The position numbers and the translations under genes were made by a program. Under the pieces are notes generated by a model. The model searched no databases. It was not told the origin of the DNA and worked only from the letters and a program-made list of their open reading frames with translations. A stretch of 64,000 bases of DNA from Desulfovibrio ferrophilus (GTDB lineage Bacteria; Desulfobacterota; Desulfovibrionia; Desulfovibrionales; Desulfovibrionaceae). Where the stretch lies: NCBI RefSeq assembly GCF_003966735.1, contig NZ_AP017378.1:124001-188000 (forward strand), in the 5' to 3' direction. Positions 1 to 64,000 of this stretch are shown here, one piece after another; the first letter of the stretch is position 1, and each line of letters opens with the position of its first letter.

Positions 1-3
1 CTG

Positions 4-285
4 TTGCACGAACAGAATGACCCCGCAGCCTCTGAATACAATATGCGTCGCAAGACTGAATTGTTGAGCGAATTGCCCGAAGTCGTCGAGTCATTGACGG
101 ACGACCTGGACGAAGAAATGCGAAATGCGGTGGAAGATGGGGTGGATGGTTTTGCCCAGCGAGCCATGATGGCGCTGGGGCAGGGCAGCGTGTTCTGGAT
201 GCGCAATCTGCTCTATCCTGATGATTATGAGCAGGGCCAACCCAATGACCTGGAACGATTCATCGCCGGTTTGGCCGGGCGCTGA
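4..285 (+). CDS. hypothetical protein, possibly 5'-truncated by the window edge
   Basis: Acidic protein of 93 residues if it begins at the TTG at position 4. The frame is open to the first base of the window, so the true start may lie upstream. It has no signal peptide and no clear membrane segment; residues 19-50 are rich in Glu and Asp. I do not recognise the family. It sits 31 bases upstream of another small unknown gene on the same strand and is probably co-transcribed with it. Confidence 0.55.
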   Translation: MHEQNDPAASEYNMRRKTELLSELPEVVESLTDDLDEEMRNAVEDGVDGFAQRAMMALGQGSVFWMRNLLYPDDYEQGQPNDLERFIAGLAGR

Positions 286-316
286 TGACAGGTAATCATC
301 TTTGAGGAGAGCGCAG

Positions 317-616
317 ATGAACGAGATCAAGGTCAAGACCTGTCTGGACGGCATCTTCGGTTGTGGAGATGAAATCAAGTATGAGGACGAAGCCAAGGGC
401 TATTCAGTTCTGTTTTTGAATGAGCATGACAAGTTTGTGGTTCGTCTTGAACGCCGGACCAGCGAGACCGTGCCCGTTGAGAAGTGTACGGACCATGAAT
501 GCAAGGACTATGGCGAGGTCGTCGCCAAGCTGACGGATATCGTCTCCATCTATCACGATGAGAGCGACGCGCCCCGAGTTATTGAGACGATACTTTCCGG
601 CGCTTTACCCAAGTAA
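317..616 (+). CDS. hypothetical protein, 99 aa
   Basis: Small soluble protein starting at the ATG preceded by GAGGAG at 304-309. The frame is open slightly further upstream (302), but that start has no ribosome binding site. It contains four Cys residues (CLDGIFGC near the N-terminus and KCTDHEC in the middle), which could bind metal or form a redox pair, but no known motif is complete. Same strand as the preceding unknown gene. Function unknown. Confidence 0.65.
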   Translation: MNEIKVKTCLDGIFGCGDEIKYEDEAKGYSVLFLNEHDKFVVRLERRTSETVPVEKCTDHECKDYGEVVAKLTDIVSIYHDESDAPRVIETILSGALPK

Positions 617-621
617 GGGCT

Positions 622-746
622 AAGGCTGCTGAAAAGCATGCGTCTGCGGCGTTGCTGCACAAGAGATCGGGCTCTCGCGTATGTCTAATACGCGTCGAGC
701 CCGTTTCTTGTCTGCGCCTGGCATGCACACGCTTTTGAGCAGCCTT
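622..746 (+). repeat. 125-bp imperfect palindrome, non-coding repeat-like element
   Basis: The ends AAGGCTGCTGAAAAGC (622-637) and GCTTTTGAGCAGCCTT (731-746) are inverted copies with one mismatch. Pairing continues inward with interruptions to a central hairpin with CGCGTAT and ATACGCG arms. Palindromes with AAGGCTGCT ends are, from memory, found scattered between genes in Desulfovibrio and some other proteobacteria. It carries no transposase, so it is a REP- or MITE-like element or a strong transcript-end structure. Confidence 0.7.
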
Positions 747-864
747 GGGGGAAGAGTAGTAGATTGGTGTCTATACTTGTGGCGGCGAATTGATCATCTA
801 GTGCGTATAGCGAGATTTATTAACAGGTGTTCCTGTGCTACCCATTCCCAAAAAGGAGAGAGCT

Positions 865-1206
865 ATGGAAAGTGGATGGTTTGTCATAATCGGTGCGGTG
901 ATCGGTGCACTTCCAGCGTTTGTCATATCTAAGATGAACAACAATGCGCATGACAAGCGACAACTTCGGCAGCTCGCTCTCGAAATGGCAATTAATGAAC
1001 GCAATGCGGTTATTGACGTCGCGAAGGCAAAGGGGAGGCATGCTGGAATTCCGCCCCAAAGTGCATTTTTACCAGTAGCATATGCATCGGTTCAGGCTTT
1101 TTTGTCTGGTGATGTCAATTCCATCGATTTTGAAAAAACGTTTGCTGAGATTAATAAGTTGGCTTCTGAGAGTCAGACATATGCTGAGAAATTTTTTATT
1201 AAATAG
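865..1206 (+). CDS. small membrane-anchored hypothetical protein
   Basis: A 113-residue protein starting at the ATG preceded by AAAGGAGAG at 852-860. Residues 4-22 form one hydrophobic segment (WFVIIGAVIGALPAFVI), followed by a basic, helical soluble domain. The likely topology is a single N-terminal anchor with a cytoplasmic domain. I do not recognise the family. It stands alone between the palindromic repeat and the convergent sigma-54 regulator gene. The region is more AT-rich than its neighbours, which could point to horizontal origin. Confidence 0.6.
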   Translation: MESGWFVIIGAVIGALPAFVISKMNNNAHDKRQLRQLALEMAINERNAVIDVAKAKGRHAGIPPQSAFLPVAYASVQAFLSGDVNSIDFEKTFAEINKLASESQTYAEKFFIK

Positions 1207-1231
1207 TTGCGCAATGTCGGCTCGGCGTTCC

Positions 1232-2662
1232 CTATCCCTCGATCACCTTCTTCAAATCCACCCCGTACTTCTTCATGCGGTTGGCTACGGTGCCGCGGTT
1301 GACACTGAGCAGTTTGGCCGCCTGGGATTGGTTGCCTCCGGTGGTTTTGAGGGCACCAATCAACGCCTCCTTTGGGTTTTTTGTGACATCAAAGATAGAA
1401 GTTTGTGTCTCACCGGTGTTGTTAAGGCTATTTTTTTCTCTCTCATGCGGTGCTTCGATGCCAATGGGGTCGCAGGCATTGGCTCCTTCCTGAACCTGAG
1501 GAGGCAGATGCTCGGGGATCAGGGGACCTTCGTCGGTAACGACACAGGCGTATTCCAGAGCGCTCCTGAGTTCGCGGACATTGCCTGGCCATGGATAGCG
1601 AGCGAGTAGGCGCATGGCTCCCGGAGTGGCGCTGCAGGTTGTTTTTCCTGATCGCTTGCTGATCTCGGACATGAAGTGTCGGGCGAGTAGGGGGATGTCT
1701 GCCGTACGCTCGCGCAGCGGGGGGATGTAAATGGGGATGACATTGATGCGGTAGAAGAAGTCCTCGCGGAATTTTCCCTGGCGCACGAGCTTGTTCAGAT
1801 CACGGTTGGTGGCGGTAATGATGCGCGTATCCACCTCCACGGGTCTGTGATCGCCCACCCGTTCGATGATCTTGCTCTCCAGCACGCGTAATAATTTGAC
1901 CTGCGTGTTCAGGGGCACATCGCCAATTTCGTCCAGAAAGATATCGCCCTGATGCGCAGCTTCGAATCGTCCCTGGCGATGACGAATTGCCCCTGTGAAT
2001 GCACCTTTGACGTGACCAAAAAGTTCGCTCTCCAGCAGGGATTCGTTGAGGGCTGCGCAGTTGAACTGCACGAAAGGCTGATTGGCTCGAGGACCCATGG
2101 TATGGATGGCGTGAGCAGCCAGCTCCTTGCCTGTTCCTGACTCGCCGTAGATGATGACGGGAGCATCAGATTGAGCCGCACGTTCCAAGATGGAAAACAG
2201 GCGGCGCATGGAGGTCGAGTTGCCCACCATGCCGTGAAAACCATTGCCGAACAGGCGTGAGAGTTCCTCGATCCTGCGGTCACGTTCTGTGATGGCGCTG
2301 ATGTCCGTCAGGGTTTCCACGCTGGCCAGAGCCTCGCCATTCTCGGTCAACAGCGTAGCGTTCTTGATGACCTCCACCGTGGTGCCATCCTTGCGAATGA
2401 TCCGGCAGTGCTGACGGGACTCCTTCTTGGTATCGAACAGCCGGCACCAATGGTCACGCCCTTCCTTGATGGAGAGTTTGCAGGCGTCACATTTCAGAGC
2501 CGTGCAGGGCTTTCCCAGCAACTCCTTGCGACTGAATCCCGTGAGTTTTTCCAGGGCTTCGTTGACCATGGATATCTTGCCATCGCGCCCGACGATGAGC
2601 AGGCCTTCGCTCATGGTCTCGATGATGCCTTCCAGATAGTTCTTCACCGCATTCTGCTTCAT
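1232..2662 (-). CDS. sigma-54-dependent transcriptional activator with Cys-rich PAS domain
   Basis: A 476-residue enhancer-binding protein. An N-terminal PAS domain (about 5-115) is followed by an AAA+ domain with Walker A GESGTGKE (173-180), the sigma-54 contact loop GAFTGA (220-225) and Walker B IFLDEIG (241-247). A Fis-type helix-turn-helix lies at about 430-470. There is no receiver domain, so the signal is probably sensed directly by the PAS domain. That domain carries five Cys (53, 58, 61, 73, 86), including CDAC, suggesting a redox or metal centre (inference). It is transcribed divergently from the ferredoxin-cytochrome locus at 2902-7343 and is its likely activator; a -24/-12-like element lies in the shared intergenic region. 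Confidence 0.92.
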   Translation of the reverse strand: MKQNAVKNYLEGIIETMSEGLLIVGRDGKISMVNEALEKLTGFSRKELLGKPCTALKCDACKLSIKEGRDHWCRLFDTKKESRQHCRIIRKDGTTVEVIKNATLLTENGEALASVETLTDISAITERDRRIEELSRLFGNGFHGMVGNSTSMRRLFSILERAAQSDAPVIIYGESGTGKELAAHAIHTMGPRANQPFVQFNCAALNESLLESELFGHVKGAFTGAIRHRQGRFEAAHQGDIFLDEIGDVPLNTQVKLLRVLESKIIERVGDHRPVEVDTRIITATNRDLNKLVRQGKFREDFFYRINVIPIYIPPLRERTADIPLLARHFMSEISKRSGKTTCSATPGAMRLLARYPWPGNVRELRSALEYACVVTDEGPLIPEHLPPQVQEGANACDPIGIEAPHEREKNSLNNTGETQTSIFDVTKNPKEALIGALKTTGGNQSQAAKLLSVNRGTVANRMKKYGVDLKKVIEG

Positions 2663-2815
2663 TGGTTCCTCATCAGTTATTCAGCAGTTGCTTAATCATG
2701 TGTTTAAATACTGCTTAAGTTATGTCTTGGCAAGGTTGTGGCGCTGGTGAGGACAGGATTCGGGAAGCCATGCCCGGTGGGGGCTTTGCTGATAATCCCT
2801 GGTGTGCAACGGAAA

Positions 2816-2831
2816 CGGCACGACATCTGCT
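2816..2831 (+). promoter_or_regulatory. candidate sigma-54 (-24/-12) promoter for the ferredoxin gene
   Basis: CGGCACGACATCTGCT has GG and GC at the required 10-base separation and resembles TGGCACG-N4-TTGCW with two mismatches. It would start transcription near 2842, about 60 bases before the ATG at 2902. Two weaker alternatives (GG at 2729 and at 2776) also fit the spacing. The divergent sigma-54 activator gene supports a promoter of this type here. Confidence 0.45.
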
Positions 2832-2901
2832 AAGATTCCCAGTGGATTGAATCGCCCAAGCGAGCGATGAGTCATCATTTACGACAAGCGAGATTTTTTG
2901 A

Positions 2902-3903
2902 ATGAATAGAAGAACGTTTCTCAAGGCCCTGGGGGTGGGAGGAGCTACTGTGGCTGCCGCTCCCGCCGGGGCCGTTGCTTCTGCCACCGGCGTTGCGACC
3001 GCGACGGGTGAGGCAGAGGTGCCTTCCAACAAGGGTGAAGATCTGGCGACTATGCTGGATTTGTCCAAGTGCATTGGTTGCGGAGCATGTGTTGAGGCCT
3101 GTGCCGAATCCAATGGCCACAAGAAACCCGAGCCTGGCAATGACATTCCCGTTCCCATGCCGACCTCGCGAGCCAAGGCCGAAGACTGGTCGAGGCGGCG
3201 TGATGTCGATGACCGTTTGACTCCCTATAACTGGCTGACCATTCAGACCGCAGAGGTGGAGAAGGATGGGCAGTCTCTGGAAGTGAATATCCCCCGACGC
3301 TGCATGCACTGTGTGAATCCACCCTGTGCGGATCTCTGTCCGTTTGGCGCCGCGTTGAAGCAGAATGACGGCATTGTCCGCATCAATGACGATATCTGTA
3401 TGGGTGGGGCAAAGTGCCGCAAGGTCTGCCCCTGGCATATCCCCCAGCGCCAATCCGGCGTGGGACTATATATGGATATTCTGCCTCGATTGGCGGGCAA
3501 CGGCGTGATGTACAAATGCGACCGTTGCTATGATCGTGTGGCGCAGGGCGAACAGCCCGCGTGTATCGAGGCCTGTCCCGAGGGTGTTCAGATCATCGGT
3601 CCGCGTTCCGAGATTATTGCAAAAGCCAAGGCCCTGGCCACCAAGACCGGTGGGTATCTGTATGGCCTTGAAGAGGGTGGAGGCACCAATACAATATATG
3701 TATCGCCTGTTCCTTTTGATGATTTGAACAAGTCTATCGCCAAGGGGCCGGGGCAGCCGCACCTGGGCCCTGCACAAGACGTCATGGCCAGGGATGAAAG
3801 CCTGGCGGCAGTGGTTGCAACGGCTCCGTTTGTCGGGCTGGCAGCGGGGGTGCTGACTTTTGTGCGCGGGATGCGAAACGGGGATGGCGATCATGAAAAA
3901 TAG
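2902..3903 (+). CDS. Tat-exported four-cluster ferredoxin with C-terminal anchor (HybA/DmsB-like)
   Basis: A 333-residue electron-transfer subunit. NRRTFLKAL at the N-terminus is a twin-arginine signal, so the folded protein acts in the periplasm. Four Cys groups follow: 57/60/63/67, 134/137/142/146, 166/172/176 and 206/209/221/225. The third group reads CMGGAKC, with Gly where the second Cys is expected, so that cluster may be [3Fe-4S] or non-canonically ligated. A hydrophobic segment at about 301-322 is a C-terminal membrane anchor, as in HybA. The gene overlaps the next one by 11 bases. It probably relays electrons between the membrane subunit and a periplasmic enzyme, plausibly the octaheme cytochrome downstream. 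Confidence 0.9.
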   Translation: MNRRTFLKALGVGGATVAAAPAGAVASATGVATATGEAEVPSNKGEDLATMLDLSKCIGCGACVEACAESNGHKKPEPGNDIPVPMPTSRAKAEDWSRRRDVDDRLTPYNWLTIQTAEVEKDGQSLEVNIPRRCMHCVNPPCADLCPFGAALKQNDGIVRINDDICMGGAKCRKVCPWHIPQRQSGVGLYMDILPRLAGNGVMYKCDRCYDRVAQGEQPACIEACPEGVQIIGPRSEIIAKAKALATKTGGYLYGLEEGGGTNTIYVSPVPFDDLNKSIAKGPGQPHLGPAQDVMARDESLAAVVATAPFVGLAAGVLTFVRGMRNGDGDHEK

Positions 3904-4339
3904 TCTGTGGATGCCCAGAATTTGGATGGTCACAGTGCTCTTGCTGACCGTCACCGGTTTTGCGCAGATGCCGTTGTTTACCCGTTATTACATGACCAGC
4001 GTCCCCGGCTTCTCCTGGTTGGGCAACTTTGGGTTGACTCATTCGCTCCATTATATCGTTGCGGCTGTATTTTTGGCCCAAGTGTGCTATTGGGTTGGCA
4101 ATACCGTTTTTGCAAGGGGCTGGGTTCTGACCCCGACGGGCCGTTGGCGGGTGCTGGCGGTAGTCCTGCTGGTCGTGACGGGTCTGGTCCGAATGGCTAA
4201 GAATGATTCCGGGCTTTGGTTCAGTCCTTCAGTGGTCATGGCCGTGGACTGGACGCATCTCGCCGCGACCATGGCCTTCGGGGGCTTGGCCCTGATTGCC
4301 CGCAGGCTTTCTCAACCGTACCTCGCTAAAAAACAGTGA
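3893..4339 (+). CDS. four-helix membrane protein, possible haem b subunit
   Basis: A 148-residue integral membrane protein with four predicted helices (about 8-28, 45-66, 82-100 and 116-138). His residues in LTHSLHY and VDWTHLAAT sit at the membrane face of helices and could ligate haem b, as in small cytochrome b subunits. The start at 3893 overlaps the end of the ferredoxin gene, so translation is coupled. It probably anchors the ferredoxin and exchanges electrons with the quinone pool (inference from context). No exact family recognised. Confidence 0.72.
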   Translation: MKNSLWMPRIWMVTVLLLTVTGFAQMPLFTRYYMTSVPGFSWLGNFGLTHSLHYIVAAVFLAQVCYWVGNTVFARGWVLTPTGRWRVLAVVLLVVTGLVRMAKNDSGLWFSPSVVMAVDWTHLAATMAFGGLALIARRLSQPYLAKKQ

Positions 4340-4433
4340 AGAATGAACTGATTAGGAAAGGTAGATGTCTAGTCCCGTGGTATAGATGAATTTAATCTCC
4401 TACATTTTATCAGGGAAAAGTATTGGAAAATGA

Positions 4434-4504
4434 CCGGCATGGGTGTAACGTGTGCGCCAAACCACGAAAAACAGGCGTAACCCATTGGAATAACTCCATG
4501 CCGG
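4434..4504 (+). promoter_or_regulatory. structured leader upstream of the Rrf2 gene
   Basis: Perfect 9-base inverted arms CCGGCATGG (4434-4442) and CCATGCCGG (4496-4504) enclose about 53 bases. Inside, ATGGGT and ACCCAT, and GCGCC and GGCG, can form inner helices. The right arm abuts the ribosome binding site GGGAGGT used by the ATG at 4515, so folding could control translation. It matches no riboswitch class I know; an Rrf2 autoregulatory operator region is the simpler alternative. Confidence 0.4.
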
Positions 4505-4514
4505 GAGGTAAAGG

Positions 4515-4928
4515 ATGAAGCTGTCGACTCGTAGCCGTTACGGAACCAGAATGCTGTTGGACATCGCGGAGAACTCAAACGGAAAGCCCGTGTCCGTGAG
4601 TGATATTTCCAAGAGGCTTGGTGTCTCTGTGAAATATCTTGAACAGCTGATTCGCCCACTCAAGCGCGGTGGATACCTGGACAGCGTGCGCGGCCCCAAA
4701 GGCGGGCACGTTTTGACCAAGTCTCCAAGCGAAATCACCGTGGGTGAAGTGGTTCGACTGCTGGAAGGTGGGATCAATCTGACGGACTGTGTGGGTGACA
4801 GGGAGCACTGCTCAAGATCGCCGCAATGCAACGTCCGAAATGTCTGGGTCGAGGCCACTAAGGCCATGAACGACATTCTGGATTCCATCACGATCTCGCA
4901 GATCAACTACGAGAACTGCGGCTCCTAG
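4515..4928 (+). CDS. Rrf2 family transcriptional regulator, probable Fe-S sensor
   Basis: A 137-residue winged-helix regulator with the typical Rrf2 opening MKLSTRSRYG and the recognition-helix and wing region around SVKYLEQLIRPLKRGG and VRGPKGG. Cys 92, 99 and 105 are spaced like the [2Fe-2S] ligands of IscR, RsrR and NsrR, so it probably senses redox state, NO or Fe-S status. It lies between the ferredoxin/membrane pair and the octaheme cytochrome gene, which it is likely to control. A good Shine-Dalgarno sequence (GGGAGGT) fixes the start. Confidence 0.92.
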   Translation: MKLSTRSRYGTRMLLDIAENSNGKPVSVSDISKRLGVSVKYLEQLIRPLKRGGYLDSVRGPKGGHVLTKSPSEITVGEVVRLLEGGINLTDCVGDREHCSRSPQCNVRNVWVEATKAMNDILDSITISQINYENCGS

Positions 4929-4946
4929 CGGGGGTATACACCCCCG
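4929..4946 (+). promoter_or_regulatory. G/C hairpin between rrf2 and the octaheme gene
   Basis: CGGGGG and CCCCCG arms are separated by TATACA directly after the rrf2 stop codon. There is no T-tract, so it is more likely an operator palindrome, mRNA stabiliser or partial attenuator than a simple terminator. It lies 67 bases before the octaheme start. Confidence 0.4.
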
Positions 4947-5012
4947 TTGTAACCGTTTGCGGCGTCCCGTATCGAGGCGCCGCAGAGACCGGGAACACCT
5001 GGGGGTGTCTGT

Positions 5013-6680
5013 ATGACCGTATGCCTGTCTTTGGCTCGCGCCGCGCTTCTGGCGGTGTTTAGTGTAGCTCTTTCCCTGACGCTTGTGTCGGCGTCCGTCG
5101 CTGCTGTGGATACGTCCACTCCAGCGGGTGACAACGGCGCAGCCCCTGGCCGCAAGCTGGCGCGCCAGGCCGTGAAGGACAAGCAGCTCTGGATTACCTC
5201 GGACCATTCCAAGCACGAGGTCCTGCAACAGGACTTCAAGACTCCCGAGGATCTCACCAAGGCCTGCTTGACCTGTCACACCGAGGCAGCCACCCAGTTC
5301 CACAAGACCATTCACTGGACGTGGCTTGACCCCAATCTCCCCAAGGAAGAGCAGGTCGGCAAGGGTGGCCTTGTCATCAACAACTTTTGAATGAACGTTC
5401 AAAGCAACGAGGCTCGTTGCACAAGTTGTCATGCCGGTTACGGCTGGAAGGACAAGAATTTCGATTTCACGGACCAGAGCAAGGTGGACTGTCTGGTTTG
5501 TCATGATCAGTCCGGAACCTACAAAAAGTTCCCGACCATGGCTGGATATCCGGTCAAGGAGCCCAAGAAGTTCGGAGGCAAGAAGCAGTTCTATCCTCCG
5601 GATTACAAGACCATCGTGGCCAGTATCGGTCGCCCTTCACGCTCCAATTGCGGCTCCTGCCATTTCAATGGCGGTGGTGGCGATGGCGTGAAGCATGGCG
5701 ACCTGGATTCCTCCCTGCTCAAGCCTTCCAAGAATCTGGATGTGCATATGGGGGTTGATGGTCAGAACTTTGGTTGTACCCGCTGCCACACCACCTCCGT
5801 CCACAATATCGCTGGCCGAATCTATTCCCATCCTGCTGCCGAGGAGCGCAAGAGCCTGCTCGAGGATGATCTGGCCACCAAGATCACCTGCGAGTCCTGC
5901 CATAGCGCCACCCCGCACAAGGCTGGGCACAAGGCCAATGACCATACGGACAAGGTTGCCTGTCAGGCCTGTCATATCCCCGAGTTTGCCCGTGAAAAGC
6001 CGACCAAGATGGAATGGGACTGGTCCACTGCCGGAAAGAAGAAGGACGGTAAGCCATATACGGAGAAGGGCCCACTGGGTAAGGACTCCTACAATTCCAA
6101 GAAGGGTTCCTTCCGTTGGGAAATGAACGTTGTTCCTGAATACTTCTGGTTCAATGGCACCATCGAGAGTGTGCGCGCCACCGATAAGGTTGATGATTCC
6201 GGAGTAGTCAAGCTCTCCTGGCCCGTGGGGGGCATGAACGATCCCAAGTCGCGTATCATGCCTTTCAAGGTGCATCGCGGGAAGACGCCTTATGATCCGG
6301 TGAACAAGAACATGGTGCTTCCGCATCTGTTCGGCAAGGATAAGGACGCCTACTGGAAGTCGTATGACTGGGGTCGTTCCATCAAGGCCGGTATGGACTA
6401 TGCCGGGTTGGAATACTCCGGTGAATATGCCTTTATCGAGACCGAGTGGGTCTTCCCCACGACGCATATGGTTGCGCCCAAGGACAATGTCGTGGCCTGC
6501 AACGAATGTCATTCCGACGCCAGTCGTCTGAACAATCTGGCGGGGTTCTACATGCCTGGCCGCGATACCCATGCGGGTCTTGATTCCATGGGTTGGCTGG
6601 TCGTGCTGGCCTCGTTCATTGGCGTGTTTATTCACGGCGGGATGCGCATGGCCGCGCGCAATCGCAGGAAGGAGGACTAG
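5013..6680 (+). CDS. octaheme c-type cytochrome (OTR family), putative selenoprotein with in-frame TGA
   Basis: Read through the TGA at 5388-5390, this encodes 555 residues: signal peptide (about 1-31), eight CxxCH haem motifs (CLTCH, CTSCH, CLVCH, CGSCH, CTRCH, CESCH, CQACH, CNECH) and a C-terminal membrane anchor (about 528-545). The sequence matches the octaheme tetrathionate reductase family end to end. The TGA is residue 126, after VINNF and 10 residues before the haem-2 motif. As I recall, homologues have Cys here, close to the catalytic haem. A SECIS-like hairpin follows at 5404-5420. Read as two genes, the second half would lack a signal peptide and ribosome binding site. Likely role: periplasmic reduction of a sulfur or nitrogen oxyanion with electrons from the adjacent cytochrome b. 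A nonsense mutation is the alternative. Confidence 0.88.
5404..5420 (+). promoter_or_regulatory. candidate bacterial SECIS hairpin
   Basis: GCAACGA (5404-5410) and TCGTTGC (5414-5420) form a perfect 7-bp stem with the loop GGC. The loop begins 20 bases after the TGA, and its first bases are G. Published bacterial SECIS descriptions ask for an apical loop about 16-37 bases after UGA, a short upper stem and a G among the first two loop bases; all three are met. ATGA just after the TGA can also pair with TCAT at 5429-5432 as a lower helix. Confidence 0.75.
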
Positions 6681-6683
6681 ATC

Positions 6684-7343
6684 ATGCCCATGAAAGAAGG
6701 AATGAAGAAGATCTACCTCTATACCCGGTTCGAGCGCTTCTGGCATTGGGCTCAGGGGGCATTGATCATCACTCTGGCCCTGACGGGGTTCGAGATTCAT
6801 GGAACCATCGATCTCTTCGGGTTCGAGCGGGCCGTGGCTGTCCATGACTTCTGTGCCTGGAGTTGGCTGGGGCTGTATGTGTTCATCGTGTTCTGGCTGC
6901 TGACCACCGGTGAGTGGAAACAGTATGTGCCGACCATGGAGAAGATCTATGACGTGGCCATGTATTACGCCAGCGGCATCTTCCGGGGCGAGCCGCATCC
7001 TGTGCCCAAGACGGTGCGGCGCAAGCATAATCCTTTGCAGCGCCTGACCTATGTGTCCATCTCTACGGTACTGATTCCGTTCCAGATCGGCACGGGGCTC
7101 TTGTATCTGTTCTACAACCAGTGGGCTGATCTGGGCATTGCCAACTCCATGTCTCTGGATATGGTGGCCCTGTTGCACATGATTGGCGCTTTCGGCTTTT
7201 TGGCTTTTCTGGTGGTGCATGTTTACATGACAACCACCGGGCACGCCGTGTCCGCACACATCATTGCGATGTTTACGGGTTGGGAAGAAGTCGAGGATGT
7301 GGATTCGGTTCAGGATTGGGAGAAGAAATCTGAACGTATTTGA
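6684..7343 (+). CDS. cytochrome b, membrane quinol-oxidising partner
   Basis: A 219-residue integral membrane protein starting three bases after the octaheme stop codon. RFWHWAQGALIITLALTGFE at the N-terminus is the first haem-ligand helix of the Ni-hydrogenase/thiosulfate-reductase cytochrome b family. Further His residues lie in VHDFCAWSW, VALLHMIG and VVHVYMTTTGH. Four helices are predicted. It probably takes electrons from menaquinol and hands them to the octaheme cytochrome, completing a quinol-dependent periplasmic reductase. A terminator follows, so it is the last gene of this unit. Confidence 0.88.
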   Translation: MPMKEGMKKIYLYTRFERFWHWAQGALIITLALTGFEIHGTIDLFGFERAVAVHDFCAWSWLGLYVFIVFWLLTTGEWKQYVPTMEKIYDVAMYYASGIFRGEPHPVPKTVRRKHNPLQRLTYVSISTVLIPFQIGTGLLYLFYNQWADLGIANSMSLDMVALLHMIGAFGFLAFLVVHVYMTTTGHAVSAHIIAMFTGWEEVEDVDSVQDWEKKSERI

Positions 7344-7371
7344 TTGAAATTATAACTATTGTAGATAATTG

Positions 7372-7406
7372 GAGGCCCTGTGGTGAGAATCTCGGGGCCT
7401 CTTTGT
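7372..7406 (+). terminator. Rho-independent terminator of the cytochrome operon
   Basis: GAGGCCC and GGGCCTC form a 7-bp stem followed by TTTGTTGTTTT, 29 bases after the cytochrome b stop codon. Confidence 0.75.
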
Positions 7407-7555
7407 TGTTTTGGTGTTGCGTGTATCAACCATTGATGAATCAATTATATAAAAGCTTGTTGCCTTGCCTGTAGCAGTATATGCAACCCGATTGAATTCA
7501 CTCTGTATTTGTTCGGAGAGCTGATATATCACAGGAAATGAAGGGATTGGATTGA

Positions 7556-8317
7556 ATGAATTCTGTTCGTTGTTGCTTCTGTTTGTTTATTGTTTTTATG
7601 CTGTTTTCGCTTTGTCTTCCTGGTTATGCAGCGCAACAGTCAGTCCGTGTGGCCTTCAGTGAACTTCCTCCGTGGAAGATCATTGAGCCTGAGGGTGAAA
7701 AAACCGGGGTGGATACGGAATTTCTGTGGCTTGTGGCCAAACGGATGGATCTGCGATTGGAATTTGTCGAAGCCCCGTTTGTGCGCGGAATGCGGATGCT
7801 CGAAACCGGCGAAGTCGATATGATGACCGGAGTGTTGCGGCGGGGAAACCGTGAAGCCTTTCTGCATTTTATTGAGCCATCTTATAGGCATGATTCAAAT
7901 AAGGCCTTTTATCTCAGGAAAGGCCAAGGCCATTTGATTCAGAGCTATGCCGATCTGTATGGCCTGACCATTGGGGTGGGGCGAGGTGGAAAATACTTCC
8001 CGAAGTTTGATAATGATCTACGCATCCGCAAAGAGGCCGTGAGTGACGGACGCCAGAATATTAAAAAACTGCTGCATGGCCGATTCGATGCTTTTATTCA
8101 GACCGAAACTGCGGCAGATTATCTGATCCGCAAATTGAATCTCGAAGACAATATAGAGAAGGCTCCATACGTTTATCATGAGGTGCAGCCGGTCTATATG
8201 GTGCTTTCCAAGCGCTCGGTTTTCGCTTCACGGCTGGGTGAATTCAGCCAAATGGTTCGCGATTTACTGCGTGAGGGAGAGTATGATCGGTTGCGATGGC
8301 GCTACTTGGCACATTAA
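7556..8317 (+). CDS. periplasmic solute-binding protein, family 3-like
   Basis: A 253-residue protein with a signal peptide (cleavage after about LPGYA, residue 26) and the SBP_bac_3 fold: WKIIEPEGEKTGVDTEFLW near the N-terminus, then the hinge region and IGVGRGGKYFPKF. No ABC permease or ATPase gene is adjacent. Such orphan family-3 proteins in Desulfovibrio may serve sensor or scavenging roles rather than transport. It is monocistronic, with terminators on both sides. The ligand cannot be told from sequence. Confidence 0.85.
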   Translation: MNSVRCCFCLFIVFMLFSLCLPGYAAQQSVRVAFSELPPWKIIEPEGEKTGVDTEFLWLVAKRMDLRLEFVEAPFVRGMRMLETGEVDMMTGVLRRGNREAFLHFIEPSYRHDSNKAFYLRKGQGHLIQSYADLYGLTIGVGRGGKYFPKFDNDLRIRKEAVSDGRQNIKKLLHGRFDAFIQTETAADYLIRKLNLEDNIEKAPYVYHEVQPVYMVLSKRSVFASRLGEFSQMVRDLLREGEYDRLRWRYLAH

Positions 8318-8334
8318 ATGTGTCTTTTCGAATC

Positions 8335-8381
8335 AAACTCAGAAGCGCCCCGGCAGTTCATGCCGGGGCGCTTCTGAGTTT
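8335..8381. terminator. bidirectional terminator
   Basis: A perfect 21-bp stem (AAACTCAGAAGCGCCCCGGCA and its complement) with loop GTTCA lies between the convergent solute-binding protein and motA genes. The AAA/TTT ends serve both directions. Confidence 0.88.
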
Positions 8382-8399
8382 GTGGGGACAAGTCTGTTG

Positions 8400-9281
8400 T
8401 TAACGTCTGGTCTGCGCATTGGCACTTGCACCGCTGGCTGTTCCTGTTGTCGATGCTTCCTCGGCTTGGCGCCGTTGTTGAGCGATCTTGACGTATTTCT
8501 TGCGCATTTCAGCAAAGGTGTCATGAGTGTCGCGGCGCGCCGCCGGAGTCAGGAACGAAATCAGTCGCTTTTCAAGGATGTGAGGATTGGCCTCGGTCTT
8601 GATGGCGCTGACTCCTTCGATGATCAACTGCTGCACCAGCACTTCACGATCGGTTTTGCCACGGATGTTTTCAGCCACCGGCGCAAGTATGAAATTGCCA
8701 AAGAGGATACCGTAGAGGGTGGAAATCAGGGCGATGGGGATATAGCGCAGGACTTCACCCGTGTCTCCCAACCCAGTGAGCAAGCCGATCAGACCGATGA
8801 CGGAACCCGCCAGTCCGAAGGCAGGGGCGTACGTGGCCATGGAGCGGAAGACTCGTTCCTGCTGCATTCGTCGGGTTCTGAAGAAGTGGATTTCCGAACT
8901 GAGAATGTCTCTGATTTCGTTCTCGGGATAGTTATCGGCCAGCATGCTCAGGGCATCGCGCAGAAAGTGCAGGGTTGTCGTCTCAGCTGTTTTTTCCAGG
9001 TTCATCAGCCCATCCAGCCGTGAACGGATGGCTGTATCCAATAGAACGCCAATGACCGAATCCGGGTCGGGCCCGGGGTTTGTATAGGCGCCTTTGGCAA
9101 CGAAATATGACGTTTTCAAATGATCAAAAGGATAGGACAGCAGAGCGGCTCCGAAGGTGCCAGAAATGACGACCATGAAAGCTTCAAGATTCAGGTAGGC
9201 GAGCCCATTGCCGGTAATGAGGAACGCGCTGATGAAAATGATGGCGCAGATCGCGATGCCGATGATGTTGGAGCGGGTCAT
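8400..9281 (-). CDS. motA: flagellar motor stator protein MotA
   Basis: A 293-residue membrane protein with four helices: about 5-24, 30-50, 155-176 and 188-207. The large cytoplasmic loop between helices 2 and 3 carries RSRLDGLMNLEK, the region that contacts the rotor. The C-terminal half carries the MotA/TolQ/ExbB segment PAFGLAGSVIGLIGLL. It forms the proton- or sodium-driven stator with MotB. It is the second gene of the pair; its start overlaps the motB stop by four bases, the reverse of the E. coli motA-motB order. The Ala/Arg/Thr-rich C-terminal tail is probably disordered. Confidence 0.93.
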   Translation of the reverse strand: MTRSNIIGIAICAIIFISAFLITGNGLAYLNLEAFMVVISGTFGAALLSYPFDHLKTSYFVAKGAYTNPGPDPDSVIGVLLDTAIRSRLDGLMNLEKTAETTTLHFLRDALSMLADNYPENEIRDILSSEIHFFRTRRMQQERVFRSMATYAPAFGLAGSVIGLIGLLTGLGDTGEVLRYIPIALISTLYGILFGNFILAPVAENIRGKTDREVLVQQLIIEGVSAIKTEANPHILEKRLISFLTPAARRDTHDTFAEMRKKYVKIAQQRRQAEEASTTGTASGASANAQTRR

Positions 9282-10099
9282 TGCAAGTCTCCTTGAGTCG
9301 GGCTGGTCTGGGGCGGAAGCGGAGCCTCTGGCCGTTTCAGTTCAATTTCCACCCGGCGATTGCGCAGTTTGCCGTCAGGGGAGAGATTGGGAACTCTGGG
9401 TTTGTACATGGAGTGGCCGGCAGCAGTGATCTGACCGGGGTTGATGCGGGCTGTGGCCAGAAGACGGCGGGCGACATTGACCGCCCGTTTTGTTGACAGT
9501 TCCCAGTTGGTATCGAATTGCGGAGTGTGAACGGGAGTGGTGTCCGTATGACCATGGATGGTCACGTTGTAGCGCGCCTTGGCAACAATGCCAGCCACTG
9601 TTCTCAGGAAAGGATCTGCTTCGGGATTCAGGTCGGCACTGAAACGATCAAAAAGCATGGGGCCGTGCATGCTGATTCGAATGGTGTCGCCCTCCAGCTC
9701 CATGGTGACATCCTTGAGACCGGATTCGGTGACGGCAGCGGACATCATTTCATACAACTGATGCGGTCCTACATCCGGGAGGATGCCGGGGATGTGTTTT
9801 TCGTAGGCCGTGACTTCCCCCGCGCGAGTTCCCACTTCGGAGACCTGCTCCACGTTTTCGAATTCCACATGTCCCCTGAAGGCCTTCAGGTAGTCCACTT
9901 TGGCGCTGGCGTAGACGAAGAGCACCGTGAACAGTACGAACATGGTCATCATCAGGTCCGACCAGGGAACGGACCAATGGAATTTAGGCATGTCGTCGTG
10001 TTGTGACAGGTCTTCCAGCCACGGTCGTCTGCTTGGTTTGGAGTTCGGAGCAGGCTGTGTGGGAGCACCGGATGGGGTGCCGTTGTCCTTTCCAATCAT
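9278..10099 (-). CDS. motB: flagellar motor protein MotB (OmpA-like)
   Basis: A 273-residue stator subunit. The N-terminal region is Pro-rich and cytoplasmic. One transmembrane helix with the ion-binding Asp follows (PWSDLMMTMFVLF), then a plug and linker segment and a C-terminal OmpA-like peptidoglycan-binding domain (NVTIHGHTDTTPV, NWELSTKRAVNVARRLL, NRRVEIELKR). I chose the ATG at 10099, preceded on the coding strand by GGGGGGA, rather than upstream codons that add unrelated residues. It anchors the stator to the cell wall beside MotA, with which it is translationally coupled. Confidence 0.92.
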   Translation of the reverse strand: MIGKDNGTPSGAPTQPAPNSKPSRRPWLEDLSQHDDMPKFHWSVPWSDLMMTMFVLFTVLFVYASAKVDYLKAFRGHVEFENVEQVSEVGTRAGEVTAYEKHIPGILPDVGPHQLYEMMSAAVTESGLKDVTMELEGDTIRISMHGPMLFDRFSADLNPEADPFLRTVAGIVAKARYNVTIHGHTDTTPVHTPQFDTNWELSTKRAVNVARRLLATARINPGQITAAGHSMYKPRVPNLSPDGKLRNRRVEIELKRPEAPLPPQTSPTQGDLQ

Positions 10100-10303
10100 G
10101 TCAGATTTTCCCCCCGATAAAGAGCCGACGGAAGTCAATCCGCCGACGGTACGGATTACTGTTTGCAATTCGTACACCATTATCGGTTCAACCAAACCGG
10201 GTGGGATGTCAAGAAGGGCGTCAGCAGGAGGTGCTGGTCAGTGTCCGGGTGATCCTGCGACAAGAGTGTCGGGGAAATGGGATGGTGCCTGGAAAAGATG
10301 ATC

Positions 10304-12544
10304 CTAGAAGGGGCCGAAGTCCTCAAAGGGTAGAGGTCTTGAAAACAGGTAGCCCTGTCCTCTCCGACAGCCCATGGAATTCAGCAGGGCGGCTTGCTCC
10401 TCGGTTTCAACTCCCTCGGCGACAACATCCATGCCCAGCACATCGGCAAGGGTCAGTACAGTACGAACGATTTCCATGTTTTCGTTGTCCGGTGCCATGC
10501 CGCCCACAAAAGATTGATCGATTTTGATGGTGTCGATGGGGAAACTGTGCAGATAGGAGAGCGAAGAGTAGCCAGTGCCGAAATCATCAATGGCCAGGCG
10601 CACGCCCAAATCCCGCAGTCGACTCAGCTTTGGTATGGTCTTTTCCACGTTGCCCATGGCTGCGGTCTCGGTGATTTCCAGTTTGAGCAGTTGTGGAGGC
10701 ACACCGGTCTTTTGGAGAACGTCTTCCACCTGGCTGACAAGGCCTCTTTTGCTCAGCTGCAGTCCTGAGATATTGACGGCCAGCATGAAGTGCTCGTGGT
10801 CAGCCCGCTTGGCCAGTTCATGGTAGCGTTTGCAGGCGTTACGCAGGACCCATTCTCCAAGCAGCCCGATCTGTCCGGTGTCTTCGGCCACGGGGATGAA
10901 TTCGTCCGGGGGGATCAGACCCCGTACCGGATGGTTCCAGCGAACCAGAGCTTCGGCTCCGATGACCTTGCGGGTCGCAAGGGCCACGATGGGTTGATAG
11001 TGGATAATGAATTCGTCTTTGAGCAGGGCCTTGCGCAGGTCCGTAGCCGTGCGCATGACCTTGCCTGCGCGCTCGTGCATGATGGGATCGAAGACGGAGA
11101 TGCTGCCTGGCCCCTGGCGTTTGGCCAGGTGCAGGGCGATGTGTGCATCGCGCAGGGTGTCATGCGGGTCCGCACCAGCTCTGCCTCGGGAAATGCCCAC
11201 GCAGGCGGTCATGTAGAAGCTTTGACCTGCTACGCTCAGTGGTTCGGCCATGGTCTTCTGTACGGCCTTGGCAAAGCTCAGTGCTGATTGCTGGTCAGTG
11301 TTGCCGGACAGGCCCAGGGCAAACTCGTCTCCGCCAAGCCGGGTCACGATGACGTTGCCAGCGCGGAAGTCGGAAAGCTTGGAGGCAAAGGCCCAGAGCA
11401 GCTGGTCGCCCATGCCGTGGCCAAGTCCGTCATTGATGATATGAAATTTGTCCAGATTCAGCGTGAAGACCGTTGCTGGTCGTTTTGCTGCCAAGGTTTC
11501 GCTCAGCCACTCGATCAGGCTGGTGCGATTGGCCAGGCCGGTGAGAACGTCGGAGTAGGCATGCAGACGCAGATCGGCTTCGGTTCGTTTCTGCCGGATC
11601 AGGGCCGCCAGCACGTCCGCAACACCGCTTAAAAACTGGCGTTCCTTGTCGTCAAGTTCTCTGGGAGCGTCCATGACGATAGTCAATACGCCCAGCAGCC
11701 GGTCTTCCATGCTGATGGGGATGCTGATGTTTGCGTGGTCCTTCAGTCCGGGGCATGGACGATGATGTGCGGTACTGCCGGTAGGACTGATCTGGATAGT
11801 GCGAAGTTCGGCTGCCCGACCACAGACACAGGCGCCGGAGGGAACAGTTGCGCATTGGCGCAAGGTGTCCAGCGGGAGTTGGGCATGCACGGCCATACTC
11901 AGGGTGTCGGTGTTGCCATTGGTCAGAAAGATAGCTCCGCTGGGCCTTTGGGTGAGCCATTCAACCCTCAGGATTGTGCCAAGCGCCTGCTCCAGGGTTT
12001 CGTTCAGCGTATTCTCGCACAGCGAAAGCTCCATGAGCTTCTTGAGGGTCCTCTGAATATCGAAGTCACGGGCAAGTTCGTCCTGGGCTTCGGATAATTT
12101 TTTGGCCCGTTGATCGACCATTTCTTCAAGGTGTTTGGTGTAGAGCCGGATCATCTCTTCCTGATCGCGGATGGTCAGGTGGGTCTTGATGCGGACCAGG
12201 AGCTCAGTCATTTCAAAAGGCTTGGGAACATAATCCACAGCCCCGGCCTCAAAGGCTCTGACCTTGGACTGTGAGTCGTCATTGGCGGAAAGGAACAGGA
12301 CTGGAATGGAGGAGAGGGTGTCCTGCTGCTTGAGCAAGCGGCAGGTCTCGAAGCCATCCATGCCCGGCATGGCGGCATCCAGCAGGATAAGATCCGGAGG
12401 GCAGTTGCAGGCCATTTCCAGAGCTTGCTGTCCACTGCTGGCAGTGCTGACGCCATACCCACTATTACTAAGATCACTCTCAACCAGTTTCAGGGTGAGG
12501 TATTCATCGTCTACAATGAGAATGGACGGGGGCAGGGTGCTCAT
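10304..12544 (-). CDS. response regulator with GAF, GGDEF and EAL domains
   Basis: A 746-residue c-di-GMP signalling protein. An N-terminal receiver (about 6-120, phospho-acceptor Asp 56 in LLDAAMPG) is followed by a coiled linker, a GAF-like domain (about 165-320), a GGDEF domain with intact LGGDEF (about 335-490) and an EAL domain with GAEALVRWNHP and KIDQSFVGG (about 500-740). Both catalytic signatures are intact, so it could make and degrade c-di-GMP, with phosphorylation choosing the balance. It lies upstream of motBA on the same strand with a 204-base gap, consistent with control of motility. Confidence 0.93.
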   Translation of the reverse strand: MSTLPPSILIVDDEYLTLKLVESDLSNSGYGVSTASSGQQALEMACNCPPDLILLDAAMPGMDGFETCRLLKQQDTLSSIPVLFLSANDDSQSKVRAFEAGAVDYVPKPFEMTELLVRIKTHLTIRDQEEMIRLYTKHLEEMVDQRAKKLSEAQDELARDFDIQRTLKKLMELSLCENTLNETLEQALGTILRVEWLTQRPSGAIFLTNGNTDTLSMAVHAQLPLDTLRQCATVPSGACVCGRAAELRTIQISPTGSTAHHRPCPGLKDHANISIPISMEDRLLGVLTIVMDAPRELDDKERQFLSGVADVLAALIRQKRTEADLRLHAYSDVLTGLANRTSLIEWLSETLAAKRPATVFTLNLDKFHIINDGLGHGMGDQLLWAFASKLSDFRAGNVIVTRLGGDEFALGLSGNTDQQSALSFAKAVQKTMAEPLSVAGQSFYMTACVGISRGRAGADPHDTLRDAHIALHLAKRQGPGSISVFDPIMHERAGKVMRTATDLRKALLKDEFIIHYQPIVALATRKVIGAEALVRWNHPVRGLIPPDEFIPVAEDTGQIGLLGEWVLRNACKRYHELAKRADHEHFMLAVNISGLQLSKRGLVSQVEDVLQKTGVPPQLLKLEITETAAMGNVEKTIPKLSRLRDLGVRLAIDDFGTGYSSLSYLHSFPIDTIKIDQSFVGGMAPDNENMEIVRTVLTLADVLGMDVVAEGVETEEQAALLNSMGCRRGQGYLFSRPLPFEDFGPF

Positions 12545-12656
12545 TGAGTTGTACTTTGGATTATCCGTGAAAGAGGTCTAAGTGCTTGTTCCAACTCGCA
12601 GATAGCAGAAAACAGAACGGGAAGCTACAACTTGTTGAGCTATAATTATTTAATTA

Positions 12657-13445
12657 TTAAAATATATCAGTGGGTTCTTGAGGGCAATCCTCGGGAATTC
12701 GGGTTTCCAGGAGGTCTGCGAAAAAGCGGCCAACCACCACTTTGCTGGAGATTCTGACTGGAATCAGGCGTTTATCCGCCGTCACCCAGATCTGGAGCTT
12801 GGCTTTTTTGCTTTTCTTGAAGACTCCTCCCACGTGTTGCAGATCGGGCTGCACGAGAAAGGTGTCAAAGGTGCCCGCCGGGACTGTGATGGTTTCCCGT
12901 CCGACGACCTGTGCTCCACCGATTACACATTTCACGCCGTCGGTGACTGGCCGGGTGACGGATGCTCCCTCGTGGATGTCCATCAGACGGAAGGCATAGA
13001 AAATCGACAGGGGGTCAAAGGTGCCGGGAAGGATGATGATGGGTTTCTTGGGGCCGTTGATAATGTTGGAATATTGCGCTCGGCCTCTGTCCCAGAAGAA
13101 ACGTACGGTGATGTCGCGTTTATAGGATCCTTCGCGTTGTTTCTGAACGTAATGCAGGGATTTTGTCATCTCGGTATTGGTATAGGAATCCACCTGGTCG
13201 CGGACCTTGTAAAAGACATCCGCAAAACTGTTCGTATTTGCAGTCATTCTGAAATGTCTGGCCTGCTGCTGGTTCACCTTGGTGTACGGCATGACCTCGA
13301 TGCTTGCCTGCCCTGCGGGGATGGCTTCCCAACTCAGGCGATAGGTCAGCTTTTCACCCGGACAGAATGGGATGTCTGTCCCGGCTTGAGCGGGCGGTGC
13401 ACAAAGACAGATGAACAGGCTGAGCAGGGCAATCAGGCGTGGCAT
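12657..13445 (-). CDS. DUF3108 domain protein, periplasmic
   Basis: A 262-residue exported protein with a signal peptide ending near PPAQA (about residue 21). The body matches the DUF3108 family: FCPGEKLTYRLSWEAIPAGQ, YKVRDQVDSYTN, and the C-terminal ITVPAGTFDTFLVQP with KLQIWVTADKRLIPVRI. These beta-rich proteins are thought to act in the envelope; the function is not established. The start at 13445 (MPRLIALLSL) gives a proper signal sequence, whereas upstream codons do not. It is transcribed as a single gene between the c-di-GMP protein and the molybdoenzyme. Confidence 0.85.
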   Translation of the reverse strand: MPRLIALLSLFICLCAPPAQAGTDIPFCPGEKLTYRLSWEAIPAGQASIEVMPYTKVNQQQARHFRMTANTNSFADVFYKVRDQVDSYTNTEMTKSLHYVQKQREGSYKRDITVRFFWDRGRAQYSNIINGPKKPIIILPGTFDPLSIFYAFRLMDIHEGASVTRPVTDGVKCVIGGAQVVGRETITVPAGTFDTFLVQPDLQHVGGVFKKSKKAKLQIWVTADKRLIPVRISSKVVVGRFFADLLETRIPEDCPQEPTDIF

Positions 13446-13522
13446 GTTTCTTGTGGTCCTTTGCGTCGGAAGTGGATGGGCAGTCGGAGGGATTATACCC
13501 TTGGGGAGGGTTGAAGTGCAAA

Positions 13523-13558
13523 TCACAAAATAACGGACACGCCAGAGGCGTGCCCGTT
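13523..13558 (-). terminator. terminator of the molybdoenzyme gene
   Basis: On the minus strand, AACGGGCACGCC, loop TCT and GGCGTGTCCGTT are followed by ATTTTG, 28 bases after the stop of the molybdopterin oxidoreductase gene. Confidence 0.78.
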
Positions 13559-13585
13559 GATGGGAGAGGTTGGAGCCGGGAAGGG

Positions 13586-15667
13586 TTAGGCTTTTTGCAC
13601 GGAGATGAAATGCTCCTGCATGGCGATGCCACCACCTGCGGCATCAAGCTTTTCCAGTCCGCCAGTCATCAGTTCCTGATCGGCGATACCCTTTGAAGAG
13701 CGGGTCTCCGCCGGGATGCGATGGCCAAATCCGTGGATCATGAAGGCGGCTTCCGGATGAATGAAGTCCGTGACAAAGGCCTTGGTCTTGGCTGCATAGC
13801 CTGCGTTGGAAACCTCCACCTCGTCACCGTCCTTGATGCCCAATTCTTCGGCCCGAGCCGTATTGATCCAGACCGGGTTGATGGGCATCTGCTCGTTGAG
13901 CACCGGGTTGTTCACGGTGTGTCCCTGGGTATGCAGGGCGCAACGACCAAAAGCGACGCGGAAGCGACCCTCGGGCGGAGTCTCGGGAGTGACGTAAGGC
14001 TTGAGAGAGGGCAGGCCCATATCTTCCAATTTGTCGCAAATGACCTCGATTTTGCCCGAGGGGGTGCCAAAGGAATATTCGTCCCACTCGCGGTACTTGG
14101 GCTTGTCTGCCAACCAGATCTGCCCTGTGGCGTCGAAGTCTTCCACGGAGAAGCCCGTGGGCTCCAACTGGTAGTTCCACATTTCCTCAGCGGATTCGAA
14201 GGCCAGCTTGTCGATGCCCAGTCTTTTGCTCAGACCGGCGAGAATTTCCCAATCTGCCCGGGTATCATAAATGGGCTCCACGGCGCGTGCGCGGCGGAAG
14301 AAGAAGGTCTTCAGACCCTTTTTTGTGGCCAGGGGGGATTCGCGTTCCAGGTATGTGCTCATGGGCAGGACGACATCGGCGTACCAGGAAGAATCGGACC
14401 AGCTGAAGGTGTTGGCCACGATCAGGTCCAGATGTTTCCACATCTCCTTGATGCGCGGCTGGTCGGGCATGGCATGCAACGGGTCATGGCGATGGATGAT
14501 GTAGGCCTTGACCGGGTATGGATCAGCAGATTCGATGGCGTCGTATGCCTTGTTGATCAGGCCGGGACCCGCGTCGATATGCTTGAGCTTCCAGCCGCAA
14601 CCGTCCGCGCGTTTTTCCTCGGGTTTGGGGTAGAGGTCCGAGAAGGCCTTCAAACCCTTGTGACCGAAGTCGCCGGGGGTGTTGACGAACGGCAGACCAC
14701 CCTTGGCGCCGATGGAACCCATCAGGGCGTTGATCAGGTACGCGGTGCGGCAGATGTAGAACGAGTCGGAATAGCGGGCCACCATCCAGCCTGGATGCCA
14801 GATTACTGCCGGAGCGGCCTGCTTGAGTTGTTTGCAGAGTTTTTCGATTTCAGCCGCCGGGATGCCGGTTTCGCCCTCTGCCCATTCGGGGGTGTAGGGA
14901 GCGACAAAGCTTTGGAGTGCGTCGAGATCCTTGATGAACCGCTCGGCATATTTTTTGTCGTACCAGCCTTTGGAGAGCAACGTGTTGATGACGGCCAGGT
15001 TGAAAGCGTAGTCCGTGCCTGGACGCAGCATGAAGAAGTTGTTTGCCTTGGAGGCGGAAACCGTGGCCCGGATGTCGATGACGGAAAGCTTGCCTCCAGC
15101 GGCTAAGCCGTCCAGGGCTCCATTGACTTCCTTGACGTTGACGGCCTCGAAGAGGTTGCGGGTCTGGAGTACGAGGTGTTTGCAATTCTTGAGGTCATAG
15201 CCCACGGCCTTGCGCCCTTTGCCCATCACGGATTTTGCCGCGTGCAGGACGTTGCGTGCGCAGGCGGCATCGTGGTTGCAATAGTTTGGGGAGCCAATGC
15301 CGCGCATGAAGGCTTTGTGCAGGTCGGGGAATGGACCGCCACGGTCGGACCACAAGACAGATTGAGGGCCATACTCTGCCATGATGGCTTTTAGTTTGTC
15401 AGCGACGTAATCCAGTGCTTCATCCCACGTTGCGCGGCGCCATTTGCCCTCGCCTCGTTCGCCCTCGCGTATCATGGGGTATTGCGGGCGTTCACTGTCA
15501 TGCAGCAAAGCGTAGCCTGCCGCACCTCGGGGGCAAAGGCCGCCTTTCATGCCGGCGTCGTGGGGGTTGCCCTGGATGAAGGACACGTCCCCGTTTTCCA
15601 CCTCGACCATGATGGGACAGCGGACGGAACACATTCCGCAGACGCTGTATACGGTATCCTTGCCCAT
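13586..15667 (-). CDS. molybdopterin-dependent oxidoreductase catalytic subunit, cytoplasmic (PsrA/PhsA-like)
   Basis: A 693-residue member of the DMSO reductase superfamily. CGMCSVRC (Cys 10, 13, 17) and Cys 45 bind the [4Fe-4S] cluster. The segment SPNYCNHDAAC (Cys 136) is the probable Mo-ligand site, resembling polysulfide/thiosulfate reductase subunits. A C-terminal cofactor-binding domain (INPVWINTARAEELGIKDGD) completes the fold. Unlike PsrA or PhsA it has no Tat signal, and no B or C subunit gene adjoins, so it is probably a cytoplasmic enzyme using soluble ferredoxin or NAD(P)H partners. The substrate is unknown. It is monocistronic, with a terminator behind it and a palindrome in front. 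Confidence 0.87.
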   Translation of the reverse strand: MGKDTVYSVCGMCSVRCPIMVEVENGDVSFIQGNPHDAGMKGGLCPRGAAGYALLHDSERPQYPMIREGERGEGKWRRATWDEALDYVADKLKAIMAEYGPQSVLWSDRGGPFPDLHKAFMRGIGSPNYCNHDAACARNVLHAAKSVMGKGRKAVGYDLKNCKHLVLQTRNLFEAVNVKEVNGALDGLAAGGKLSVIDIRATVSASKANNFFMLRPGTDYAFNLAVINTLLSKGWYDKKYAERFIKDLDALQSFVAPYTPEWAEGETGIPAAEIEKLCKQLKQAAPAVIWHPGWMVARYSDSFYICRTAYLINALMGSIGAKGGLPFVNTPGDFGHKGLKAFSDLYPKPEEKRADGCGWKLKHIDAGPGLINKAYDAIESADPYPVKAYIIHRHDPLHAMPDQPRIKEMWKHLDLIVANTFSWSDSSWYADVVLPMSTYLERESPLATKKGLKTFFFRRARAVEPIYDTRADWEILAGLSKRLGIDKLAFESAEEMWNYQLEPTGFSVEDFDATGQIWLADKPKYREWDEYSFGTPSGKIEVICDKLEDMGLPSLKPYVTPETPPEGRFRVAFGRCALHTQGHTVNNPVLNEQMPINPVWINTARAEELGIKDGDEVEVSNAGYAAKTKAFVTDFIHPEAAFMIHGFGHRIPAETRSSKGIADQELMTGGLEKLDAAGGGIAMQEHFISVQKA

Positions 15668-15695
15668 GGTTGCTTCTCCCTCTTTTCAAAATGAT

Positions 15696-15709
15696 GCGGA
15701 ATGTTCCGC
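15696..15709 (-). promoter_or_regulatory. operator-like palindrome before the molybdoenzyme gene
   Basis: GCGGAATGTTCCGC is a perfect 6+2+6 palindrome centred about 35 bases upstream of the molybdoenzyme start. It is a plausible dimeric repressor or activator site; the regulator is not identifiable. Confidence 0.4.
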
Positions 15710-16213
15710 GTTAATTACAGAAAAAAGCGGATGCCGAACAAGCGGCTTGATCCAGCTCAGACTATATTTAGCGCGACTTGGCGGCTGTTGCAATGAAACA
15801 TCATACTTTTGTGAATAAAAGAACGAATAAGAAAAGGGCTTGTTATCACTTGGCGCATTATGCTCAGTTGCTCGTCATGATTGGGCATCCCTTTGATTCT
15901 ATCGTTTGTTTCCTCCTCACAGAGGGGGAATTGGTAAATTTTTCAAAAATAATGAACCTGCCCGCTTGAGAGTGTACGCCGCTCAGGGCTCTTCGGCACG
16001 GAGTGGAGCCATAGTTCGTGTAAGAGGATGAATAGTAAAAGTCACGTTGTGTAAGGGGTGAGAGCGGTGTTTGAATACGCAAACAGTCTACGACTCTGTG
16101 ACTAGGATATATGCCGCGAGCAGAACCGGGATGCGGTAATGCAACACTGATAGTGCATAATATTGATATGGGGTGGCTGTATGTGAAAAGCGCCTCGAAA
16201 AATTTAACGACTT

Positions 16214-16226
16214 GACACATTGTGTC
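16214..16226 (+). promoter_or_regulatory. palindrome overlapping a -35-like TTGACA upstream of nuoA
   Basis: GACACATTGTGTC is a perfect 6+1+6 palindrome. Its left arm overlaps TTGACA (16212-16217), a consensus -35 sequence, although no good -10 follows at 17 bases. It lies 137 bases before nuoA and is a candidate operator controlling the whole Complex I operon. Confidence 0.4.
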
Positions 16227-16362
16227 CAAATATGCTTCGGATGACTAGCCTCAGATTTGAAAAATGCCTGTGTTTCAGGCTTGATGTAGGACGCCGGAAA
16301 GGATTTTTCTCCCATTCGGCCGATCATGCAGAGCGCCTCAACCTATAAGGAGGACGAGGCAT

Positions 16363-16746
16363 ATGGTTTTCACTTGGCTGAACGTTGCGATTGTGCTGGC
16401 ACTGCTGTTGGCCATCGTCTTTGGCGCAGGACCGATCATCGGCTCTGTTCTTTTGGCTCCCCGGGTACGGGGTGGGGATCATTACGAACCCTATGAGTGT
16501 GGCATGAAGCCGCACGGCCAGACTTCTTGGATCCGGTTTGGCATCAACTACTGGATCTACGCCCTCTTATTCCTCGCTTTCGATGTCGACGTTCTCTACC
16601 TCTTTCCGGTAGCAGCCTACTATCCGTTCTCAGCGGGTTGGTGGCCGTTCGTCAAGACGTTGATCTTCATCGTCGTGCTCGGGTTGGGATGTGTTTATTT
16701 CTGGAAGAAGGGAGTTTTTGAATGGCCGCGCAAGATTTCTCAATAA
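16363..16746 (+). CDS. nuoA: Complex I subunit A
   Basis: A 127-residue membrane subunit with three helices. The conserved segment [10 protein letters not shown] (about 45-54) lies in the loop containing the Cys that shields the quinone site in Complex [14 protein letters not shown] forms helix 2, with the acidic residues of the E-channel. First gene of the nuo operon, preceded by the strong AAGGAGG site. Its 3' end overlaps nuoB by 25 bases, which couples their translation. Confidence 0.95.
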
Positions 16747-17246
16747 GAGAAGCCGTAACGACCCAAGACGACCCGATGGTCAACTTGGAGCTTGTGGGCA
16801 AGGCTCTGGATGTCTGTCGGGCAATGTCGCTGTGGCCTATGACCTTTGGTCTGGCCTGCTGCGCCATTGAAATGATGTCCGTGGGTATGGCCCGCTTCGA
16901 TATCTCACGGTTCGGGGCTGAGGTTTTTCGGCCTTCACCGCGTCAGGCAGACCTGATGATCGTTGCCGGAACTGTATCCAAGAAGATGGCTCCGGCTGTT
17001 GTCCGCTTGTATGAGCAGATGCCTGCGCCCAAGTATGTCATTGCCATGGGTAACTGTGCCATCTCCGGCGGCCCGTTCAAATTCAAGGGGCAGTACGGCA
17101 TTATCGAAGGTGTTGACCAGCTGATCCCCGTGGACGTTTACGTCCCCGGTTGCCCGCCGCGTCCGGAAGGGTTGCTCGAAGGGTTGTTCAAGCTGCAGGA
17201 AAAGATCACCGGCCGCCGTTGGTGGCCTGAGCCGGACAAAGGCTAG
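16722..17246 (+). CDS. nuoB: Complex I subunit B, N2 cluster protein
   Basis: A 174-residue peripheral subunit carrying the terminal N2 [4Fe-4S] cluster that reduces quinone. The ligands are visible as the tandem Cys of [11 protein letters not shown], the Cys of NCAISGG and the Cys of VPGCPPRPE. Length and motifs are canonical. The start overlaps nuoA. It sits with NuoD at the quinone-binding site of the complex. Confidence 0.96.
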
Positions 17247-17257
17247 GAGGACGAGAC

Positions 17258-17869
17258 ATGCAGTGGCTCGAAGGCCTGCCAACGGCCTGTATCGCAACAT
17301 GCGACTTTACTGTGACAGGTGAGAATACCAGCCTGTTCATCACCCCCGCCTGGATCAAGGCTGCGGTGAGGAGATTTTACAAACAAGGCTACTTTCTTGA
17401 GGACGTGACCTGCCTCGACGTAGAGGAAGGGTTCCTCGTCCTCTACCACTTCGATAGCTTCGACTCACCCGGACGCATAACGGTCCGGGTGATTGCGGAT
17501 AGAGAAGACCCCATCGTGCCATCCATTGCCGATATCTATCAGGGTGCGGAGTGGCATGAGCGCGAATGCATGGACTTCTACCCGGTGATTTTCAAGGGCA
17601 ATCCTAACCCTTCGCGGCTGCTTTTGCCTGAGGACATGGAAGAGAAGCCCCTGGTCAAGCCGGAAAAGAAGCGGCAGCCCATGCTGGATCTGTTCCGGTT
17701 TACGGAGTTGGATTCCTGCGCTGGAGACCATCCCATGGTCGAGCAGCTTGAGGAGAAGCTTGCGGCCGTCAAGGCCGAGGCCGCTGCGGCAGAAGCCGCG
17801 GCAGCAGCAGAGGCAGAAGCCGCTGCGAAAGCCGAAGGGGAAGCCGCCGCCGAGGAAGAGGCGGAGTAG
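17258..17869 (+). CDS. nuoC: Complex I subunit C with Ala/Glu-rich tail
   Basis: A 203-residue 30-kDa-type subunit, separate from NuoD. The core contains the family signature EWHERECMDFYPVIFKGNP (about 92-110) and ends near residue 160. The last 35 residues or so are an almost pure Ala/Glu/Lys run, predicted as a charged helix or disordered tail not found in typical NuoC. It contributes to the quinone module with NuoB, D and I. Confidence 0.94.
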   Translation: MQWLEGLPTACIATCDFTVTGENTSLFITPAWIKAAVRRFYKQGYFLEDVTCLDVEEGFLVLYHFDSFDSPGRITVRVIADREDPIVPSIADIYQGAEWHERECMDFYPVIFKGNPNPSRLLLPEDMEEKPLVKPEKKRQPMLDLFRFTELDSCAGDHPMVEQLEEKLAAVKAEAAAAEAAAAAEAEAAAKAEGEAAAEEEAE

Positions 17870-17931
17870 ATAACGGGACCTGCGACCGGGAGCGGTTGCA
17901 AGGCCGTAAACTCCCAAAACGGGAATGCGCC

Positions 17932-19098
17932 ATGCTCAAATTTGACGATCAGATTCTTGGAGATGCCTATTGCAGGCATTTCGAGAGAGGCCCGGACGAT
18001 GACACCATGGTCATCAACATGGGGCCTCAGCATCCGTCCACCCACGGTGTGCTTCGTGTGGTGTGCGAGCTCGACGGCGAGTACATTAAGCGCGCCGAGC
18101 CGGTACTGGGCTACATCCATCGGATGCACGAGAAGATGGGCGAGACCAAGACCTATTGGCAGTTCCTGCCCAATATGGGGCGGGTGGACTACCTGCATGC
18201 CATGGGCTGGGCCCACACATATGTCATGGCCGTGGAAAAGCTCGGGGGCATTGAAGTGCCCGAGAGGGCTGAGTACATCCGTGTGATCATGACCGAAATG
18301 AACAGGATATCTTCGCACCTTCTGTGGTGGGGAGCGTATCTGCTGGATCTCGGAGCCTTCACGCCCATCATGTACGCCTTTGCGGATCGCGAGATCATGC
18401 TGGATATCATGCAGGATCCCACCGGATCACGGCTGACCTACTGCTACCACCGCTTTGGCGGGGTGCTCAAGGATCTGTCCCCTGCAGTGCTGGAAAGCAT
18501 CCGGGATTGGGTCAAGTATCAGCGCGAGCGGTGGCCCATGTACAAGGACCTTGTCACCGACAACGTCATCCTGCGTGGCCGAGTGGAGAATATCGGCGTC
18601 ATCGATAAGGACATGGCCATTCGCTACGGAGCGACTGGTCCGGTGGCCCGAGGTTCCGGCATCAACTACGACTGTCGCAAGAATGAGCCCTATTCGGTCT
18701 ATGACCGTTTTGATTTTGACGTTCCCGTGCATCAGGAAGGCGATGCTTTCGCCCGCTATCTGGTGCGTGTGGAGGAGATGGAGCAGAGCTTGCGCATCAT
18801 CGAGCAGGCCCTGGATCAGATCGACAAGGCCGAAGGCAAGCACATCGTCAAGAAGGCCCCCAAGCCGACCTATAAGGCTCCGGCTGGTGAGGTCTACATG
18901 GCCACCGAAGGTGCGCGCGGCAAAATCGGCATCCATGTTGCCAGCGATGGCAGCAAGACGCCGTACCGCATCAAGCTGCGGGCTCCCGGTTACTGCAACC
19001 TGTCCCTGTTCGCCGAACTGGCGACCGGAACCATCCTGGCGGACGCCGTGTCCATCCTGGGAAGTATTGACCTGGTTATCCCGGAGATCGACCGATGA
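17932..19098 (+). CDS. nuoD: Complex I subunit D
   Basis: A 388-residue 49-kDa subunit related to the large subunit of [NiFe] hydrogenases. MGPQHPSTHGVLR near the N-terminus contains the His of the quinone-binding loop. GYIHRMHEKMGETKTYWQ and the C-terminal IGIHVASDGSKTPYRIKLR are canonical. I chose the ATG at 17932; an upstream TTG at 17896 in the same frame is possible but adds non-conserved residues. It overlaps nuoH by four bases. Confidence 0.95.
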   Translation: MLKFDDQILGDAYCRHFERGPDDDTMVINMGPQHPSTHGVLRVVCELDGEYIKRAEPVLGYIHRMHEKMGETKTYWQFLPNMGRVDYLHAMGWAHTYVMAVEKLGGIEVPERAEYIRVIMTEMNRISSHLLWWGAYLLDLGAFTPIMYAFADREIMLDIMQDPTGSRLTYCYHRFGGVLKDLSPAVLESIRDWVKYQRERWPMYKDLVTDNVILRGRVENIGVIDKDMAIRYGATGPVARGSGINYDCRKNEPYSVYDRFDFDVPVHQEGDAFARYLVRVEEMEQSLRIIEQALDQIDKAEGKHIVKKAPKPTYKAPAGEVYMATEGARGKIGIHVASDGSKTPYRIKLRAPGYCNLSLFAELATGTILADAVSILGSIDLVIPEIDR

Positions 19099-20108
19099 AC
19101 GAACTCAGCAAAGCATTGGGTGGAATCCCCGTGGAACTGCTCCATATCGCGATCGGACTGGTTGGTCTGGCCGCCTTTGTGGGGCTGAACGCGGTGTTGT
19201 TGGTTTGGATGGAGCGCAAGGTTGCCGGACATTTCCAGCGGCGGCCCGGTCCGTTTGAAGTCGGTCCTCACGGTCTGCTGCAAACCGTGGCCGATGCCGT
19301 GAAGCTGATTGCGAAACAGTTGTTCATGCCCAAGGGTGCGGACAGAATTCTGTTTTGGGCAGCTCCGTTCCTGGCGTTTTTGCCGGTATTTGTCACCTTG
19401 TTGCCCATTCCTTGGGGTGACGTGATTGTTGCCCATGAGGTCAATCTGGGTATCCTGCTGATTCTGGCTTTTGCCGGGCTTGGCGTGCTCTCATTGTGTC
19501 TCGCTGGCTGGAGTTCCAATAACAAGTGGTCGCTCCTTGGCGCCGCTCGTGCGGTAGCACAGTCCGTGGCTTATGAGATTCCCATGCTGCTCTCGCTTCT
19601 GGCAGTGGTCATGATGACTGGCACGATGAATCTTTCGACCATCGTGGAAAGTCAGGGCAGCTGGCCCTGGTTGTGGCTGGGGGCCATGCAGCCCTTCGCC
19701 TTCCTGATTTACTTTATCTGTGCGCTGGCCGAGACCAATCGCGCACCCTTTGACCTTCCCGAGGCCGAGAGTGAACTGACCGCCGGGTTCCATACCGAAT
19801 ATTCGGGCATGGGCTTTGGCCTGTTCTTCCTGGCTGAATACGCCAACATGATCGTGGTCAGTGGTGTTGCCACTGCCTTGTTCCTGGGTGGTTGGAAAGG
19901 CCCGGTGATGGACGGACCCTGGTGGTTCCTGATCAAGGTTTATGCCCTGATCTTCGCCATGATGTGGTTCCGTTGGACCTATCCGCGCGTACGTTTCGAC
20001 CAGTTGTTGAACATCGCCTGGAAGTGGCTGATTCCCCTGGCCATCATCAATCTGCTGGCCACTGCCGTGTACATCAAGGTCATTGGGCTGAATTTGCCGA
20101 TGATGTAG
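19095..20108 (+). CDS. nuoH: Complex I subunit H
   Basis: A 337-residue membrane subunit with eight predicted helices that seals the quinone chamber and starts the proton path. The conserved loops WMERKVAGHFQRRPGP (about 38-53) and APFDLPEAESELTAGFHTEY (about 217-236) with their acidic residues are intact. It starts within the nuoD stop codon region (ATGA overlap), and the gap to nuoI is 55 bases. Confidence 0.96.
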   Translation: MNELSKALGGIPVELLHIAIGLVGLAAFVGLNAVLLVWMERKVAGHFQRRPGPFEVGPHGLLQTVADAVKLIAKQLFMPKGADRILFWAAPFLAFLPVFVTLLPIPWGDVIVAHEVNLGILLILAFAGLGVLSLCLAGWSSNNKWSLLGAARAVAQSVAYEIPMLLSLLAVVMMTGTMNLSTIVESQGSWPWLWLGAMQPFAFLIYFICALAETNRAPFDLPEAESELTAGFHTEYSGMGFGLFFLAEYANMIVVSGVATALFLGGWKGPVMDGPWWFLIKVYALIFAMMWFRWTYPRVRFDQLLNIAWKWLIPLAIINLLATAVYIKVIGLNLPMM

Positions 20109-20163
20109 GACAGGCCCGGCCCGCAAGGGCAGGCCAACCCGATACAAACGAGGGTACCGGACA

Positions 20164-20775
20164 ATGAAAGAACGGAAAAAGCTGACATTTTGGGAAACCG
20201 TCAAAAGGCAATGGAGCCTGGTCGTCGGTCTCAAGGTCACGGGTAAGAACTACATCAAGCCGCAGATCACCACGCATTACCCGCGTCAGACCGTGGATAA
20301 CATCTCCACGTTCAAGGGACATGTGCAATTGGTGGGTAAGCCCAAGCAGCCGGATGTCGCCAAGTGCATCTGTTGCATGCTCTGCGTCACAAGCTGTCCG
20401 TCGAGCTGCATCAAGGTCGTCAAGATGAAGCCGCCCAAGGAAGACCCCATTCCCGAAGCCGCAGCTCCCAAGGATATGCCCGATGCGGCCCAGCCCGCGA
20501 AACAGGCTCCACCCAAGGCCAAGGCGCCCAAGACGCCGGTCAAGTGGACCCTTGATTTCAACCTCTGCAGCCTCTGCGGTACCTGTGTTGAAGTCTGCCC
20601 GGTGAAGTCCATCGAGTATTCCAATGACAGTTATCTCGCGGGCTACAGCAGGAAGGATTTTGAGTACGACCTGTTGGCCGACTTGAAGGAACGGGCGGCC
20701 AAGATGCCCGCTCCTGCACCCAAGAAGGCCCCCAAGGCTGTGGAAAAGGAAACCGCCGAGCAGGCGGAGGCATAG
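20164..20775 (+). CDS. nuoI: Complex I subunit I with enlarged inter-cluster linker
   Basis: A 203-residue ferredoxin subunit carrying clusters N6a and N6b. Ligand groups are Cys 68/71/74/78 and 135/138/141/145. The 56 residues between the groups include a Pro/Ala/Lys-rich stretch (about 88-126). The usual NuoI spacing is about 28 residues, so this is an insertion of roughly the same size. A second Ala/Lys/Pro-rich tail ends the protein. With NuoEFG absent, this subunit is the natural docking point for an external ferredoxin or other donor; the insertion may take part in that (inference). Confidence 0.94.
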   Translation: MKERKKLTFWETVKRQWSLVVGLKVTGKNYIKPQITTHYPRQTVDNISTFKGHVQLVGKPKQPDVAKCICCMLCVTSCPSSCIKVVKMKPPKEDPIPEAAAPKDMPDAAQPAKQAPPKAKAPKTPVKWTLDFNLCSLCGTCVEVCPVKSIEYSNDSYLAGYSRKDFEYDLLADLKERAAKMPAPAPKKAPKAVEKETAEQAEA

Positions 20776-20788
20776 ATTTGAGCTTCAA

Positions 20789-20808
20789 GCGCCGGGCAGC
20801 TCCGGCGC
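20789..20808 (+). promoter_or_regulatory. hairpin in the nuoI-nuoJ gap
   Basis: GCGCCGG and CCGGCGC form a 7-bp stem with a 6-base loop in the 61-base gap between nuoI and nuoJ. It has no T-tract, so it is likely an mRNA stabiliser or processing signal inside the operon. Confidence 0.35.
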
Positions 20809-20836
20809 GCAACATGGAAGAGAGGGCCGGTAGCCG

Positions 20837-21355
20837 ATGGAATACTTAGTCGTCGCCAAGATCCTGTTCGCCTTGTACGCAGTGGCCATCCTGCTGGGCG
20901 GATTCATGGCGGTGCTCGCCAAGAGCCTCGTCCGGGCAATGGTCGGTCTCATCCTGACCCTGTTTGGGGTCGCCGGGATGTATCTGCTCATGAACGCAGC
21001 GTTTATCGCATTCATGCAATTGCTCATCTACGTGGGAGCGGTTGTGATTCTGATCTTCTTCGCCATCATGCTCACGAAAGGCCCCTCGGGCAGTGAGGAA
21101 GGCATGAGGAAGGCCGGTGGACGCAAGCTGTTGTTTGCACTTTTGGGCGGGCTGTTCCCTGCCGTGGTCCTCGGGGCCATGGTGTTGAACGTGCCCCAGG
21201 TCACCACGGGGCAGCCCGTTGAGGTCGGCATTGCCTACCTCGGCAAGGGATTGCTGGAAGATTTCGTGTTGGCTTTCGAACTGATCTCTGTGGTGCTGCT
21301 CATCGCCATGGCAGGCGCTGTCCTGCTCGGATGGGAGAGGAGGAAGCAAGGATGA
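20837..21355 (+). CDS. nuoJ: Complex I subunit J
   Basis: A 172-residue membrane subunit with five predicted helices, including the conserved helix-3 segment FIAFMQLLIYVGAVVILIFF whose pi-bulge is involved in coupling. The start follows GAGAGGGCC. It overlaps nuoK by four bases (ATGA). Confidence 0.95.
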   Translation: MEYLVVAKILFALYAVAILLGGFMAVLAKSLVRAMVGLILTLFGVAGMYLLMNAAFIAFMQLLIYVGAVVILIFFAIMLTKGPSGSEEGMRKAGGRKLLFALLGGLFPAVVLGAMVLNVPQVTTGQPVEVGIAYLGKGLLEDFVLAFELISVVLLIAMAGAVLLGWERRKQG

Positions 21356-21660
21356 CACCGCTCGTCTTGTACCAGCTTGTTGCCATTGCGCTGTTCGGCA
21401 TCGGGCTGTTCGGCATCATGTATCGCAAATCTCTGGTGGGGATGCTGATCTGTGTTGAGTTGATGCTCAACGGAGCCGGATTGGCCATTGTTGCCGCCGG
21501 ACAGTTGACGCCAGCCCCGGCCGTTCAGGGCCAGCTGACCACGCTTCTGATCATGGGATTGGCCGCCGCTGAGGCGACCTTGGTCCTGGCCATCATTCTG
21601 GTGGTGGTCAAGCGCTTCGGCACCGGTGCCACTGATGAAATCTCGGAACTCAAGGGGTAG
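21352..21660 (+). CDS. nuoK: Complex I subunit K
   Basis: A 102-residue, three-helix membrane subunit. The two membrane-embedded Glu of the proton path are in LICVELMLNGAGL (helix 2) and GLAAAEATLVLAIILVV (helix 3). I placed the start at the ATG overlapping the nuoJ stop, preceded by GGAGAGGAGG. Confidence 0.95.
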   Translation: MTPLVLYQLVAIALFGIGLFGIMYRKSLVGMLICVELMLNGAGLAIVAAGQLTPAPAVQGQLTTLLIMGLAAAEATLVLAIILVVVKRFGTGATDEISELKG

Positions 21661-21663
21661 GAC

Positions 21664-23157
21664 ATGACCGCTCAACCAGAAAGTCTGCAACTCCTCATCC
21701 CCTTGGTCATTACGTTCGTCGCCCCATTTTTGATTTGGGTCTTCCGGCGCAACGAGAACCAGCGGGAAGCCGTGTCCTTCGTGGCAGCGGCCCTGGCCTT
21801 TATAGGCATGCTGAGCTTTGTGCCCGGCGTGTTGGCCGGAGAGGTCAAGACCCTGACCATGTTCACGTTGCTGCCGGGCATTCATGTCAAGCTCTGCGCC
21901 GACGGCCTGACCATGATCTTTGGTCTCATCGCCACATTCCTGTGGTTCTGGGTCACCAGCTACAATATTGGCTACATGCGCAGCCTGGATGAACATGCCC
22001 AGACTCGCTACTACTTCTGCTTCGCCGTTGCCATCTTTGGTGCGGTGGGCGTGGCCATGAGTGCCAACGTGTTTACCTTGTACCTGTTCTACGAAGTCAT
22101 CTCGGTCTTCACGTATCCGCTGGTTGCACATCATCAGGATGACGAGGCCTTTAGTGGCGCGCGCAAGTACTTCGTGTATTTGATGGGAACATCCAAATTG
22201 TTCCTGCTGCCCGCCATGGTCTTGACCTACGTGCTTTGCGGCACCTTGGACTTCAACCTGAATGATGTTGTACACGGCATGTTCCCGGCCCATGTGGTCG
22301 CAGAGAATCCGGTGATGGTCACCATTACCTACGTGTTGTACATCGCAGGTCTGGCCAAGGCAGCCCTGATGCCTTTCCATAACTGGCTGCCCTCGGCCAT
22401 GGTCGCACCGACTCCGGTCTCGGCTCTGCTGCACGCAGTGGCAGTTGTGAAGGCCGGTGTGTTCAGCGTCTCCCGCGTTGTCCTTTCTGGATTCGGCGTG
22501 GACGTCATGGATAGCCTGTTCCTTGGAATTCCAACGGCGTATCTGGCGGCCTTCACCATTGTAGCGGCATCGCTTATCGCCATGACCAAAGATGATCTGA
22601 AAGCCCGGTTGGCCTATTCCACGGTCAGTCAGCTTTCCTACATCATCATCGGTGTGACCATGCTCACTCCGTTGGCGGTCAAGGGTGGATTGGTGCACAT
22701 CGCGCATCACGCCTTCTCCAAAATCACATTGTTTATGGCTGCTGGCGCTATCTATGTCGCCACGCACAATAAAAAGATCAGCCTGATGGGTGGATACGGT
22801 TGGAAAATGCCCTGGACTTTCGGGGCCTTCGCCATCGCCTCCCTGTCGATGATCGGCGTTCCGCCGGTCTGCGGGTTCGTTTCCAAGTGGTATATGGTCA
22901 ACGGTGCCGTAGAGATCAACCGGGTTATCCTGCTTTGCGCACTCCTGGCTTCGACCATCCTGAACGTTGCCTATTTTGTGCCGATCACCATCCAGGCCTT
23001 CTTTGGCAAGCCTTCTTCGGAGGGTAGTCTGGATGACGTGCGGGAAGCCCCCAAGACCATGGTGATTCCGCTGTGTTTGACCGCAGCCATCTCCGTGTTC
23101 CTGGGGCTGTATCCTGAGACATTCTTCCAATTCATCAACGTGTTTGGGGGGTACTAG
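21664..23157 (+). CDS. additional MrpD/NuoM-like antiporter subunit
   Basis: A 497-residue member of the proton-pumping antiporter family, with about 14 helices. The conserved Glu of helix 5 (TLYLFYEVISVFTYPL), the Lys/His-bearing helix GLAKAALMPFHNWLPSAMVA and the discontinuous helix TPVSALLHAVAVVKAG are present. It ends without the long lateral helix typical of NuoL. It occupies the position after nuoK where nuoL normally sits, but a separate NuoL-like gene follows at 23405. It is therefore an extra antiporter-like subunit, predicted to lengthen the membrane arm or replace part of it. Confidence 0.9.
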   Translation: MTAQPESLQLLIPLVITFVAPFLIWVFRRNENQREAVSFVAAALAFIGMLSFVPGVLAGEVKTLTMFTLLPGIHVKLCADGLTMIFGLIATFLWFWVTSYNIGYMRSLDEHAQTRYYFCFAVAIFGAVGVAMSANVFTLYLFYEVISVFTYPLVAHHQDDEAFSGARKYFVYLMGTSKLFLLPAMVLTYVLCGTLDFNLNDVVHGMFPAHVVAENPVMVTITYVLYIAGLAKAALMPFHNWLPSAMVAPTPVSALLHAVAVVKAGVFSVSRVVLSGFGVDVMDSLFLGIPTAYLAAFTIVAASLIAMTKDDLKARLAYSTVSQLSYIIIGVTMLTPLAVKGGLVHIAHHAFSKITLFMAAGAIYVATHNKKISLMGGYGWKMPWTFGAFAIASLSMIGVPPVCGFVSKWYMVNGAVEINRVILLCALLASTILNVAYFVPITIQAFFGKPSSEGSLDDVREAPKTMVIPLCLTAAISVFLGLYPETFFQFINVFGGY

Positions 23158-23160
23158 CCG

Positions 23161-23421
23161 ATGAGTAGGTTAGGGAACTGGTTGGAATGGCAGACGACCA
23201 AGGCCAAGGCATGGAGGAATCTCCTGTTCAGCGTACTCGGTGCGCTGGCCGTGGTGGGCGCTCTGATGCACAACCATCATCCACACTTCGGCCTGGACGA
23301 ACTCTATGTGTTCTGGGCTGGCTTCGGCTGGGTCCTGGCGGTGGTCATGACCATCGTCCTTAAAAAGATCATCTTCCCCATCTTGAAGAAGCCCGAGGAT
23401 TATTATGACCGCGACAAGTAG
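23161..23421 (+). CDS. two-helix small membrane protein within the nuo operon
   Basis: An 86-residue protein with two predicted helices (about 20-38 and 50-70) joined by a His-rich loop (HNHHPHFG). It lies three bases after the MrpD-like gene, and its end overlaps the NuoL-like start by 17 bases, so it is translationally coupled to both. I do not recognise the family. The placement suggests an accessory or adaptor subunit between two antiporter-like subunits of Complex I. Confidence 0.8.
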   Translation: MSRLGNWLEWQTTKAKAWRNLLFSVLGALAVVGALMHNHHPHFGLDELYVFWAGFGWVLAVVMTIVLKKIIFPILKKPEDYYDRDK

Positions 23422-25237
23422 CTTTCTTCATCCCATGATCGGGTTCCTCGCGGTGGCCTTGATTCTGCCCATGTGGAAGGCCCGGGGCTGGAAATGGCTG
23501 ATCCTGTTTCCGCCGCTGATCGCCATCGCCGCGGTGCTGGGGATGGACTCGGGGTCCTATTGGCAGTTCAATTATCTGGGTGTTGATCTGACACTCGGTC
23601 GCGTGGACAAGCTGTCCGTGATCTTCGCGCACGTCTTTGCCGTGCAGGGGCTCATCGGGTTCATCTTTGCTCTGCACCTGAAAGATAAATACCAGCACAT
23701 TGCTGCATCACTCTATGTTGGTGGGGCATTCGGCTGTGTTTTCGCAGGGGATTATCTGACCCTGTTCATCTTCTGGGAACTGATGAGCGTGGCCTCGACC
23801 TTCCTGGTCTGGCTGAACCTGAGCGATGTCAGTACCCGCGCGGGCTTCCGATACTTCGCGTTCCACACATTGGGCGGTCTGCTTCTGCTGGCCGGCCTGT
23901 TGCTGCGCTACGGCGATATCGGATCCTTTGCCTTCACCGCCATCGATCCCATGAACGCCAATTACTACGACTGGCTGATCATGCTGGGCTTCTGTGTCAA
24001 CGCTGCGGTCGTGCCTCTGCACGCCTGGCTGCCTGATGCGTATCCCGAAGGTTCCGTCACCGGTTCGGTGTTCATGAGTGCCTTTACCACCAAGACTGCG
24101 GTCTACGTCCTTGCGCGCGCCTTCGGCGGCTGGGAGGTTCTGGCTGTGGCTGGTGTGGTGATGGCGCTGTACGGTGTTTTTTACGCTACCATCGAGAACA
24201 ACGCCCGCAGGATTCTGTCCTACCACATCGTGTCCCAGGTGGGATACATGGTGGCGGGTGTGGGTATCGGGACGGCCATGACCATGAACGGTGCATGTGC
24301 CCACGCCTACGCCCATATCCTGTATAAAGGCCTGTTGTTCATGACCACGGGTACGCTGCTGTACGCCTGCGGAACTGCCAAACTCTCGGAGTTGGGCGGC
24401 CTGGCTGCACGCATGCCATGGGTCATGATCTGCTATGTCGTGGCAGGGCTTTCCATCTCGGGAATGCCGCTGTTCAACGGATTCATCTCCAAGACCATGA
24501 CCATCACGGGTGCTGCCCAGGCGCATCACACCTGGTTGGCTCTGGGCATGGAGGTCGCAGCCGTGGGTACGTTCCTTTCTGTGGGTATCAAGCTGCCGTA
24601 CTTCGCCTTCTGGGGTGGAAAGCCGGTGGACAAGACCCGCAAGATCAAGCCCATCCCGACCAACATGTACATTGCGATGTTCATGGGCGCTGGCCTGTGT
24701 CTGCTGCAGGGTATTTTCCCTGGTCTGCTGTACAACCTGCTGCCTTACGAAGTCGTGGGTGGTCATGGTGTACCCGAGCCCAGCCAGATCTTGGCTGGAT
24801 TCGATGTCGGTTACGTGCCCTGGACCACGGGCCACGTCCTGGCTTCGGTCCTGCTCCTGGGCTTCACGGGCATCGCTTTCTATAACGTTCGCAACATCAT
24901 CAAGCCTCATCCCTCGCGGAACCTGGACTTTGACTTCCTGTACCGCGTGATTGGCAACATGGTGCGCAGGCTGATCAGCCTGCCGTTGGCCGCCATCGAC
25001 GGCGTATGGACTTCGGTCTACCGCGTGGTGGGTCTCAAGTGGCTGATGGGCTTCGCCAAGGGCGCAAGCATCTTTGACCGGAGAGCCATTGACGGAGTCG
25101 TCGACGGCTCCGCCTACACGGTGCGCGGCATTGGCCGCACCACCGCCAAGGCCCAGACCGGCGCGCTTCAGGATTATCTCGCTTTTGCGGTTCTCCTGGG
25201 GCTTGGCATCTTCGCCCTCATCTGGTTTACGGCATAG
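23405..25237 (+). CDS. nuoL: Complex I subunit L-like, with C-terminal lateral helix
   Basis: A 610-residue antiporter-type subunit. The pumping core has YLTLFIFWELMSVASTFLVW with its Glu, AAVVPLHAWLPDAYPEGSV and TKTAVYVLARAF. After residue 500 comes an amphipathic stretch and the segment RRAIDGVVDG, then KAQTGALQDYLAFAV, typical of the end of NuoL, whose lateral helix braces the membrane arm. The N-terminal core is closer to Mrp/Mnh D proteins than to standard NuoL, so database naming may vary. It overlaps the preceding small gene. Confidence 0.88.
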   Translation: MTATSSFLHPMIGFLAVALILPMWKARGWKWLILFPPLIAIAAVLGMDSGSYWQFNYLGVDLTLGRVDKLSVIFAHVFAVQGLIGFIFALHLKDKYQHIAASLYVGGAFGCVFAGDYLTLFIFWELMSVASTFLVWLNLSDVSTRAGFRYFAFHTLGGLLLLAGLLLRYGDIGSFAFTAIDPMNANYYDWLIMLGFCVNAAVVPLHAWLPDAYPEGSVTGSVFMSAFTTKTAVYVLARAFGGWEVLAVAGVVMALYGVFYATIENNARRILSYHIVSQVGYMVAGVGIGTAMTMNGACAHAYAHILYKGLLFMTTGTLLYACGTAKLSELGGLAARMPWVMICYVVAGLSISGMPLFNGFISKTMTITGAAQAHHTWLALGMEVAAVGTFLSVGIKLPYFAFWGGKPVDKTRKIKPIPTNMYIAMFMGAGLCLLQGIFPGLLYNLLPYEVVGGHGVPEPSQILAGFDVGYVPWTTGHVLASVLLLGFTGIAFYNVRNIIKPHPSRNLDFDFLYRVIGNMVRRLISLPLAAIDGVWTSVYRVVGLKWLMGFAKGASIFDRRAIDGVVDGSAYTVRGIGRTTAKAQTGALQDYLAFAVLLGLGIFALIWFTA

Positions 25238-25261
25238 GCCGCGACGAACGGAGCAGAAGGT

Positions 25262-26809
25262 ATGATTGACGCAGGTTATCCGGTTCTGACGACCCTCATC
25301 TTCTTCCCGCTGGCGGCTACACTTCCGTTGTTGCTGTACAAGACTGAGAAGATGATCCGTTGGTATACGCTGGTTATTGGTTTTTGCGAAATGCTGTTGG
25401 CAGCCCCGCTCCTGGGTTTTGAGTTGGGCACGGCCAAGATGCAGTTTGTTGAAAAGGTGCCCTGGGTGCCGGAGTGGAACCTCAACTACTATCTGGGTTT
25501 GGACGGCATCAGCCTGTTCATGATCCTGTTGACGGTGATCCTTCTGCCCCTGTGTACCATGTGCTCATGGACGTACATTTCCAAACGGATCAAGGAATTC
25601 CACATCTGCCTGATGCTCATGACGTCAGCTTGTGTGGGCGTCTTTGTGGCCATGGATTTCGTACTGTTCTACATCTTCTGGGAAGCCATGCTCGTGCCCA
25701 TGTATCTGCTTATTGCAGTCTGGGGCGGGCCTGAGAGGCGCTACGCTTCCATCAAGTTCTTCCTGTACACTTTGGCCGGTTCCACGCTGCTTCTGGTGGC
25801 CATTATCGCTCTGTACTACCAAACCGGGACCTTCTCCATTCCCGAACTGATGCACAGGGGATACGGCTTCGAGTTCCAGTGCTGGGTCTTCGGGGCCATG
25901 GCCCTGGCTTTCGCCATCAAGGTGCCGATGTTCCCGTTCCATACCTGGCTTCCTGCAGCGCACGTTCAGGCTCCGAGCGCAGGCTCGGTGTATCTGGCGT
26001 CCATCCTGCTGAAGATGGGGACATACGGGTTCCTGAGGTTCTGTCTGCCCATCACTCCGTTGGCCAGCCAGTACTTTGCACCACTGATGATTGCCGTCTC
26101 CTTGGCAGGTATCATCTATGGTGGTCTTACGGCACTGGGGCAGAGCGACATCAAGAAGCTGATTGCCTATTCGTCTGTGTCCCACATGGGATTCGTGACG
26201 CTGGGTATCTTCCTCTTCAATCTGCGGGGCGTGGAAGGCGCCATCATGCAGATGCTCAACCACGGAATCGTTACAGGCGCGCTGTTCATGCTCGTGGGTG
26301 CGGTCTATGAGCGCAGCCACAGTCGTGAGATGGCGGATAACATGGGCTTGGGTAAGTATCTCCCGGCCTATATGGGTTTCTTTGGCCTGTTTGCTCTGGC
26401 CAGCTTTGGATTCCCAGGAACCAACAGTTTCGTGGGCGAAGCCCTGGTGCTGTTCGGAGCCTTTGCTTTCGATCCCTGGATCGGTGCCATCTCCATCCCG
26501 GGTGCCATGATTGCCGCAGCCTATATGCTACGTCTGGGTCTGAAAATGGCCTGGGGGCAACCGGCGTCACCTGAAGGTGGACATGGTCATTGGTATGACC
26601 TCACTCCTCGCGAGTGGGCCTATCTGACACCGCTGGCTATTCTGGTGTTTTACATCGGATTGGCTCCGGGGCTGTGCATGAAGGTCATCGACCCATCCCT
26701 GGAGAAGCTCCTTGGTGACTTCCGTACTGACGTCGTTCAGGTCCAGATGGAAGACAAGAGCCTTGCGGACTACGCCCCCGAACTGCCGGTGGCAGTGGCG
26801 GAGAATTAG
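25262..26809 (+). CDS. nuoM: Complex I subunit M
   Basis: A 515-residue antiporter-type subunit with all hallmarks: the N-terminal YYLGLDGISLFMILLT, the helix-5 Glu in FYIFWEAMLVPMYLLI, and AIKVPMFPFHTWLPAAHVQA followed by APSAGSVYLASILLKMGTYG. It is the third of four antiporter-like subunits in the operon. It starts 24 bases after the NuoL-like gene with a weak GGAGC site. Confidence 0.95.
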   Translation: MIDAGYPVLTTLIFFPLAATLPLLLYKTEKMIRWYTLVIGFCEMLLAAPLLGFELGTAKMQFVEKVPWVPEWNLNYYLGLDGISLFMILLTVILLPLCTMCSWTYISKRIKEFHICLMLMTSACVGVFVAMDFVLFYIFWEAMLVPMYLLIAVWGGPERRYASIKFFLYTLAGSTLLLVAIIALYYQTGTFSIPELMHRGYGFEFQCWVFGAMALAFAIKVPMFPFHTWLPAAHVQAPSAGSVYLASILLKMGTYGFLRFCLPITPLASQYFAPLMIAVSLAGIIYGGLTALGQSDIKKLIAYSSVSHMGFVTLGIFLFNLRGVEGAIMQMLNHGIVTGALFMLVGAVYERSHSREMADNMGLGKYLPAYMGFFGLFALASFGFPGTNSFVGEALVLFGAFAFDPWIGAISIPGAMIAAAYMLRLGLKMAWGQPASPEGGHGHWYDLTPREWAYLTPLAILVFYIGLAPGLCMKVIDPSLEKLLGDFRTDVVQVQMEDKSLADYAPELPVAVAEN

Positions 26810-26859
26810 GCGGGAAACCGTTCGACCACGCGAAGTAGCGTAAACAGGAGAAAGTACAA

Positions 26860-28290
26860 GTGTCGATCAGTGTAAACTTATTCCTGCCCGAGCTGTTCCA
26901 GATTGTGCTGGTGCTGATGCTCTTTTTCCAGAGCATCAGCAAGTCCCAGGTCCTGCGCAATGACGGATTCTGGGTTCCAGTTGCTGCGGCGATAGGTATC
27001 GGTGTGTCCGTTGCCTCGCTGTCCGCAGAAGGCATGCTGTTCCACAATGCCTACAAGATAGATATGCTCTCGCAGTTCTTCAAGCTGGCCATTGCCGTGG
27101 GCTTCTTTATTGCTACGCTCAACGCCAGGCAGCAGTCCACTCTGGATGCCAACAAGGAAACGGATTATTTCCTGTTCCTGGCGTTCTCAGCCATGGGGCT
27201 GCAGTTCCTGTCCTCCTCAGTGGAGTTGATCACGATCTTCGTGGCGTTGGAGATTTCCTCCTATGCCCTGTATGCCGTGATCCCTGTGCGAGCCCGTGAT
27301 AAGCAGGCCGCAGAGGCGGGTATCAAGTACATCCTGTTTGGTGCAGTGGCTACGGCCGTCTCTCTGTATGGATTGTCCTTCATCCTGTCGTCTCAGCACA
27401 CCAGCTATCTGTCGATGCTCAGTGGCCTGGATTGGCATTTTGCGACCAATCCCATGGCTGTCATCGGGCTGTCCATGTTCCTTGCGGGCATGTTCTACAA
27501 GCTGGCATTGTTCCCCTTCCATTTCTGGTGCCCGGATGTGTATCAGGGAGCCAGCAACGAGACTGCCGCGTATGTGGCGACTCTGCCTAAGCTGGGTGCT
27601 GTGGTTGTCCTGATTCGCTTGGCCGCAATTCTGACTCCGCATACAGAGGTCACCATGATCTTTGCGGTGCTCGGTGCAGCGTCCATGACCTTTGGTAACC
27701 TCTCTGCCCTGGTTCAGCGTGATGTAAAGCGTATCCTGGGTTTCTCAAGTGTTTCGCACGCCGGGTATGTGATGCTCGGTCTGGTTGCCGGAACGCCTAA
27801 AGGCCTGGCTGCGGCAGCCTTTTACAGCCTCGTGTACATCCTGATGAACCTGACCTGCTTCTGGGTCATCTGTAAGATCTCTCCCAAGGGTGAGAACGTG
27901 ACTCTGGATGACCTGGACGGTCTCTACAAGCGTTCACCATATATGGCGCTGATTCTGGCTGTGTCTGCCTTTGCCCTGGTGGGGCTGCCCCCCACTGCGG
28001 GCTTCATTGGCAAGCTGTTCCTGCTGACCAGTGCCTGGGACCATGGTTACAACTGGTTCGTGATTGTCGCAGCGGTGAACACGGCCATTGCCATCTACTA
28101 CTATCTGGGGTTGGTGAGACATGCCTACACCGTCGAACCTGTGGACAAGCGTCAGCTGGAGCCCATGGACGTCGGTGGGATGAATGTTGTCTGGGGCACG
28201 GTGCTGGCCGCAGTGATTCTGCTGCTGGGTGCCATCCCTGCTCCGGTATTCAGCCTTGCCAAGGCCGCTGGGGTTCAGCTCTTGCCGTAA
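26860..28290 (+). CDS. nuoN: Complex I subunit N
   Basis: A 476-residue antiporter-type subunit with a GTG start preceded by CAGGAG. ELITIFVALEISSYALYAVI holds the helix-5 Glu. FYKLALFPFHFWCPDVYQGA and VKRILGFSSVSHAGYVMLGL are canonical NuoN segments. It is the last gene of the operon, followed after 29 bases by a strong terminator. Confidence 0.95.
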   Translation: MSISVNLFLPELFQIVLVLMLFFQSISKSQVLRNDGFWVPVAAAIGIGVSVASLSAEGMLFHNAYKIDMLSQFFKLAIAVGFFIATLNARQQSTLDANKETDYFLFLAFSAMGLQFLSSSVELITIFVALEISSYALYAVIPVRARDKQAAEAGIKYILFGAVATAVSLYGLSFILSSQHTSYLSMLSGLDWHFATNPMAVIGLSMFLAGMFYKLALFPFHFWCPDVYQGASNETAAYVATLPKLGAVVVLIRLAAILTPHTEVTMIFAVLGAASMTFGNLSALVQRDVKRILGFSSVSHAGYVMLGLVAGTPKGLAAAAFYSLVYILMNLTCFWVICKISPKGENVTLDDLDGLYKRSPYMALILAVSAFALVGLPPTAGFIGKLFLLTSAWDHGYNWFVIVAAVNTAIAIYYYLGLVRHAYTVEPVDKRQLEPMDVGGMNVVWGTVLAAVILLLGAIPAPVFSLAKAAGVQLLP

Positions 28291-28319
28291 CCTTCTCTGC
28301 CTTGCATGAAGACGAGACA

Positions 28320-28348
28320 GGCCGCCCCTTCGGGGGCGGCCTTTTTTG
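28320..28348 (+). terminator. terminator of the nuo operon
   Basis: GGCCGCCCC, loop TTCG and GGGGCGGCC are followed by TTTTTTG: a textbook tetraloop terminator just after nuoN. Confidence 0.95.
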
Positions 28349-28580
28349 TGAGCCATACTCTAGGCACTGAGTGTTGTCTGTAAAACAGATTGTGTGGTAA
28401 GCTTCTCGTCTCTCGGTTTCTCAAGGAGGCTAGGGTAAAGGGAATAGCCATTCAAATTATTTTTTTCACAAGGATTGAGTTTTGTTGGACGCATGGCGCA
28501 CATGCGTGTGTATTGTGTTCATGATCGAGTCGTATGCCCGATTCGGGTGTTAGGCCAAGTGAAGCTGGAGGAAGAGTTCC

Positions 28581-29093
28581 GTGAGCAAATATCTCATCAG
28601 AACAAACCAGGACAGATGCATCAGCTGCAATGCCTGTGAGGTGCATTGCAAGCAGAAGAACAGAGTGCCCATTGGAGCAAGGCTCGGGCAGATGGTGACG
28701 GTTGGACCGCTCAACAGAGCAGGCAAGCCGAAGATCATGAATCTGTTCATGCCGTGCTTTCATTGCGAACAGCCCTGGTGTGTTGCCGCGTGCCCTACAG
28801 GGGCGATGATCCGACGCAAGTCGGATGGTATCGTTTATGTGGATCGCGAGTTGTGTGTTGGCTGCAAGGCTTGCATCATTGCCTGTCCTTGGGACGTGCC
28901 TCAGTGGGATGATTCCCAGGGTACGGTCATGAAGTGCGATCTGTGCATGGACCGTGTGGACGAAGGAAAGCGCCCGGCCTGTGTGACTGCCTGCACAACC
29001 CAGGCTCTGGAGTTTGTTGCGCCCAATACACGGAGCAAGAAGACCCGGGAAGAGCACGGGCAGAAGATTCTGATGAAAAAGGCGCTCAAGTGA
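28581..29093 (+). CDS. cytoplasmic four-cluster ferredoxin (HycB/HydN-like)
   Basis: A 170-residue electron carrier with a GTG start preceded by GGAGGAAG. All four [4Fe-4S] groups are complete: CISCNACEVHC, CFHCEQPWCVAAC, CVGCKACIIAC and CDLCMDRVDEGKRPACVTAC. It has no export signal, in contrast to the related periplasmic protein at 2902. No catalytic subunit is next to it; the following gene, 44 bases on, is a TauE/SafE permease. It may transfer electrons between cytosolic oxidoreductases and another partner not in this window. Confidence 0.9.
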   Translation: MSKYLIRTNQDRCISCNACEVHCKQKNRVPIGARLGQMVTVGPLNRAGKPKIMNLFMPCFHCEQPWCVAACPTGAMIRRKSDGIVYVDRELCVGCKACIIACPWDVPQWDDSQGTVMKCDLCMDRVDEGKRPACVTACTTQALEFVAPNTRSKKTREEHGQKILMKKALK

Positions 29094-29137
29094 ACGCCAT
29101 AAAAAATCTGACATTTAACCTATAGGAGGGTGGTTCC

Positions 29138-30274
29138 GTGTTGAGGAAAAATCGTATGCTTTGGCTTGCGCTCCTGGCCGTAGGCCTGGTGCTGGTAACG
29201 AACGAGGCAGCCTTTGCTGATAGGCTGACCACGGCGATTACAGAGGCCACCGAGGCTGGAAAACTGACTGCCGGTGCTGAGCCTGGTTACCTGGGTATTC
29301 CCGGTGCTCCGCAACTGAACGTTGTTCTGGGTCTCATCTGGGCGATCTGGGTTGGTTGGATTTTCTCCACCGTAGGCGCCTTTGGTGGCATCATGGCCGG
29401 TGTTGGTCACATCACCATCTATGGCCTGGGTGACTACGCTAAGGGCTTCGGCAAAGGCCTGAAGATCAATAAGGTCGTGACCGACTCCATCCGCGTGTCC
29501 AACCAGTGGCTGGTTGGTTGCTCCGCGGCTCTGTCGTCCTTCAACTACTACAAAGCCGGTCGTCTGGTGGCTCCCCTGGGCATCGCCCTGGCCATTGGTG
29601 CCGTATCCGGTTCCTGGCTGGTGCCCTGGCTCACAGCAGGTAAGATCAGCCTGAAGGCCTACCTGGGCTATTTCGGTATGTTTGTGATGTTCCTGGGTTG
29701 TTATCTGCTCTACGAGATGACTCCTGCTGCTCAGGAGAAGAAAAAGGAAGCCAAGGCTGCCGCGCAGGCTTTCCAGGCCAGCGTGAAGGCTGGTGATGTG
29801 GACATGGCTGCTCAGGGTGTGAAGATCAAGACCTTTACCCCCACCAAGTGCGTGTTCACTTTCTTTGGTGTCGAGTTCTCCTTCAATCCCGTGATCCCTG
29901 TGATCGGTGGTTTCTTCATCGCTGCTCTGGCGTCCTTCCTGGGTGTTGGTGGTGGCTTCCTGCTGGTGCCGTTCCTGACCTCCGTGGCCGGTCTGCCCAT
30001 GTACCTCGTGGCCGGAACCTCCGCCATGGCCGTCCTGGTCGGCATGATCAACTCCATCGCTTCCTACATGATGCTCAAGGGCACCCCGGTGCAGTGGAGC
30101 CTCATCGGTGCCGAGTTGGTGGGTATCGTTATCGGTTCCATGGTTGGTCCCAGAACCTCCAAGTACATCCCTGACAGGGTCCTGAAGATTATCTTTGTCA
30201 TCTTGGCCTTCTATGTGGGTGTTCGCTACATGTCCAAGGGCTTCTTGGGCTACAGCCTCGTACCGCCCTTCTAG
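29138..30274 (+). CDS. TauE/SafE family permease (sulfite/anion exporter family)
   Basis: A 378-residue membrane protein with a GTG start after ATAGGAGGGT. It has an N-terminal signal-like helix (about 8-27), then the first half of the TauE/SafE repeat, a charged cytosolic loop (about 195-240, EKKKEAKAAAQ), and the second half with ALASFLGVGGGFLLVPFL (about 268-285), the family signature. Members move sulfite, sulfoacetate or related anions. In sulfate reducers this long form is common near electron-transfer genes and is a candidate for sulfur oxyanion transport (inference). A terminator follows. Confidence 0.88.
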   Translation: MLRKNRMLWLALLAVGLVLVTNEAAFADRLTTAITEATEAGKLTAGAEPGYLGIPGAPQLNVVLGLIWAIWVGWIFSTVGAFGGIMAGVGHITIYGLGDYAKGFGKGLKINKVVTDSIRVSNQWLVGCSAALSSFNYYKAGRLVAPLGIALAIGAVSGSWLVPWLTAGKISLKAYLGYFGMFVMFLGCYLLYEMTPAAQEKKKEAKAAAQAFQASVKAGDVDMAAQGVKIKTFTPTKCVFTFFGVEFSFNPVIPVIGGFFIAALASFLGVGGGFLLVPFLTSVAGLPMYLVAGTSAMAVLVGMINSIASYMMLKGTPVQWSLIGAELVGIVIGSMVGPRTSKYIPDRVLKIIFVILAFYVGVRYMSKGFLGYSLVPPF

Positions 30275-30297
30275 GTCGGATACGAATATGTGATTCA

Positions 30298-30328
30298 GGC
30301 CGGCCGGCTTACGCCGGTCGGCCTTTTC
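30298..30328 (+). terminator. terminator after the TauE/SafE gene
   Basis: GGCCGGCCGGC, loop TTAC and GCCGGTCGGCC are followed by TTTTCC, 24 bases after the stop codon. Confidence 0.88.
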
Positions 30329-30337
30329 CATGTCCTG

Positions 30338-30435
30338 TTTGCGGGAGGGGGTGCGTCCCTGGCCAGGCGACACCATCGCCGACCATAGTCTATCCCCCCC
30401 TCTCATTGCCCCCGCGGCGTTCCCCCTCCCGCAAA
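30338..30435. repeat. 14-bp perfect inverted repeat with 70-bp spacer
   Basis: TTTGCGGGAGGGGG (30338-30351) and CCCCCTCCCGCAAA (30422-30435) bracket a C-rich spacer. There is no gene inside. It could be a large stem-loop in the leader of the next gene, or the ends of a small non-autonomous element. Confidence 0.5.
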
Positions 30436-30515
30436 TGGGCCTTGTGCCTGCCTCATGTCGAACGTATGGTTAAAAACGGGTGGCAAACTGCCAGCCGGAG
30501 CCCAATGGAAGGACC

Positions 30516-31124
30516 GTGAATATAAATTTCATCGAGATAGACCAAGCCCTAGACGTTGTGTTGATCTGGCTGTTCAGGTTGCCTCTGCCGCCGCTGGTGT
30601 CATTTTTTGCTGGGCTTGTACTGCTGGCGCTGATCCTGACGATCATTGGCGAATTGTGCATGGCCGGTGTCTACTTCATGAACAGGAAGCACTTTGCGGA
30701 GATTACGCATGAGATGACTTCCAATAACAACGCCTCGATCCGTGCCCTGGCCCGAAAGGACAAGAAGAGCTACACCGCCTGTAACAGCCTTGCGAACGAG
30801 GCCTTTGGCCGAAGTTTCTTTTCAGGGTTGGCCCTGTTTGCCTCCAGCGTCTGGCCAGTGGCTTTTGCCCTGAGCTGGATGCAGTTTCGCTTTGGGAATA
30901 TCGAGTTTTTCAGCCTGCCTTTTGCAGCAGACCCAGTGGGAGTGAACTTCGTATTTATCCCACTATACGTTGTCGTTCGTTTTGCCTTTGCCAAGGCCAA
31001 GCCGTATCTTCCCGTTTTCGCCCAGATCAAACGCGCCGTGAAAGCCAATGAATTCAGTGGTGAAGAACTGATGACTTGGGGAGACCTTGTTCAGGACGAC
31101 AAGGCACAGGCCACTGAAAAGTAA
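30516..31124 (+). CDS. conserved-looking membrane protein of unknown function
   Basis: A 202-residue protein with about three helices: about 15-48, 101-122 and 138-152. A charged amphipathic stretch (NRKHFAEITHEMTSNNNAS) lies between helices 1 and 2. The topology recalls the DUF106/EMC3 group of insertase-like proteins, but I see no decisive motif. I prefer the GTG at 30516, preceded by GGAAGGA; an in-frame start at 30480 is possible. It follows the TauE/SafE gene but is separated from it by a terminator and the inverted repeat. Confidence 0.7.
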   Translation: MNINFIEIDQALDVVLIWLFRLPLPPLVSFFAGLVLLALILTIIGELCMAGVYFMNRKHFAEITHEMTSNNNASIRALARKDKKSYTACNSLANEAFGRSFFSGLALFASSVWPVAFALSWMQFRFGNIEFFSLPFAADPVGVNFVFIPLYVVVRFAFAKAKPYLPVFAQIKRAVKANEFSGEELMTWGDLVQDDKAQATEK

Positions 31125-31143
31125 TCGTCTGCTTTGTCATTTC

Positions 31144-31200
31144 AAGACTTCCGAAATCCCGCCTCTGATTTGATAGGTGTCGATCTCGGAAGTCTTTTGT
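31144..31200 (+). terminator. terminator-like hairpin after the membrane protein gene
   Basis: AAGACTTCCGA (31144-31154) and TCGGAAGTCTT (31186-31196) are perfect inverted arms with a 31-base loop, followed by TTGTTT. Confidence 0.65.
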
Positions 31201-31351
31201 TTCGCACATGCCCGCATATTTGAGCGGCCTGCGGTCTAGTTGTCCTGACCATTCAGGATTGTCCCGCCGAATGAATGAGACGGGAGTGCAATCCTCCTTC
31301 CTGATTCTCATGTCGGAAGGCGGCAAATGCCGCAGTCCTCCGATGTTTTTT
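31201..31351 (+). ncRNA. candidate structured RNA ending in a terminator
   Basis: This lies in the 329-base gap 31125-31453, which has no coding signal. AGGATTG (31255-31261) pairs with CAATCCT (31289-31295), enclosing CCCG/CGGG. It is followed by a second hairpin, TCGGA/TCCGA around GCGGC-AAAT-GCCGC (31313-31343), and then GTTTTTTGG. The preceding gene already has its own terminator, so this one may end a separate small RNA, or act as a leader attenuator for the gene at 31454. Confidence 0.35.
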
Positions 31352-31453
31352 GGACAATTTTCAGCCGAGGAACATCGGGTCGGATCTTTGCTGGTCGGCC
31401 GTCTTCCTTTTGCCTTGAATGATGGTTATCCTTGAGAAAGGTGACTAGAAGGA

Positions 31454-32035
31454 ATGACGGGAGAAATCATGCATGAGACCAGCCTGAAGCAGACCATCTG
31501 CGATTATTTGACCGGAGAAGAGATCGAGGAGACGACCTACGAGGATTGTCGCCAGGCGTTATCCAAGCTTTTGGTGGAAGATCGGGGTTATCCTCGCGAT
31601 CGGTTGCGCCCTAAAGTCGGGGTGACCTTTCCTGTCGATGGCAAGGACTATTGTCGGGTTGTTGATCTCGTTGCCTACGATGAGGATGGACGCCCCTTGT
31701 TGCTGTTGTTTTTTACCGCTGGACAGCCAGGGACCTTTGACCGTGAAATCGTTGCCGCAGCACGCTTGATCGAAGGCGGGCCTGCCCCGCTGGCCATGGC
31801 CACGGATACTACGGAAGCCATCCTGCATGAGACCTCGAGAGGATCCCTTGTGGGCAGTGGAATTGAGGAGGCCATACCGCGATGGGACTATCTGCTTCAA
31901 CTGGCAGCGGAACATCCTGCCCCGGTACTCGATGAGAGTCGACTTGAGCGCGAGCGCCGCATCCTGTTCACCTATAGTGAATTCATCTACGGCAGTTGCT
32001 GTTTTACTTGCCCCCCAAAGCCTTCCAAGGTCTGA
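31454..32035 (+). CDS. HsdR N-terminal-like protein with degenerate nuclease motif
   Basis: A 193-residue protein resembling the type I restriction HsdR_N_2 family: VEDRGYPRDRLRPKVGVTF, then VVDLVAYDEDGRPLLLLFF. The D of the PD-(D/E)xK core is present (VVDLV). The expected ExK on the next strand is replaced by FFTAG, so nuclease activity is unlikely. There are no hsdM or hsdS genes nearby. The C-terminus has three Cys (GSCCFTC). An alternative start is the ATG at 31469, preceded by GGGAGA. Its role is unknown; stand-alone members occur widely in Desulfovibrio as I recall. Confidence 0.75.
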   Translation: MTGEIMHETSLKQTICDYLTGEEIEETTYEDCRQALSKLLVEDRGYPRDRLRPKVGVTFPVDGKDYCRVVDLVAYDEDGRPLLLLFFTAGQPGTFDREIVAAARLIEGGPAPLAMATDTTEAILHETSRGSLVGSGIEEAIPRWDYLLQLAAEHPAPVLDESRLERERRILFTYSEFIYGSCCFTCPPKPSKV

Positions 32036-32178
32036 TTATTCACCATCATCTTTTGGCTTTGTGCCCCTAGACGCGTCGCCCTCCATGGGGTGGCGCGTTT
32101 TTGGTTACCGCCTCATGAGAGGAATGGGATGCTGCGTGGCTTGTGGGCCTGGTCGGAAGCCGGGAAGGGGAAGAGAGG

Positions 32179-32820
32179 TTAGTCTTCTATAGCCAGCTTT
32201 AAGCCGAAGAAGATCAAAAGGCCGCCAGTGGCCAGACGCATCATGCGCTGGGCGTGGGCCAGGAGAGCGCTGATCTTGGGAAGACTCACGGCGCAGGCCA
32301 CAAAGGAGTACCAGCACCAGGAGATGGTAACGATGCCCGTGCCCAGGGCCACATTAAAGGTGGTGGATGCGTCCACGGGGACGGCGACGGCAAAGAGGCT
32401 GGTGAAGAATGCAGCAGTCTTTGGATTGGAGAGAACTACGGTTAGGCCACGCCTGAAAGGGTGGCTCTTGGTGGGGACGGCCTCGCTTTTGGACGTGGTA
32501 ACCTGACCCCGACCGGAGTTGCGGATGGACTGCACGCCCACCCATATGAGGTAGCAGGCCCCGGCCCATTTAACAGTTTGGTGCAGCCAGGCCGTGGTCT
32601 GCAGGACTACGCCGAGCCCCGCGAGGCTAACCGTGACCCATAGAGCCGTGCCACAGGCCACGCCCGCAGCCGTGATGAGTCCCCGGCTGCGCGATCCGGA
32701 GATCGCGGCATGTGCCGTGGCGATGAAGTTAGGGCCGGGCAGCACGACGGCTGCGAGCCAGGTCCCTAGGATGGCCAAGAGCAGGCCTGCTGGAAATTCA
32801 TGCATAACAAGATGTTGCAT
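32179..32820 (-). CDS. LysE/RhtB family amino-acid exporter
   Basis: A 213-residue membrane protein with about six helices and the family signature VLPGPNFIATAHAAISGSR (about 27-45). LIWVGVQSIRN and the central RRGLTVVLSNPKTAAFFTSL are also typical. Members export basic or neutral amino acids or homoserine lactones. The ATG at 32805 is an alternative start. It is last in a possible unit after the Hpt and ferredoxin genes; function is predicted from family only. Confidence 0.9.
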   Translation of the reverse strand: MQHLVMHEFPAGLLLAILGTWLAAVVLPGPNFIATAHAAISGSRSRGLITAAGVACGTALWVTVSLAGLGVVLQTTAWLHQTVKWAGACYLIWVGVQSIRNSGRGQVTTSKSEAVPTKSHPFRRGLTVVLSNPKTAAFFTSLFAVAVPVDASTTFNVALGTGIVTISWCWYSFVACAVSLPKISALLAHAQRMMRLATGGLLIFFGLKLAIED

Positions 32821-32846
32821 CAGCGTGGAGCGGACGTCAAGGCGGC

Positions 32847-33059
32847 TCAGTCCGGGCTTTCAATACAGTCGTTGGGACAATACGCCATGGCTTGTGCCAC
32901 TTCGTCAGCATCTGCGCATTCCTTCTTGATGATCACTTGCTCGTTGATGTCATCCCACCCGAACAGGTCAGGACACATTTCCACACAAGCCAGGCAACCG
33001 CTACATTCCGTGGTGTTGACGCAATATTCCAGCTGCGTCTCATTGTTGTGTGCTGTCAT
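32847..33059 (-). CDS. small [4Fe-4S] ferredoxin
   Basis: A 70-residue acidic ferredoxin of the single-cluster Desulfovibrio type. CSGCLACVEMCP supplies four Cys, and further Cys occur in YCVNTTEC and in AYCPNDCIESPD, where the canonical fourth ligand is found. It is a soluble low-potential electron carrier in the cytoplasm. The ribosome binding site is weak. It lies between the hpt and lysE-type genes, 17 bases after hpt. Confidence 0.88.
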   Translation of the reverse strand: MTAHNNETQLEYCVNTTECSGCLACVEMCPDLFGWDDINEQVIIKKECADADEVAQAMAYCPNDCIESPD

Positions 33060-33076
33060 AGAATAAAAAGTAGGAT

Positions 33077-33451
33077 TTATGGCTGTTTTGACAAGGAGTT
33101 CTTTTTAATTTCCTGTTGCATGGCTACGGAGAGGTCGTCAGCGAGTTTTTTGAGATGGTCAAGGGCTGGAACAAGATGCGCACACCCGTTCGCTTTGGGG
33201 GTGGTCTCCATGGTGTGTGCCGCTGCATGTAACATGTCCGCGCCTATGGTTGCACAGGCACCTTTGAGGGAATGAGCGGCACGATGCACGGTAGTCAGAT
33301 CCTCAGCTTGTATCGCCTTGTCGAGGGTGTCAATTTTGGCGGGCAGGTCCTCCAGAAAGACCTGATACAGCATGTGCAGGAATTCCTTGTCACCCTTCAA
33401 CCGTTCGAGGGTTGATTCGATGTTCAACGTGGCCTGCTCATTTGATTGCAT
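33077..33451 (-). CDS. Hpt-domain phosphotransfer protein
   Basis: A 124-residue stand-alone histidine phosphotransfer protein. The phospho-acceptor is the His of HRAAHSLKGACATIGA (about 61). The whole protein is the four-helix Hpt bundle. It would shuttle phosphate between a hybrid kinase and a response regulator, and the hybrid kinase at 42644, which lacks an Hpt domain, is one possible donor (inference). Confidence 0.9.
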   Translation of the reverse strand: MQSNEQATLNIESTLERLKGDKEFLHMLYQVFLEDLPAKIDTLDKAIQAEDLTTVHRAAHSLKGACATIGADMLHAAAHTMETTPKANGCAHLVPALDHLKKLADDLSVAMQQEIKKNSLSKQP

Positions 33452-33757
33452 TGATCAACCTTGCTTGTTGAAAGGAAAGAGCGCTGTCATTACAGAATAT
33501 TACTTCTTGCTTTGAATACTACTATACCGAAATTGTTATGCCAAGCCTGCCTTGCCCCCTGGGGCGAGAATCGGAAAATCATTACTGTCGCAGGAGGGGG
33601 ATGGAGCAGTGGTTCTTCACATAATGGTATGAGAAAATGGAAGTTTTTCGGGCATCGTTGATTGTGCTTGAAAATTGTATTATAAAGTTGTCATAAGTGG
33701 AGTGAATTACTGGTGCGCGGAAGGAGTTGATCCGCGAATCAACGCAAGGGGACGCGG
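33452..33757. other. divergent intergenic region with start-codon hairpin
   Basis: 306 bases lie between the divergent hpt and metallo-hydrolase genes and must carry both promoters. No convincing coding frame is present. At the right end, ATCCGCG (33730-33736) and CGCGGAT (33753-33759) form a 7-bp stem that covers the first two bases of the ATG at 33758 and holds the AAGGGGA ribosome binding site in its loop. Confidence 0.5.
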
Positions 33758-34600
33758 ATGTTCATTCGTTGTTGGGGGTCCAGGGGGTCAATCCCGGTCT
33801 CTGGGCCTGAATACAACAGGTTCGGCGGCGACACTACGTGTATCGAAATCCGAAACGACGATGATGATATCGTCGTTGTTGATGCGGGCTCCGGTATCAG
33901 GCGTTTGGGTAATCTGTTGCTGAAAGAAGGGCGTTTTGATTTGACAATGCTCTTTACCCACGCGCATTGGGACCATGTTTTGGGACTTCCATTTTTCAAG
34001 CCTGTCTACATGCCTCAGACCACCTTGCAGATTCATGGCTGTCCATTTGAAATGGGCGACCTGTTCAAGGTCCTGCAACAGGTCATGAATGCCCCGTATT
34101 TTCCCGTTCAGTATGGGGAACTACTGTCCACACGCAACCATTCACTGGCTTGCGATCTCGAGATCATGGTCGGTGGAATGAGCATCAATTCGATTCCACT
34201 TTCCCACCCCAATAAGGGGCAGGGGTTCAAGTTCGAGGAAAAGGGCAAGTCCTTTGTCTTTCTGACGGACAATGAATTGGATTTCGAGCACCCGGGTGGT
34301 ACGACCTACGAGGACTATCTTGCCTTCTCCAAGGGGGCCGACCTGTTGGTGCATGACGCAGAATACCTGCCTACCGAGTATGAGAAGCTGACCCGGGGAT
34401 GGGGACATACCACGTATACCCGAGCCTTGGAATTGGCCATCGAGGCCAAGGTCAGGGCTTTCGGTCTGTTCCATCTCAATCAGGATCGCACGGATGAACA
34501 GGTGGATGCCATGGTTGAGGATTGTCGTCGTATCGCTGCCCAGCGTGGCGTTGATATGGAAATCTTTGCCATGGCTCAGGATCAGGAGATCACACTCTAG
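33758..34600 (+). CDS. MBL-fold metallo-hydrolase
   Basis: A 280-residue metallo-beta-lactamase-fold protein. The metal-binding motif THAHWDH (about 67-73) is intact, and His residues in LSHPN, the Asp of FLTDNE and the C-terminal FHLNQDR region supply other ligands. The N-terminal CWGSRGSIPVSGPEYNRFGG is typical of the subgroup related to cAMP phosphodiesterases and RNase Z-like enzymes. It is cytoplasmic, with substrate unknown. Translation may be controlled by the hairpin around its start codon. Confidence 0.88.
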   Translation: MFIRCWGSRGSIPVSGPEYNRFGGDTTCIEIRNDDDDIVVVDAGSGIRRLGNLLLKEGRFDLTMLFTHAHWDHVLGLPFFKPVYMPQTTLQIHGCPFEMGDLFKVLQQVMNAPYFPVQYGELLSTRNHSLACDLEIMVGGMSINSIPLSHPNKGQGFKFEEKGKSFVFLTDNELDFEHPGGTTYEDYLAFSKGADLLVHDAEYLPTEYEKLTRGWGHTTYTRALELAIEAKVRAFGLFHLNQDRTDEQVDAMVEDCRRIAAQRGVDMEIFAMAQDQEITL

Positions 34601-34675
34601 TCCTACGCCTTGGAGCGGTTTTTGCTTCTATTCCCCCGTCGGGATTTATACCAATTTCAAATTGCGGAGGCCACC

Positions 34676-35485
34676 ATGCTCCAGCGATTGATCGTCCTTG
34701 CGGCGATTCTTGCGTTGACTTGTCCCTGTACCGTTTGGGCCGGGAGCAAGGCCATAGAATCCGAGTATACCTATGTGATGGGAGAGAACGACACCAGGGC
34801 CCAGGCCCGCCGTCTATGTTTTCTGGAAGCCAAGCGGCAGGCGGTGGAGCAGGCAGGGACTTATGTGGAGTCTGCCACCGAAGTGACGGAGCTCATGCTA
34901 TCCAGGGATGAGGTCAGTACCTTTGCTTCGGCTTTTGTCGAAGCACACTTGGTGTCTGAAGAATTTGTTGTGAATGGTGGGACTTTTGCGGTGAAGTGTA
35001 AGGTACGTGTGGATGTGGATACGGAGACCTTGGGCAGGCGCCTGGTTGAGTTTTCGGCTGACCCGACTCGGAAGAAGCGATTGGGAAATCTGGCTGATCG
35101 CATAAAACAGTTGGAAGAACGAGCTGGAGTGGACTCGGATTCCTCGTTGGCGACAGCCAGGGGCCGGACACTGCCAAGCCTTGAGGAACTGGAGCGGGAA
35201 AAGGCCCGGCTGCGGGCCGAAGTTCAGCGACTTGGACAAGCCGCAAGACGAGTGGTCGAGCCTGGAATGACCAAGGCCGATGTACAGCAATTGCTGGGGC
35301 CTCCGCGCGTCAAGAAATTGAACGACAAGATGACATCGACCTATGAATGCCATAACTATGGCGAGATTTGGGTTGTCTACAAGGATGGTCTGGTGGCCTG
35401 TACCCGCAAGAGGCTGGCCTATCGCAACGATTATCGGAGTGACTGCCATTGTGCAGGCATGGCTGGTGAAGTCTTCACCCAGTAG
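34676..35485 (+). CDS. exported protein with coiled coil and BamE/SmpA-like C-terminus
   Basis: A 269-residue protein with a signal peptide (about 1-21, cleavage after VWAG). The N-terminal domain (about 25-130) resembles the LPP20/FlgT-N fold: ARRLCFLEAKRQAVEQAGTY. A helical region follows (about 140-205, LEELEREKARLRAEVQRLGQ). The C-terminus has GMTKADVQQLLGPP and an aromatic strand, WVVYKDGLVAC, like SmpA/OmlA (BamE) repeats. The combination suggests an envelope or outer-membrane assembly role. I chose the ATG at 34676 preceded by GCGGAGG. Confidence 0.72.
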   Translation: MLQRLIVLAAILALTCPCTVWAGSKAIESEYTYVMGENDTRAQARRLCFLEAKRQAVEQAGTYVESATEVTELMLSRDEVSTFASAFVEAHLVSEEFVVNGGTFAVKCKVRVDVDTETLGRRLVEFSADPTRKKRLGNLADRIKQLEERAGVDSDSSLATARGRTLPSLEELEREKARLRAEVQRLGQAARRVVEPGMTKADVQQLLGPPRVKKLNDKMTSTYECHNYGEIWVVYKDGLVACTRKRLAYRNDYRSDCHCAGMAGEVFTQ

Positions 35486-35507
35486 ACAACCTTGTTCGAC
35501 TTGCCAT

Positions 35508-35540
35508 GAAAAAGGCGTCCAGGGTGGGCACCCGGACGCC
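35508..35540 (-). terminator. terminator of the TPR gene pair
   Basis: On the minus strand, GGCGTCC/GGACGCC with an inner GGGTG/CACCC stem is followed by TTTTTC. It ends the transcript of the two TPR genes and also lies just past the end of the convergent gene at 34676. Confidence 0.7.
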
Positions 35541-35658
35541 GTAAGGAGGAAAGCTGTCGCTTATGCGTTCAGCTTAACTCTCCTTTGAATGCAGGATTCA
35601 CACCAGTGTTTACAGGAAATAATTGCAGCTTCGAGGCGGTTTACCTTCCTGGGGCGTG

Positions 35659-36381
35659 TCAGGATGTCTTGCGCAGGAAATCCAGGAATTTTTTGGCTTC
35701 CACGAAATTCGGGTTGATTTTCAAGGCAGTCTCGATGTTTTGCAGGCATTCGAGATGGTCGCCGTGCTCATAATAGGCGCGGGCAAGATTGAAGTTGAGG
35801 TGTTCGTCGCTGTCGTTATATTCCAAGGCTTTGGAGTAGAAACGGATGGCGTCTTCATGGAGCCCTTGTTTGCGTAGGGTGATGCCGAAGACATTGAACT
35901 CCTGGCGTTGTTCTTCCTGGAAGGCCATGTCACTGTTGAGAAGAATACCAATGACCTTTTTGACCTTCTTGAATTCTCCCTGCTCGGCATAGACGCTTCC
36001 CAATCCGAGGTTGGCCGGTGCGCTTTCCTCGTCGATCATCGTTGCCTTCAGGAATTCCTTTTCTGCCTTGGAGAGCAGCCCTTTTTTGAAGAATTGTTCC
36101 CCGAGTTCGATCTTTTTCTGGAGTGACTTGAGCACAGGCAGAGTTCGGGTTTCGTAGTATCGCGCTTCGGGGGTGAATTGGGCAATGAATTCCCCTTTCC
36201 CGAGTAGGGTCTTCATGCCTGTAGGGACGTGGTTGGAGCTCAAGGGGCGAACCTCGTACTTCTCGTCACTTATGCGGCGCGCGAACCAGAAAGTTTCCTG
36301 CTGATAACTGGAGGTTGTGCCACCAGAGCCGACCTCCTTGTCTCCCTTTTTGGAGTAGACGCCGAGAGTTTGCGGATACAT
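35659..36381 (-). CDS. tetratricopeptide repeat protein, paralogue 2
   Basis: A 240-residue protein. The N-terminal 80 residues are a non-TPR domain (YPQTLGVYSKKG, FWFARRISDEKYEVRPL) and the rest holds about four TPR units, for example LLSKAEKEFLKATMIDEESA and LNFNLARAYYEHGDHLECL. It is clearly homologous along its whole length to the upstream gene at 36402-37133, so the two arose by tandem duplication. It has no signal peptide. The family name is not recognised; it is likely an adaptor for protein interaction, maybe with the neighbouring signalling protein. Confidence 0.8.
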   Translation of the reverse strand: MYPQTLGVYSKKGDKEVGSGGTTSSYQQETFWFARRISDEKYEVRPLSSNHVPTGMKTLLGKGEFIAQFTPEARYYETRTLPVLKSLQKKIELGEQFFKKGLLSKAEKEFLKATMIDEESAPANLGLGSVYAEQGEFKKVKKVIGILLNSDMAFQEEQRQEFNVFGITLRKQGLHEDAIRFYSKALEYNDSDEHLNFNLARAYYEHGDHLECLQNIETALKINPNFVEAKKFLDFLRKTS

Positions 36382-36401
36382 TCGCTTGCCTTTGCTGGTG
36401 G

Positions 36402-37133
36402 TTATTTGAAGTTCTTTTCGCAGTAGCGCATGAATTTCTGGGCTACCTCAAGGTCGGGATTGATGGCCAGACATTTTCCCAGATGTTCAATGGTGTTGAT
36501 CTGATCGCCTTTCTCGAAGTAGACCCGCGCCACGTTGAAATGCAGGTTCTCGTCTTCCTGAGAATTCTCCAGCGCCTTGAGATAGTAGGCCAGAGCTTCT
36601 TCGTGCAGGCCCTGTTTGCGCAGGCTCATGCCCAGAGTATTAAATCTTTGGCGCTGTTCGATGGCAAAGGTTGCGTCCTGATTCAGCAGTATTTTCAGGG
36701 TCTTCTTGAGTTTGTCGAATTCCTTCTTTTCCGTATAGACCGCGCCCACGCCCAGGTTTGCAGGTACGTTCAGGTCGTCGATCATCAGTGCTTTCAAAAA
36801 GGATCGCTCAGCTTCGTCCAGATTGCCTTTGGCGAATTCTTCTTCACCTTTGGCTATTTTTGCTTCCAGGGATTTAAGGGCCGGTTGAGTGTGCACCTCG
36901 TAGTAGGTTGGTTCCGGCGAGTACTGCGTTGCGAAGTCGTTTTGAGCCAGGGTCGTGCATATTCCCGAGGGAACATGGTAGGCATTCAGGGGTTGAACTT
37001 CGTAGTCGCTGTCATTCAACCGACGAACATACCAGTAGGTGACCTGATCGTATTGCCCCTGCGTGCTCCCGGTACCAAGCTCGGCTTCCTTTGCCTGGGA
37101 GTAGACCCCAAGAATTTGTGGATAAATTGACAT
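36402..37133 (-). CDS. tetratricopeptide repeat protein, paralogue 1
   Basis: A 243-residue cytoplasmic TPR protein with the same architecture as its downstream neighbour: N-terminal domain (YPQILGVYSQAK, YWYVRRLNDSDYEVQPLNAY), then a linker and about four TPR units (NLDEAERSFLKALMIDDLNV, LHFNVARVYFEKGDQINT). The two genes are 20 bases apart and co-transcribed. It lies downstream of the REC-PAS-kinase gene on the same strand, 102 bases away, so a shared function in signalling is possible. Confidence 0.8.
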   Translation of the reverse strand: MSIYPQILGVYSQAKEAELGTGSTQGQYDQVTYWYVRRLNDSDYEVQPLNAYHVPSGICTTLAQNDFATQYSPEPTYYEVHTQPALKSLEAKIAKGEEEFAKGNLDEAERSFLKALMIDDLNVPANLGVGAVYTEKKEFDKLKKTLKILLNQDATFAIEQRQRFNTLGMSLRKQGLHEEALAYYLKALENSQEDENLHFNVARVYFEKGDQINTIEHLGKCLAINPDLEVAQKFMRYCEKNFK

Positions 37134-37235
37134 ATCGTTGTCGTTCCCTCCCCGAGGAATCGTTTCGACGTTGTAGTGATTGGATCAACGATAACTGAAA
37201 AGGGTGATGGATTCCAGGCTTGAAGACAATACCCC

Positions 37236-38675
37236 TTACGTATGGGTTTCAGCTTCTGCCTTGGGAAGAGACAATGTGAAAACCACTCGGCCATTTTCAC
37301 GGGTCATACTGAGGACTCCCCCCATCTGTTCCACCAGCTGATAACAGTTGGGGAGACCATAGCCTCCGGCTTCGTAAGGCAGATAGATGCGTTCGGGGTC
37401 GATATCCTTGAGCTTGGATAATTCGTAATCGAATGAGGTATCTACGGTCTCACCGGATTCAAAGGCCCTGACACGGAGTATTCCTCCGCGGTCCAGAACC
37501 CGTGAAGCGTCTCCCAGCAGGATGCCGTATGCCCGGGCAAGCAGAGAGGGGTCGGCCATGGCATTGGGCAGGCCGGGTTCGCAGGCCGCATCGAGGATGA
37601 TTCCTTCATTATTCAGATCGACAAGCATGGTTTCCACTTGTCCCGCGAGGACAGTCTCCAGCGAGACGCATCGCCGGTCCGTGGGCATGGGGGCAGCGAG
37701 GTAGCCCTTGATGCGCTCAAGGAGATTTTCCAGTCGTTTGGATTCGCGAAGAATGATTTCCGTTTCCGGGAAGTCGGGTGCCTTGGCTGAGAGTCGTCTT
37801 GCGAAGCCACCGATGGACATCAGAGGATTGCGGATTTCGTGGGCCACTTCCTCGGAGATGGCACCAATGGTTTTCAGCTTCTCCTGCTGGACGCGGGATT
37901 GTTCCTCGTAGACTCGTTGGGAGATGTCCACAAAGATACCATCAAGCATGCGTTGCCCTTCAATGGAAGCGGAGGGCAGTGTCTTCAGGATACCGTGAAC
38001 ATCAAATCCCCTGCGATGCACCATTCGGCATTGCACCGTGAGTGGGTATGGGCTGCCAAAGGCGCTCGTCAGTACGTTTTTGACCCTGGCCCGATCCCGC
38101 ATCCGGACCCGGGAAAGGAACCAGTTGTGCTGGTTTTGGGCCTCCTGAGGGGTGAAGCCGAGCATGGATGTGCAGGTACGATTGGCGAAATCCAGGGAAA
38201 AATCATCCCGCAGGCGGAAAATGAACAGAGGGATGTTCTCGATGAGCATCTCATGACGATTCTGAATCAGGCTCATGCGCCTTTGCAGCTCAATGCGGTC
38301 GTGAAATCGTGAAAGGCAGAGCTTGAGGTCGCTATGCTGGAAGGGTTTGATCAGGAAGTCATAGGCTCCGAGCTGCATGGCACGGATGATGTTTTCAGAA
38401 GACGGTGAGCCGCTGATGATGACTGTTTCCAGGGAGGGTTTCAGGGCCTTGAATCGTTCAAGCAGCTCAAGACCGCTCATCTCTGGCATAACGACATCGA
38501 TGAATGCAATGTCCGGGGCGATGCTGGCAAATGCCTCAAGGGCATTGGTACCGCGCATATGCATGAACACCTCGAAGCCTTCGTCTTCAAGGGCCATGGC
38601 GAGTCCTTCGCAGATGACGGGATCATCATCTACAACAAGAGCTCGTAAAGTATGTGTTTTTTCGTATTGGTCCAA
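37236..38675 (-). CDS. receiver-PAS-histidine kinase protein with degenerate ATPase domain
   Basis: About 479 residues: receiver domain (phospho-Asp in FIDVVMPEMSG), PAS domain (about 135-260), a HisKA motif with intact His (SEEVAHEIRNPLMSIGG) and a HATPase-like end. The ATP-binding N-box, normally with a conserved Asn, reads GILLGDASRVLDRGG, and only a GGYGLPN-like G2 box is clear, so kinase activity is doubtful. No ATG is available at the N-terminus. I favour the TTG at 38675, which has GGAG six bases upstream, over the TTG at 38687. Confidence 0.85.
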   Translation of the reverse strand: MDQYEKTHTLRALVVDDDPVICEGLAMALEDEGFEVFMHMRGTNALEAFASIAPDIAFIDVVMPEMSGLELLERFKALKPSLETVIISGSPSSENIIRAMQLGAYDFLIKPFQHSDLKLCLSRFHDRIELQRRMSLIQNRHEMLIENIPLFIFRLRDDFSLDFANRTCTSMLGFTPQEAQNQHNWFLSRVRMRDRARVKNVLTSAFGSPYPLTVQCRMVHRRGFDVHGILKTLPSASIEGQRMLDGIFVDISQRVYEEQSRVQQEKLKTIGAISEEVAHEIRNPLMSIGGFARRLSAKAPDFPETEIILRESKRLENLLERIKGYLAAPMPTDRRCVSLETVLAGQVETMLVDLNNEGIILDAACEPGLPNAMADPSLLARAYGILLGDASRVLDRGGILRVRAFESGETVDTSFDYELSKLKDIDPERIYLPYEAGGYGLPNCYQLVEQMGGVLSMTRENGRVVFTLSLPKAEAETHT

Positions 38676-38868
38676 AGTTGGCTCCAAAACAATTTTTTTA
38701 CCTGTTCACCATAACAACATCATGAGAGGGGAAAATGCAACCGCTTTCCACTGTTGGCTGAAAGGCTTGTGGCGTGGGGCTATCCTCGGATGCGCCAGGC
38801 TGGAAAAATGAGGCGAGCAGAGGTATGGTGCGTCAGGCAGAACATTATGAATCGGAGTGAGGATTGCA

Positions 38869-39762
38869 ATGGACAGGAAGCGCATCGGTTTCATGGGGCT
38901 TGGGATCATGGGACGGGCCATGGCCGAGAACGTGTTGCAGGGAGGCTGGCCCCTTACGGTCTACAACCGATCTCGAGACAAGACCGTCATCCTTGCTGAG
39001 TTGGGAGCCAATGTGGCCTCGACACCCAAGGATCTGGCGCAGGCCAGTGATGTCGTGATCAGCATGCTTACTGGCCCGGAAGCGGTGTATGCTCTGTTGA
39101 CCGGTGAGAATGGCTGTGCCCGGGGGCTTGAAGCGGGCAAGGTGTTTGTCAACATGAGTACTGTGTCCCCGGCCTATGCCCGTGAGATAGCGTCGGGGCT
39201 TGCTCCGCTGGGTGTCACCTATCTGGATGCCCCGGTTTCCGGCTCCAAGAAGCCCGCCGAGGAAGGCTCGTTGGTGATCCTGGCAGGTGGCCCCAAGGAG
39301 ACGGTCGAAGAGTTGACGCCTCTGTTCCTGTCCATGGGCAAGCAGGTCATCCATTGCGGAGACGTCGGTCAGGGCTCCATGGCGAAGATGGGCATCAACA
39401 TGCTCCTGGGCACCATGATGGAGGCGTTGGGCGAAATGCTCAGCTTTGGGCGGGCAGGTGGTCTTTCAGACGATGTGCTGTTCGAAGTCTTGCATGCCAG
39501 TACGTTGGCCTGTGGGCTGTTTACGCTCAAGGAGAAAATGTTGCGCGAGGATTATTATCCCGCCCAATTTCCACTCAAGCACATGGCCAAGGATTTGAAG
39601 TATGCTGTGGATACGGCCTATGAAACCGGGGCTGCGATTCCGGGGGCGGCGGCGATGCAGCAATTGTACACTGCGGCCAAGGCCAAGGATATGGGAGAGA
39701 TGGATTTTTCCGCCGTGGCCAAGGTTCTACTGGAGCTTTCCGGAAGCAAATCAGGTTGCTGA
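38869..39762 (+). CDS. NAD(P)-dependent beta-hydroxyacid dehydrogenase
   Basis: A 297-residue enzyme of the 3-hydroxyisobutyrate/6-phosphogluconate dehydrogenase superfamily. The Rossmann motif is GFMGLGIMGRAMAENV near the N-terminus. The substrate-binding signature DAPVSGSKKPAEEGSLVI (about 122-139) follows, and the catalytic Lys lies in GQGSMAKMGINMLLG. It may be a glyoxylate/succinic semialdehyde reductase or a 3-hydroxyisobutyrate dehydrogenase; sequence alone does not decide. The start at 38869 is preceded by GGAGTGAGG; a GTG at 38857 is possible. Confidence 0.92.
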   Translation: MDRKRIGFMGLGIMGRAMAENVLQGGWPLTVYNRSRDKTVILAELGANVASTPKDLAQASDVVISMLTGPEAVYALLTGENGCARGLEAGKVFVNMSTVSPAYAREIASGLAPLGVTYLDAPVSGSKKPAEEGSLVILAGGPKETVEELTPLFLSMGKQVIHCGDVGQGSMAKMGINMLLGTMMEALGEMLSFGRAGGLSDDVLFEVLHASTLACGLFTLKEKMLREDYYPAQFPLKHMAKDLKYAVDTAYETGAAIPGAAAMQQLYTAAKAKDMGEMDFSAVAKVLLELSGSKSGC

Positions 39763-39769
39763 GGCTGTC

Positions 39770-39800
39770 GGCTCAGGGCTATTGAATCCTGAGCCATTTT
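39770..39800. terminator. convergent terminator
   Basis: GGCTCAGG (39770-39777) and CCTGAGCC (39788-39795) are followed by ATTTTG. The hairpin lies between the convergent dehydrogenase and solute-binding genes and overlaps the last codons of the latter. Confidence 0.65.
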
Positions 39801-40576
39801 GCTCGAAGATACTCCATGAAACCATTGGTTTGTGATGTTTTGATAAAGGCATTCAGGCTTTGCAGAAAGGCTTGATGCTCCTTGCGGACCTGCACAGCGA
39901 GATCAAAGCAGTAGATTGGCGGATCCAGAAATTTAATGTCTCCCGGTGCGACTCCCTGCCTCTCCATGGCTGTTCGCCCTGTCTCCCGATTCAGGATGGC
40001 AAGATTCACGTGTCCCAGCATGAGCATCTTGACCAGCCGTTGTTCTCCTTGGGGTGCGGCTGTGGCGATTTGCCCTGATTCGATCAGCGGGTCCAGTGGT
40101 CCGTATCCATTGCCATGAACGATTCCCAGAAGATGTCCCTTGAGGGAGTCCGGCCCCGAGTAATGGAACTGGGCATCGGCTCTGGTGGCAAGATGATCGC
40201 AGGAGCGGCACAGAGGAATCGAAAATTCAAACAGGTGGCGGTCTTCTTCCTTGATGAACAGTTCACTGTTCAGGCTGAAGGCCTGCGCTCTACCTTCGCG
40301 CATCCAATGGTCGATGCGTTTACGGGGTAGACGAGTTTTGATGATGGAGAATTCGGGGTGTGCCCGCTTGAAGGCCGCGAGGAATTCCGTGAAGAAACCC
40401 GGCTTGTTGGAATTTGTGTCGTCAGCTGATGGGAAGTCATAATATGGAGGATAGCCTCCGGAAAAGAGCATGACAATGTTTTCGGCTGCGACTGCGGGTG
40501 CGGGCTGAACCAAAGCGGCAAGCAGGATGAACAAGACGAAAAGAAGTCTTGTGGCAGCCGATGTTGAATGAGGCAT
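39779..40576 (-). CDS. periplasmic solute-binding protein, family 3-like
   Basis: A 265-residue exported protein with a signal peptide ending near PAVAA (about residue 30). The body (VMLFSGGYPPYYDFPSADD, RKRIDHWMREGRAQAFS, LKGHLLGIVHGNGYGPLDPL) is a divergent SBP_bac_3 domain. I chose the ATG at 40576 because it yields a proper signal sequence; the upstream extension does not. It follows rfaE2 by 19 bases and may be co-transcribed with it. No transporter genes are adjacent. Confidence 0.82.
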   Translation of the reverse strand: MPHSTSAATRLLFVLFILLAALVQPAPAVAAENIVMLFSGGYPPYYDFPSADDTNSNKPGFFTEFLAAFKRAHPEFSIIKTRLPRKRIDHWMREGRAQAFSLNSELFIKEEDRHLFEFSIPLCRSCDHLATRADAQFHYSGPDSLKGHLLGIVHGNGYGPLDPLIESGQIATAAPQGEQRLVKMLMLGHVNLAILNRETGRTAMERQGVAPGDIKFLDPPIYCFDLAVQVRKEHQAFLQSLNAFIKTSQTNGFMEYLRAKWLRIQ

Positions 40577-40595
40577 TTGAATCAAAGCCAGGGCT

Positions 40596-41093
40596 CTATT
40601 TGCCCAGCTTGAGAATCTTTTCGATGAGCACCGTGGTGGAGTATCCGGGCAGGAGCGGTAGGGAATGTACCTCGCCCCCGTGGGCCTGCACCACTTCGCG
40701 TCCGACAATGTTTTCCAAGCTCCAGTCGCCGCCTTTGACCAGTACGTGGGGCTTGAGTTCGGTGATGAGCTCCAGGGGGGTGTCTTCGGAAAAGGAGGTC
40801 ACAAAGCTCACACTCTCGAGCCCGGCCAGGACCGCCATGCGGTGGTCCAGCGGGTTCAGCGGGCGAGGGGGGATCTTGTTCAACCTACGCACGGACGCGT
40901 CGTCGTTGACGCCAACCACAAGCGCATCGCCAAGAGCACGGCAGCGGGCCAGCAGATCCACATGACCGGGGTGCAGGATGTCAAAGCAGCCGTTGGTGAA
41001 CACAATGCGTTTGGCTTCGCGAAGTGTTGCGAAAAGGACGGCCAGTCTGGATCGCTCGACGATCTTGTCACTGTGGGGCCGTGGTGCGTTCAT
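40596..41093 (-). CDS. rfaE2: D-glycero-beta-D-manno-heptose 1-phosphate adenylyltransferase
   Basis: A 165-residue nucleotidyltransferase that activates heptose 1-phosphate with ATP to ADP-heptose for LPS core synthesis. FTNGCFDILHPGHVDLLARC (about 32-51) is the cytidylyltransferase-type active site. LVVGVNDDASVRRLN and VKGGDW match RfaE domain II. It is the stand-alone form, without the kinase domain fused in HldE. The start overlaps the preceding YkgJ-like gene by four bases. Confidence 0.94.
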   Translation of the reverse strand: MNAPRPHSDKIVERSRLAVLFATLREAKRIVFTNGCFDILHPGHVDLLARCRALGDALVVGVNDDASVRRLNKIPPRPLNPLDHRMAVLAGLESVSFVTSFSEDTPLELITELKPHVLVKGGDWSLENIVGREVVQAHGGEVHSLPLLPGYSTTVLIEKILKLGK

Positions 41094-41860
41094 GGCTTGG
41101 GCCTCAGTGTCTTGCTTTCACCAAACATGATCAGTTCCAACCAATCGATGGCAAATTCGAGACGGGCTTCTTCGTTCTGGGCGATGGCTTCCTTGCGGGC
41201 TTCATCCATATCCAGCCTGTCCAACAGCTTCGTGTCATTGATAAACTGTCCGAAGTTGTCCAACTGGTAGAGTGCCAGAGCCGCCATGTTGGCATGTCTG
41301 GGGTCCACTGGCTGACCGGCTTCCTTGATACGTGCCAGCAGCAACATGAAACGATCATTACTGGTGTTGTATGGTTCCAGGCCTTGATCCTTCAACCATT
41401 CCGAGGGTGTCCAATCGGTGGTTTCTTCAAATCCACGGCAGTGGGCTTCACGGACCAGGAAGAACCGCTCACAGACGTTGCCCTGTTCGTCGGTGCGGGT
41501 GGCGCGGCCTAACGGATAGGTGCGGCAGGCGCCGGGCCTGTCTTGATAGATGCTGCACCCGGACTTGCGCACAAAGGGGCAGCTCTTGCGCGAATCATCG
41601 CACATCCGCAGTCTGAACAGGGGCAGCCCCGTGTCCGGTGCAAGCTGGACCTCTGCGTGATTCTTGATGAAATCATTACTCGTCTGCTCAAGGAAACGTC
41701 TCAGGCGTAATACGTCATAGGGAGTGAGCATCAGATGCAGCGCACTGCAGCAGGCATTGAAGCAGGGAACCTTGGGGTGGCAACCGAATGAAAAGGATTT
41801 GCCGGGCTCGATTTCGGGCAGGCTGTCAAGAAACTGCTGTGTACTATCTGTATTATTCAT
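41090..41860 (-). CDS. YkgJ family Cys-cluster protein
   Basis: A 256-residue cytoplasmic protein with the YkgJ (CxCxxCC-type) metal-binding pattern: CHPKVPCFNACC (about 27-38), then CDDSRKSCPF, CSIYQDRPGACRTYP and CERFF further on. Such proteins probably bind Zn or an Fe-S cluster; no activity is established. It is the first gene of a unit with rfaE2 and a solute-binding protein. Confidence 0.87.
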   Translation of the reverse strand: MNNTDSTQQFLDSLPEIEPGKSFSFGCHPKVPCFNACCSALHLMLTPYDVLRLRRFLEQTSNDFIKNHAEVQLAPDTGLPLFRLRMCDDSRKSCPFVRKSGCSIYQDRPGACRTYPLGRATRTDEQGNVCERFFLVREAHCRGFEETTDWTPSEWLKDQGLEPYNTSNDRFMLLLARIKEAGQPVDPRHANMAALALYQLDNFGQFINDTKLLDRLDMDEARKEAIAQNEEARLEFAIDWLELIMFGESKTLRPKP

Positions 41861-41986
41861 GCGTTACTCCGTCTAATCGTGTTGCTGCGGAAGTCCCACG
41901 CCAAGTGCTGAAAGTCAAGTGGCCTTGTCCCTTGTTCCCGTATGGCTTATTGATACGTAAACTCCAATGATATCAGAGAGGTTGGT

Positions 41987-42547
41987 ATGAGAACTATGTG
42001 CAGAATAATGGCCGTTGCCATGTGCCTTGCAATCTTGATGTCCCTGGCTGGATGCGGTCCCAAGGATAATCGTATCACCTTGACTTATGCCCCGGTCGGT
42101 CAACCAGGGGGCTGTATCGGAAGCGTGGGCGTGACCTCCATCCTTGATGCCCGCCAGGACAAGATGCTCGGTCATAATCAGAGTGTGGCATTTCGTCCCG
42201 AGGGGCGCGAGGTGGACCAGTGGGTGCAGCAAGCTCTGATGGACGAATTTTCTGTTCGTGGATGTCTGGTTGAGTCGTTGAAAGAGGGAAAGCCCCGGTT
42301 CATTATCGGTGGAGAAGTCCATGCTGCCCGGCTGGTGACGGACGGTATGGATCATGTCTTGGACCTGGATGTGCGGCTGACGCTGCTGGAGGGGGATCGA
42401 GTCGTGCTCAAGAAATCATATGCCGGGCATTGGGAACAGCAAATATTCCCGGCATCACGGGAAAAGAGTGAGGCGCTGTTTGCTTCTTCCCTTTCTGAAT
42501 TGTTGGGGCAGGCTGTGTCAGAATTCACGACGGCCATGAGCCAATGA
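41987..42547 (+). CDS. lipoprotein of unknown function
   Basis: A 186-residue protein with a lipoprotein signal peptide: the lipobox LAGC places the lipidated Cys at about 23. The mature part has LTYAPVGQPG, SVGVTSILDARQ and a C-terminal LDLDVRLTLLEGDRVVLKKS, and resembles YajG-like or transport-auxiliary lipoproteins. It is exported and probably attached to the outer membrane. It precedes the hybrid kinase gene by 96 bases on the same strand. Confidence 0.75.
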   Translation: MRTMCRIMAVAMCLAILMSLAGCGPKDNRITLTYAPVGQPGGCIGSVGVTSILDARQDKMLGHNQSVAFRPEGREVDQWVQQALMDEFSVRGCLVESLKEGKPRFIIGGEVHAARLVTDGMDHVLDLDVRLTLLEGDRVVLKKSYAGHWEQQIFPASREKSEALFASSLSELLGQAVSEFTTAMSQ

Positions 42548-42643
42548 TACGGCATGGTCATAGCTGTGGGAGCGTCAGTTTGCAGGTCTTGAGATAAGGA
42601 ATGCGCGTTTTCATTTGAACATGGCTATGGTAGTGGGTGAACG

Positions 42644-45439
42644 ATGTTTTTGAGTAACAATGAATCCAACTCCCGCAAGACGCTTATTGCTCTGTTCGTC
42701 GTTGCTCTGCTGGCCGGATTTGGTGTCTTTTATCTGTTCCGTTCCGTCGCTGTGCGCCATGCCGAGGGCCTTCAAGCCGAGATGCATCTTCGTCTGCGTC
42801 AGAACGTGAGTCTTGCTGCCAATATTACAGCGCCGATCCGAGAGGATTTGAATAAAGGGAGAATTCCCCTGGCTGCCGCACGTGAGAAGGCCAGAAATCT
42901 TGTGGCCAGTATGATTTTTGAAGGCTTCGAAGATCTTGGCGATATTTTCATGGTGGATTTCACAGGGACTGTGATTGCTCACCCGCTACGGCTTGACTTG
43001 GTGGGGACCAACCTGTGGGACCACCAGGACGGTAAGGGATTGTATGTGGTGAGGGAATCCGTTCGCCTGGCCCGTGAGCGCGACAGCGGTTTCCTGACGT
43101 ATCAATTCCGGCGGTCGGATGGCGAGCCCTTCGAGGAAAAGCTGGCCTACATTCAAAATTTACCAGGACTCGATAGCTATTTGGGCGCAGGACTCTGGAT
43201 GGGGCAGATACAGCGGACCCAAGAACGTTTTACGCGCATTGCCGGTGCAATGGCATTTCTGGTCTTTGGCCTAGGCATGATTCCAGTGGGCATTGCCATG
43301 CGTGGAAGCATTCAGCGTCAGCGGCTTCTGAATGTTGAAATGAGCGAGAGAGCCTTGGCTCAGTCCCTGTTCAAATCCAGTGAGTCTCGCCTGAGAGCGG
43401 TCTTTGAAGCTGCGGATGATGTGGCATTCGTGCTTGCTGACATGGAAGGGGCCATGGGGCGGATTGTGGAGCTTAGTCCTGGAGCCGTGAAAATGTTCGG
43501 CTATCACAGGAGTGAATCGCTGGGCCGTGACCTCTCGATGTTGTTCACCCGCTCGGAGGCCAGAACCTTGGCTGAGGGCATGGAGAGCATCAGGTTGGGG
43601 CATGGATTGCCAGGGCGGGAACGAGTCATGGTTCGCCGTGTGGGTGAAAGCTTTCCGGCCTTGTGCAGTGTGCACCCTGTTGCTGATGGTGACGGCAAGG
43701 TCACGGGCGTTCTGGTGGCCTGCGTCGATATCACCGCGCGTAAGCACTCCGAAAGCATTACCTATCTCATGTATCGTATCGCCAACCTGGTGGGTGTTAC
43801 CCGCGATTTGGGGCATTTGTACCAGAGCATTCATGGCATCATCAAAGACGCTCTGGGAGCCAATAATTTTTTCATTGGCTTGATGGATGAAAACAATGAC
43901 CGCCTGGTGTTTCCTTATTTTGAAGATGAGGTGGACGGAGGCATTTTTGAAATCCCACAGGTCAGCACGACGGATTCTCCGAGTCTGGCCGTGCATGTCA
44001 TGCGCACAGGCCAGCCCCTGATCATCACCAAGGAGCAAAAGCTCAATGGCCTGTATGGGATCAAGCCTCTCGGGTCTCTGTCTGAGATTTGGCTGGGGGT
44101 GCCACTGCGAATCAAGGGCCGAGTTATCGGGGTTATGGGTATTCAGGACTATCATGATCAGGATGCCTTCAGTTCCGATGATGTGGATCTGATGCTTGCC
44201 ATTTCACATCAGGTCGCCATGGCCATTGAGCGCAAGACCAGTGATGAGGCTTTGCTTGAGGCCCGATTGGCTGCGGAAACGGCCTCGCAGAGCAAGAGTG
44301 AATTTTTGGCGAACATGAGTCACGAAATTCGTACCCCCTTGAATGGCATCCTAGGGATGGCGGAGTTGACCCTGGCTTCCGATTTGGATGGGGAGCAGCG
44401 TGATAATCTTGAGATGCTTCGGGATTCCGGGCAGGCACTGCTCAGGGTTCTCAACGATATTCTGGATATTTCAAAAATCGAAGCGGGCAAGTTGGAACTC
44501 ATGCAGGAAGAATTCAGCCTGAGCGAGCTTGTGGCTTCGGTGGATCAGATTTTTTCCGTACAGGTCCGCCGCAAGGGGATTCAGCTGGAGTGGTTTGTCG
44601 ATTCCGAACTTCCCGATCAGTTGGTTGGTGATTCCGGGCGTTTACGACAGGTGCTCGTCAACCTCGTGGGCAACGCCGTGAAGTTTACGGACCAGGGCCG
44701 CGTTACCGTCCGGGTGGAGCAGGGCTCCATCGTTTTCGGAAATGGGGCAATGGTGCCGGATGCCCCTCTGACTTGTCGTTTCCTGGTCAAGGATACGGGT
44801 TGCGGCATTCCCTCTGACCAGTTGGATAAGGTCTTTGATAGTTTTACTCAGGTCGATGGCTCCATGACACGGCGTTATCAGGGAACCGGGCTTGGACTGG
44901 CTATTTCGCGCAGGCTGGCGGAGATGATGGGCGGGGGTATTAAGGCCAGCAGTGTGCCCGATAATGGTTCCAGTTTTGAGTTTACGGCCGTGGTTCATGT
45001 CGGCCAGGGCAAGGATGATTTGGTCATGGCTGGGCCTGCTGCTTCTGCGAAGTCGCTTCGGGTGTTGCTGGCCGAAGACAACAAGGTCAACCGCCTGTTT
45101 GCACAGCGCGTTCTTGAGAATGGTGGGCATACGGTTCAGGCTGTGGAAACCGGTCAAAAGGCCATTGCATGTCTTGCTGAATCCAGGTTCGATGTTGTGT
45201 TGATGGATATTCAAATGCCGGGCATGGATGGTATGGAAGCCACGCGTCGTATTCGTGATGGCGAAGCGGGTGAGGATAACCGCGATATCCCCATTGTTGC
45301 CATGACCGCTCACGCCATGAAGGGAGATCGTGAGCGATTTCTCGGGGCGGGAATGAGCAATTATATCTCCAAACCCGTGAAGCCGGAGCACATCGATGCC
45401 GTCCTGGGCTCGTTATCTGTTGGACCCCATGACGATTGA
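42644..45439 (+). CDS. membrane hybrid histidine kinase (Cache-PAS-GAF-HisKA-HATPase-REC)
   Basis: A 931-residue sensor. TM1 (about 10-30), a periplasmic Cache-type domain (about 35-190, [15 protein letters not shown] and YLGAGLWMG) and TM2 (about 200-222) are followed by PAS (about 240-365), GAF (about 380-530), HisKA with [20 protein letters not shown], HATPase ([26 protein letters not shown]) and a C-terminal receiver with Asp in [13 protein letters not shown]. All catalytic motifs are intact. It lacks an Hpt domain, so a separate phosphotransferase, such as the one at 33077, could complete a phosphorelay. Confidence 0.94.
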
Positions 45440-45546
45440 CAGCCCATCGGCGTCCGGGCTAGTCTGATTTCTATCTAGAAAGTTCATATTTTTTAATAAG
45501 CTGTGCGTTGAGCAGCATCCCTGGTTCGTTGCGCGAGGAGTCAGCA

Positions 45547-46056
45547 ATGGTCGATAATCAAATGCAGGAGCGAACGCAGTATTTGAGTTTCGTTCTTGAT
45601 AGTGAATTGTATGCGTTGGACATTGCCAAGGTCCGGGAAGTTCTTGAATTTCAGAGAGTGACCCGCATTCCCAACGCTCCTGCCTTCATGAGTGGGGTGA
45701 TCAACCTGCGGGGCCACGCCGTCCCTGTGGTGGACCTGCGGCTCAAGTTCGATATGGAAGCCACGGTGCGCACGGTGGACACCTGTGTGATCATCGTTGT
45801 TGTCGTCATGGATGGAGAGGAAGTGGTGTTGGGAGCACTGGCGGATTCGGTGCGCGAAGTGGTCGAATTGACGGATGATGAAGTCAAGTCGGCACCGAAG
45901 TTGGGCACCGGCATCAACGCCGAGTTTATTCAGGGCATGGCCCGTCAGGATGATCGCTTCATGATGATTCTGGAGATTGATCGCGTGTTTTCGGCCAGCG
46001 AATTGGCCATTGTTCAGGCCAAGGGCGGGATGTCTGGGGATGATCCCGAGGCCTGA
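45547..46056 (+). CDS. cheW: CheW chemotaxis coupling protein
   Basis: A 169-residue adaptor linking chemoreceptors to the CheA kinase. It shows the full CheW fold: YLSFVLDSELYALDIAKVRE, FMSGVINLRGHAVPVVDLR and ALADSVREVVELTDDEVKSA. The ATG at 45547 is preceded by GAGGAG and fits the family's usual start. No cheA or receptor gene adjoins, so it is an isolated cheW. A terminator follows. Confidence 0.94.
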   Translation: MVDNQMQERTQYLSFVLDSELYALDIAKVREVLEFQRVTRIPNAPAFMSGVINLRGHAVPVVDLRLKFDMEATVRTVDTCVIIVVVVMDGEEVVLGALADSVREVVELTDDEVKSAPKLGTGINAEFIQGMARQDDRFMMILEIDRVFSASELAIVQAKGGMSGDDPEA

Positions 46057-46076
46057 TGCCCATCTCTATCGACAAG

Positions 46077-46112
46077 AAAAGGCCGCTGTCCTCATGGATG
46101 GCGGCCTTTTAA
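46077..46112 (+). terminator. terminator after cheW
   Basis: AAAAGGCCGC (46077-46086) and GCGGCCTTTT (46101-46110) form a stem ending in T's. It can also act on the convergent gene at 46131. Confidence 0.85.
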
Positions 46113-46130
46113 TGCTTCTAGCAGTCGGGG

Positions 46131-47090
46131 TCAGTGAGTGGTTTGTTCGGCCTTCTTGAGCAGCTTCACGATCTCCAGGGGTTCTCCCCGTGACGGATCT
46201 CGCTCCAGGGCCAGGGCATCAGTGGGGCAGGCATTGACGCAGATGCCACAGCCCATGCATTGAGCCGGGTCCAGGCGGGTTAAGCCATCCTTGGTTGTCA
46301 GGGCGTGGAATTGGCACTTTTGGGCGCAGACGCCACACCCCTTGCAGAGTTCTTCGTCTATCACGGCGACATACCCCGAAGAACAGAGCATTGGGATGCC
46401 GTTGCGTTGAGCCTGCATAGCGCCGCAGCAACAGTCGCAGCAATTGCAGATGGCGTAGAACCTCTCCAGAATGGCTTCCTTGAAAAAGGCGTGGTGCACA
46501 TGTCCGCGCTTGTCTTCTTCTTCCAGAATTCGCACGGCCTCATCCTGATCAATCAAGCGAGCCTTGTCGGCATGGTGCTCAAGCATGAAGCTGGCAAAGG
46601 GCTCGCCTACAATGAGACAGACGTCCAGCGGTTCGCAGGGGTTTTCCTGTGCGCTTCTGCATGGGCATTTCAGAAGTACGATCCGTTCCGGGTTCTTGAG
46701 AATGATGGAGCGGGCTTTCTTGTAAGGGATGATCCGCTCCAGGTCTGGGATTTCGATGTCCCGCTTGATGCTGATGAGCTGTTTGATTTCTTCCAGGGGC
46801 ATGGCCTTGCCATGATAGGAGTCGGCCCAGGAGACTGTGTCTGAATCCTTGTCTGGATGTGGATAGGTGGGATAGATTTTGGTCGCCAAGTTGGCCAGTG
46901 GCTCGAACAGCTTCTGCATGGGGTGCCGGCCAATTCCCACCGAGATGTAGAAATAGGTCCAGCGACCATAGATGTAGCCGTGCAGTTTTTCCAGCCAGGA
47001 GTATCCGGGGATACGTTCGGCTTCTTTGATGAAAGCGACGGTGGAGCGTCGAGCCGGGAGTTTTTCGAGAAGAGCTGACAGTTTCATCAT
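46131..47090 (-). CDS. Cys-rich ferredoxin-type protein
   Basis: A 319-residue protein with no signal peptide. The N-terminal 150 residues are unlike known domains (GRWTYFYISVGIGRHPMQKL). Next come the Cys-rich stretches CPCRSAQENPCEP and NCCDCCCGAM, then two C-terminal [4Fe-4S] motifs, CKGCGVCAQKCQF and CMGCGICVNACP. The middle Cys groups probably bind a further cofactor. I place the start at 47090 (MMKLSALLEK), with GGAG eight bases upstream; 47108 is also possible. It is co-directional with the upstream marR gene and may be an electron carrier whose expression that regulator controls. Confidence 0.82.
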   Translation of the reverse strand: MMKLSALLEKLPARRSTVAFIKEAERIPGYSWLEKLHGYIYGRWTYFYISVGIGRHPMQKLFEPLANLATKIYPTYPHPDKDSDTVSWADSYHGKAMPLEEIKQLISIKRDIEIPDLERIIPYKKARSIILKNPERIVLLKCPCRSAQENPCEPLDVCLIVGEPFASFMLEHHADKARLIDQDEAVRILEEEDKRGHVHHAFFKEAILERFYAICNCCDCCCGAMQAQRNGIPMLCSSGYVAVIDEELCKGCGVCAQKCQFHALTTKDGLTRLDPAQCMGCGICVNACPTDALALERDPSRGEPLEIVKLLKKAEQTTH

Positions 47091-47165
47091 GTGCCATTCT
47101 CCATGCATGATGCCGTGGTTGTCAGTCCCGATAGGGGCCTGGTTCAGGCAGCCTCGGTGCCCAAC

Positions 47166-47660
47166 TCAACTTGCTGCTTCACGAATCCGTGCCAATAGCG
47201 AGGCCAGGGATTTGCGTTTGGCTTCGGGCAGAGCGGAACCCACGTCCTGAAGTGCTGCGAAGAATTCCGGGGCCAATTGCAGTAGGTGTTCGCGCCCGAT
47301 TCGTTTGAGGTGCACGGTGATTTTGCGGCGGTCGTGCTTGTCGGCACGGCGCTCTACAAATTCTTTTTGCTCCAACCCATCGAGCAGGCCAGTCATGGTG
47401 GCTCTGGTCACACCAGCGCTGCTGGCCAATTCCGACGGGGTCAGGCTCCAGTCCGATGCCGTGAGCAACAGGGCCAGCACCGTGAATCGCCCTTCGGAAA
47501 TCTGATCACGGAAGAACTTTTCGTGCAGATGCATGCGCATGGCTGCGGCAGTCTGGAGGATATCCAGCCCGGTGGCTACGGCGGATTCATCCTGATTATC
47601 CAAGCGTTTGGTCAGGGCCAGAAGTGCTTCGTATTTCGGTGTGTTGGATTGTATTCCCAT
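47166..47660 (-). CDS. MarR family transcriptional regulator
   Basis: A 164-residue winged-helix regulator. The DNA-binding part contains LTPSELASSAGVTRATMTGL and the wing VERRADKHDRRKITVHL, the hallmark DxRxxxxxLT-like segment. The start at 47660 has AGGAGT upstream. It is divergent from the glutamate dehydrogenase gene and upstream of the Cys-rich ferredoxin; an operator-like palindrome lies 25 bases before its start. It is a likely repressor of itself and possibly of both neighbours. Confidence 0.92.
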   Translation of the reverse strand: MGIQSNTPKYEALLALTKRLDNQDESAVATGLDILQTAAAMRMHLHEKFFRDQISEGRFTVLALLLTASDWSLTPSELASSAGVTRATMTGLLDGLEQKEFVERRADKHDRRKITVHLKRIGREHLLQLAPEFFAALQDVGSALPEAKRKSLASLLARIREAAS

Positions 47661-47684
47661 GGGTGACTCCTTGTTGTTAACTGT

Positions 47685-47697
47685 CCTTATTGTAAGG
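47685..47697. promoter_or_regulatory. candidate MarR operator
   Basis: CCTTATTGTAAGG is a perfect 5+3+5 palindrome in the divergent region between marR and the glutamate dehydrogenase gene, close enough to marR to block its promoter. Confidence 0.4.
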
Positions 47698-47901
47698 GGG
47701 CAAATTATTAAGGTCAAGGGAAGGCCCTGACAAACAAATCCTGTGACGTCTTCAGTGGTGCAAAATAATGGGAAAACAGTTGTCCTTGAGAGCTGAAAAG
47801 ATATACATTCTAGAGGACTAATATCTGATGCCATACCACGCGCATGGCGGAATACTGGCCGGGTTCGAAACCGGCACAACCCATAGAACGGAGGAGCGGG
47901 T

Positions 47902-50900
47902 ATGTCCGATCCCTCGAACAGATCAAATGAAGCAATTCCTGATGCCGATCAAATTCTTGGAGAGGTTCGCGACAGTTTGTCCTCGGCGGCCAACCAGATG
48001 GTGCCCTGGTTCTATCGCGAGATGCCGGAATATTATTTTCGGACGCATGATCGGGTGGAACAGGTCGCCCATTTGCACGCACTTGTTTCGGGGCAGGCTA
48101 CAGCCGAAGGGCATGTGCTGTCCCTGAAGAGCCCCTGTGGAACCAAGGTGACGTACATTTCTCCGGGTGGTGGCATGGATGCTCTGAACGGTGTTATCGC
48201 TCAGTTGAGCCACGAATCCATTCTGAACGCCAGAATGTACGCCAGCCATGACCGGCAACTCCGGCTGGATTCCTTTATTCTTGATCCTCAGGGAAGAGTG
48301 GATCGAGAGAGTGTGAATTTTCATCATGCCGTGGAGCAGACCAGAGCCAGCGGGCTGCTGTCCGTAGAAGACGTTGAGGAATTCGGTGAGTTTCTGGCAA
48401 CTGCCACTGGCGACTGCGTGGACAAGTTCGAGATTGAAAGGGCGGTGCGCCATTTCGAAATCTATCGCCGCATCAAGAACTCCGATCGGGTCCATGTGAG
48501 CCTGGAGAAGGATATCTACCCTGGTTTGTGTCGGATCATCGTTTCCATGATGAATCCGCCCAGCCATGGGGCATTGTTGACCATGAATCGGATTTTGGGC
48601 CGGTCTGGTGCGGAAGTGGAACGGGCCTATCTGGATGTTTACGATACTCCGGGCCAGGCGTTGGGAATCATGAGCTTTTATGTCACCCAGGAAGGCTTCA
48701 CTGCGTTGGGAGATGCCACGCGTTGGGCTGCCCTTGCCGGAGAGTTGCAGGCCGTGAAGTGGTTTGCCTCGGGCCATACCTTGGAGACATTTGCCGATGA
48801 GGAAGGCATGAGCGTGCACCAGGTCATGTTCCTTATGGCCGCTGCCGAGTTTGCGCATCAGTTCCTGCTCAAAAAGGATCCTTATGCGTATACTTCGGCA
48901 AACATCGTTCATGCCGTACTGACCAACCGCAAGGCTGCTTGGGCCGTGCTGAAGTATTTTGAAGCACGTTTTGACCCTGACGATTCAGACAGAGAAGGAA
49001 CTTCGCGCCAACTCCTGGAGCAATGCCGTCAACTGCGGCAATCCATGGGTGACGATATTGTTGCCGATACCTTCGCGGCCATGGAAACCTTCGTCAGCCA
49101 CACGCTGCGAACTAATTACTATATTGCCAACCGTTTTGGGCTGTCGTTCCGCATGGATCCCATGGTGCTGGATCATTTGCCCCGCAAGCAGGGGTTGCGT
49201 CAGGACAGCAACAGCCGTCCCTATGGGTTCTTCTTTTTCCAAGGGGCACATTTTCAGGGGTTCCATGTGCGCTATCGCGAGATGGCGCGTGGGGGTGTGC
49301 GGGTGGTGCCCACACGTACTCAGGAACAGTTCGAGTTGGAATCCAATCGCCTGTTTGATGAGGTCACGGCCCTGGCCCATTCGCAACAACACAAGAACAA
49401 GGATATTCCCGAAGGCGGTTCCAAGGCCGTCATTCTGCTCGGGCCGTTGGGAGACATCGATCTGGCCGTGAAGTCCATGACCAATTCGCTGTTGGATATC
49501 ATTGTGTCTGATGGTGATAGCCCGACCCTGCCAAGGGTGGTGGATTATATCGGACACGAGGAGATCATCTACCTTGGACCGGACGAAAATATCACCACGG
49601 ACCATATTCGTTGGATTGTGGCCCGTGCCGCCAAGCGCGGATACCGTTGGCCCTCGGCATACATGAGTTCCAAGCCGGAGACAGGGATCAACCACAAGGT
49701 CTATGGCGTCACGAGCCTGGGAGTGATGGTCTTTGCCGAAGAAATTCTGAAGCTGCTCGGCATTGATCCGTTCAAGGAGTCATTCAGCGTTAAGTTCACG
49801 GGCGGGACACGCGGGGACGTGGCCTCCAATGCCATGCGCATCCTGATCCGTGATTATGGCGAGAATGCACGTATTCTGGCGGCCACGGATGGACACGGGG
49901 CTCTCTATGACCCGGATGGTCTGGACCACGGGGAGCTTTTGCGCTTGTCCGATGCGGTGCTTGGAGTCTCCGAGTTCGATAAGTCCAAGCTCAAGGGGCA
50001 GGGGGCGTTTGTCGTCAGCACTGCCGATCCTGATGGCGCGCATCTGAGAGATACCCTGCATAACACCGTGCAGGCGGATCTGTTCATCCCCTCTGGGGGA
50101 AGACCGGATACCATCAACGAAAAGAATTGGCAGGAATTTCTGCTTGAGGATGGAACTCCATCGGCCAAGGCCATCGTGGAAGGGGCCAATATCTTCATTT
50201 CCGATCCGGCCAGGGACAGGCTCCAGGAAAAGGGTGTCCTGATTTTGCACGGAGCCTCTGCAAACAAGACGGGTGTGATTTGTTCCTCCTACGAGATCCT
50301 GGCAGGGCTTGCCATGAGCGAACAGGAGTTTCTGGCTGAAAAGGATGAGTATGTCTCCCAGGTTCTGGGTATCCTGCGGGAGCGGGCACGAGCCGAAGCG
50401 CGGTTGATCATTCGCGAGTACAAGTCCTGCGGCGGATGCCGACCCATGACCGAGATTTCCATGGATCTGTCCAAGGAGATCAATACACTGGCCGATCTGA
50501 TCGACGTCGGCTTGAAGGAACGCTATCCCACTGCCCAGGCTCTGCGTGAGGATTCGGAACTGTACGCGTTGTTGTTGGCCTACTGCCCGAGATTGCTGGC
50601 GGAGCGCTATGCCGACAGGCTGATCGAGCGGGTGCCGTTATCCCATCTGCGGGCTCTGCTGGCGGCGTTCTCGGCCTCTCGCTCGGTGTATGCTGAAGGC
50701 ATTGGCTGGTTGCGGGGGCTTACGGCCGTGCACGATGTGAACGAGGTTGTGCATGCCTACTTGCGTCAGGAAAAGCGCCTGGCCGGATACATCGAGGGAT
50801 TGGTCAAAAGTGATGCTCCCGGTCGTGAGGAAATTTCCAGAATCCTGCTCGCCACGGGGCGCAAGTACCTGACGGGGCGTGATCTGGGAATGGAACCCGA

Positions 50901-50904
50901 TTAG
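47902..50904 (+). CDS. large NAD-specific glutamate dehydrogenase
   Basis: A 1000-residue member of the large (about 115 kDa) NAD-dependent glutamate dehydrogenases, which oxidise glutamate to 2-oxoglutarate and ammonium. The catalytic domain starts near residue 450: MARGGVRVVPTRTQEQFELE, then the Lys of IPEGGSKAVILLG, YLGPDENITTDHIRW, and the nucleotide-binding region around VKFTGGTRGDVASNAMRILI. The N-terminal 400 residues are regulatory. The start is preceded by GGAGGAG. It is divergent from marR. With the kor and succinyl-CoA synthetase genes nearby it forms a plausible glutamate fermentation route. Confidence 0.93.
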   Translation: MSDPSNRSNEAIPDADQILGEVRDSLSSAANQMVPWFYREMPEYYFRTHDRVEQVAHLHALVSGQATAEGHVLSLKSPCGTKVTYISPGGGMDALNGVIAQLSHESILNARMYASHDRQLRLDSFILDPQGRVDRESVNFHHAVEQTRASGLLSVEDVEEFGEFLATATGDCVDKFEIERAVRHFEIYRRIKNSDRVHVSLEKDIYPGLCRIIVSMMNPPSHGALLTMNRILGRSGAEVERAYLDVYDTPGQALGIMSFYVTQEGFTALGDATRWAALAGELQAVKWFASGHTLETFADEEGMSVHQVMFLMAAAEFAHQFLLKKDPYAYTSANIVHAVLTNRKAAWAVLKYFEARFDPDDSDREGTSRQLLEQCRQLRQSMGDDIVADTFAAMETFVSHTLRTNYYIANRFGLSFRMDPMVLDHLPRKQGLRQDSNSRPYGFFFFQGAHFQGFHVRYREMARGGVRVVPTRTQEQFELESNRLFDEVTALAHSQQHKNKDIPEGGSKAVILLGPLGDIDLAVKSMTNSLLDIIVSDGDSPTLPRVVDYIGHEEIIYLGPDENITTDHIRWIVARAAKRGYRWPSAYMSSKPETGINHKVYGVTSLGVMVFAEEILKLLGIDPFKESFSVKFTGGTRGDVASNAMRILIRDYGENARILAATDGHGALYDPDGLDHGELLRLSDAVLGVSEFDKSKLKGQGAFVVSTADPDGAHLRDTLHNTVQADLFIPSGGRPDTINEKNWQEFLLEDGTPSAKAIVEGANIFISDPARDRLQEKGVLILHGASANKTGVICSSYEILAGLAMSEQEFLAEKDEYVSQVLGILRERARAEARLIIREYKSCGGCRPMTEISMDLSKEINTLADLIDVGLKERYPTAQALREDSELYALLLAYCPRLLAERYADRLIERVPLSHLRALLAAFSASRSVYAEGIGWLRGLTAVHDVNEVVHAYLRQEKRLAGYIEGLVKSDAPGREEISRILLATGRKYLTGRDLGMEPD

Positions 50905-50956
50905 GAGCTGGCTTCAGATTCAATGTTCGTTCGGCTCACCATTGAACATTCAAGAA

Positions 50957-50995
50957 AGGCCCCCCGCAACGTCTGTTGCGGGGGGCTGTATTTAT
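50957..50995 (+). terminator. terminator of the glutamate dehydrogenase gene
   Basis: GGCCCCCCGCAAC and GTTGCGGGGGGCT form a 12-13-bp stem followed by GTATTTAT. It lies between convergent genes. Confidence 0.85.
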
Positions 50996-51054
50996 ACGAG
51001 GAAGGCGCTTGACTGTTGGTGGAGCAGTTCGCGCTGCTGGGTGCCTGACGTCCA

Positions 51055-54000
51055 TTACTGGAGCGTCAGGACCACGCCCATGGGGATCTGTTCGCCGTCC
51101 TTGGGGGTGGCCTCGCGCAGGAACACCCGCGCTGCATCCACTCCATTTCCAAGCAGCGCATCCTTGACCACAGAAGCCCGTTGCTTGGCCAACTCGAGGG
51201 CATCCTGATCCGTCGCTGCCACATGAGTGCGCAGCAACTGTTCCATTGTTTCAACTGGTTGGTCTTTCAGAAGGCCAAAGGCGTTGGTTTCCTTTTCGAA
51301 TTCGGCTGCGGCATAGGCTTCCTCCAGATACTTCGGATAGTCCTCGTCACTGAGGACCACATCGTCCACACTGGCCGGAGCCTGCCCGTCTTCCTGAAGT
51401 TCGAGGAATTTTGGTGTCTTGATGGCTCGCTGAAACCAAAGCTCTGTCAGAGCCGCACGGTCCGCTGCCGGGGAGGTCGTTCCCGCTATCTGTAGCTTCA
51501 GTCGTGGGCGCTCATTCAGGGCCTTGGTGATGGATTCCAGCTTGTCCTGCGAGTCCGCTCCCAATGCTGATAATCCGGGAGCCATGGTCAGAGCACTCAA
51601 GTCCTCACCGCCACCGAACATACTGCCAATGAGTGCAAAAGGTGAGGTGACGGCCTTGAACAGCAGGTTCAGTACTGCCTTGAAGATGACGGGACCCAAA
51701 TGGAATGTGGGGTCGTTCAGGTTGCCGCGCACGGGCACATCCAGTTGAACGTTGCCCGAGCGGTCAGCCAGCAGAGCCAAGGCCAGGGATAGCGGGATGC
51801 CCATGTCATCCGGGCTTTTCTGGTAGGTTCCCAGAGTGATGCTGCTTAGCTTGAATGTGTTGTCACTGGTGACCTCGGCGCCTTCAAGGATCGTGTTGAT
51901 GTCCAGAGACAACTGGCCCGTAGCCAGCGAGTAGGACATGAACTTGGACGTATAGGGAGACAGGGCCGTCAGGCCCATGTTCGTCAGGGTCAGATGGAGC
52001 TTCGGATTCATGCCAAGGTCCGTTGGCGAGGCTGAACCCTCCAGAATCAGCGGCGCGCTGCCGTCCACGGTTCCAGTTAGAGTCAGGGTGGCTTGGGGCG
52101 CGCCGGGGGTGGTGGAGATGTTATCCAGCCTGCCAGTCAGATTGCCCAGGGACGTTGAATAGGGTGGAGAGATGCCTTCGTCACGGAAAGAGATGACGCC
52201 CTCTTGGATTTCCAGACTGCCGAGGCTGAACTTGGTTTCCATCTGGGTCAGGCTTTGTGCCTGCGCGTTGGCTGGTTCCTGAGCCACTTTTGATTCTTTG
52301 TCCTCGGCTTTCGGGGATTGTTCCTCAGGTTCCGCCTGGGTGGGTGCCTTTTCGGGCAGGGGCTCTCCCGTAGCAGCTGAGGCAATGCGCGCCAAGTTCG
52401 AGATGCCATCCGCATTGAGGGCGGCGGCCAGTTCCGGTCCCTGGATCAGGGTCCGTTTGACGGTCAGGGCTTTCTTTTCCGCATCGTAGGTGATGGGGGA
52501 AATGTCCAACTGCTTCAGGGAGAGTGCCGGGGTTGCGTCGCCGGGTGCCGCCACGGATAAATTGCTGAGTTGGAATTTGCCGAGGGTGACCTTGATCGGA
52601 TCGGCCTCAAAGGCCAGCTCCGAGAGTGCAACGCCCTGGAGTGTACCGAATTGCCGGGCCGTTGCGGTTCCGCGCGCTGCGCTTAAGGAGGTGTCACTTA
52701 CGGTGATTGCCTGAAGCGTGCCCTTGGCGTTCAGGGCATCGATGGTTCCCTCCGTCAATTGGAGGGACTTCACATGGGCCGTGGCCCCTTTGCCGTCCTT
52801 GCGGCGCAGTCCGATGTCTTCAAGGGTGACATTTGTCTTGTCCAGTTCCAGAGATGTCTCATCCCCTGCCTGGAGCCTGTAGTTCAGGGTTGCGCTGGCT
52901 GTGCAGGACAGAAGTTCGGCAGGCAGAGCGCTGGCGTAGTAGGGGGCCAGGGTTGTGGTGTCGATGCTCTGGGCGGACAGCGAGCCGGAGGAGTTCAGGG
53001 TGGCCAGATCAAAGATTCCATCGGCAGTGAGCTGTTGCGGCCCACCCAATGCCACATCGAGCTTGAACTTCGCATCGCCTCCAGAGCTGTCCAGGTCGTC
53101 AACTCCCAGGTTCACCGGTCCGATGGAGGAAGAGAATTCCCGGGCCTTGTCCTGGAACAGAACCGACCCCTCCTGGAGTTCCACCCGTTGGACAATAACG
53201 GTGAAATTGCCTTGGTCCTCGCCTTTGTCATTTGCAGGTGCCGCTTCCTGATCTTGTTCAGATGCGGGAGGCATCAGTCCCAACCAGTTGAGTGTCCCTT
53301 GCTCGTCAAGGACAATGGAGGTTTTCGGGCTGCTCAGGCGAACGAGGCTGAGCCTCAGCAGGCGTTGGCGCAGGCTCAGCCCGCTGATGTCCACTGCGAG
53401 TTCATCGAAGCTCAGAAGAGGTTGCTTTTCGAGCTGCAAGGCAACGCCATTGGCCTGGGCCTGCCCCATGATGGAGAGTTGGGGAACCACCGTGCCACGT
53501 TGCTGGAAAACCAGGGACAGGTCGCAGGAGAGGGTTCCTGATTGCAGGACCGCCTGCCTGGGCAGGGGGACATAGGCCCAGTATTGAGTCAAATCCAGCT
53601 TGTCGAGATTGAAATGAAATTCCGTGCGCAGAGTGTCCTCGAATGGGCGGGTCCGCCCCTCCAAAGCCAGGGGCGTTCCGTTGAGGTTCGCCCGCAGGTA
53701 CGGTCGAACGTATTCACTCTTGTCGCTGGGCAGGGTGGATGTGAAGGGGATGGACAATTCAAGGTTTTCCACCTTGTGCTGTTTTCCCTTGGTCAGATCG
53801 TCAAAGACTATTGTGCCATTGGTGATGGAAAAGTTGCTGACTATGGCCGGGAACAGTCCGCCTCCATTTTCTGCCGGGGCTTCGGAACCGCCTTCGCCTC
53901 CGTTGAGCAGATCGGAGAAGTTGTACTGTCCATCTTTGCCTTGACTGATATGAACATAGGGCTGTTCCACAAGGACTTCATCCACCCCCACGGCAAGGCG

Positions 54001-54333
54001 GAACAGGTTCAGGAATCCGAGGTCCGTACGCAGGCGCTTCAGGGACACGAAGATTTCCTGTCCCTCAGGCTCCTGAACTTGAATGCCCTGCACTTCCAGC
54101 ACGAGGGAAAACGGGTTGAAACGGACTTCTTCGATGCTGACATTGCGGTGCAGAGCTTCACTTAGGTTTGTCTGTCCCAACGATTTGGCCACTCGTGGAA
54201 TGACGAAAAAGCCCAGTACCGTATACAGAGCGATGGCGACGATGATGACGATGAGCCAACTGATGATTTTTCCCCTGAGAGATTTTTCTCGGGTGGGCGC
54301 GGATGAGGGGGCCGTGTTTTCATCGTGGGGCAT
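51055..54333 (-). CDS. DUF748/AsmA-like envelope protein
   Basis: A 1092-residue protein with one N-terminal helix (about 22-43, IISWLIVIIVAIALYTVLGF) and a very long periplasmic part made of beta-rich repeats of the AsmA/TamB/DUF748 kind: VRFNPFSLVLEVQGIQVQEP, YNFSDLLNGG and ITNGTIVFDDL. It ends with an OmpA-like segment around LALNERPRLKLQIAGT-type sequence. Such proteins are proposed to move or organise lipids between membranes. The ATG at 54333 has GGAGAG upstream. A Pro/Glu-rich linker lies near residue 675. Confidence 0.86.
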   Translation of the reverse strand: MPHDENTAPSSAPTREKSLRGKIISWLIVIIVAIALYTVLGFFVIPRVAKSLGQTNLSEALHRNVSIEEVRFNPFSLVLEVQGIQVQEPEGQEIFVSLKRLRTDLGFLNLFRLAVGVDEVLVEQPYVHISQGKDGQYNFSDLLNGGEGGSEAPAENGGGLFPAIVSNFSITNGTIVFDDLTKGKQHKVENLELSIPFTSTLPSDKSEYVRPYLRANLNGTPLALEGRTRPFEDTLRTEFHFNLDKLDLTQYWAYVPLPRQAVLQSGTLSCDLSLVFQQRGTVVPQLSIMGQAQANGVALQLEKQPLLSFDELAVDISGLSLRQRLLRLSLVRLSSPKTSIVLDEQGTLNWLGLMPPASEQDQEAAPANDKGEDQGNFTVIVQRVELQEGSVLFQDKAREFSSSIGPVNLGVDDLDSSGGDAKFKLDVALGGPQQLTADGIFDLATLNSSGSLSAQSIDTTTLAPYYASALPAELLSCTASATLNYRLQAGDETSLELDKTNVTLEDIGLRRKDGKGATAHVKSLQLTEGTIDALNAKGTLQAITVSDTSLSAARGTATARQFGTLQGVALSELAFEADPIKVTLGKFQLSNLSVAAPGDATPALSLKQLDISPITYDAEKKALTVKRTLIQGPELAAALNADGISNLARIASAATGEPLPEKAPTQAEPEEQSPKAEDKESKVAQEPANAQAQSLTQMETKFSLGSLEIQEGVISFRDEGISPPYSTSLGNLTGRLDNISTTPGAPQATLTLTGTVDGSAPLILEGSASPTDLGMNPKLHLTLTNMGLTALSPYTSKFMSYSLATGQLSLDINTILEGAEVTSDNTFKLSSITLGTYQKSPDDMGIPLSLALALLADRSGNVQLDVPVRGNLNDPTFHLGPVIFKAVLNLLFKAVTSPFALIGSMFGGGEDLSALTMAPGLSALGADSQDKLESITKALNERPRLKLQIAGTTSPAADRAALTELWFQRAIKTPKFLELQEDGQAPASVDDVVLSDEDYPKYLEEAYAAAEFEKETNAFGLLKDQPVETMEQLLRTHVAATDQDALELAKQRASVVKDALLGNGVDAARVFLREATPKDGEQIPMGVVLTLQ

Positions 54334-54493
54334 AATACTCTCCAGCAGCTGGTTGCAGTGATCGACCAAAGCATCTGTGAGAATACTGTATTTTGCTGGT
54401 CACGCAAAGCCTGAGATAAATCAACTGCGGACGATTATTGTTAGCGCAGTGGTTGCGGGGGCTTGTCCTGTTCGTCCGAAAGCGGGCTCAAAA

Positions 54494-54557
54494 CACCGGT
54501 TCACGACCGGTGGGATTCGTGCTATGGGCGGCGTTGCCTCCGGGAAAACAGCCGGAG
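54494..54557 (+). promoter_or_regulatory. tandem hairpins in the leader of the succinyl-CoA synthetase gene
   Basis: CACCGGT/ACCGGTG with loop TCACG (54494-54512) and CTCCGG/CCGGAG with a GAAAACAG loop (54538-54557) lie 56-119 bases before the ATG at 54613. No T-tract follows. They may form a regulatory leader or protein-binding RNA; no known riboswitch consensus fits. Confidence 0.35.
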
Positions 54558-54612
54558 CAGTGTCGAGTATCGAGAACCAACCCAGTCACTCAACCGGTCA
54601 GGTCAATATCAG

Positions 54613-56682
54613 ATGTTGCTCAACGAACACCAAAGCAAATTGCTTTTTGCCGAGGCGGGGATCAATGTTCCCGAGGGGATTCTGTTTTCGTCTCAAACTC
54701 TGGAAAACGTCCAGCCTTCCTTTCCTCTGCCGTGGTACCTGAAATCGCAGGTTTTGGCCGGAGGTCGAGGCAAGGCCGGTGGCATTCTGCGCATCGACAG
54801 CCGTGAGGATTTGGTCCCCCTGTCGAAAAAATTGTTCGGGATGACCATCAAGGGCAAGGACGTGCCTTTGTTGCGTCTGGAAAAGAGCACCGAGATCGTG
54901 CGCGAGTTCTATTGCTCGTTCACCGTTGCCCGCGAGTTGGCAAGCGTGGTGTTCACCGTGGGCCGCGAGGGTGGCATGGAGATCGAGAATCTGTCTCCGG
55001 ACAATCTGCTGGTGCAGAAGATTCCCATGAGCTTGGGGCTGACCGAATACAACATGCGCGCCGCTTTCTTCCATCTGGGAATGGATGCCGAGTTCTGGTC
55101 GCACTTCCGCGAATTCGTGGGCAAGCTCTACGCTGCGGTCAGGGATTACGGATTGCTGCTGGCCGAGGTCAATCCCCTGGTGCTGACTGAGGAATCCTCC
55201 TGGGTGGCCCTTGATGGCAAGGTCGAGATCGATGACAACTTCTTGTTCCAGCATACCGATCTGGAACGCTTTTATACCCCTGAGCATGCCTCTCGTGAAG
55301 AGAATATCGCCCGCAAAGCCGGGTTGGCCTTCCATTCCTTGTCCGGGCGCATCGGCCTGATGGTCAATGGTGCGGGCCTAGCCATGGCAACCATGGATCT
55401 ATTGAACAAGTCCGCCCTGCCTGCCGCCAACTTCATGGACCTGGGCGGCGCAGCGGATTTGGATCGTATGCGCACCGCCATGACCCTGCTCTTTGAGGAT
55501 GACTCCGTGGAGGCCGTGCTGATCAACATCTTTGGTGGGGTCTTATCCTGCCGCAAGGTGGCATTGGCTTTGTATGAAGCGCTGGAAGGCCAGGCTCCGG
55601 CCAAGCCTTTGGTGGTTCGTCTTTCGGGTAACGAGGCTGAGGCCGGGCGTGAAATCCTGACGGATGTCAATTCGGACAAGCTGGTGATCGTCACCAATAT
55701 GGCCGAGGCCATCGCAGCCCTGAAACGCATTGATGGTCAGCAGGCAGAAACGTGCAAGGCCTGCGAGGCCGTTTCTGTGGATTTGAAATTTGAGCCGCAG
55801 CCTTTGGGCGAAGGCCTGCCTTTCGAGAAGGACCTGCCCGTGCTGGTGCAGGGCATTACCGGCAAGACCGCTCAGCTGCATACCGGGCTGATGCAGGCCT
55901 ATGGCACCAACATCGTGGCCGGTGTGACTCCGTTCAAGGGCGGACAGGAAGTGCAGGGCGTGCCCGTGTACAACTCCGTGCGCGAGGCCTGTGCCAAGCA
56001 CGAGATCGGCGCCAGCATCATCTTTGTACCCGCGGCCTTTGCTCCGGCGGCTATTCTGGAAGCCGCTCACGCAGGTATCAAGTGGGTGGTCTGCATTACC
56101 GATGGCCTGTCCCAGCAGGATATGCTGTGGGTGCGCGAGCAGCTTGCACCTCTTGGCACTCGGCTGGTCGGACCCAACAACCCGGGGCTGATTGCTCCGG
56201 GCCGTACCAAGATTGGTATCATGCCGGACTATGCCTTTGCCCCCGGCCCGGTGGCTGTACTCAGCCGTAGTGGCACCCTGACCTATGAGGCTTCACGCCG
56301 CCTGTCCGATGCAGGCATCGGTCAGTCCCTGTGTGTTGGCATCGGTGGCGACCCGTTTGTGGGCACGTCGTTCATCGATCTGTTCGAACTGCTGCGCAAT
56401 GACCCCAATACGCAAGCCGTGGTCATTCTGGGTGAGATTGGAGGCAGTGCCGAAGAGCAGTTGGCCGAGTACGTCAAGGAGACGGGCTTTACCAAACCGG
56501 TGGTGGGCTTCATCGCTGGGCAGACGGCCCCTCCGGGCAAGCGCCTGGGCCATGCCGGTGCCATTCTGGAATCCGGGCGTGGCATTGAGGACAAGCTTGA
56601 GGCCATGACCGGCGCTGGCTTTGCCCTGGCCAACAACCTGGACGAATTGCCCGGGCTGGTTGCCGAGGCCTTGAAGAAATAG
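54613..56682 (+). CDS. fused succinyl-CoA synthetase-type CoA ligase (beta-alpha fusion)
   Basis: A 689-residue single polypeptide joining an ATP-grasp beta subunit (about 1-385: [20 protein letters not shown], then AEVNPLVL and [13 protein letters not shown]) to an alpha subunit (about 415-689: [34 protein letters not shown]). The phospho-His lies in [14 protein letters not shown]. Subunit order and motifs match SucC plus SucD more than acetyl-CoA synthetase, so the expected reaction is succinyl-CoA + ADP + Pi to succinate + ATP. The ATG at 54613 begins the conserved region, but the ribosome binding site is poor. It stands next to the convergent korDABC genes, which would supply succinyl-CoA. 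Confidence 0.88.
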
Positions 56683-56745
56683 GACTGATGTTTCGATTGT
56701 ATTCATGATGAACGCAGGACTGCTGTCCTGTGAACACTTAATAGT

Positions 56746-56785
56746 AACGCCCCCGTCGATCATTGATCGACGGGGGCGTTTTTTG
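56746..56785. terminator. strong convergent terminator
   Basis: AACGCCCCCGTCGATCA and TGATCGACGGGGGCGTT form a 17-bp stem with a single-base loop, followed by TTTT. It lies between the convergent CoA-ligase and CBS genes. Confidence 0.93.
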
Positions 56786-56809
56786 GAGACTATGATCCTG
56801 GGAGTGAAG

Positions 56810-57373
56810 TTACACTCCCTTCATTTGGCACTCCATCAGCTCATCGCGGATTATCCGATAGACATCCGCCAGCCGCAGTAAGCCTGTTATCTCGCCCTTG
56901 GCATCGTGCACAACCAGGTTGTGATGGCGGCCTGTGGCGAATTGATGCACCGCAAACGAAAGCGATTGGTCCTCGTGAACGAGCTCGGATTCATTCGGGG
57001 TGTCCATGATGTCGCCTACGATGATGCCGTCGGCCTGCTTGCAGAGGTTGACCAGACTGCTTTCCCATAATCCATATTGCAGGAAGATGGATTGCAATTG
57101 CTCCTGAGTCATTCCGAAGCGTGACATTTTAATAGGCTCGACCTGTGAGTATCGGGGTTCAAGCCCGGCAATGATGTCAAGCAGCGATAGTTTACCCACG
57201 CCCTGTCCGTTTTTGTCGACCACCAGCAGGGCTCGATATCGGAATTCGTCGGGTTCAAGATTTCGTTGAGCCCTGTCGAAGATATCAGCTGCTTCATAAA
57301 TATTGGCGGTCTCCGGGATGGTTGTCAGCTGCTCTGTGGTCATCATGAAATCTCTGACCTTGAAATTCTTCAT
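56810..57373 (-). CDS. CBS-domain protein
   Basis: A 187-residue protein made of two CBS motifs: KVRDFMMTTEQLTTIPETAN, then RYRALLVVDKNGQGVGKLSL, and VGDIMDTPNESEL, then HHNLVVHDAKGEITGLLRLA. CBS pairs bind adenine nucleotides and act as energy sensors. There is no catalytic domain. The ATG at 57373 has GAGGAT upstream. It lies downstream of the korDABC cluster, beyond a terminator. Confidence 0.9.
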   Translation of the reverse strand: MKNFKVRDFMMTTEQLTTIPETANIYEAADIFDRAQRNLEPDEFRYRALLVVDKNGQGVGKLSLLDIIAGLEPRYSQVEPIKMSRFGMTQEQLQSIFLQYGLWESSLVNLCKQADGIIVGDIMDTPNESELVHEDQSLSFAVHQFATGRHHNLVVHDAKGEITGLLRLADVYRIIRDELMECQMKGV

Positions 57374-57528
57374 ATCACTATCCTCAAAACTGGATTGTTT
57401 CGACAAGGGAGTTTCCAGATTTGAGAGTACCTTGTACCTCTGATTTTGGGAAGAGGTAGAGTGAAAGGTCATGGGAAAGATGGGGAAAGACGAAGGTTCC
57501 CATTGTATAGGCTTTGGAGCTGTGGGAT

Positions 57529-57556
57529 AAAAAAAGGGCCGCCCAAAGGCGGCCCA
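57529..57556 (-). terminator. terminator of the kor operon
   Basis: On the minus strand, GGGCCGCC, loop TTTG and GGCGGCCC are followed by TTTTTTT, seven bases after the korC stop. Confidence 0.93.
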
Positions 57557-57562
57557 GTGGTC

Positions 57563-58213
57563 TTATTTCTTTTTGGTGGCAGGCTTTTTCTTGGCTGCTG
57601 CTTTCTTTGTCTTGGTACTGGCGCTTGGTGCGTTGTCGATCATGTCCGCCCAGATGGCTGGCGGTTCTCCAAAGGCCTTCTTGGCATCGCGATAACCCAT
57701 ATTGAAGGCTTTCAAGTTGATGTCGACGATCTTTGCCGGCAGCGCATCTTCCAGACTCTTGCGCATGGCCGCGCGCTTGGCAAAGGGCAGCAGGAAGGTG
57801 CATGCACCAAGCACGATGGTGTTCATGGCCTGGACAAGTTTCAACCTGTCCATGGCGATTTCGGTAAAGGGCAGACCCAAGTATTGGTTGGTGGGGACCT
57901 GTTTGACCAGGGTCGTGTTCACCAACAGGATGCTACCGGGTTTCAGAAGCTGGAAGTACTTGTTGCAGGCCTCCTGCGACAAAGCCACCAACAGATCGAT
58001 CTTGTCGGTTTTGGGATAGCTGATGGGTTGGGTGGAGATCACCAGGTCGGTGCGTGATGCGCCGCCGCGTGCCTCCGGGCCGTAGCTCTGGGTCTGAGCG
58101 ACATTGAAGCCGTGCCCCAAGGCCAAGGCCTGGCCCATGATCTTGCCCAAGGTCAGCACGCCCTGCCCGCCAAGTCCGGACAGACAGATCTCAAAGCGTT
58201 GGATGTCCTTCAT
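57563..58213 (-). CDS. korC: 2-oxoacid:ferredoxin oxidoreductase, gamma subunit
   Basis: A 216-residue subunit of the 2-oxoglutarate:ferredoxin oxidoreductase type. The glycine-rich LSGLGGQGVLTLGKIMGQA at the N-terminus and QTQSYGPEARGGASRTDLVI are diagnostic. The last 20 or so residues are a Lys/Ala tail (TKTKKAAAKKKPATKKK) not needed for the fold, perhaps a basic docking tail. It is the last gene of korDABC, three bases after korB. Confidence 0.93.
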   Translation of the reverse strand: MKDIQRFEICLSGLGGQGVLTLGKIMGQALALGHGFNVAQTQSYGPEARGGASRTDLVISTQPISYPKTDKIDLLVALSQEACNKYFQLLKPGSILLVNTTLVKQVPTNQYLGLPFTEIAMDRLKLVQAMNTIVLGACTFLLPFAKRAAMRKSLEDALPAKIVDINLKAFNMGYRDAKKAFGEPPAIWADMIDNAPSASTKTKKAAAKKKPATKKK

Positions 58214-58216
58214 GGT

Positions 58217-59044
58217 TTAGGCCCCCCTCAGTTGTTTGCGCATGTTCTCGTAGCTGACTTCCAGCGGCGTTTCTTCACGCTCCTGGAAGACACCGATGGG
58301 GATGCGGTTGCCGCGTTTTTCAGGTGCCAGCTTGTTGTAGGCTTCCAGCGGCATGGCCGTGCTCTTGAGCCACTTGTACATTTCCACCGGGTTCTTGAAC
58401 TTGTTCTTGCGGCCATACTGGGTGTGACACGGGGTGAGCACTTCCAGGAAGTTGAACCCGGGCTTTGTCAGGGTGTTGGTCATCAGCTTGTCCAGGGTCT
58501 TGACGTGGAAGGTCGTTCCGCGCGCCACGTGGTTGGCCCCGGCAGCGCTGGTGAGGTTTACCAGGTCAAAGGACTTTTCCATGGCTCCGTGCGGGGTGGT
58601 GGTGGACCAGTCGCCCTGCGGCGTGGTGGACGAGCATTGCCCGCCGGTCATGCCGTAGATGAAGTTGTTGAGTACCAGCACCGAGAGGCCGATGTTGCGG
58701 CGGGCGGCGTGGATGAAGTGGTTGCCGCCGATGGACAGCGCGTCGCCGTCTCCCATGATCACGATGACGTGCAACTTGGGATTGGCCATCTTGATGCCTG
58801 TGGCCATGGTCAGAGCGCGGCCATGTACGGCATGTACGGTATTGAAGTCGACGTAGACCGGGATGCGGCCCGAACAGCCGATGCCGGCGACCAGGACGAC
58901 GTCGTCCTTGGGGATGCCCAGGGCGTGAACGCTGCGGATCAGGGAACCCAGGACGATGCCGTGGCCGCAACCGGGACAGAACACATGCGGGAACTTTTTA
59001 TCGTGCCGCAGGTAGTTGTGGATGATTTGCGTAACTTCGGCCAT
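58217..59044 (-). CDS. korB: 2-oxoacid:ferredoxin oxidoreductase, beta (TPP) subunit
   Basis: A 275-residue subunit that binds thiamine diphosphate: FCPGCGHGIVLGSLIRS with the conserved Cys pair, VLVAGIGCSGRIPVYVDF, and the Mg/TPP motif IVIMGDGDALSIGGNHFIHA. NNFIYGMTGGQCSSTTPQGD matches Kor rather than pyruvate ferredoxin oxidoreductase. It catalyses decarboxylation of the 2-oxoacid and reduces ferredoxin together with KorA, C and D. Confidence 0.95.
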   Translation of the reverse strand: MAEVTQIIHNYLRHDKKFPHVFCPGCGHGIVLGSLIRSVHALGIPKDDVVLVAGIGCSGRIPVYVDFNTVHAVHGRALTMATGIKMANPKLHVIVIMGDGDALSIGGNHFIHAARRNIGLSVLVLNNFIYGMTGGQCSSTTPQGDWSTTTPHGAMEKSFDLVNLTSAAGANHVARGTTFHVKTLDKLMTNTLTKPGFNFLEVLTPCHTQYGRKNKFKNPVEMYKWLKSTAMPLEAYNKLAPEKRGNRIPIGVFQEREETPLEVSYENMRKQLRGA

Positions 59045-59048
59045 GACT

Positions 59049-60197
59049 TTATCCCTTCCTCAGACTGTCGAGGATCTGTTTGGGGGTGATGATATGTCCG
59101 TCGATGCGGTTCAGGGTCTTGACCTTGCAGCGGCCATCGTTGACCCGTTTCACTTCGCGGGACATCTGCCCCATGTTCATCTCGGGCACCAGAATGGTCT
59201 TGCAGTTGCCGATGACCTTTTCCACTGCGCCGCGCGGGAATGGGAACAGTGTTTTCAGGTTCAGCAGACCTGCCTTGATGCCCAGTTCCCGGGCCTGGTC
59301 CACGGCCAGTTGTGCGCTACGTGCCACACTGCCGAAGGCCACCACCAGCATCTCGCAATCCTCGGCCCGGTGCTCGTCCACGATCTGGATATCGAAGAAG
59401 AACTGATCGATCTTGCGGAACTGGCGGGAAACAGCGGATTCGACCTCTTCGGGTTTGGAGGTCGGGAAGCCATGATCGTCGTGGGTCAAGCCGGTGTAGT
59501 GGAAACGGTAGCCTGCACCCAGAGGTGGCATGGGCGGTACGCCGCGCACGGTTTCCTCGAAGGGTTTGTACCATTCCGGTGGCATGGTCGGCTGCAGGCG
59601 CGAGAAGATTTCGATGTCATTGGGAGAGGGGATGGTAATCTTTTCGCGGGTATGGGCCGTGATTTCGTCCAGCAGCAGAATGACCGGGGTGCGGTATTTT
59701 TCTGCATAGTTGAAGGCTGTCACCGTCATTTGCAGACAGTCCTGCACGTCCGTGGCGGAGAGCACGATGATCGAATGATCGCCGTGAGTTCCCCAGCGGG
59801 CCTGCTGGACATCACCCTGAGCCGGGCTGGTGGGCAATCCCGTGCTGGGGCCACCGCGCATGACATTGACGATGACCAGTGGCACTTCGGTCATGCAGGC
59901 ATAGCCGATGAGCTCCTGCATCAGGGAGAACCCCGGACCGGAGGTCGCCGTCATGGCTTTGCGGCCAGCCATGGATGCACCGATGATGGTGCCCATGGAA
60001 GCGATCTCATCTTCCATCTGGATGAAGACACCGTTTTCGGTCTTGGGCAGGCGGGCGGCCATGGCCTCCATGATCTCCGAAGATGGGGTAATGGGATATC
60101 CGCCGTAGAAGCTGCAGCCAGCAAGCAGTGCACCCTCGACAACAGCTTCCGCTCCGAGGGCGAAAATTTCCCTTGGGGTTTTACGCTTGGCAATCAT
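59049..60197 (-). CDS. korA: 2-oxoacid:ferredoxin oxidoreductase, alpha subunit
   Basis: A 382-residue subunit with the N-terminal region GAEAVVEGALLAGCSFYGGY containing the YPITPSSEIME substrate and TPP motif, MEDEIASMGTIIGASMAGRK, and RGGPSTGLPTSPAQGD. The C-terminal transketolase-like domain ends in VPEMNMGQMSREVKRV. It overlaps korD by four bases and is followed by korB after four. 2-oxoglutarate is the expected substrate, given the adjacent succinyl-CoA ligase. Confidence 0.95.
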   Translation of the reverse strand: MIAKRKTPREIFALGAEAVVEGALLAGCSFYGGYPITPSSEIMEAMAARLPKTENGVFIQMEDEIASMGTIIGASMAGRKAMTATSGPGFSLMQELIGYACMTEVPLVIVNVMRGGPSTGLPTSPAQGDVQQARWGTHGDHSIIVLSATDVQDCLQMTVTAFNYAEKYRTPVILLLDEITAHTREKITIPSPNDIEIFSRLQPTMPPEWYKPFEETVRGVPPMPPLGAGYRFHYTGLTHDDHGFPTSKPEEVESAVSRQFRKIDQFFFDIQIVDEHRAEDCEMLVVAFGSVARSAQLAVDQARELGIKAGLLNLKTLFPFPRGAVEKVIGNCKTILVPEMNMGQMSREVKRVNDGRCKVKTLNRIDGHIITPKQILDSLRKG

Positions 60198-60451
60198 GAT
60201 TTTTTGCTCCCCTCGTTGGGTTCGCTCGAACCTTTGCTGTCCTTGGGGGTGATGACAATGGCGAAGTCCGGACAGTGGAGTTCGCAGAATCCGCAGTTGA
60301 TACAGTCCTCTTCCCGGATGGCCTTGGCACAGCCTTCCACCGGGTCAAGCTCCAGGACCTTGCCAGGGCAAAAGGCCACACACAGCCCGCATCCCTTGCA
60401 CCAGTCTGGATAGATTGTGATTTTTGTTTGTCCCTTCTGTACTTTCGCCAT
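60194..60451 (-). CDS. korD: 2-oxoacid:ferredoxin oxidoreductase, ferredoxin subunit
   Basis: An 85-residue two-cluster ferredoxin: CKGCGLCVAFCPG and CINCGFCELHCPD. It provides the internal [4Fe-4S] clusters of the Kor complex. The start at 60451 is preceded by GAGAGGT. First gene of the operon; a terminator-like hairpin sits 33 bases before its start. Confidence 0.94.
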   Translation of the reverse strand: MAKVQKGQTKITIYPDWCKGCGLCVAFCPGKVLELDPVEGCAKAIREEDCINCGFCELHCPDFAIVITPKDSKGSSEPNEGSKKS

Positions 60452-60483
60452 TGTACCTCTCGCTCCGTCAGGGCCGCCAGACA

Positions 60484-60524
60484 TAGAAAAAGGGTAATCG
60501 CCCTGTGGCGGTTACCCTTGAAAA
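60484..60524 (-). terminator. hairpin with T-tract between the binding lipoprotein gene and korD
   Basis: On the minus strand, AAGGGTAACCGCC, loop ACAG and GGCGATTACCCTT are followed by TTTCTATG. It ends only about 33 bases before the korD start, too close for a full promoter in between. It is therefore either an attenuator in the kor leader or the terminator of the upstream gene with read-through. Confidence 0.7.
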
Positions 60525-60672
60525 CTTAATCTATGTTCTGAGGTCCCGTGTTGTCGCATCCGAGCAGTCCTCGGTGTTTTGGGTGACACTCCCATGTAAC
60601 AAAGCCGATGAAGAAGGGATGTACCCCATAGTGATGCGCTATGGCAACAGCCCTTGTGCATTCTGCACCATT

Positions 60673-61632
60673 TTAGTTTAATTTTTTGCGTTTCGGGGAA
60701 ACAGCACCGTTTCCGGGCAGAATTTCCATTCTCCATGCCGTAGGCAGATAGAATTTGGTGTGCGGGCCGAACCAGAGGTTGTAGATTTTCATGTATTCGC
60801 CGCTGACCCACAGTTTGTTCAGAGTCAGGTTGACGAAGTCACGGAAGTTGGAATCGTCCTCGGGCACTCCCAAGCCATAGGGCTCGTCGGAGATGAAATC
60901 GCCAACGATTTCCCAGGCTGCGGGGTCGGGGTCTGAGTTTTTCAAGCCCAGGAGAATGGTGGTATCTGCGCAGATCGCTGACAGGCGCCGGGCCTTCAGG
61001 TCCATGAAGGCTTGCGGATATCCGGGGTAGGTTTTGATTTTTGATCCGGGTTGGGCTTCGCGGATGTTGGCCTCGGCCCAGGAACCGTCGACAACCCCCA
61101 CACGGCGGCCTGCCAGATCGGTCACGGAATGAACGCCAGAACCTCGTTTTGTCAGCAGCTTTTGCCCATCCATGAAGTAGGTAATGGAGAAGTCAATGTC
61201 GTCCTCGCGGGCAAAGTGATGCGTCATGGTGGCCGCGATGATGTCAACCTCGCCTCGTTGGATGAGAGGAATGCGGGCACTTTTTCGAACCGGCAAGGTT
61301 TCCAGACGTACTCCCAATGCCTGGGCCAGGGCCCGGCAGATATCGATCTCGAATCCAACGATCTCGCCGGTGTGTTCGTCGGTGTAACCGAAGGGGATGG
61401 CGTCGTCCCGGACCCCGGCGATGAGCACACCACGTTTCTTGATGGCTCGCAGTCTGCCTTTGAGTTCGGGCAGCGGTTCGGGGCAGTCGAGTTCAGGGCA
61501 GGGAGGACAGTCCGGGCAGGGTGTCTGCTCCGGGCAGTCAGGCTGTTCTTGCGAACAGCCGCCAACCAGCATCAGGCCGAGAAGCAGAATGAGCGCCGCT
61601 AAGGCGGAGAGAAGTCGATGGTCGCTGCGCAT
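60673..61632 (-). CDS. amino-acid-type solute-binding lipoprotein with Cys-Pro repeat
   Basis: A 319-residue family-3 binding protein of the glutamate/aspartate type: FGYTDEHTGEIVGFEIDICR, FSITYFMDGQKLLTKRGSGV, LAGRRVGVVDGSWAEANIRE. The lipobox LVGGC sets the lipidated Cys at 26. Residues 33-51 carry five Cys-Pro pairs (CPEQTPCPDCPPCPELDCP), an unusual linker that could bind metal or cross-link. No permease genes are adjacent. Its position next to kor, in the same region as the glutamate dehydrogenase, makes glutamate or a 2-oxoacid-yielding amino acid a reasonable ligand (inference). Confidence 0.9.
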   Translation of the reverse strand: MRSDHRLLSALAALILLLGLMLVGGCSQEQPDCPEQTPCPDCPPCPELDCPEPLPELKGRLRAIKKRGVLIAGVRDDAIPFGYTDEHTGEIVGFEIDICRALAQALGVRLETLPVRKSARIPLIQRGEVDIIAATMTHHFAREDDIDFSITYFMDGQKLLTKRGSGVHSVTDLAGRRVGVVDGSWAEANIREAQPGSKIKTYPGYPQAFMDLKARRLSAICADTTILLGLKNSDPDPAAWEIVGDFISDEPYGLGVPEDDSNFRDFVNLTLNKLWVSGEYMKIYNLWFGPHTKFYLPTAWRMEILPGNGAVSPKRKKLN

Positions 61633-61709
61633 GAAGTGTCCTTTGACTGGTTGAGAGATGGGACTAGGCGAGTAAATTGTCCCTCAGTCCGGACGAATCT
61701 GTCAAGACG

Positions 61710-63467
61710 CTAGAAGTCTTCGAGTTCCCGGCGGATGATGGCTTTGTCATAGGCCATAAGAACATCCTTTTGGCGGAGTGCACCCACGACATGTCCGGTT
61801 CCCGAGGACTCAACAACGGGGAGTTGCGAGATTCCGCGAGCACTCATGATGCGCATGGCTTTCTGGATGTCGTCGCTGGGGGTTACGGTAACGAGATCCC
61901 GCGTTCCCACATCCCGGGCGATGACGAGGTAATGCAGGCCATCTTCTCTGAGCAGTGGGCGGATGTCTCTGAACGAGATGATGCCTGTCAGTTGTCCTGT
62001 CTTACCGGTGACATGGAGGTAGGGCACATTGTCATTCTTGAAAGTGAGGATGATGTCGATGAGCGGCATTGATTCGGGCACTGTGGTGACTTCGCTCGTC
62101 ATGAAGCGTTTGACTTTAAGGGCTCGTAGGATGTTTTGCTCCATGCCCCCTGAGATGTCGATTCCTCGTCGTCTGAGCTTGAGGGTGTAGATGGAATCAC
62201 GCTTGAGGGCACTGGCCACAATCGTCGCCAGGATGCAGGTAATCATCATGGGCAGGATGATCTTGTAGTCCCCAGTCATTTCGAAAATGATCAGGATGGC
62301 CGTGATTGGCGCATGAGTGGTTCCTGCTACCACAGCTCCCATGCCGACAAGGGCGTAGGCCCCTGGAGGCGCGATGCCAGGGAAGAGCTGACCCGCCGCC
62401 CAGCCGAAGGCTCCACCTGTCATGGCCCCGATGAACAGCGATGGAGCAAAGATTCCGCCGGAACCGCCCGACCCCAGAGTCAGCGAGGTTGCTGCAATTT
62501 TTACGAAGATCAGGCTGAGGAGCATCAGCCCTGTCATCTGACTGTGCAGAGCCATGTTCATGGTTCCGTATCCCACGCCAAAGGCTTCAGGCCACTGCAG
62601 AACAATCAGTCCCAGCAGTAGACCGCCCAGAGCGGGCTTGAGCCATTCGGGCAGGGGCAGTTTTTCGAAGACGTCTTCGGCTTTATAGAGAACGATGATG
62701 AAGGCTACGGCCGCGAATGCGGCCAGCACTCCGAGCAGGGGATAAATGCCAAATTCCCACAAGGTGTGGATCTCATAGGTCGGGATGGAGAAGTTGGGCA
62801 GATCACCCCAGTAAGACCGTGAAATGGCCGTGGCCGTGACCGAGGCGATGACTACCGGAGAAAAGGACATCAGGCCGAAATCACCAATAATGATTTCCAG
62901 AGCGAAGAGTACTCCCGCAATGGGAGCGTTGAAGGTGGCAGCGATACCTGCGGCTGCGCCACAGCCGACCATGGTTCGTTGATGCATGACGGTGACGCCA
63001 GCCAGCTGCCCCACTGATGATCCGATGCTGGATCCAATTTGGACCATGGGCCCTTCCCGCCCTGACGAACCGCCTGAGCCGATGCAGATGGCCGAAGCCA
63101 GGATCTTGATCAGGGCCACGCGTTTACGGATGCGACCACCTTGCAGAGCCAGGGCGGCCATGACCTCGGGCACGCCGTGCCCTTTGGCCTCGCTTGCACC
63201 AAAATGCACCACCAACCCTACGAGTAAACCTCCTACTGCTGGCAGCAGCGCCAGCTTCCATGGGGAGACGCTGCCATGGAAGGTCAGAATGTCGTGGGAG
63301 TTTTGATAGAAAGCAAATTGAGTACCCTGCAGAATATGCTGGAACAGGATCGCCCCCCAGCCGGACAGGGCACCGATGAAGATGGCCAGCAGCAGGTTGT
63401 AGATATGCTGCTCCATACAGAATCGTGTGAAGCCGATAGCGATTTCGCGACAGGTGTTCCGTAGCAT
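61710..63467 (-). CDS. ClC-type chloride channel/transporter with C-terminal CBS pair
   Basis: A 585-residue membrane protein. The selectivity-filter motifs are intact: GSGGSSGREGPMVQIGS with the gating Glu, and GSGGSGGIFAPSLFIGA. Ten or more helices span residues about 20-440. Two CBS motifs (RFMTSEVTTVPESMPLIDII, then the second near LVTVTPSDDIQKAMRIM) form a cytosolic regulatory domain. The gating Glu suggests Cl-/H+ exchange rather than a pure channel, but this needs the second, proton Glu, which I did not verify. It ends 77 bases before the binding lipoprotein gene. Confidence 0.93.
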   Translation of the reverse strand: MLRNTCREIAIGFTRFCMEQHIYNLLLAIFIGALSGWGAILFQHILQGTQFAFYQNSHDILTFHGSVSPWKLALLPAVGGLLVGLVVHFGASEAKGHGVPEVMAALALQGGRIRKRVALIKILASAICIGSGGSSGREGPMVQIGSSIGSSVGQLAGVTVMHQRTMVGCGAAAGIAATFNAPIAGVLFALEIIIGDFGLMSFSPVVIASVTATAISRSYWGDLPNFSIPTYEIHTLWEFGIYPLLGVLAAFAAVAFIIVLYKAEDVFEKLPLPEWLKPALGGLLLGLIVLQWPEAFGVGYGTMNMALHSQMTGLMLLSLIFVKIAATSLTLGSGGSGGIFAPSLFIGAMTGGAFGWAAGQLFPGIAPPGAYALVGMGAVVAGTTHAPITAILIIFEMTGDYKIILPMMITCILATIVASALKRDSIYTLKLRRRGIDISGGMEQNILRALKVKRFMTSEVTTVPESMPLIDIILTFKNDNVPYLHVTGKTGQLTGIISFRDIRPLLREDGLHYLVIARDVGTRDLVTVTPSDDIQKAMRIMSARGISQLPVVESSGTGHVVGALRQKDVLMAYDKAIIRRELEDF

Positions 63468-63515
63468 ACGCGGGCGTTGATCCTCCGGCTGACGGTCGTC
63501 GGCATTTCCTGTTGG

Positions 63516-63872
63516 CTAGGTGTCTGACATGGCTTCCACCACGTGTGCATCAAAACCCTTGATCTGAAGTTGTCTGGCACGGGACCATGCCTGGTCCGGG
63601 TCGTTGAATTGGCCCACCACCAACTGGGCGGTGTTGGTACTGTCCCAGACCCAGATGTATTCGTGGAGTCGGAATCCGTTTTTCAGGGCCTGCTCGCGCA
63701 ACTGGTCGCGGGCGGCATCGCGTTGGTCCAGATTGTCATTGTCGAGCGATTCCCCCCGCAGCAAAACCCACCAGCGTTGTTTTGCTGGCTGCGGTGAACG
63801 TGCTGCACCTGCATTACGTACCAGGACGGCGAGATGGTTGATGGTGTTTTCTATTTCTCTTGCCAGAGGCAT
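63516..63872 (-). CDS. hypothetical protein, 118 aa
   Basis: Small soluble protein starting at the ATG preceded by AGGAGT. It contains RWWVLLRGESLDNDNLDQRD in the middle and ends LQLVVG-like strands plus QLQIKGFDAHVVEAM, which give an alpha/beta look resembling an SPOR-like fold, but I cannot assign it. It lies 48 bases upstream of the ClC gene on the same strand and is probably co-transcribed. Confidence 0.6.
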   Translation of the reverse strand: MPLAREIENTINHLAVLVRNAGAARSPQPAKQRWWVLLRGESLDNDNLDQRDAARDQLREQALKNGFRLHEYIWVWDSTNTAQLVVGQFNDPDQAWSRARQLQIKGFDAHVVEAMSDT

Positions 63873-63958
63873 TACAGGACTCCTGATGCTGGGGAGTGGA
63901 ATAGTCCTACACTCAATATGCTTGCCCCCGGCCGAAATGACAACAGAAAATAATAAAC

Positions 63959-63986
63959 GACACCAAAGCCACAAGGCTTTGGTGTT
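63959..63986 (-). terminator. terminator of a minus-strand gene beyond the window
   Basis: CACCAAAGCC, loop ACAA and GGCTTTGGTG. On the minus strand it is followed by TCGTTTATTATTTTC, a fair T-rich tail, so it probably ends a transcript coming from beyond position 64000. Confidence 0.65.
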
Positions 63987-64000
63987 CCTGTCGGGGGGAG

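Follow-up and report, generated by a model that had tools for sequence, protein, structure and literature searches.

The octaheme c-type cytochrome encoded at 5013-6680 of the window (the whole stretch of DNA analysed here, 64,000 nt of Desulfovibrio ferrophilus, GCF_003966735.1, contig NZ_AP017378.1, positions 124,001-188,000 of the forward strand) is very probably a selenoprotein. Judged from its sequence and from those of its relatives, the UGA at codon 126 of its gene is decoded as selenocysteine (Sec), which replaces a Cys beside the motif of haem 2. This reading is strongly supported because the genome has the decoding machinery, Cys and Sec exchange at this position within the family, a SECIS-like hairpin follows the codon, and the sequence past the codon is under purifying selection. 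The features of the gene to which we refer below are:

5013..6680, + strand: octaheme c-type cytochrome of the OTR family (TIGR04315), with the TGA very probably read as Sec; from profile, 1SP3 alignment and model
5388..5390, + strand: in-frame TGA, residue 126, very probably read as selenocysteine, opposite Cys64 of 1SP3; from alignment
5404..5420, + strand: SECIS-like hairpin of type A, with a 7-bp stem, loop GGC, the loop 20 nt past the TGA, -7.5 kcal/mol; from folding
5418..5432, + strand: haem motif 2 (CTSCH), residues 136-140, whose haem is the catalytic one if judged by homology with the Shewanella enzyme; from alignment
5691..5693, + strand: codon of Lys227, which aligns with a Lys of Shewanella OTR; from alignment

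Translation of 5013-6680 confirmed the original prediction of one continuous frame of 555 codons, and thus of 555 residues, with a single TGA at 5388-5390. A motif scan of the read-through product located eight CXXCH motifs (at residues 85, 136, 160, 213, 255, 293, 317 and 496), all eight collinear with those of 1SP3. The N-terminus is signal-peptide-like, and the C-terminal helix resembles a membrane anchor. Membership of the OTR family, with the sequence collinear on both sides of the TGA, had also been proposed, and each half alone indeed matched TIGR04315 in the expected order (5013-5387 to profile positions 2-64, 5391-6677 to positions 66-440), the sum of both being 634.9 bits versus a curated cut-off of 375. 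As had been stated, U126 sits 10 residues ahead of C136, with which haem motif 2 begins. A profile search of the window's genome (3,720,107 bases in two contigs) returned one OTR match only, the window's own.

The sole solved relative found by sequence at E <= 0.001 was the octaheme tetrathionate reductase of Shewanella oneidensis, 1SP3 (phmmer E 1.3e-127), whose INNFC motif sets Cys64 opposite the TGA, the numbering of the chain being taken from the alignment. An AlphaFold2 model of the window OTR, built from a 31-sequence alignment, had a mean pLDDT of 72.3 and a pTM of 0.71, with the block 121-130 at 86 and residues 244-304 below 50. Searched with this model, Foldseek gave a single match below E 0.001, namely 1SP3 (E 1.1e-40, TM 0.80 by target). 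The window OTR is thus like 1SP3 in its fold, its eight CXXCH motifs and its conserved Lys, and unlike it in having Sec instead of Cys at residue 126, an extra C-terminal helix and a cytochrome b561 neighbour. The Lys of Shewanella OTR opposite Lys227 is what we take to be a ligand of haem 2, and a Cys near this haem of the Shewanella enzyme has been discussed as an active-site residue.

To place the window OTR among its relatives, we surveyed 395 genomes of the phylum, scoring up to four candidates per genome. The TIGR04315 cut-off was exceeded by 78 matches in 69 genomes, and one in-frame TGA was present in 31/78 of these matches, or in 30/69 of the genomes, so that Sec forms of OTR are not rare in the sampled phylum; annotation with table 11 splits a sizeable share of OTR enzymes in two. 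In the window's own family, 4/17 sampled genomes had an over-cut-off OTR, with Sec in the window and Cys in the other three. The alignment was assembled from 80 loci of GTDB contigs and 40 more stretches added to the survey, which gave 153 rows; 3 exact copies and 5 non-OTR or unaligned rows (with a gap in three, Ala in one and Cys in one at the residue-126 column) were left out, leaving 145 rows including the window. Near-copies were retained among them, and rows are not to be counted as independent events; 11 of the 78 over-cut-off matches, all without stops, lie outside the fetched rows. At the residue-126 column, 36 of the 145 rows had Sec, the other 109 had Cys and none had anything else, which bears out the claim that family members have Cys here, and the Lys227 column held Lys in 145/145. 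Two weak OTR-like matches (L169 and L170, at G154:C98 and G268:C73) carry one in-frame TGA each, outside the aligned part.

Codon 126 was TGA, and not TGC or TGT, in the window as well as in 35 further rows, one of which (L052) belongs to a separate MAG and is 88% identical to the window. A sequencing error is very unlikely as the source of the TGA, since L052 and 34 further rows share it. In the comparison of the window with L052, dN was 0.065 and dS 0.71 past the TGA (dN/dS about 0.09), and 0.078 and 0.56, respectively, ahead of it. That the TGA is a true stop in a decayed pseudogene, or an error, would account for a frame split by a single TGA, but can practically be dismissed in view of the recurrence of the TGA at this codon in 35 rows of other genomes, the strong purifying selection past it, the otherwise intact frame and a hairpin kept at the codon level.

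Scarcely more credible is the production of two proteins, with a stop at the TGA and a re-start at the ATG at 5391. An ATG does directly follow the TGA in the window, as it does in L052 and a few more of the Sec rows; however, many Sec rows have ATC, ATT, GTG or GTC in its place. As in the original prediction, no Shine-Dalgarno-like stretch was found among the bases inspected upstream of the ATG at 5391. Moreover, the second part, with its seven haem motifs, has no export signal, and haem 1 would be severed from it.

The components of a Sec decoding system that the original prediction named are all present in the genome of the window: selB (396.6 bits), selA (617.9 bits), selD (340.5 bits) and tRNA-Sec (80.9 bits versus a gathering score of 47). 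The selD gene (L018, C1:455441-456355) itself carries one in-frame TGA, and by its sequence SelD is probably a selenoprotein too. The presence of selA was considered as a discriminator between Sec and Cys forms and failed: the gene was found in 28/30 genomes with a Sec-OTR (missing in G394, which is 81% complete, and in G300, 90%) and in 37/39 genomes with Cys forms only, and therefore the presence of the system is no guide to Sec versus Cys.

Evidence beyond the original prediction, which contained none of this kind, came from SECIS-like hairpins. Two types of them occur right after the Sec codon in the Sec rows. Type A, with the sequence GCAACGA-GGC-TCGTTGC and its loop 20 nt past the TGA, is present in 7 rows (the window, L029, L030, L052, L055, L060 of Salidesulfovibrio brasiliensis JCM 12178 and L136), and type B, with the sequence (A)ACTGGTGC-AGGT or AGTT-GCACCA and its loop 24 nt past the TGA, in 29 rows. 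Type B resembles the SECIS of E. coli fdhF in its TGCAGGT and GCACC, as they stand after TGA codon 140 of fdhF, although that gene encodes a molybdenum formate dehydrogenase, unlike OTR; the type A sequence of the window differs from the fdhF SECIS. The bSECIS limits given in PMC13188914 comprise a loop of 3-9 nt, a stem of 4-16 bp, a G in the first two loop positions, a spacing of 16-37 nt and an energy of at most -7.5. The window hairpin falls within these limits (loop GGC, 7 bp, spacing 20), its energy of -7.5 being right at the last of them.

When the same limits were combined with an uninterrupted stem, 36/36 Sec rows and 1/109 Cys rows passed, and when the energy limit was eased to -5.0, 36/36 and 7/109 did; the uninterrupted-stem test misses the known E. 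coli fdhF SECIS, being tailored to OTR hairpins and no general SECIS finder. The energy of the best hairpin, left free of these limits, averaged -11.5 kcal/mol in Sec versus -8.0 kcal/mol in Cys rows (rank test p 1.7e-8, with rows that are not independent). Taken alone, the hairpin of the window is unexceptional for stretches of 45 nt and 30 nt: shuffled sequences folded as well as the window in 24/200 and 20/200 cases, respectively, and in 0/200 cases for 71 nt. Z-scores of the folding energy, likewise for the window alone, were weak.

At the hairpin, codons are conserved beyond what the protein code requires. In the seven type A rows, codons +6 to +10 were identical in 21/21 pairs, compared with a mean of 0.474 over 261 columns and with 0.75 for the best six-codon run elsewhere in these genes; the type A hairpin is invariant, hence there is zero covariation to count. 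The same codon run scored 0.62 (rank 28 of 115) in Cys rows of the type A clade, a control based on 21 of the 28 such rows, from which L057 and six rows with other haem-2 spacing were excluded. Among the 25 rows of the main type B group, identity extended to 300/300 pairs for codons +6, +8, +9 and +11 and to 254/300 for codon +10, with a gene mean of 0.456. The exact type A 17-mer occurred 4 times and a type B 19-mer 26 times across the 395 genomes, all inside Sec-OTR matches, with no occurrence of the hairpin patterns outside Sec-OTR genes and none when the patterns were read backwards; as the patterns were derived from the same OTR genes, the information lies in nothing else in the 395 genomes carrying them. 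L158, a type B row with AAT, escapes the type B pattern.

These observations also bear on the identity of the inserted residue, which the DNA does not name. Homologues have Cys at this place, as would suit insertion of Cys, or of Trp, by near-cognate read-through or under a variant code. Such decoding is nonetheless very improbable, given the complete Sec system of the genome, the occurrence of a SECIS-like hairpin with the TGA in 36/36 rows versus 1/109 Cys rows, and the in-frame TGA of selD; other genes do end in TGA in the list of open reading frames, though only as read by table 11. Decoding as Sec thus remains the preferred reading.

The hairpin of the window overlaps the coding sequence of the haem motif. 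Its 3' arm, 5414-5420, terminates in TGC, the codon of C136, with which CTSCH begins, and the codons of residues 131-134 are set because the 5' arm must pair with this C136-containing 3' arm. At position +8 from the Sec codon, Sec rows have Cys (29/36) or Ala (7/36, the window among them) and never Pro, and the 109 Cys rows have Pro in 62, Ala in 17, other residues in 30 and Cys in 0, where +8 is a plain offset at which rows with other spacing are non-homologous. A Cys subclade of six rows (L155, L159, L160, L161, L162 and L164) has an altered spacing from the Cys to haem motif 2. Pro, with its CCN codons, would be unable to fill the +8 place in stem or loop, which suggests that RNA, and not protein chemistry, fixed Ala or Cys there. 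Arg at +9 is encoded by AGG in 25/25 rows of the main type B group, which fits a choice imposed by RNA at the stem. We considered a Sec-Cys redox pair with the Cys at +8, found in 29/36 Sec and 0/109 Cys rows, and rejected it as the explanation: RNA is the simpler reason, because the type B stem needs the codon and because Ala stands there in 7 Sec rows, among them the window. The Cys at +8 may have a redox role beside its RNA role.

In a tree of the 145 rows, from which the columns around residue 126 had been removed, the distribution of Sec and Cys required 7 changes, 6 of them forced by well-supported branches, versus 32 with shuffled labels. Type A rows are scattered within a clade of 35 rows that has 28 Cys rows, and a single clade for the 8 rows with a type A hairpin was rejected (p-AU 0.004, on 42 rows, made up of the complete type A clade of 35 plus 7 rows from outside it). 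One gain of the hairpin followed by 6 losses would explain this scatter, as would transfer or recombination; an independent origin of 17 identical bases seems unlikely. The eighth row with the hairpin, L057, from a Desulfatitalea MAG, has TGT at the codon, yet keeps the full 17-base hairpin of the window unchanged; it is sister to the Sec row L029, and is the one among the 109 Cys rows that passes the bSECIS limits. L057 is probably the product of a Sec-to-Cys change that left a fossil SECIS, although a read error in this single MAG, or acquisition of the hairpin at a time before the TGA arose, may account for it as well. Type B rows fall into one clade of 25 and a remote clade of 4.

Several genomes carry more than one OTR. 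G134 has three paralogues, namely a Sec form with a type A hairpin, a Sec form with a type B variant and a Cys form (L030, L158 and L160), and G184 (L027 and L156) and G331 (L028 and L157) each have one Cys-OTR and one remote Sec-OTR. Pairs of Sec and Cys forms in close relatives, together with the Cys form with an intact hairpin, offer a ready test of the role of selenium in OTR.

A joint reading of these patterns, to which we would give somewhat less than even chances, is that the catalytic site of OTR acquired Sec on at least two occasions, every time together with a hairpin that overlies the codon for haem-2 attachment. Type B would have forced an extra Cys at +8 and AGG or AGT at +9, and type A would have forced Ala at +8; type A would then have disappeared repeatedly and Cys returned, one lineage keeping its SECIS as a fossil. 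The translation signal would thereby have steered the sequence beside the catalytic haem, turnover between Sec and Cys would be frequent, and the Sec forms would be selenolate-haem enzymes serving the respiration of sulfur or selenium compounds across the phylum.

The gene directly downstream of the OTR gene suggests a source of electrons:

6684..7343, + strand: cytochrome b561-type membrane protein (PF01292), starting 3 bases past the OTR stop; from family match

A cytochrome b561 gene lies directly downstream in 30/36 Sec and 60/109 Cys rows. The nearest NCBIfam model to the b561 protein of the window is that of thiosulfate reductase cytochrome b, at a sub-cut-off 102.3 of 204 bits, and the b561 protein is a likely quinol-linked electron donor. 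In the mechanism that we propose, the window OTR would be a membrane-anchored periplasmic octaheme cytochrome whose UGA 126 is decoded by SelB and tRNA-Sec via the downstream hairpin, so that Sec would stand, 10 residues before the haem-2 motif, where all other sampled OTR forms have Cys. Electrons from quinol would enter via the b561 neighbour and pass along the haems to haem 2, near which the selenolate would attack, or help to reduce, a small oxidised compound of sulfur (or of nitrogen or selenium). Compared with Cys, Sec would speed up this site and ease its recovery from oxidation. We infer the decoding in the cell, the place of haem 2 as the site in the window OTR, the substrate and the role of selenium, and we would rate as about an even bet that quinol electrons arrive via b561 and that Sec126 helps to break S-S, S-O or Se-O bonds. 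Sec beside a catalytic multihaem site would link selenium chemistry with cytochrome respiration.

Two alternatives concern the role of Sec. It could be made but chemically neutral, a structural residue at which Sec and Cys exchange by drift; Sec and Cys forms do stand near each other on the tree, with 7 changes, and selA is present in 37/39 genomes of the phylum with Cys forms. We consider this improbable, as all 145 rows have either Cys or Sec at this residue and the cost of a SECIS has been kept in 36; such complete conservation therefore suggests a redox or catalytic need. The other alternative, which survives better and yet appears rather unlikely, is that the enzyme is chiefly a nitrite or hydroxylamine reductase, in which Sec would have an acid-base or protective role and would not be a nucleophile on sulfur. 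OTR is stated to reduce nitrite, hydroxylamine and tetrathionate, with haem II as the catalytic haem, and the first two activities, found in the Shewanella enzyme, speak for this alternative (PMC4484225). However, a selenol would offer least for N-oxide chemistry at a haem, and the b-type neighbour is nearest to thiosulfate reductase cytochrome b, albeit below its cut-off (102.3 of 204 bits).

The original prediction knew of no described selenoprotein in the OTR family. This did not hold, as a review lists the TIGR04315 octaheme cytochrome WP_331457571.1 as a selenoprotein (PMC13188914, Appl Environ Microbiol, May 2026), in one table line marked 'GenBank annotated' with the motif not available, and the word 'octaheme' occurs once in its text. 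Known to us from this table line, WP_331457571.1 is like the window OTR in its family and in having one Sec per protein, and its entry gives no position, SECIS, distribution or function (PMC13188914). No other account of an octaheme or OTR selenoprotein was found in the portions covered of a mostly open-access literature, outside which Mowat 2004 and Atkinson 2007 lie, and a search of the same literature for Cys64 of an octaheme cytochrome gave no match. By these sources, OTR is a selenoprotein family already known, by annotation only, of which the window is a well-supported further case; the position of Sec, the two SECIS types and the way they overlap the codon of haem 2, the fossil SECIS and the share of Sec forms across the phylum seem undescribed in the literature searched.

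A further comparison is offered by ExtKL of Geobacter, which, like the window OTR, is a c-type multihaem protein with an in-frame TGA, and which is a selenoprotein candidate tied by its authors to selenite reduction (PMC1914089, PMC5877670). Unlike OTR, ExtKL belongs to another family, NCBIfam NF040886 (PMC13188914), and has its Sec in a C-terminal part without haem motifs (PMC1914089, PMC5877670).

Upstream of the OTR gene, three further genes lie on the same strand:

4515..4928, + strand: Rrf2-family regulator, just upstream of OTR; from family match
2902..3903, + strand: four-cluster ferredoxin-type protein with a TAT-like start, HybA/HmcB-like but under the cut-offs of both
3860..4339, + strand: small hydrophobic (membrane) protein, its gene overlapping the ferredoxin gene

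The Rrf2-type protein is a probable local regulator, and the ferredoxin-type protein is a possible partner of OTR; strong relatives of the latter (>250 bits) lie beside OTR in L032, L034, L052, L053 and L140, in a set in which most loci have short flanks. The product of 3860..4339 gave zero family matches. Farther away on the opposite strand, the window holds a molybdopterin enzyme (13586-15667), nearest to thiosulfate reductase PhsA at a sub-cut-off 486 of 694 bits. A sigma-54 activator with a PAS domain is encoded divergently upstream (1232-2662, - strand), and relatives of this activator lie near OTR on the opposite strand in a number of loci.
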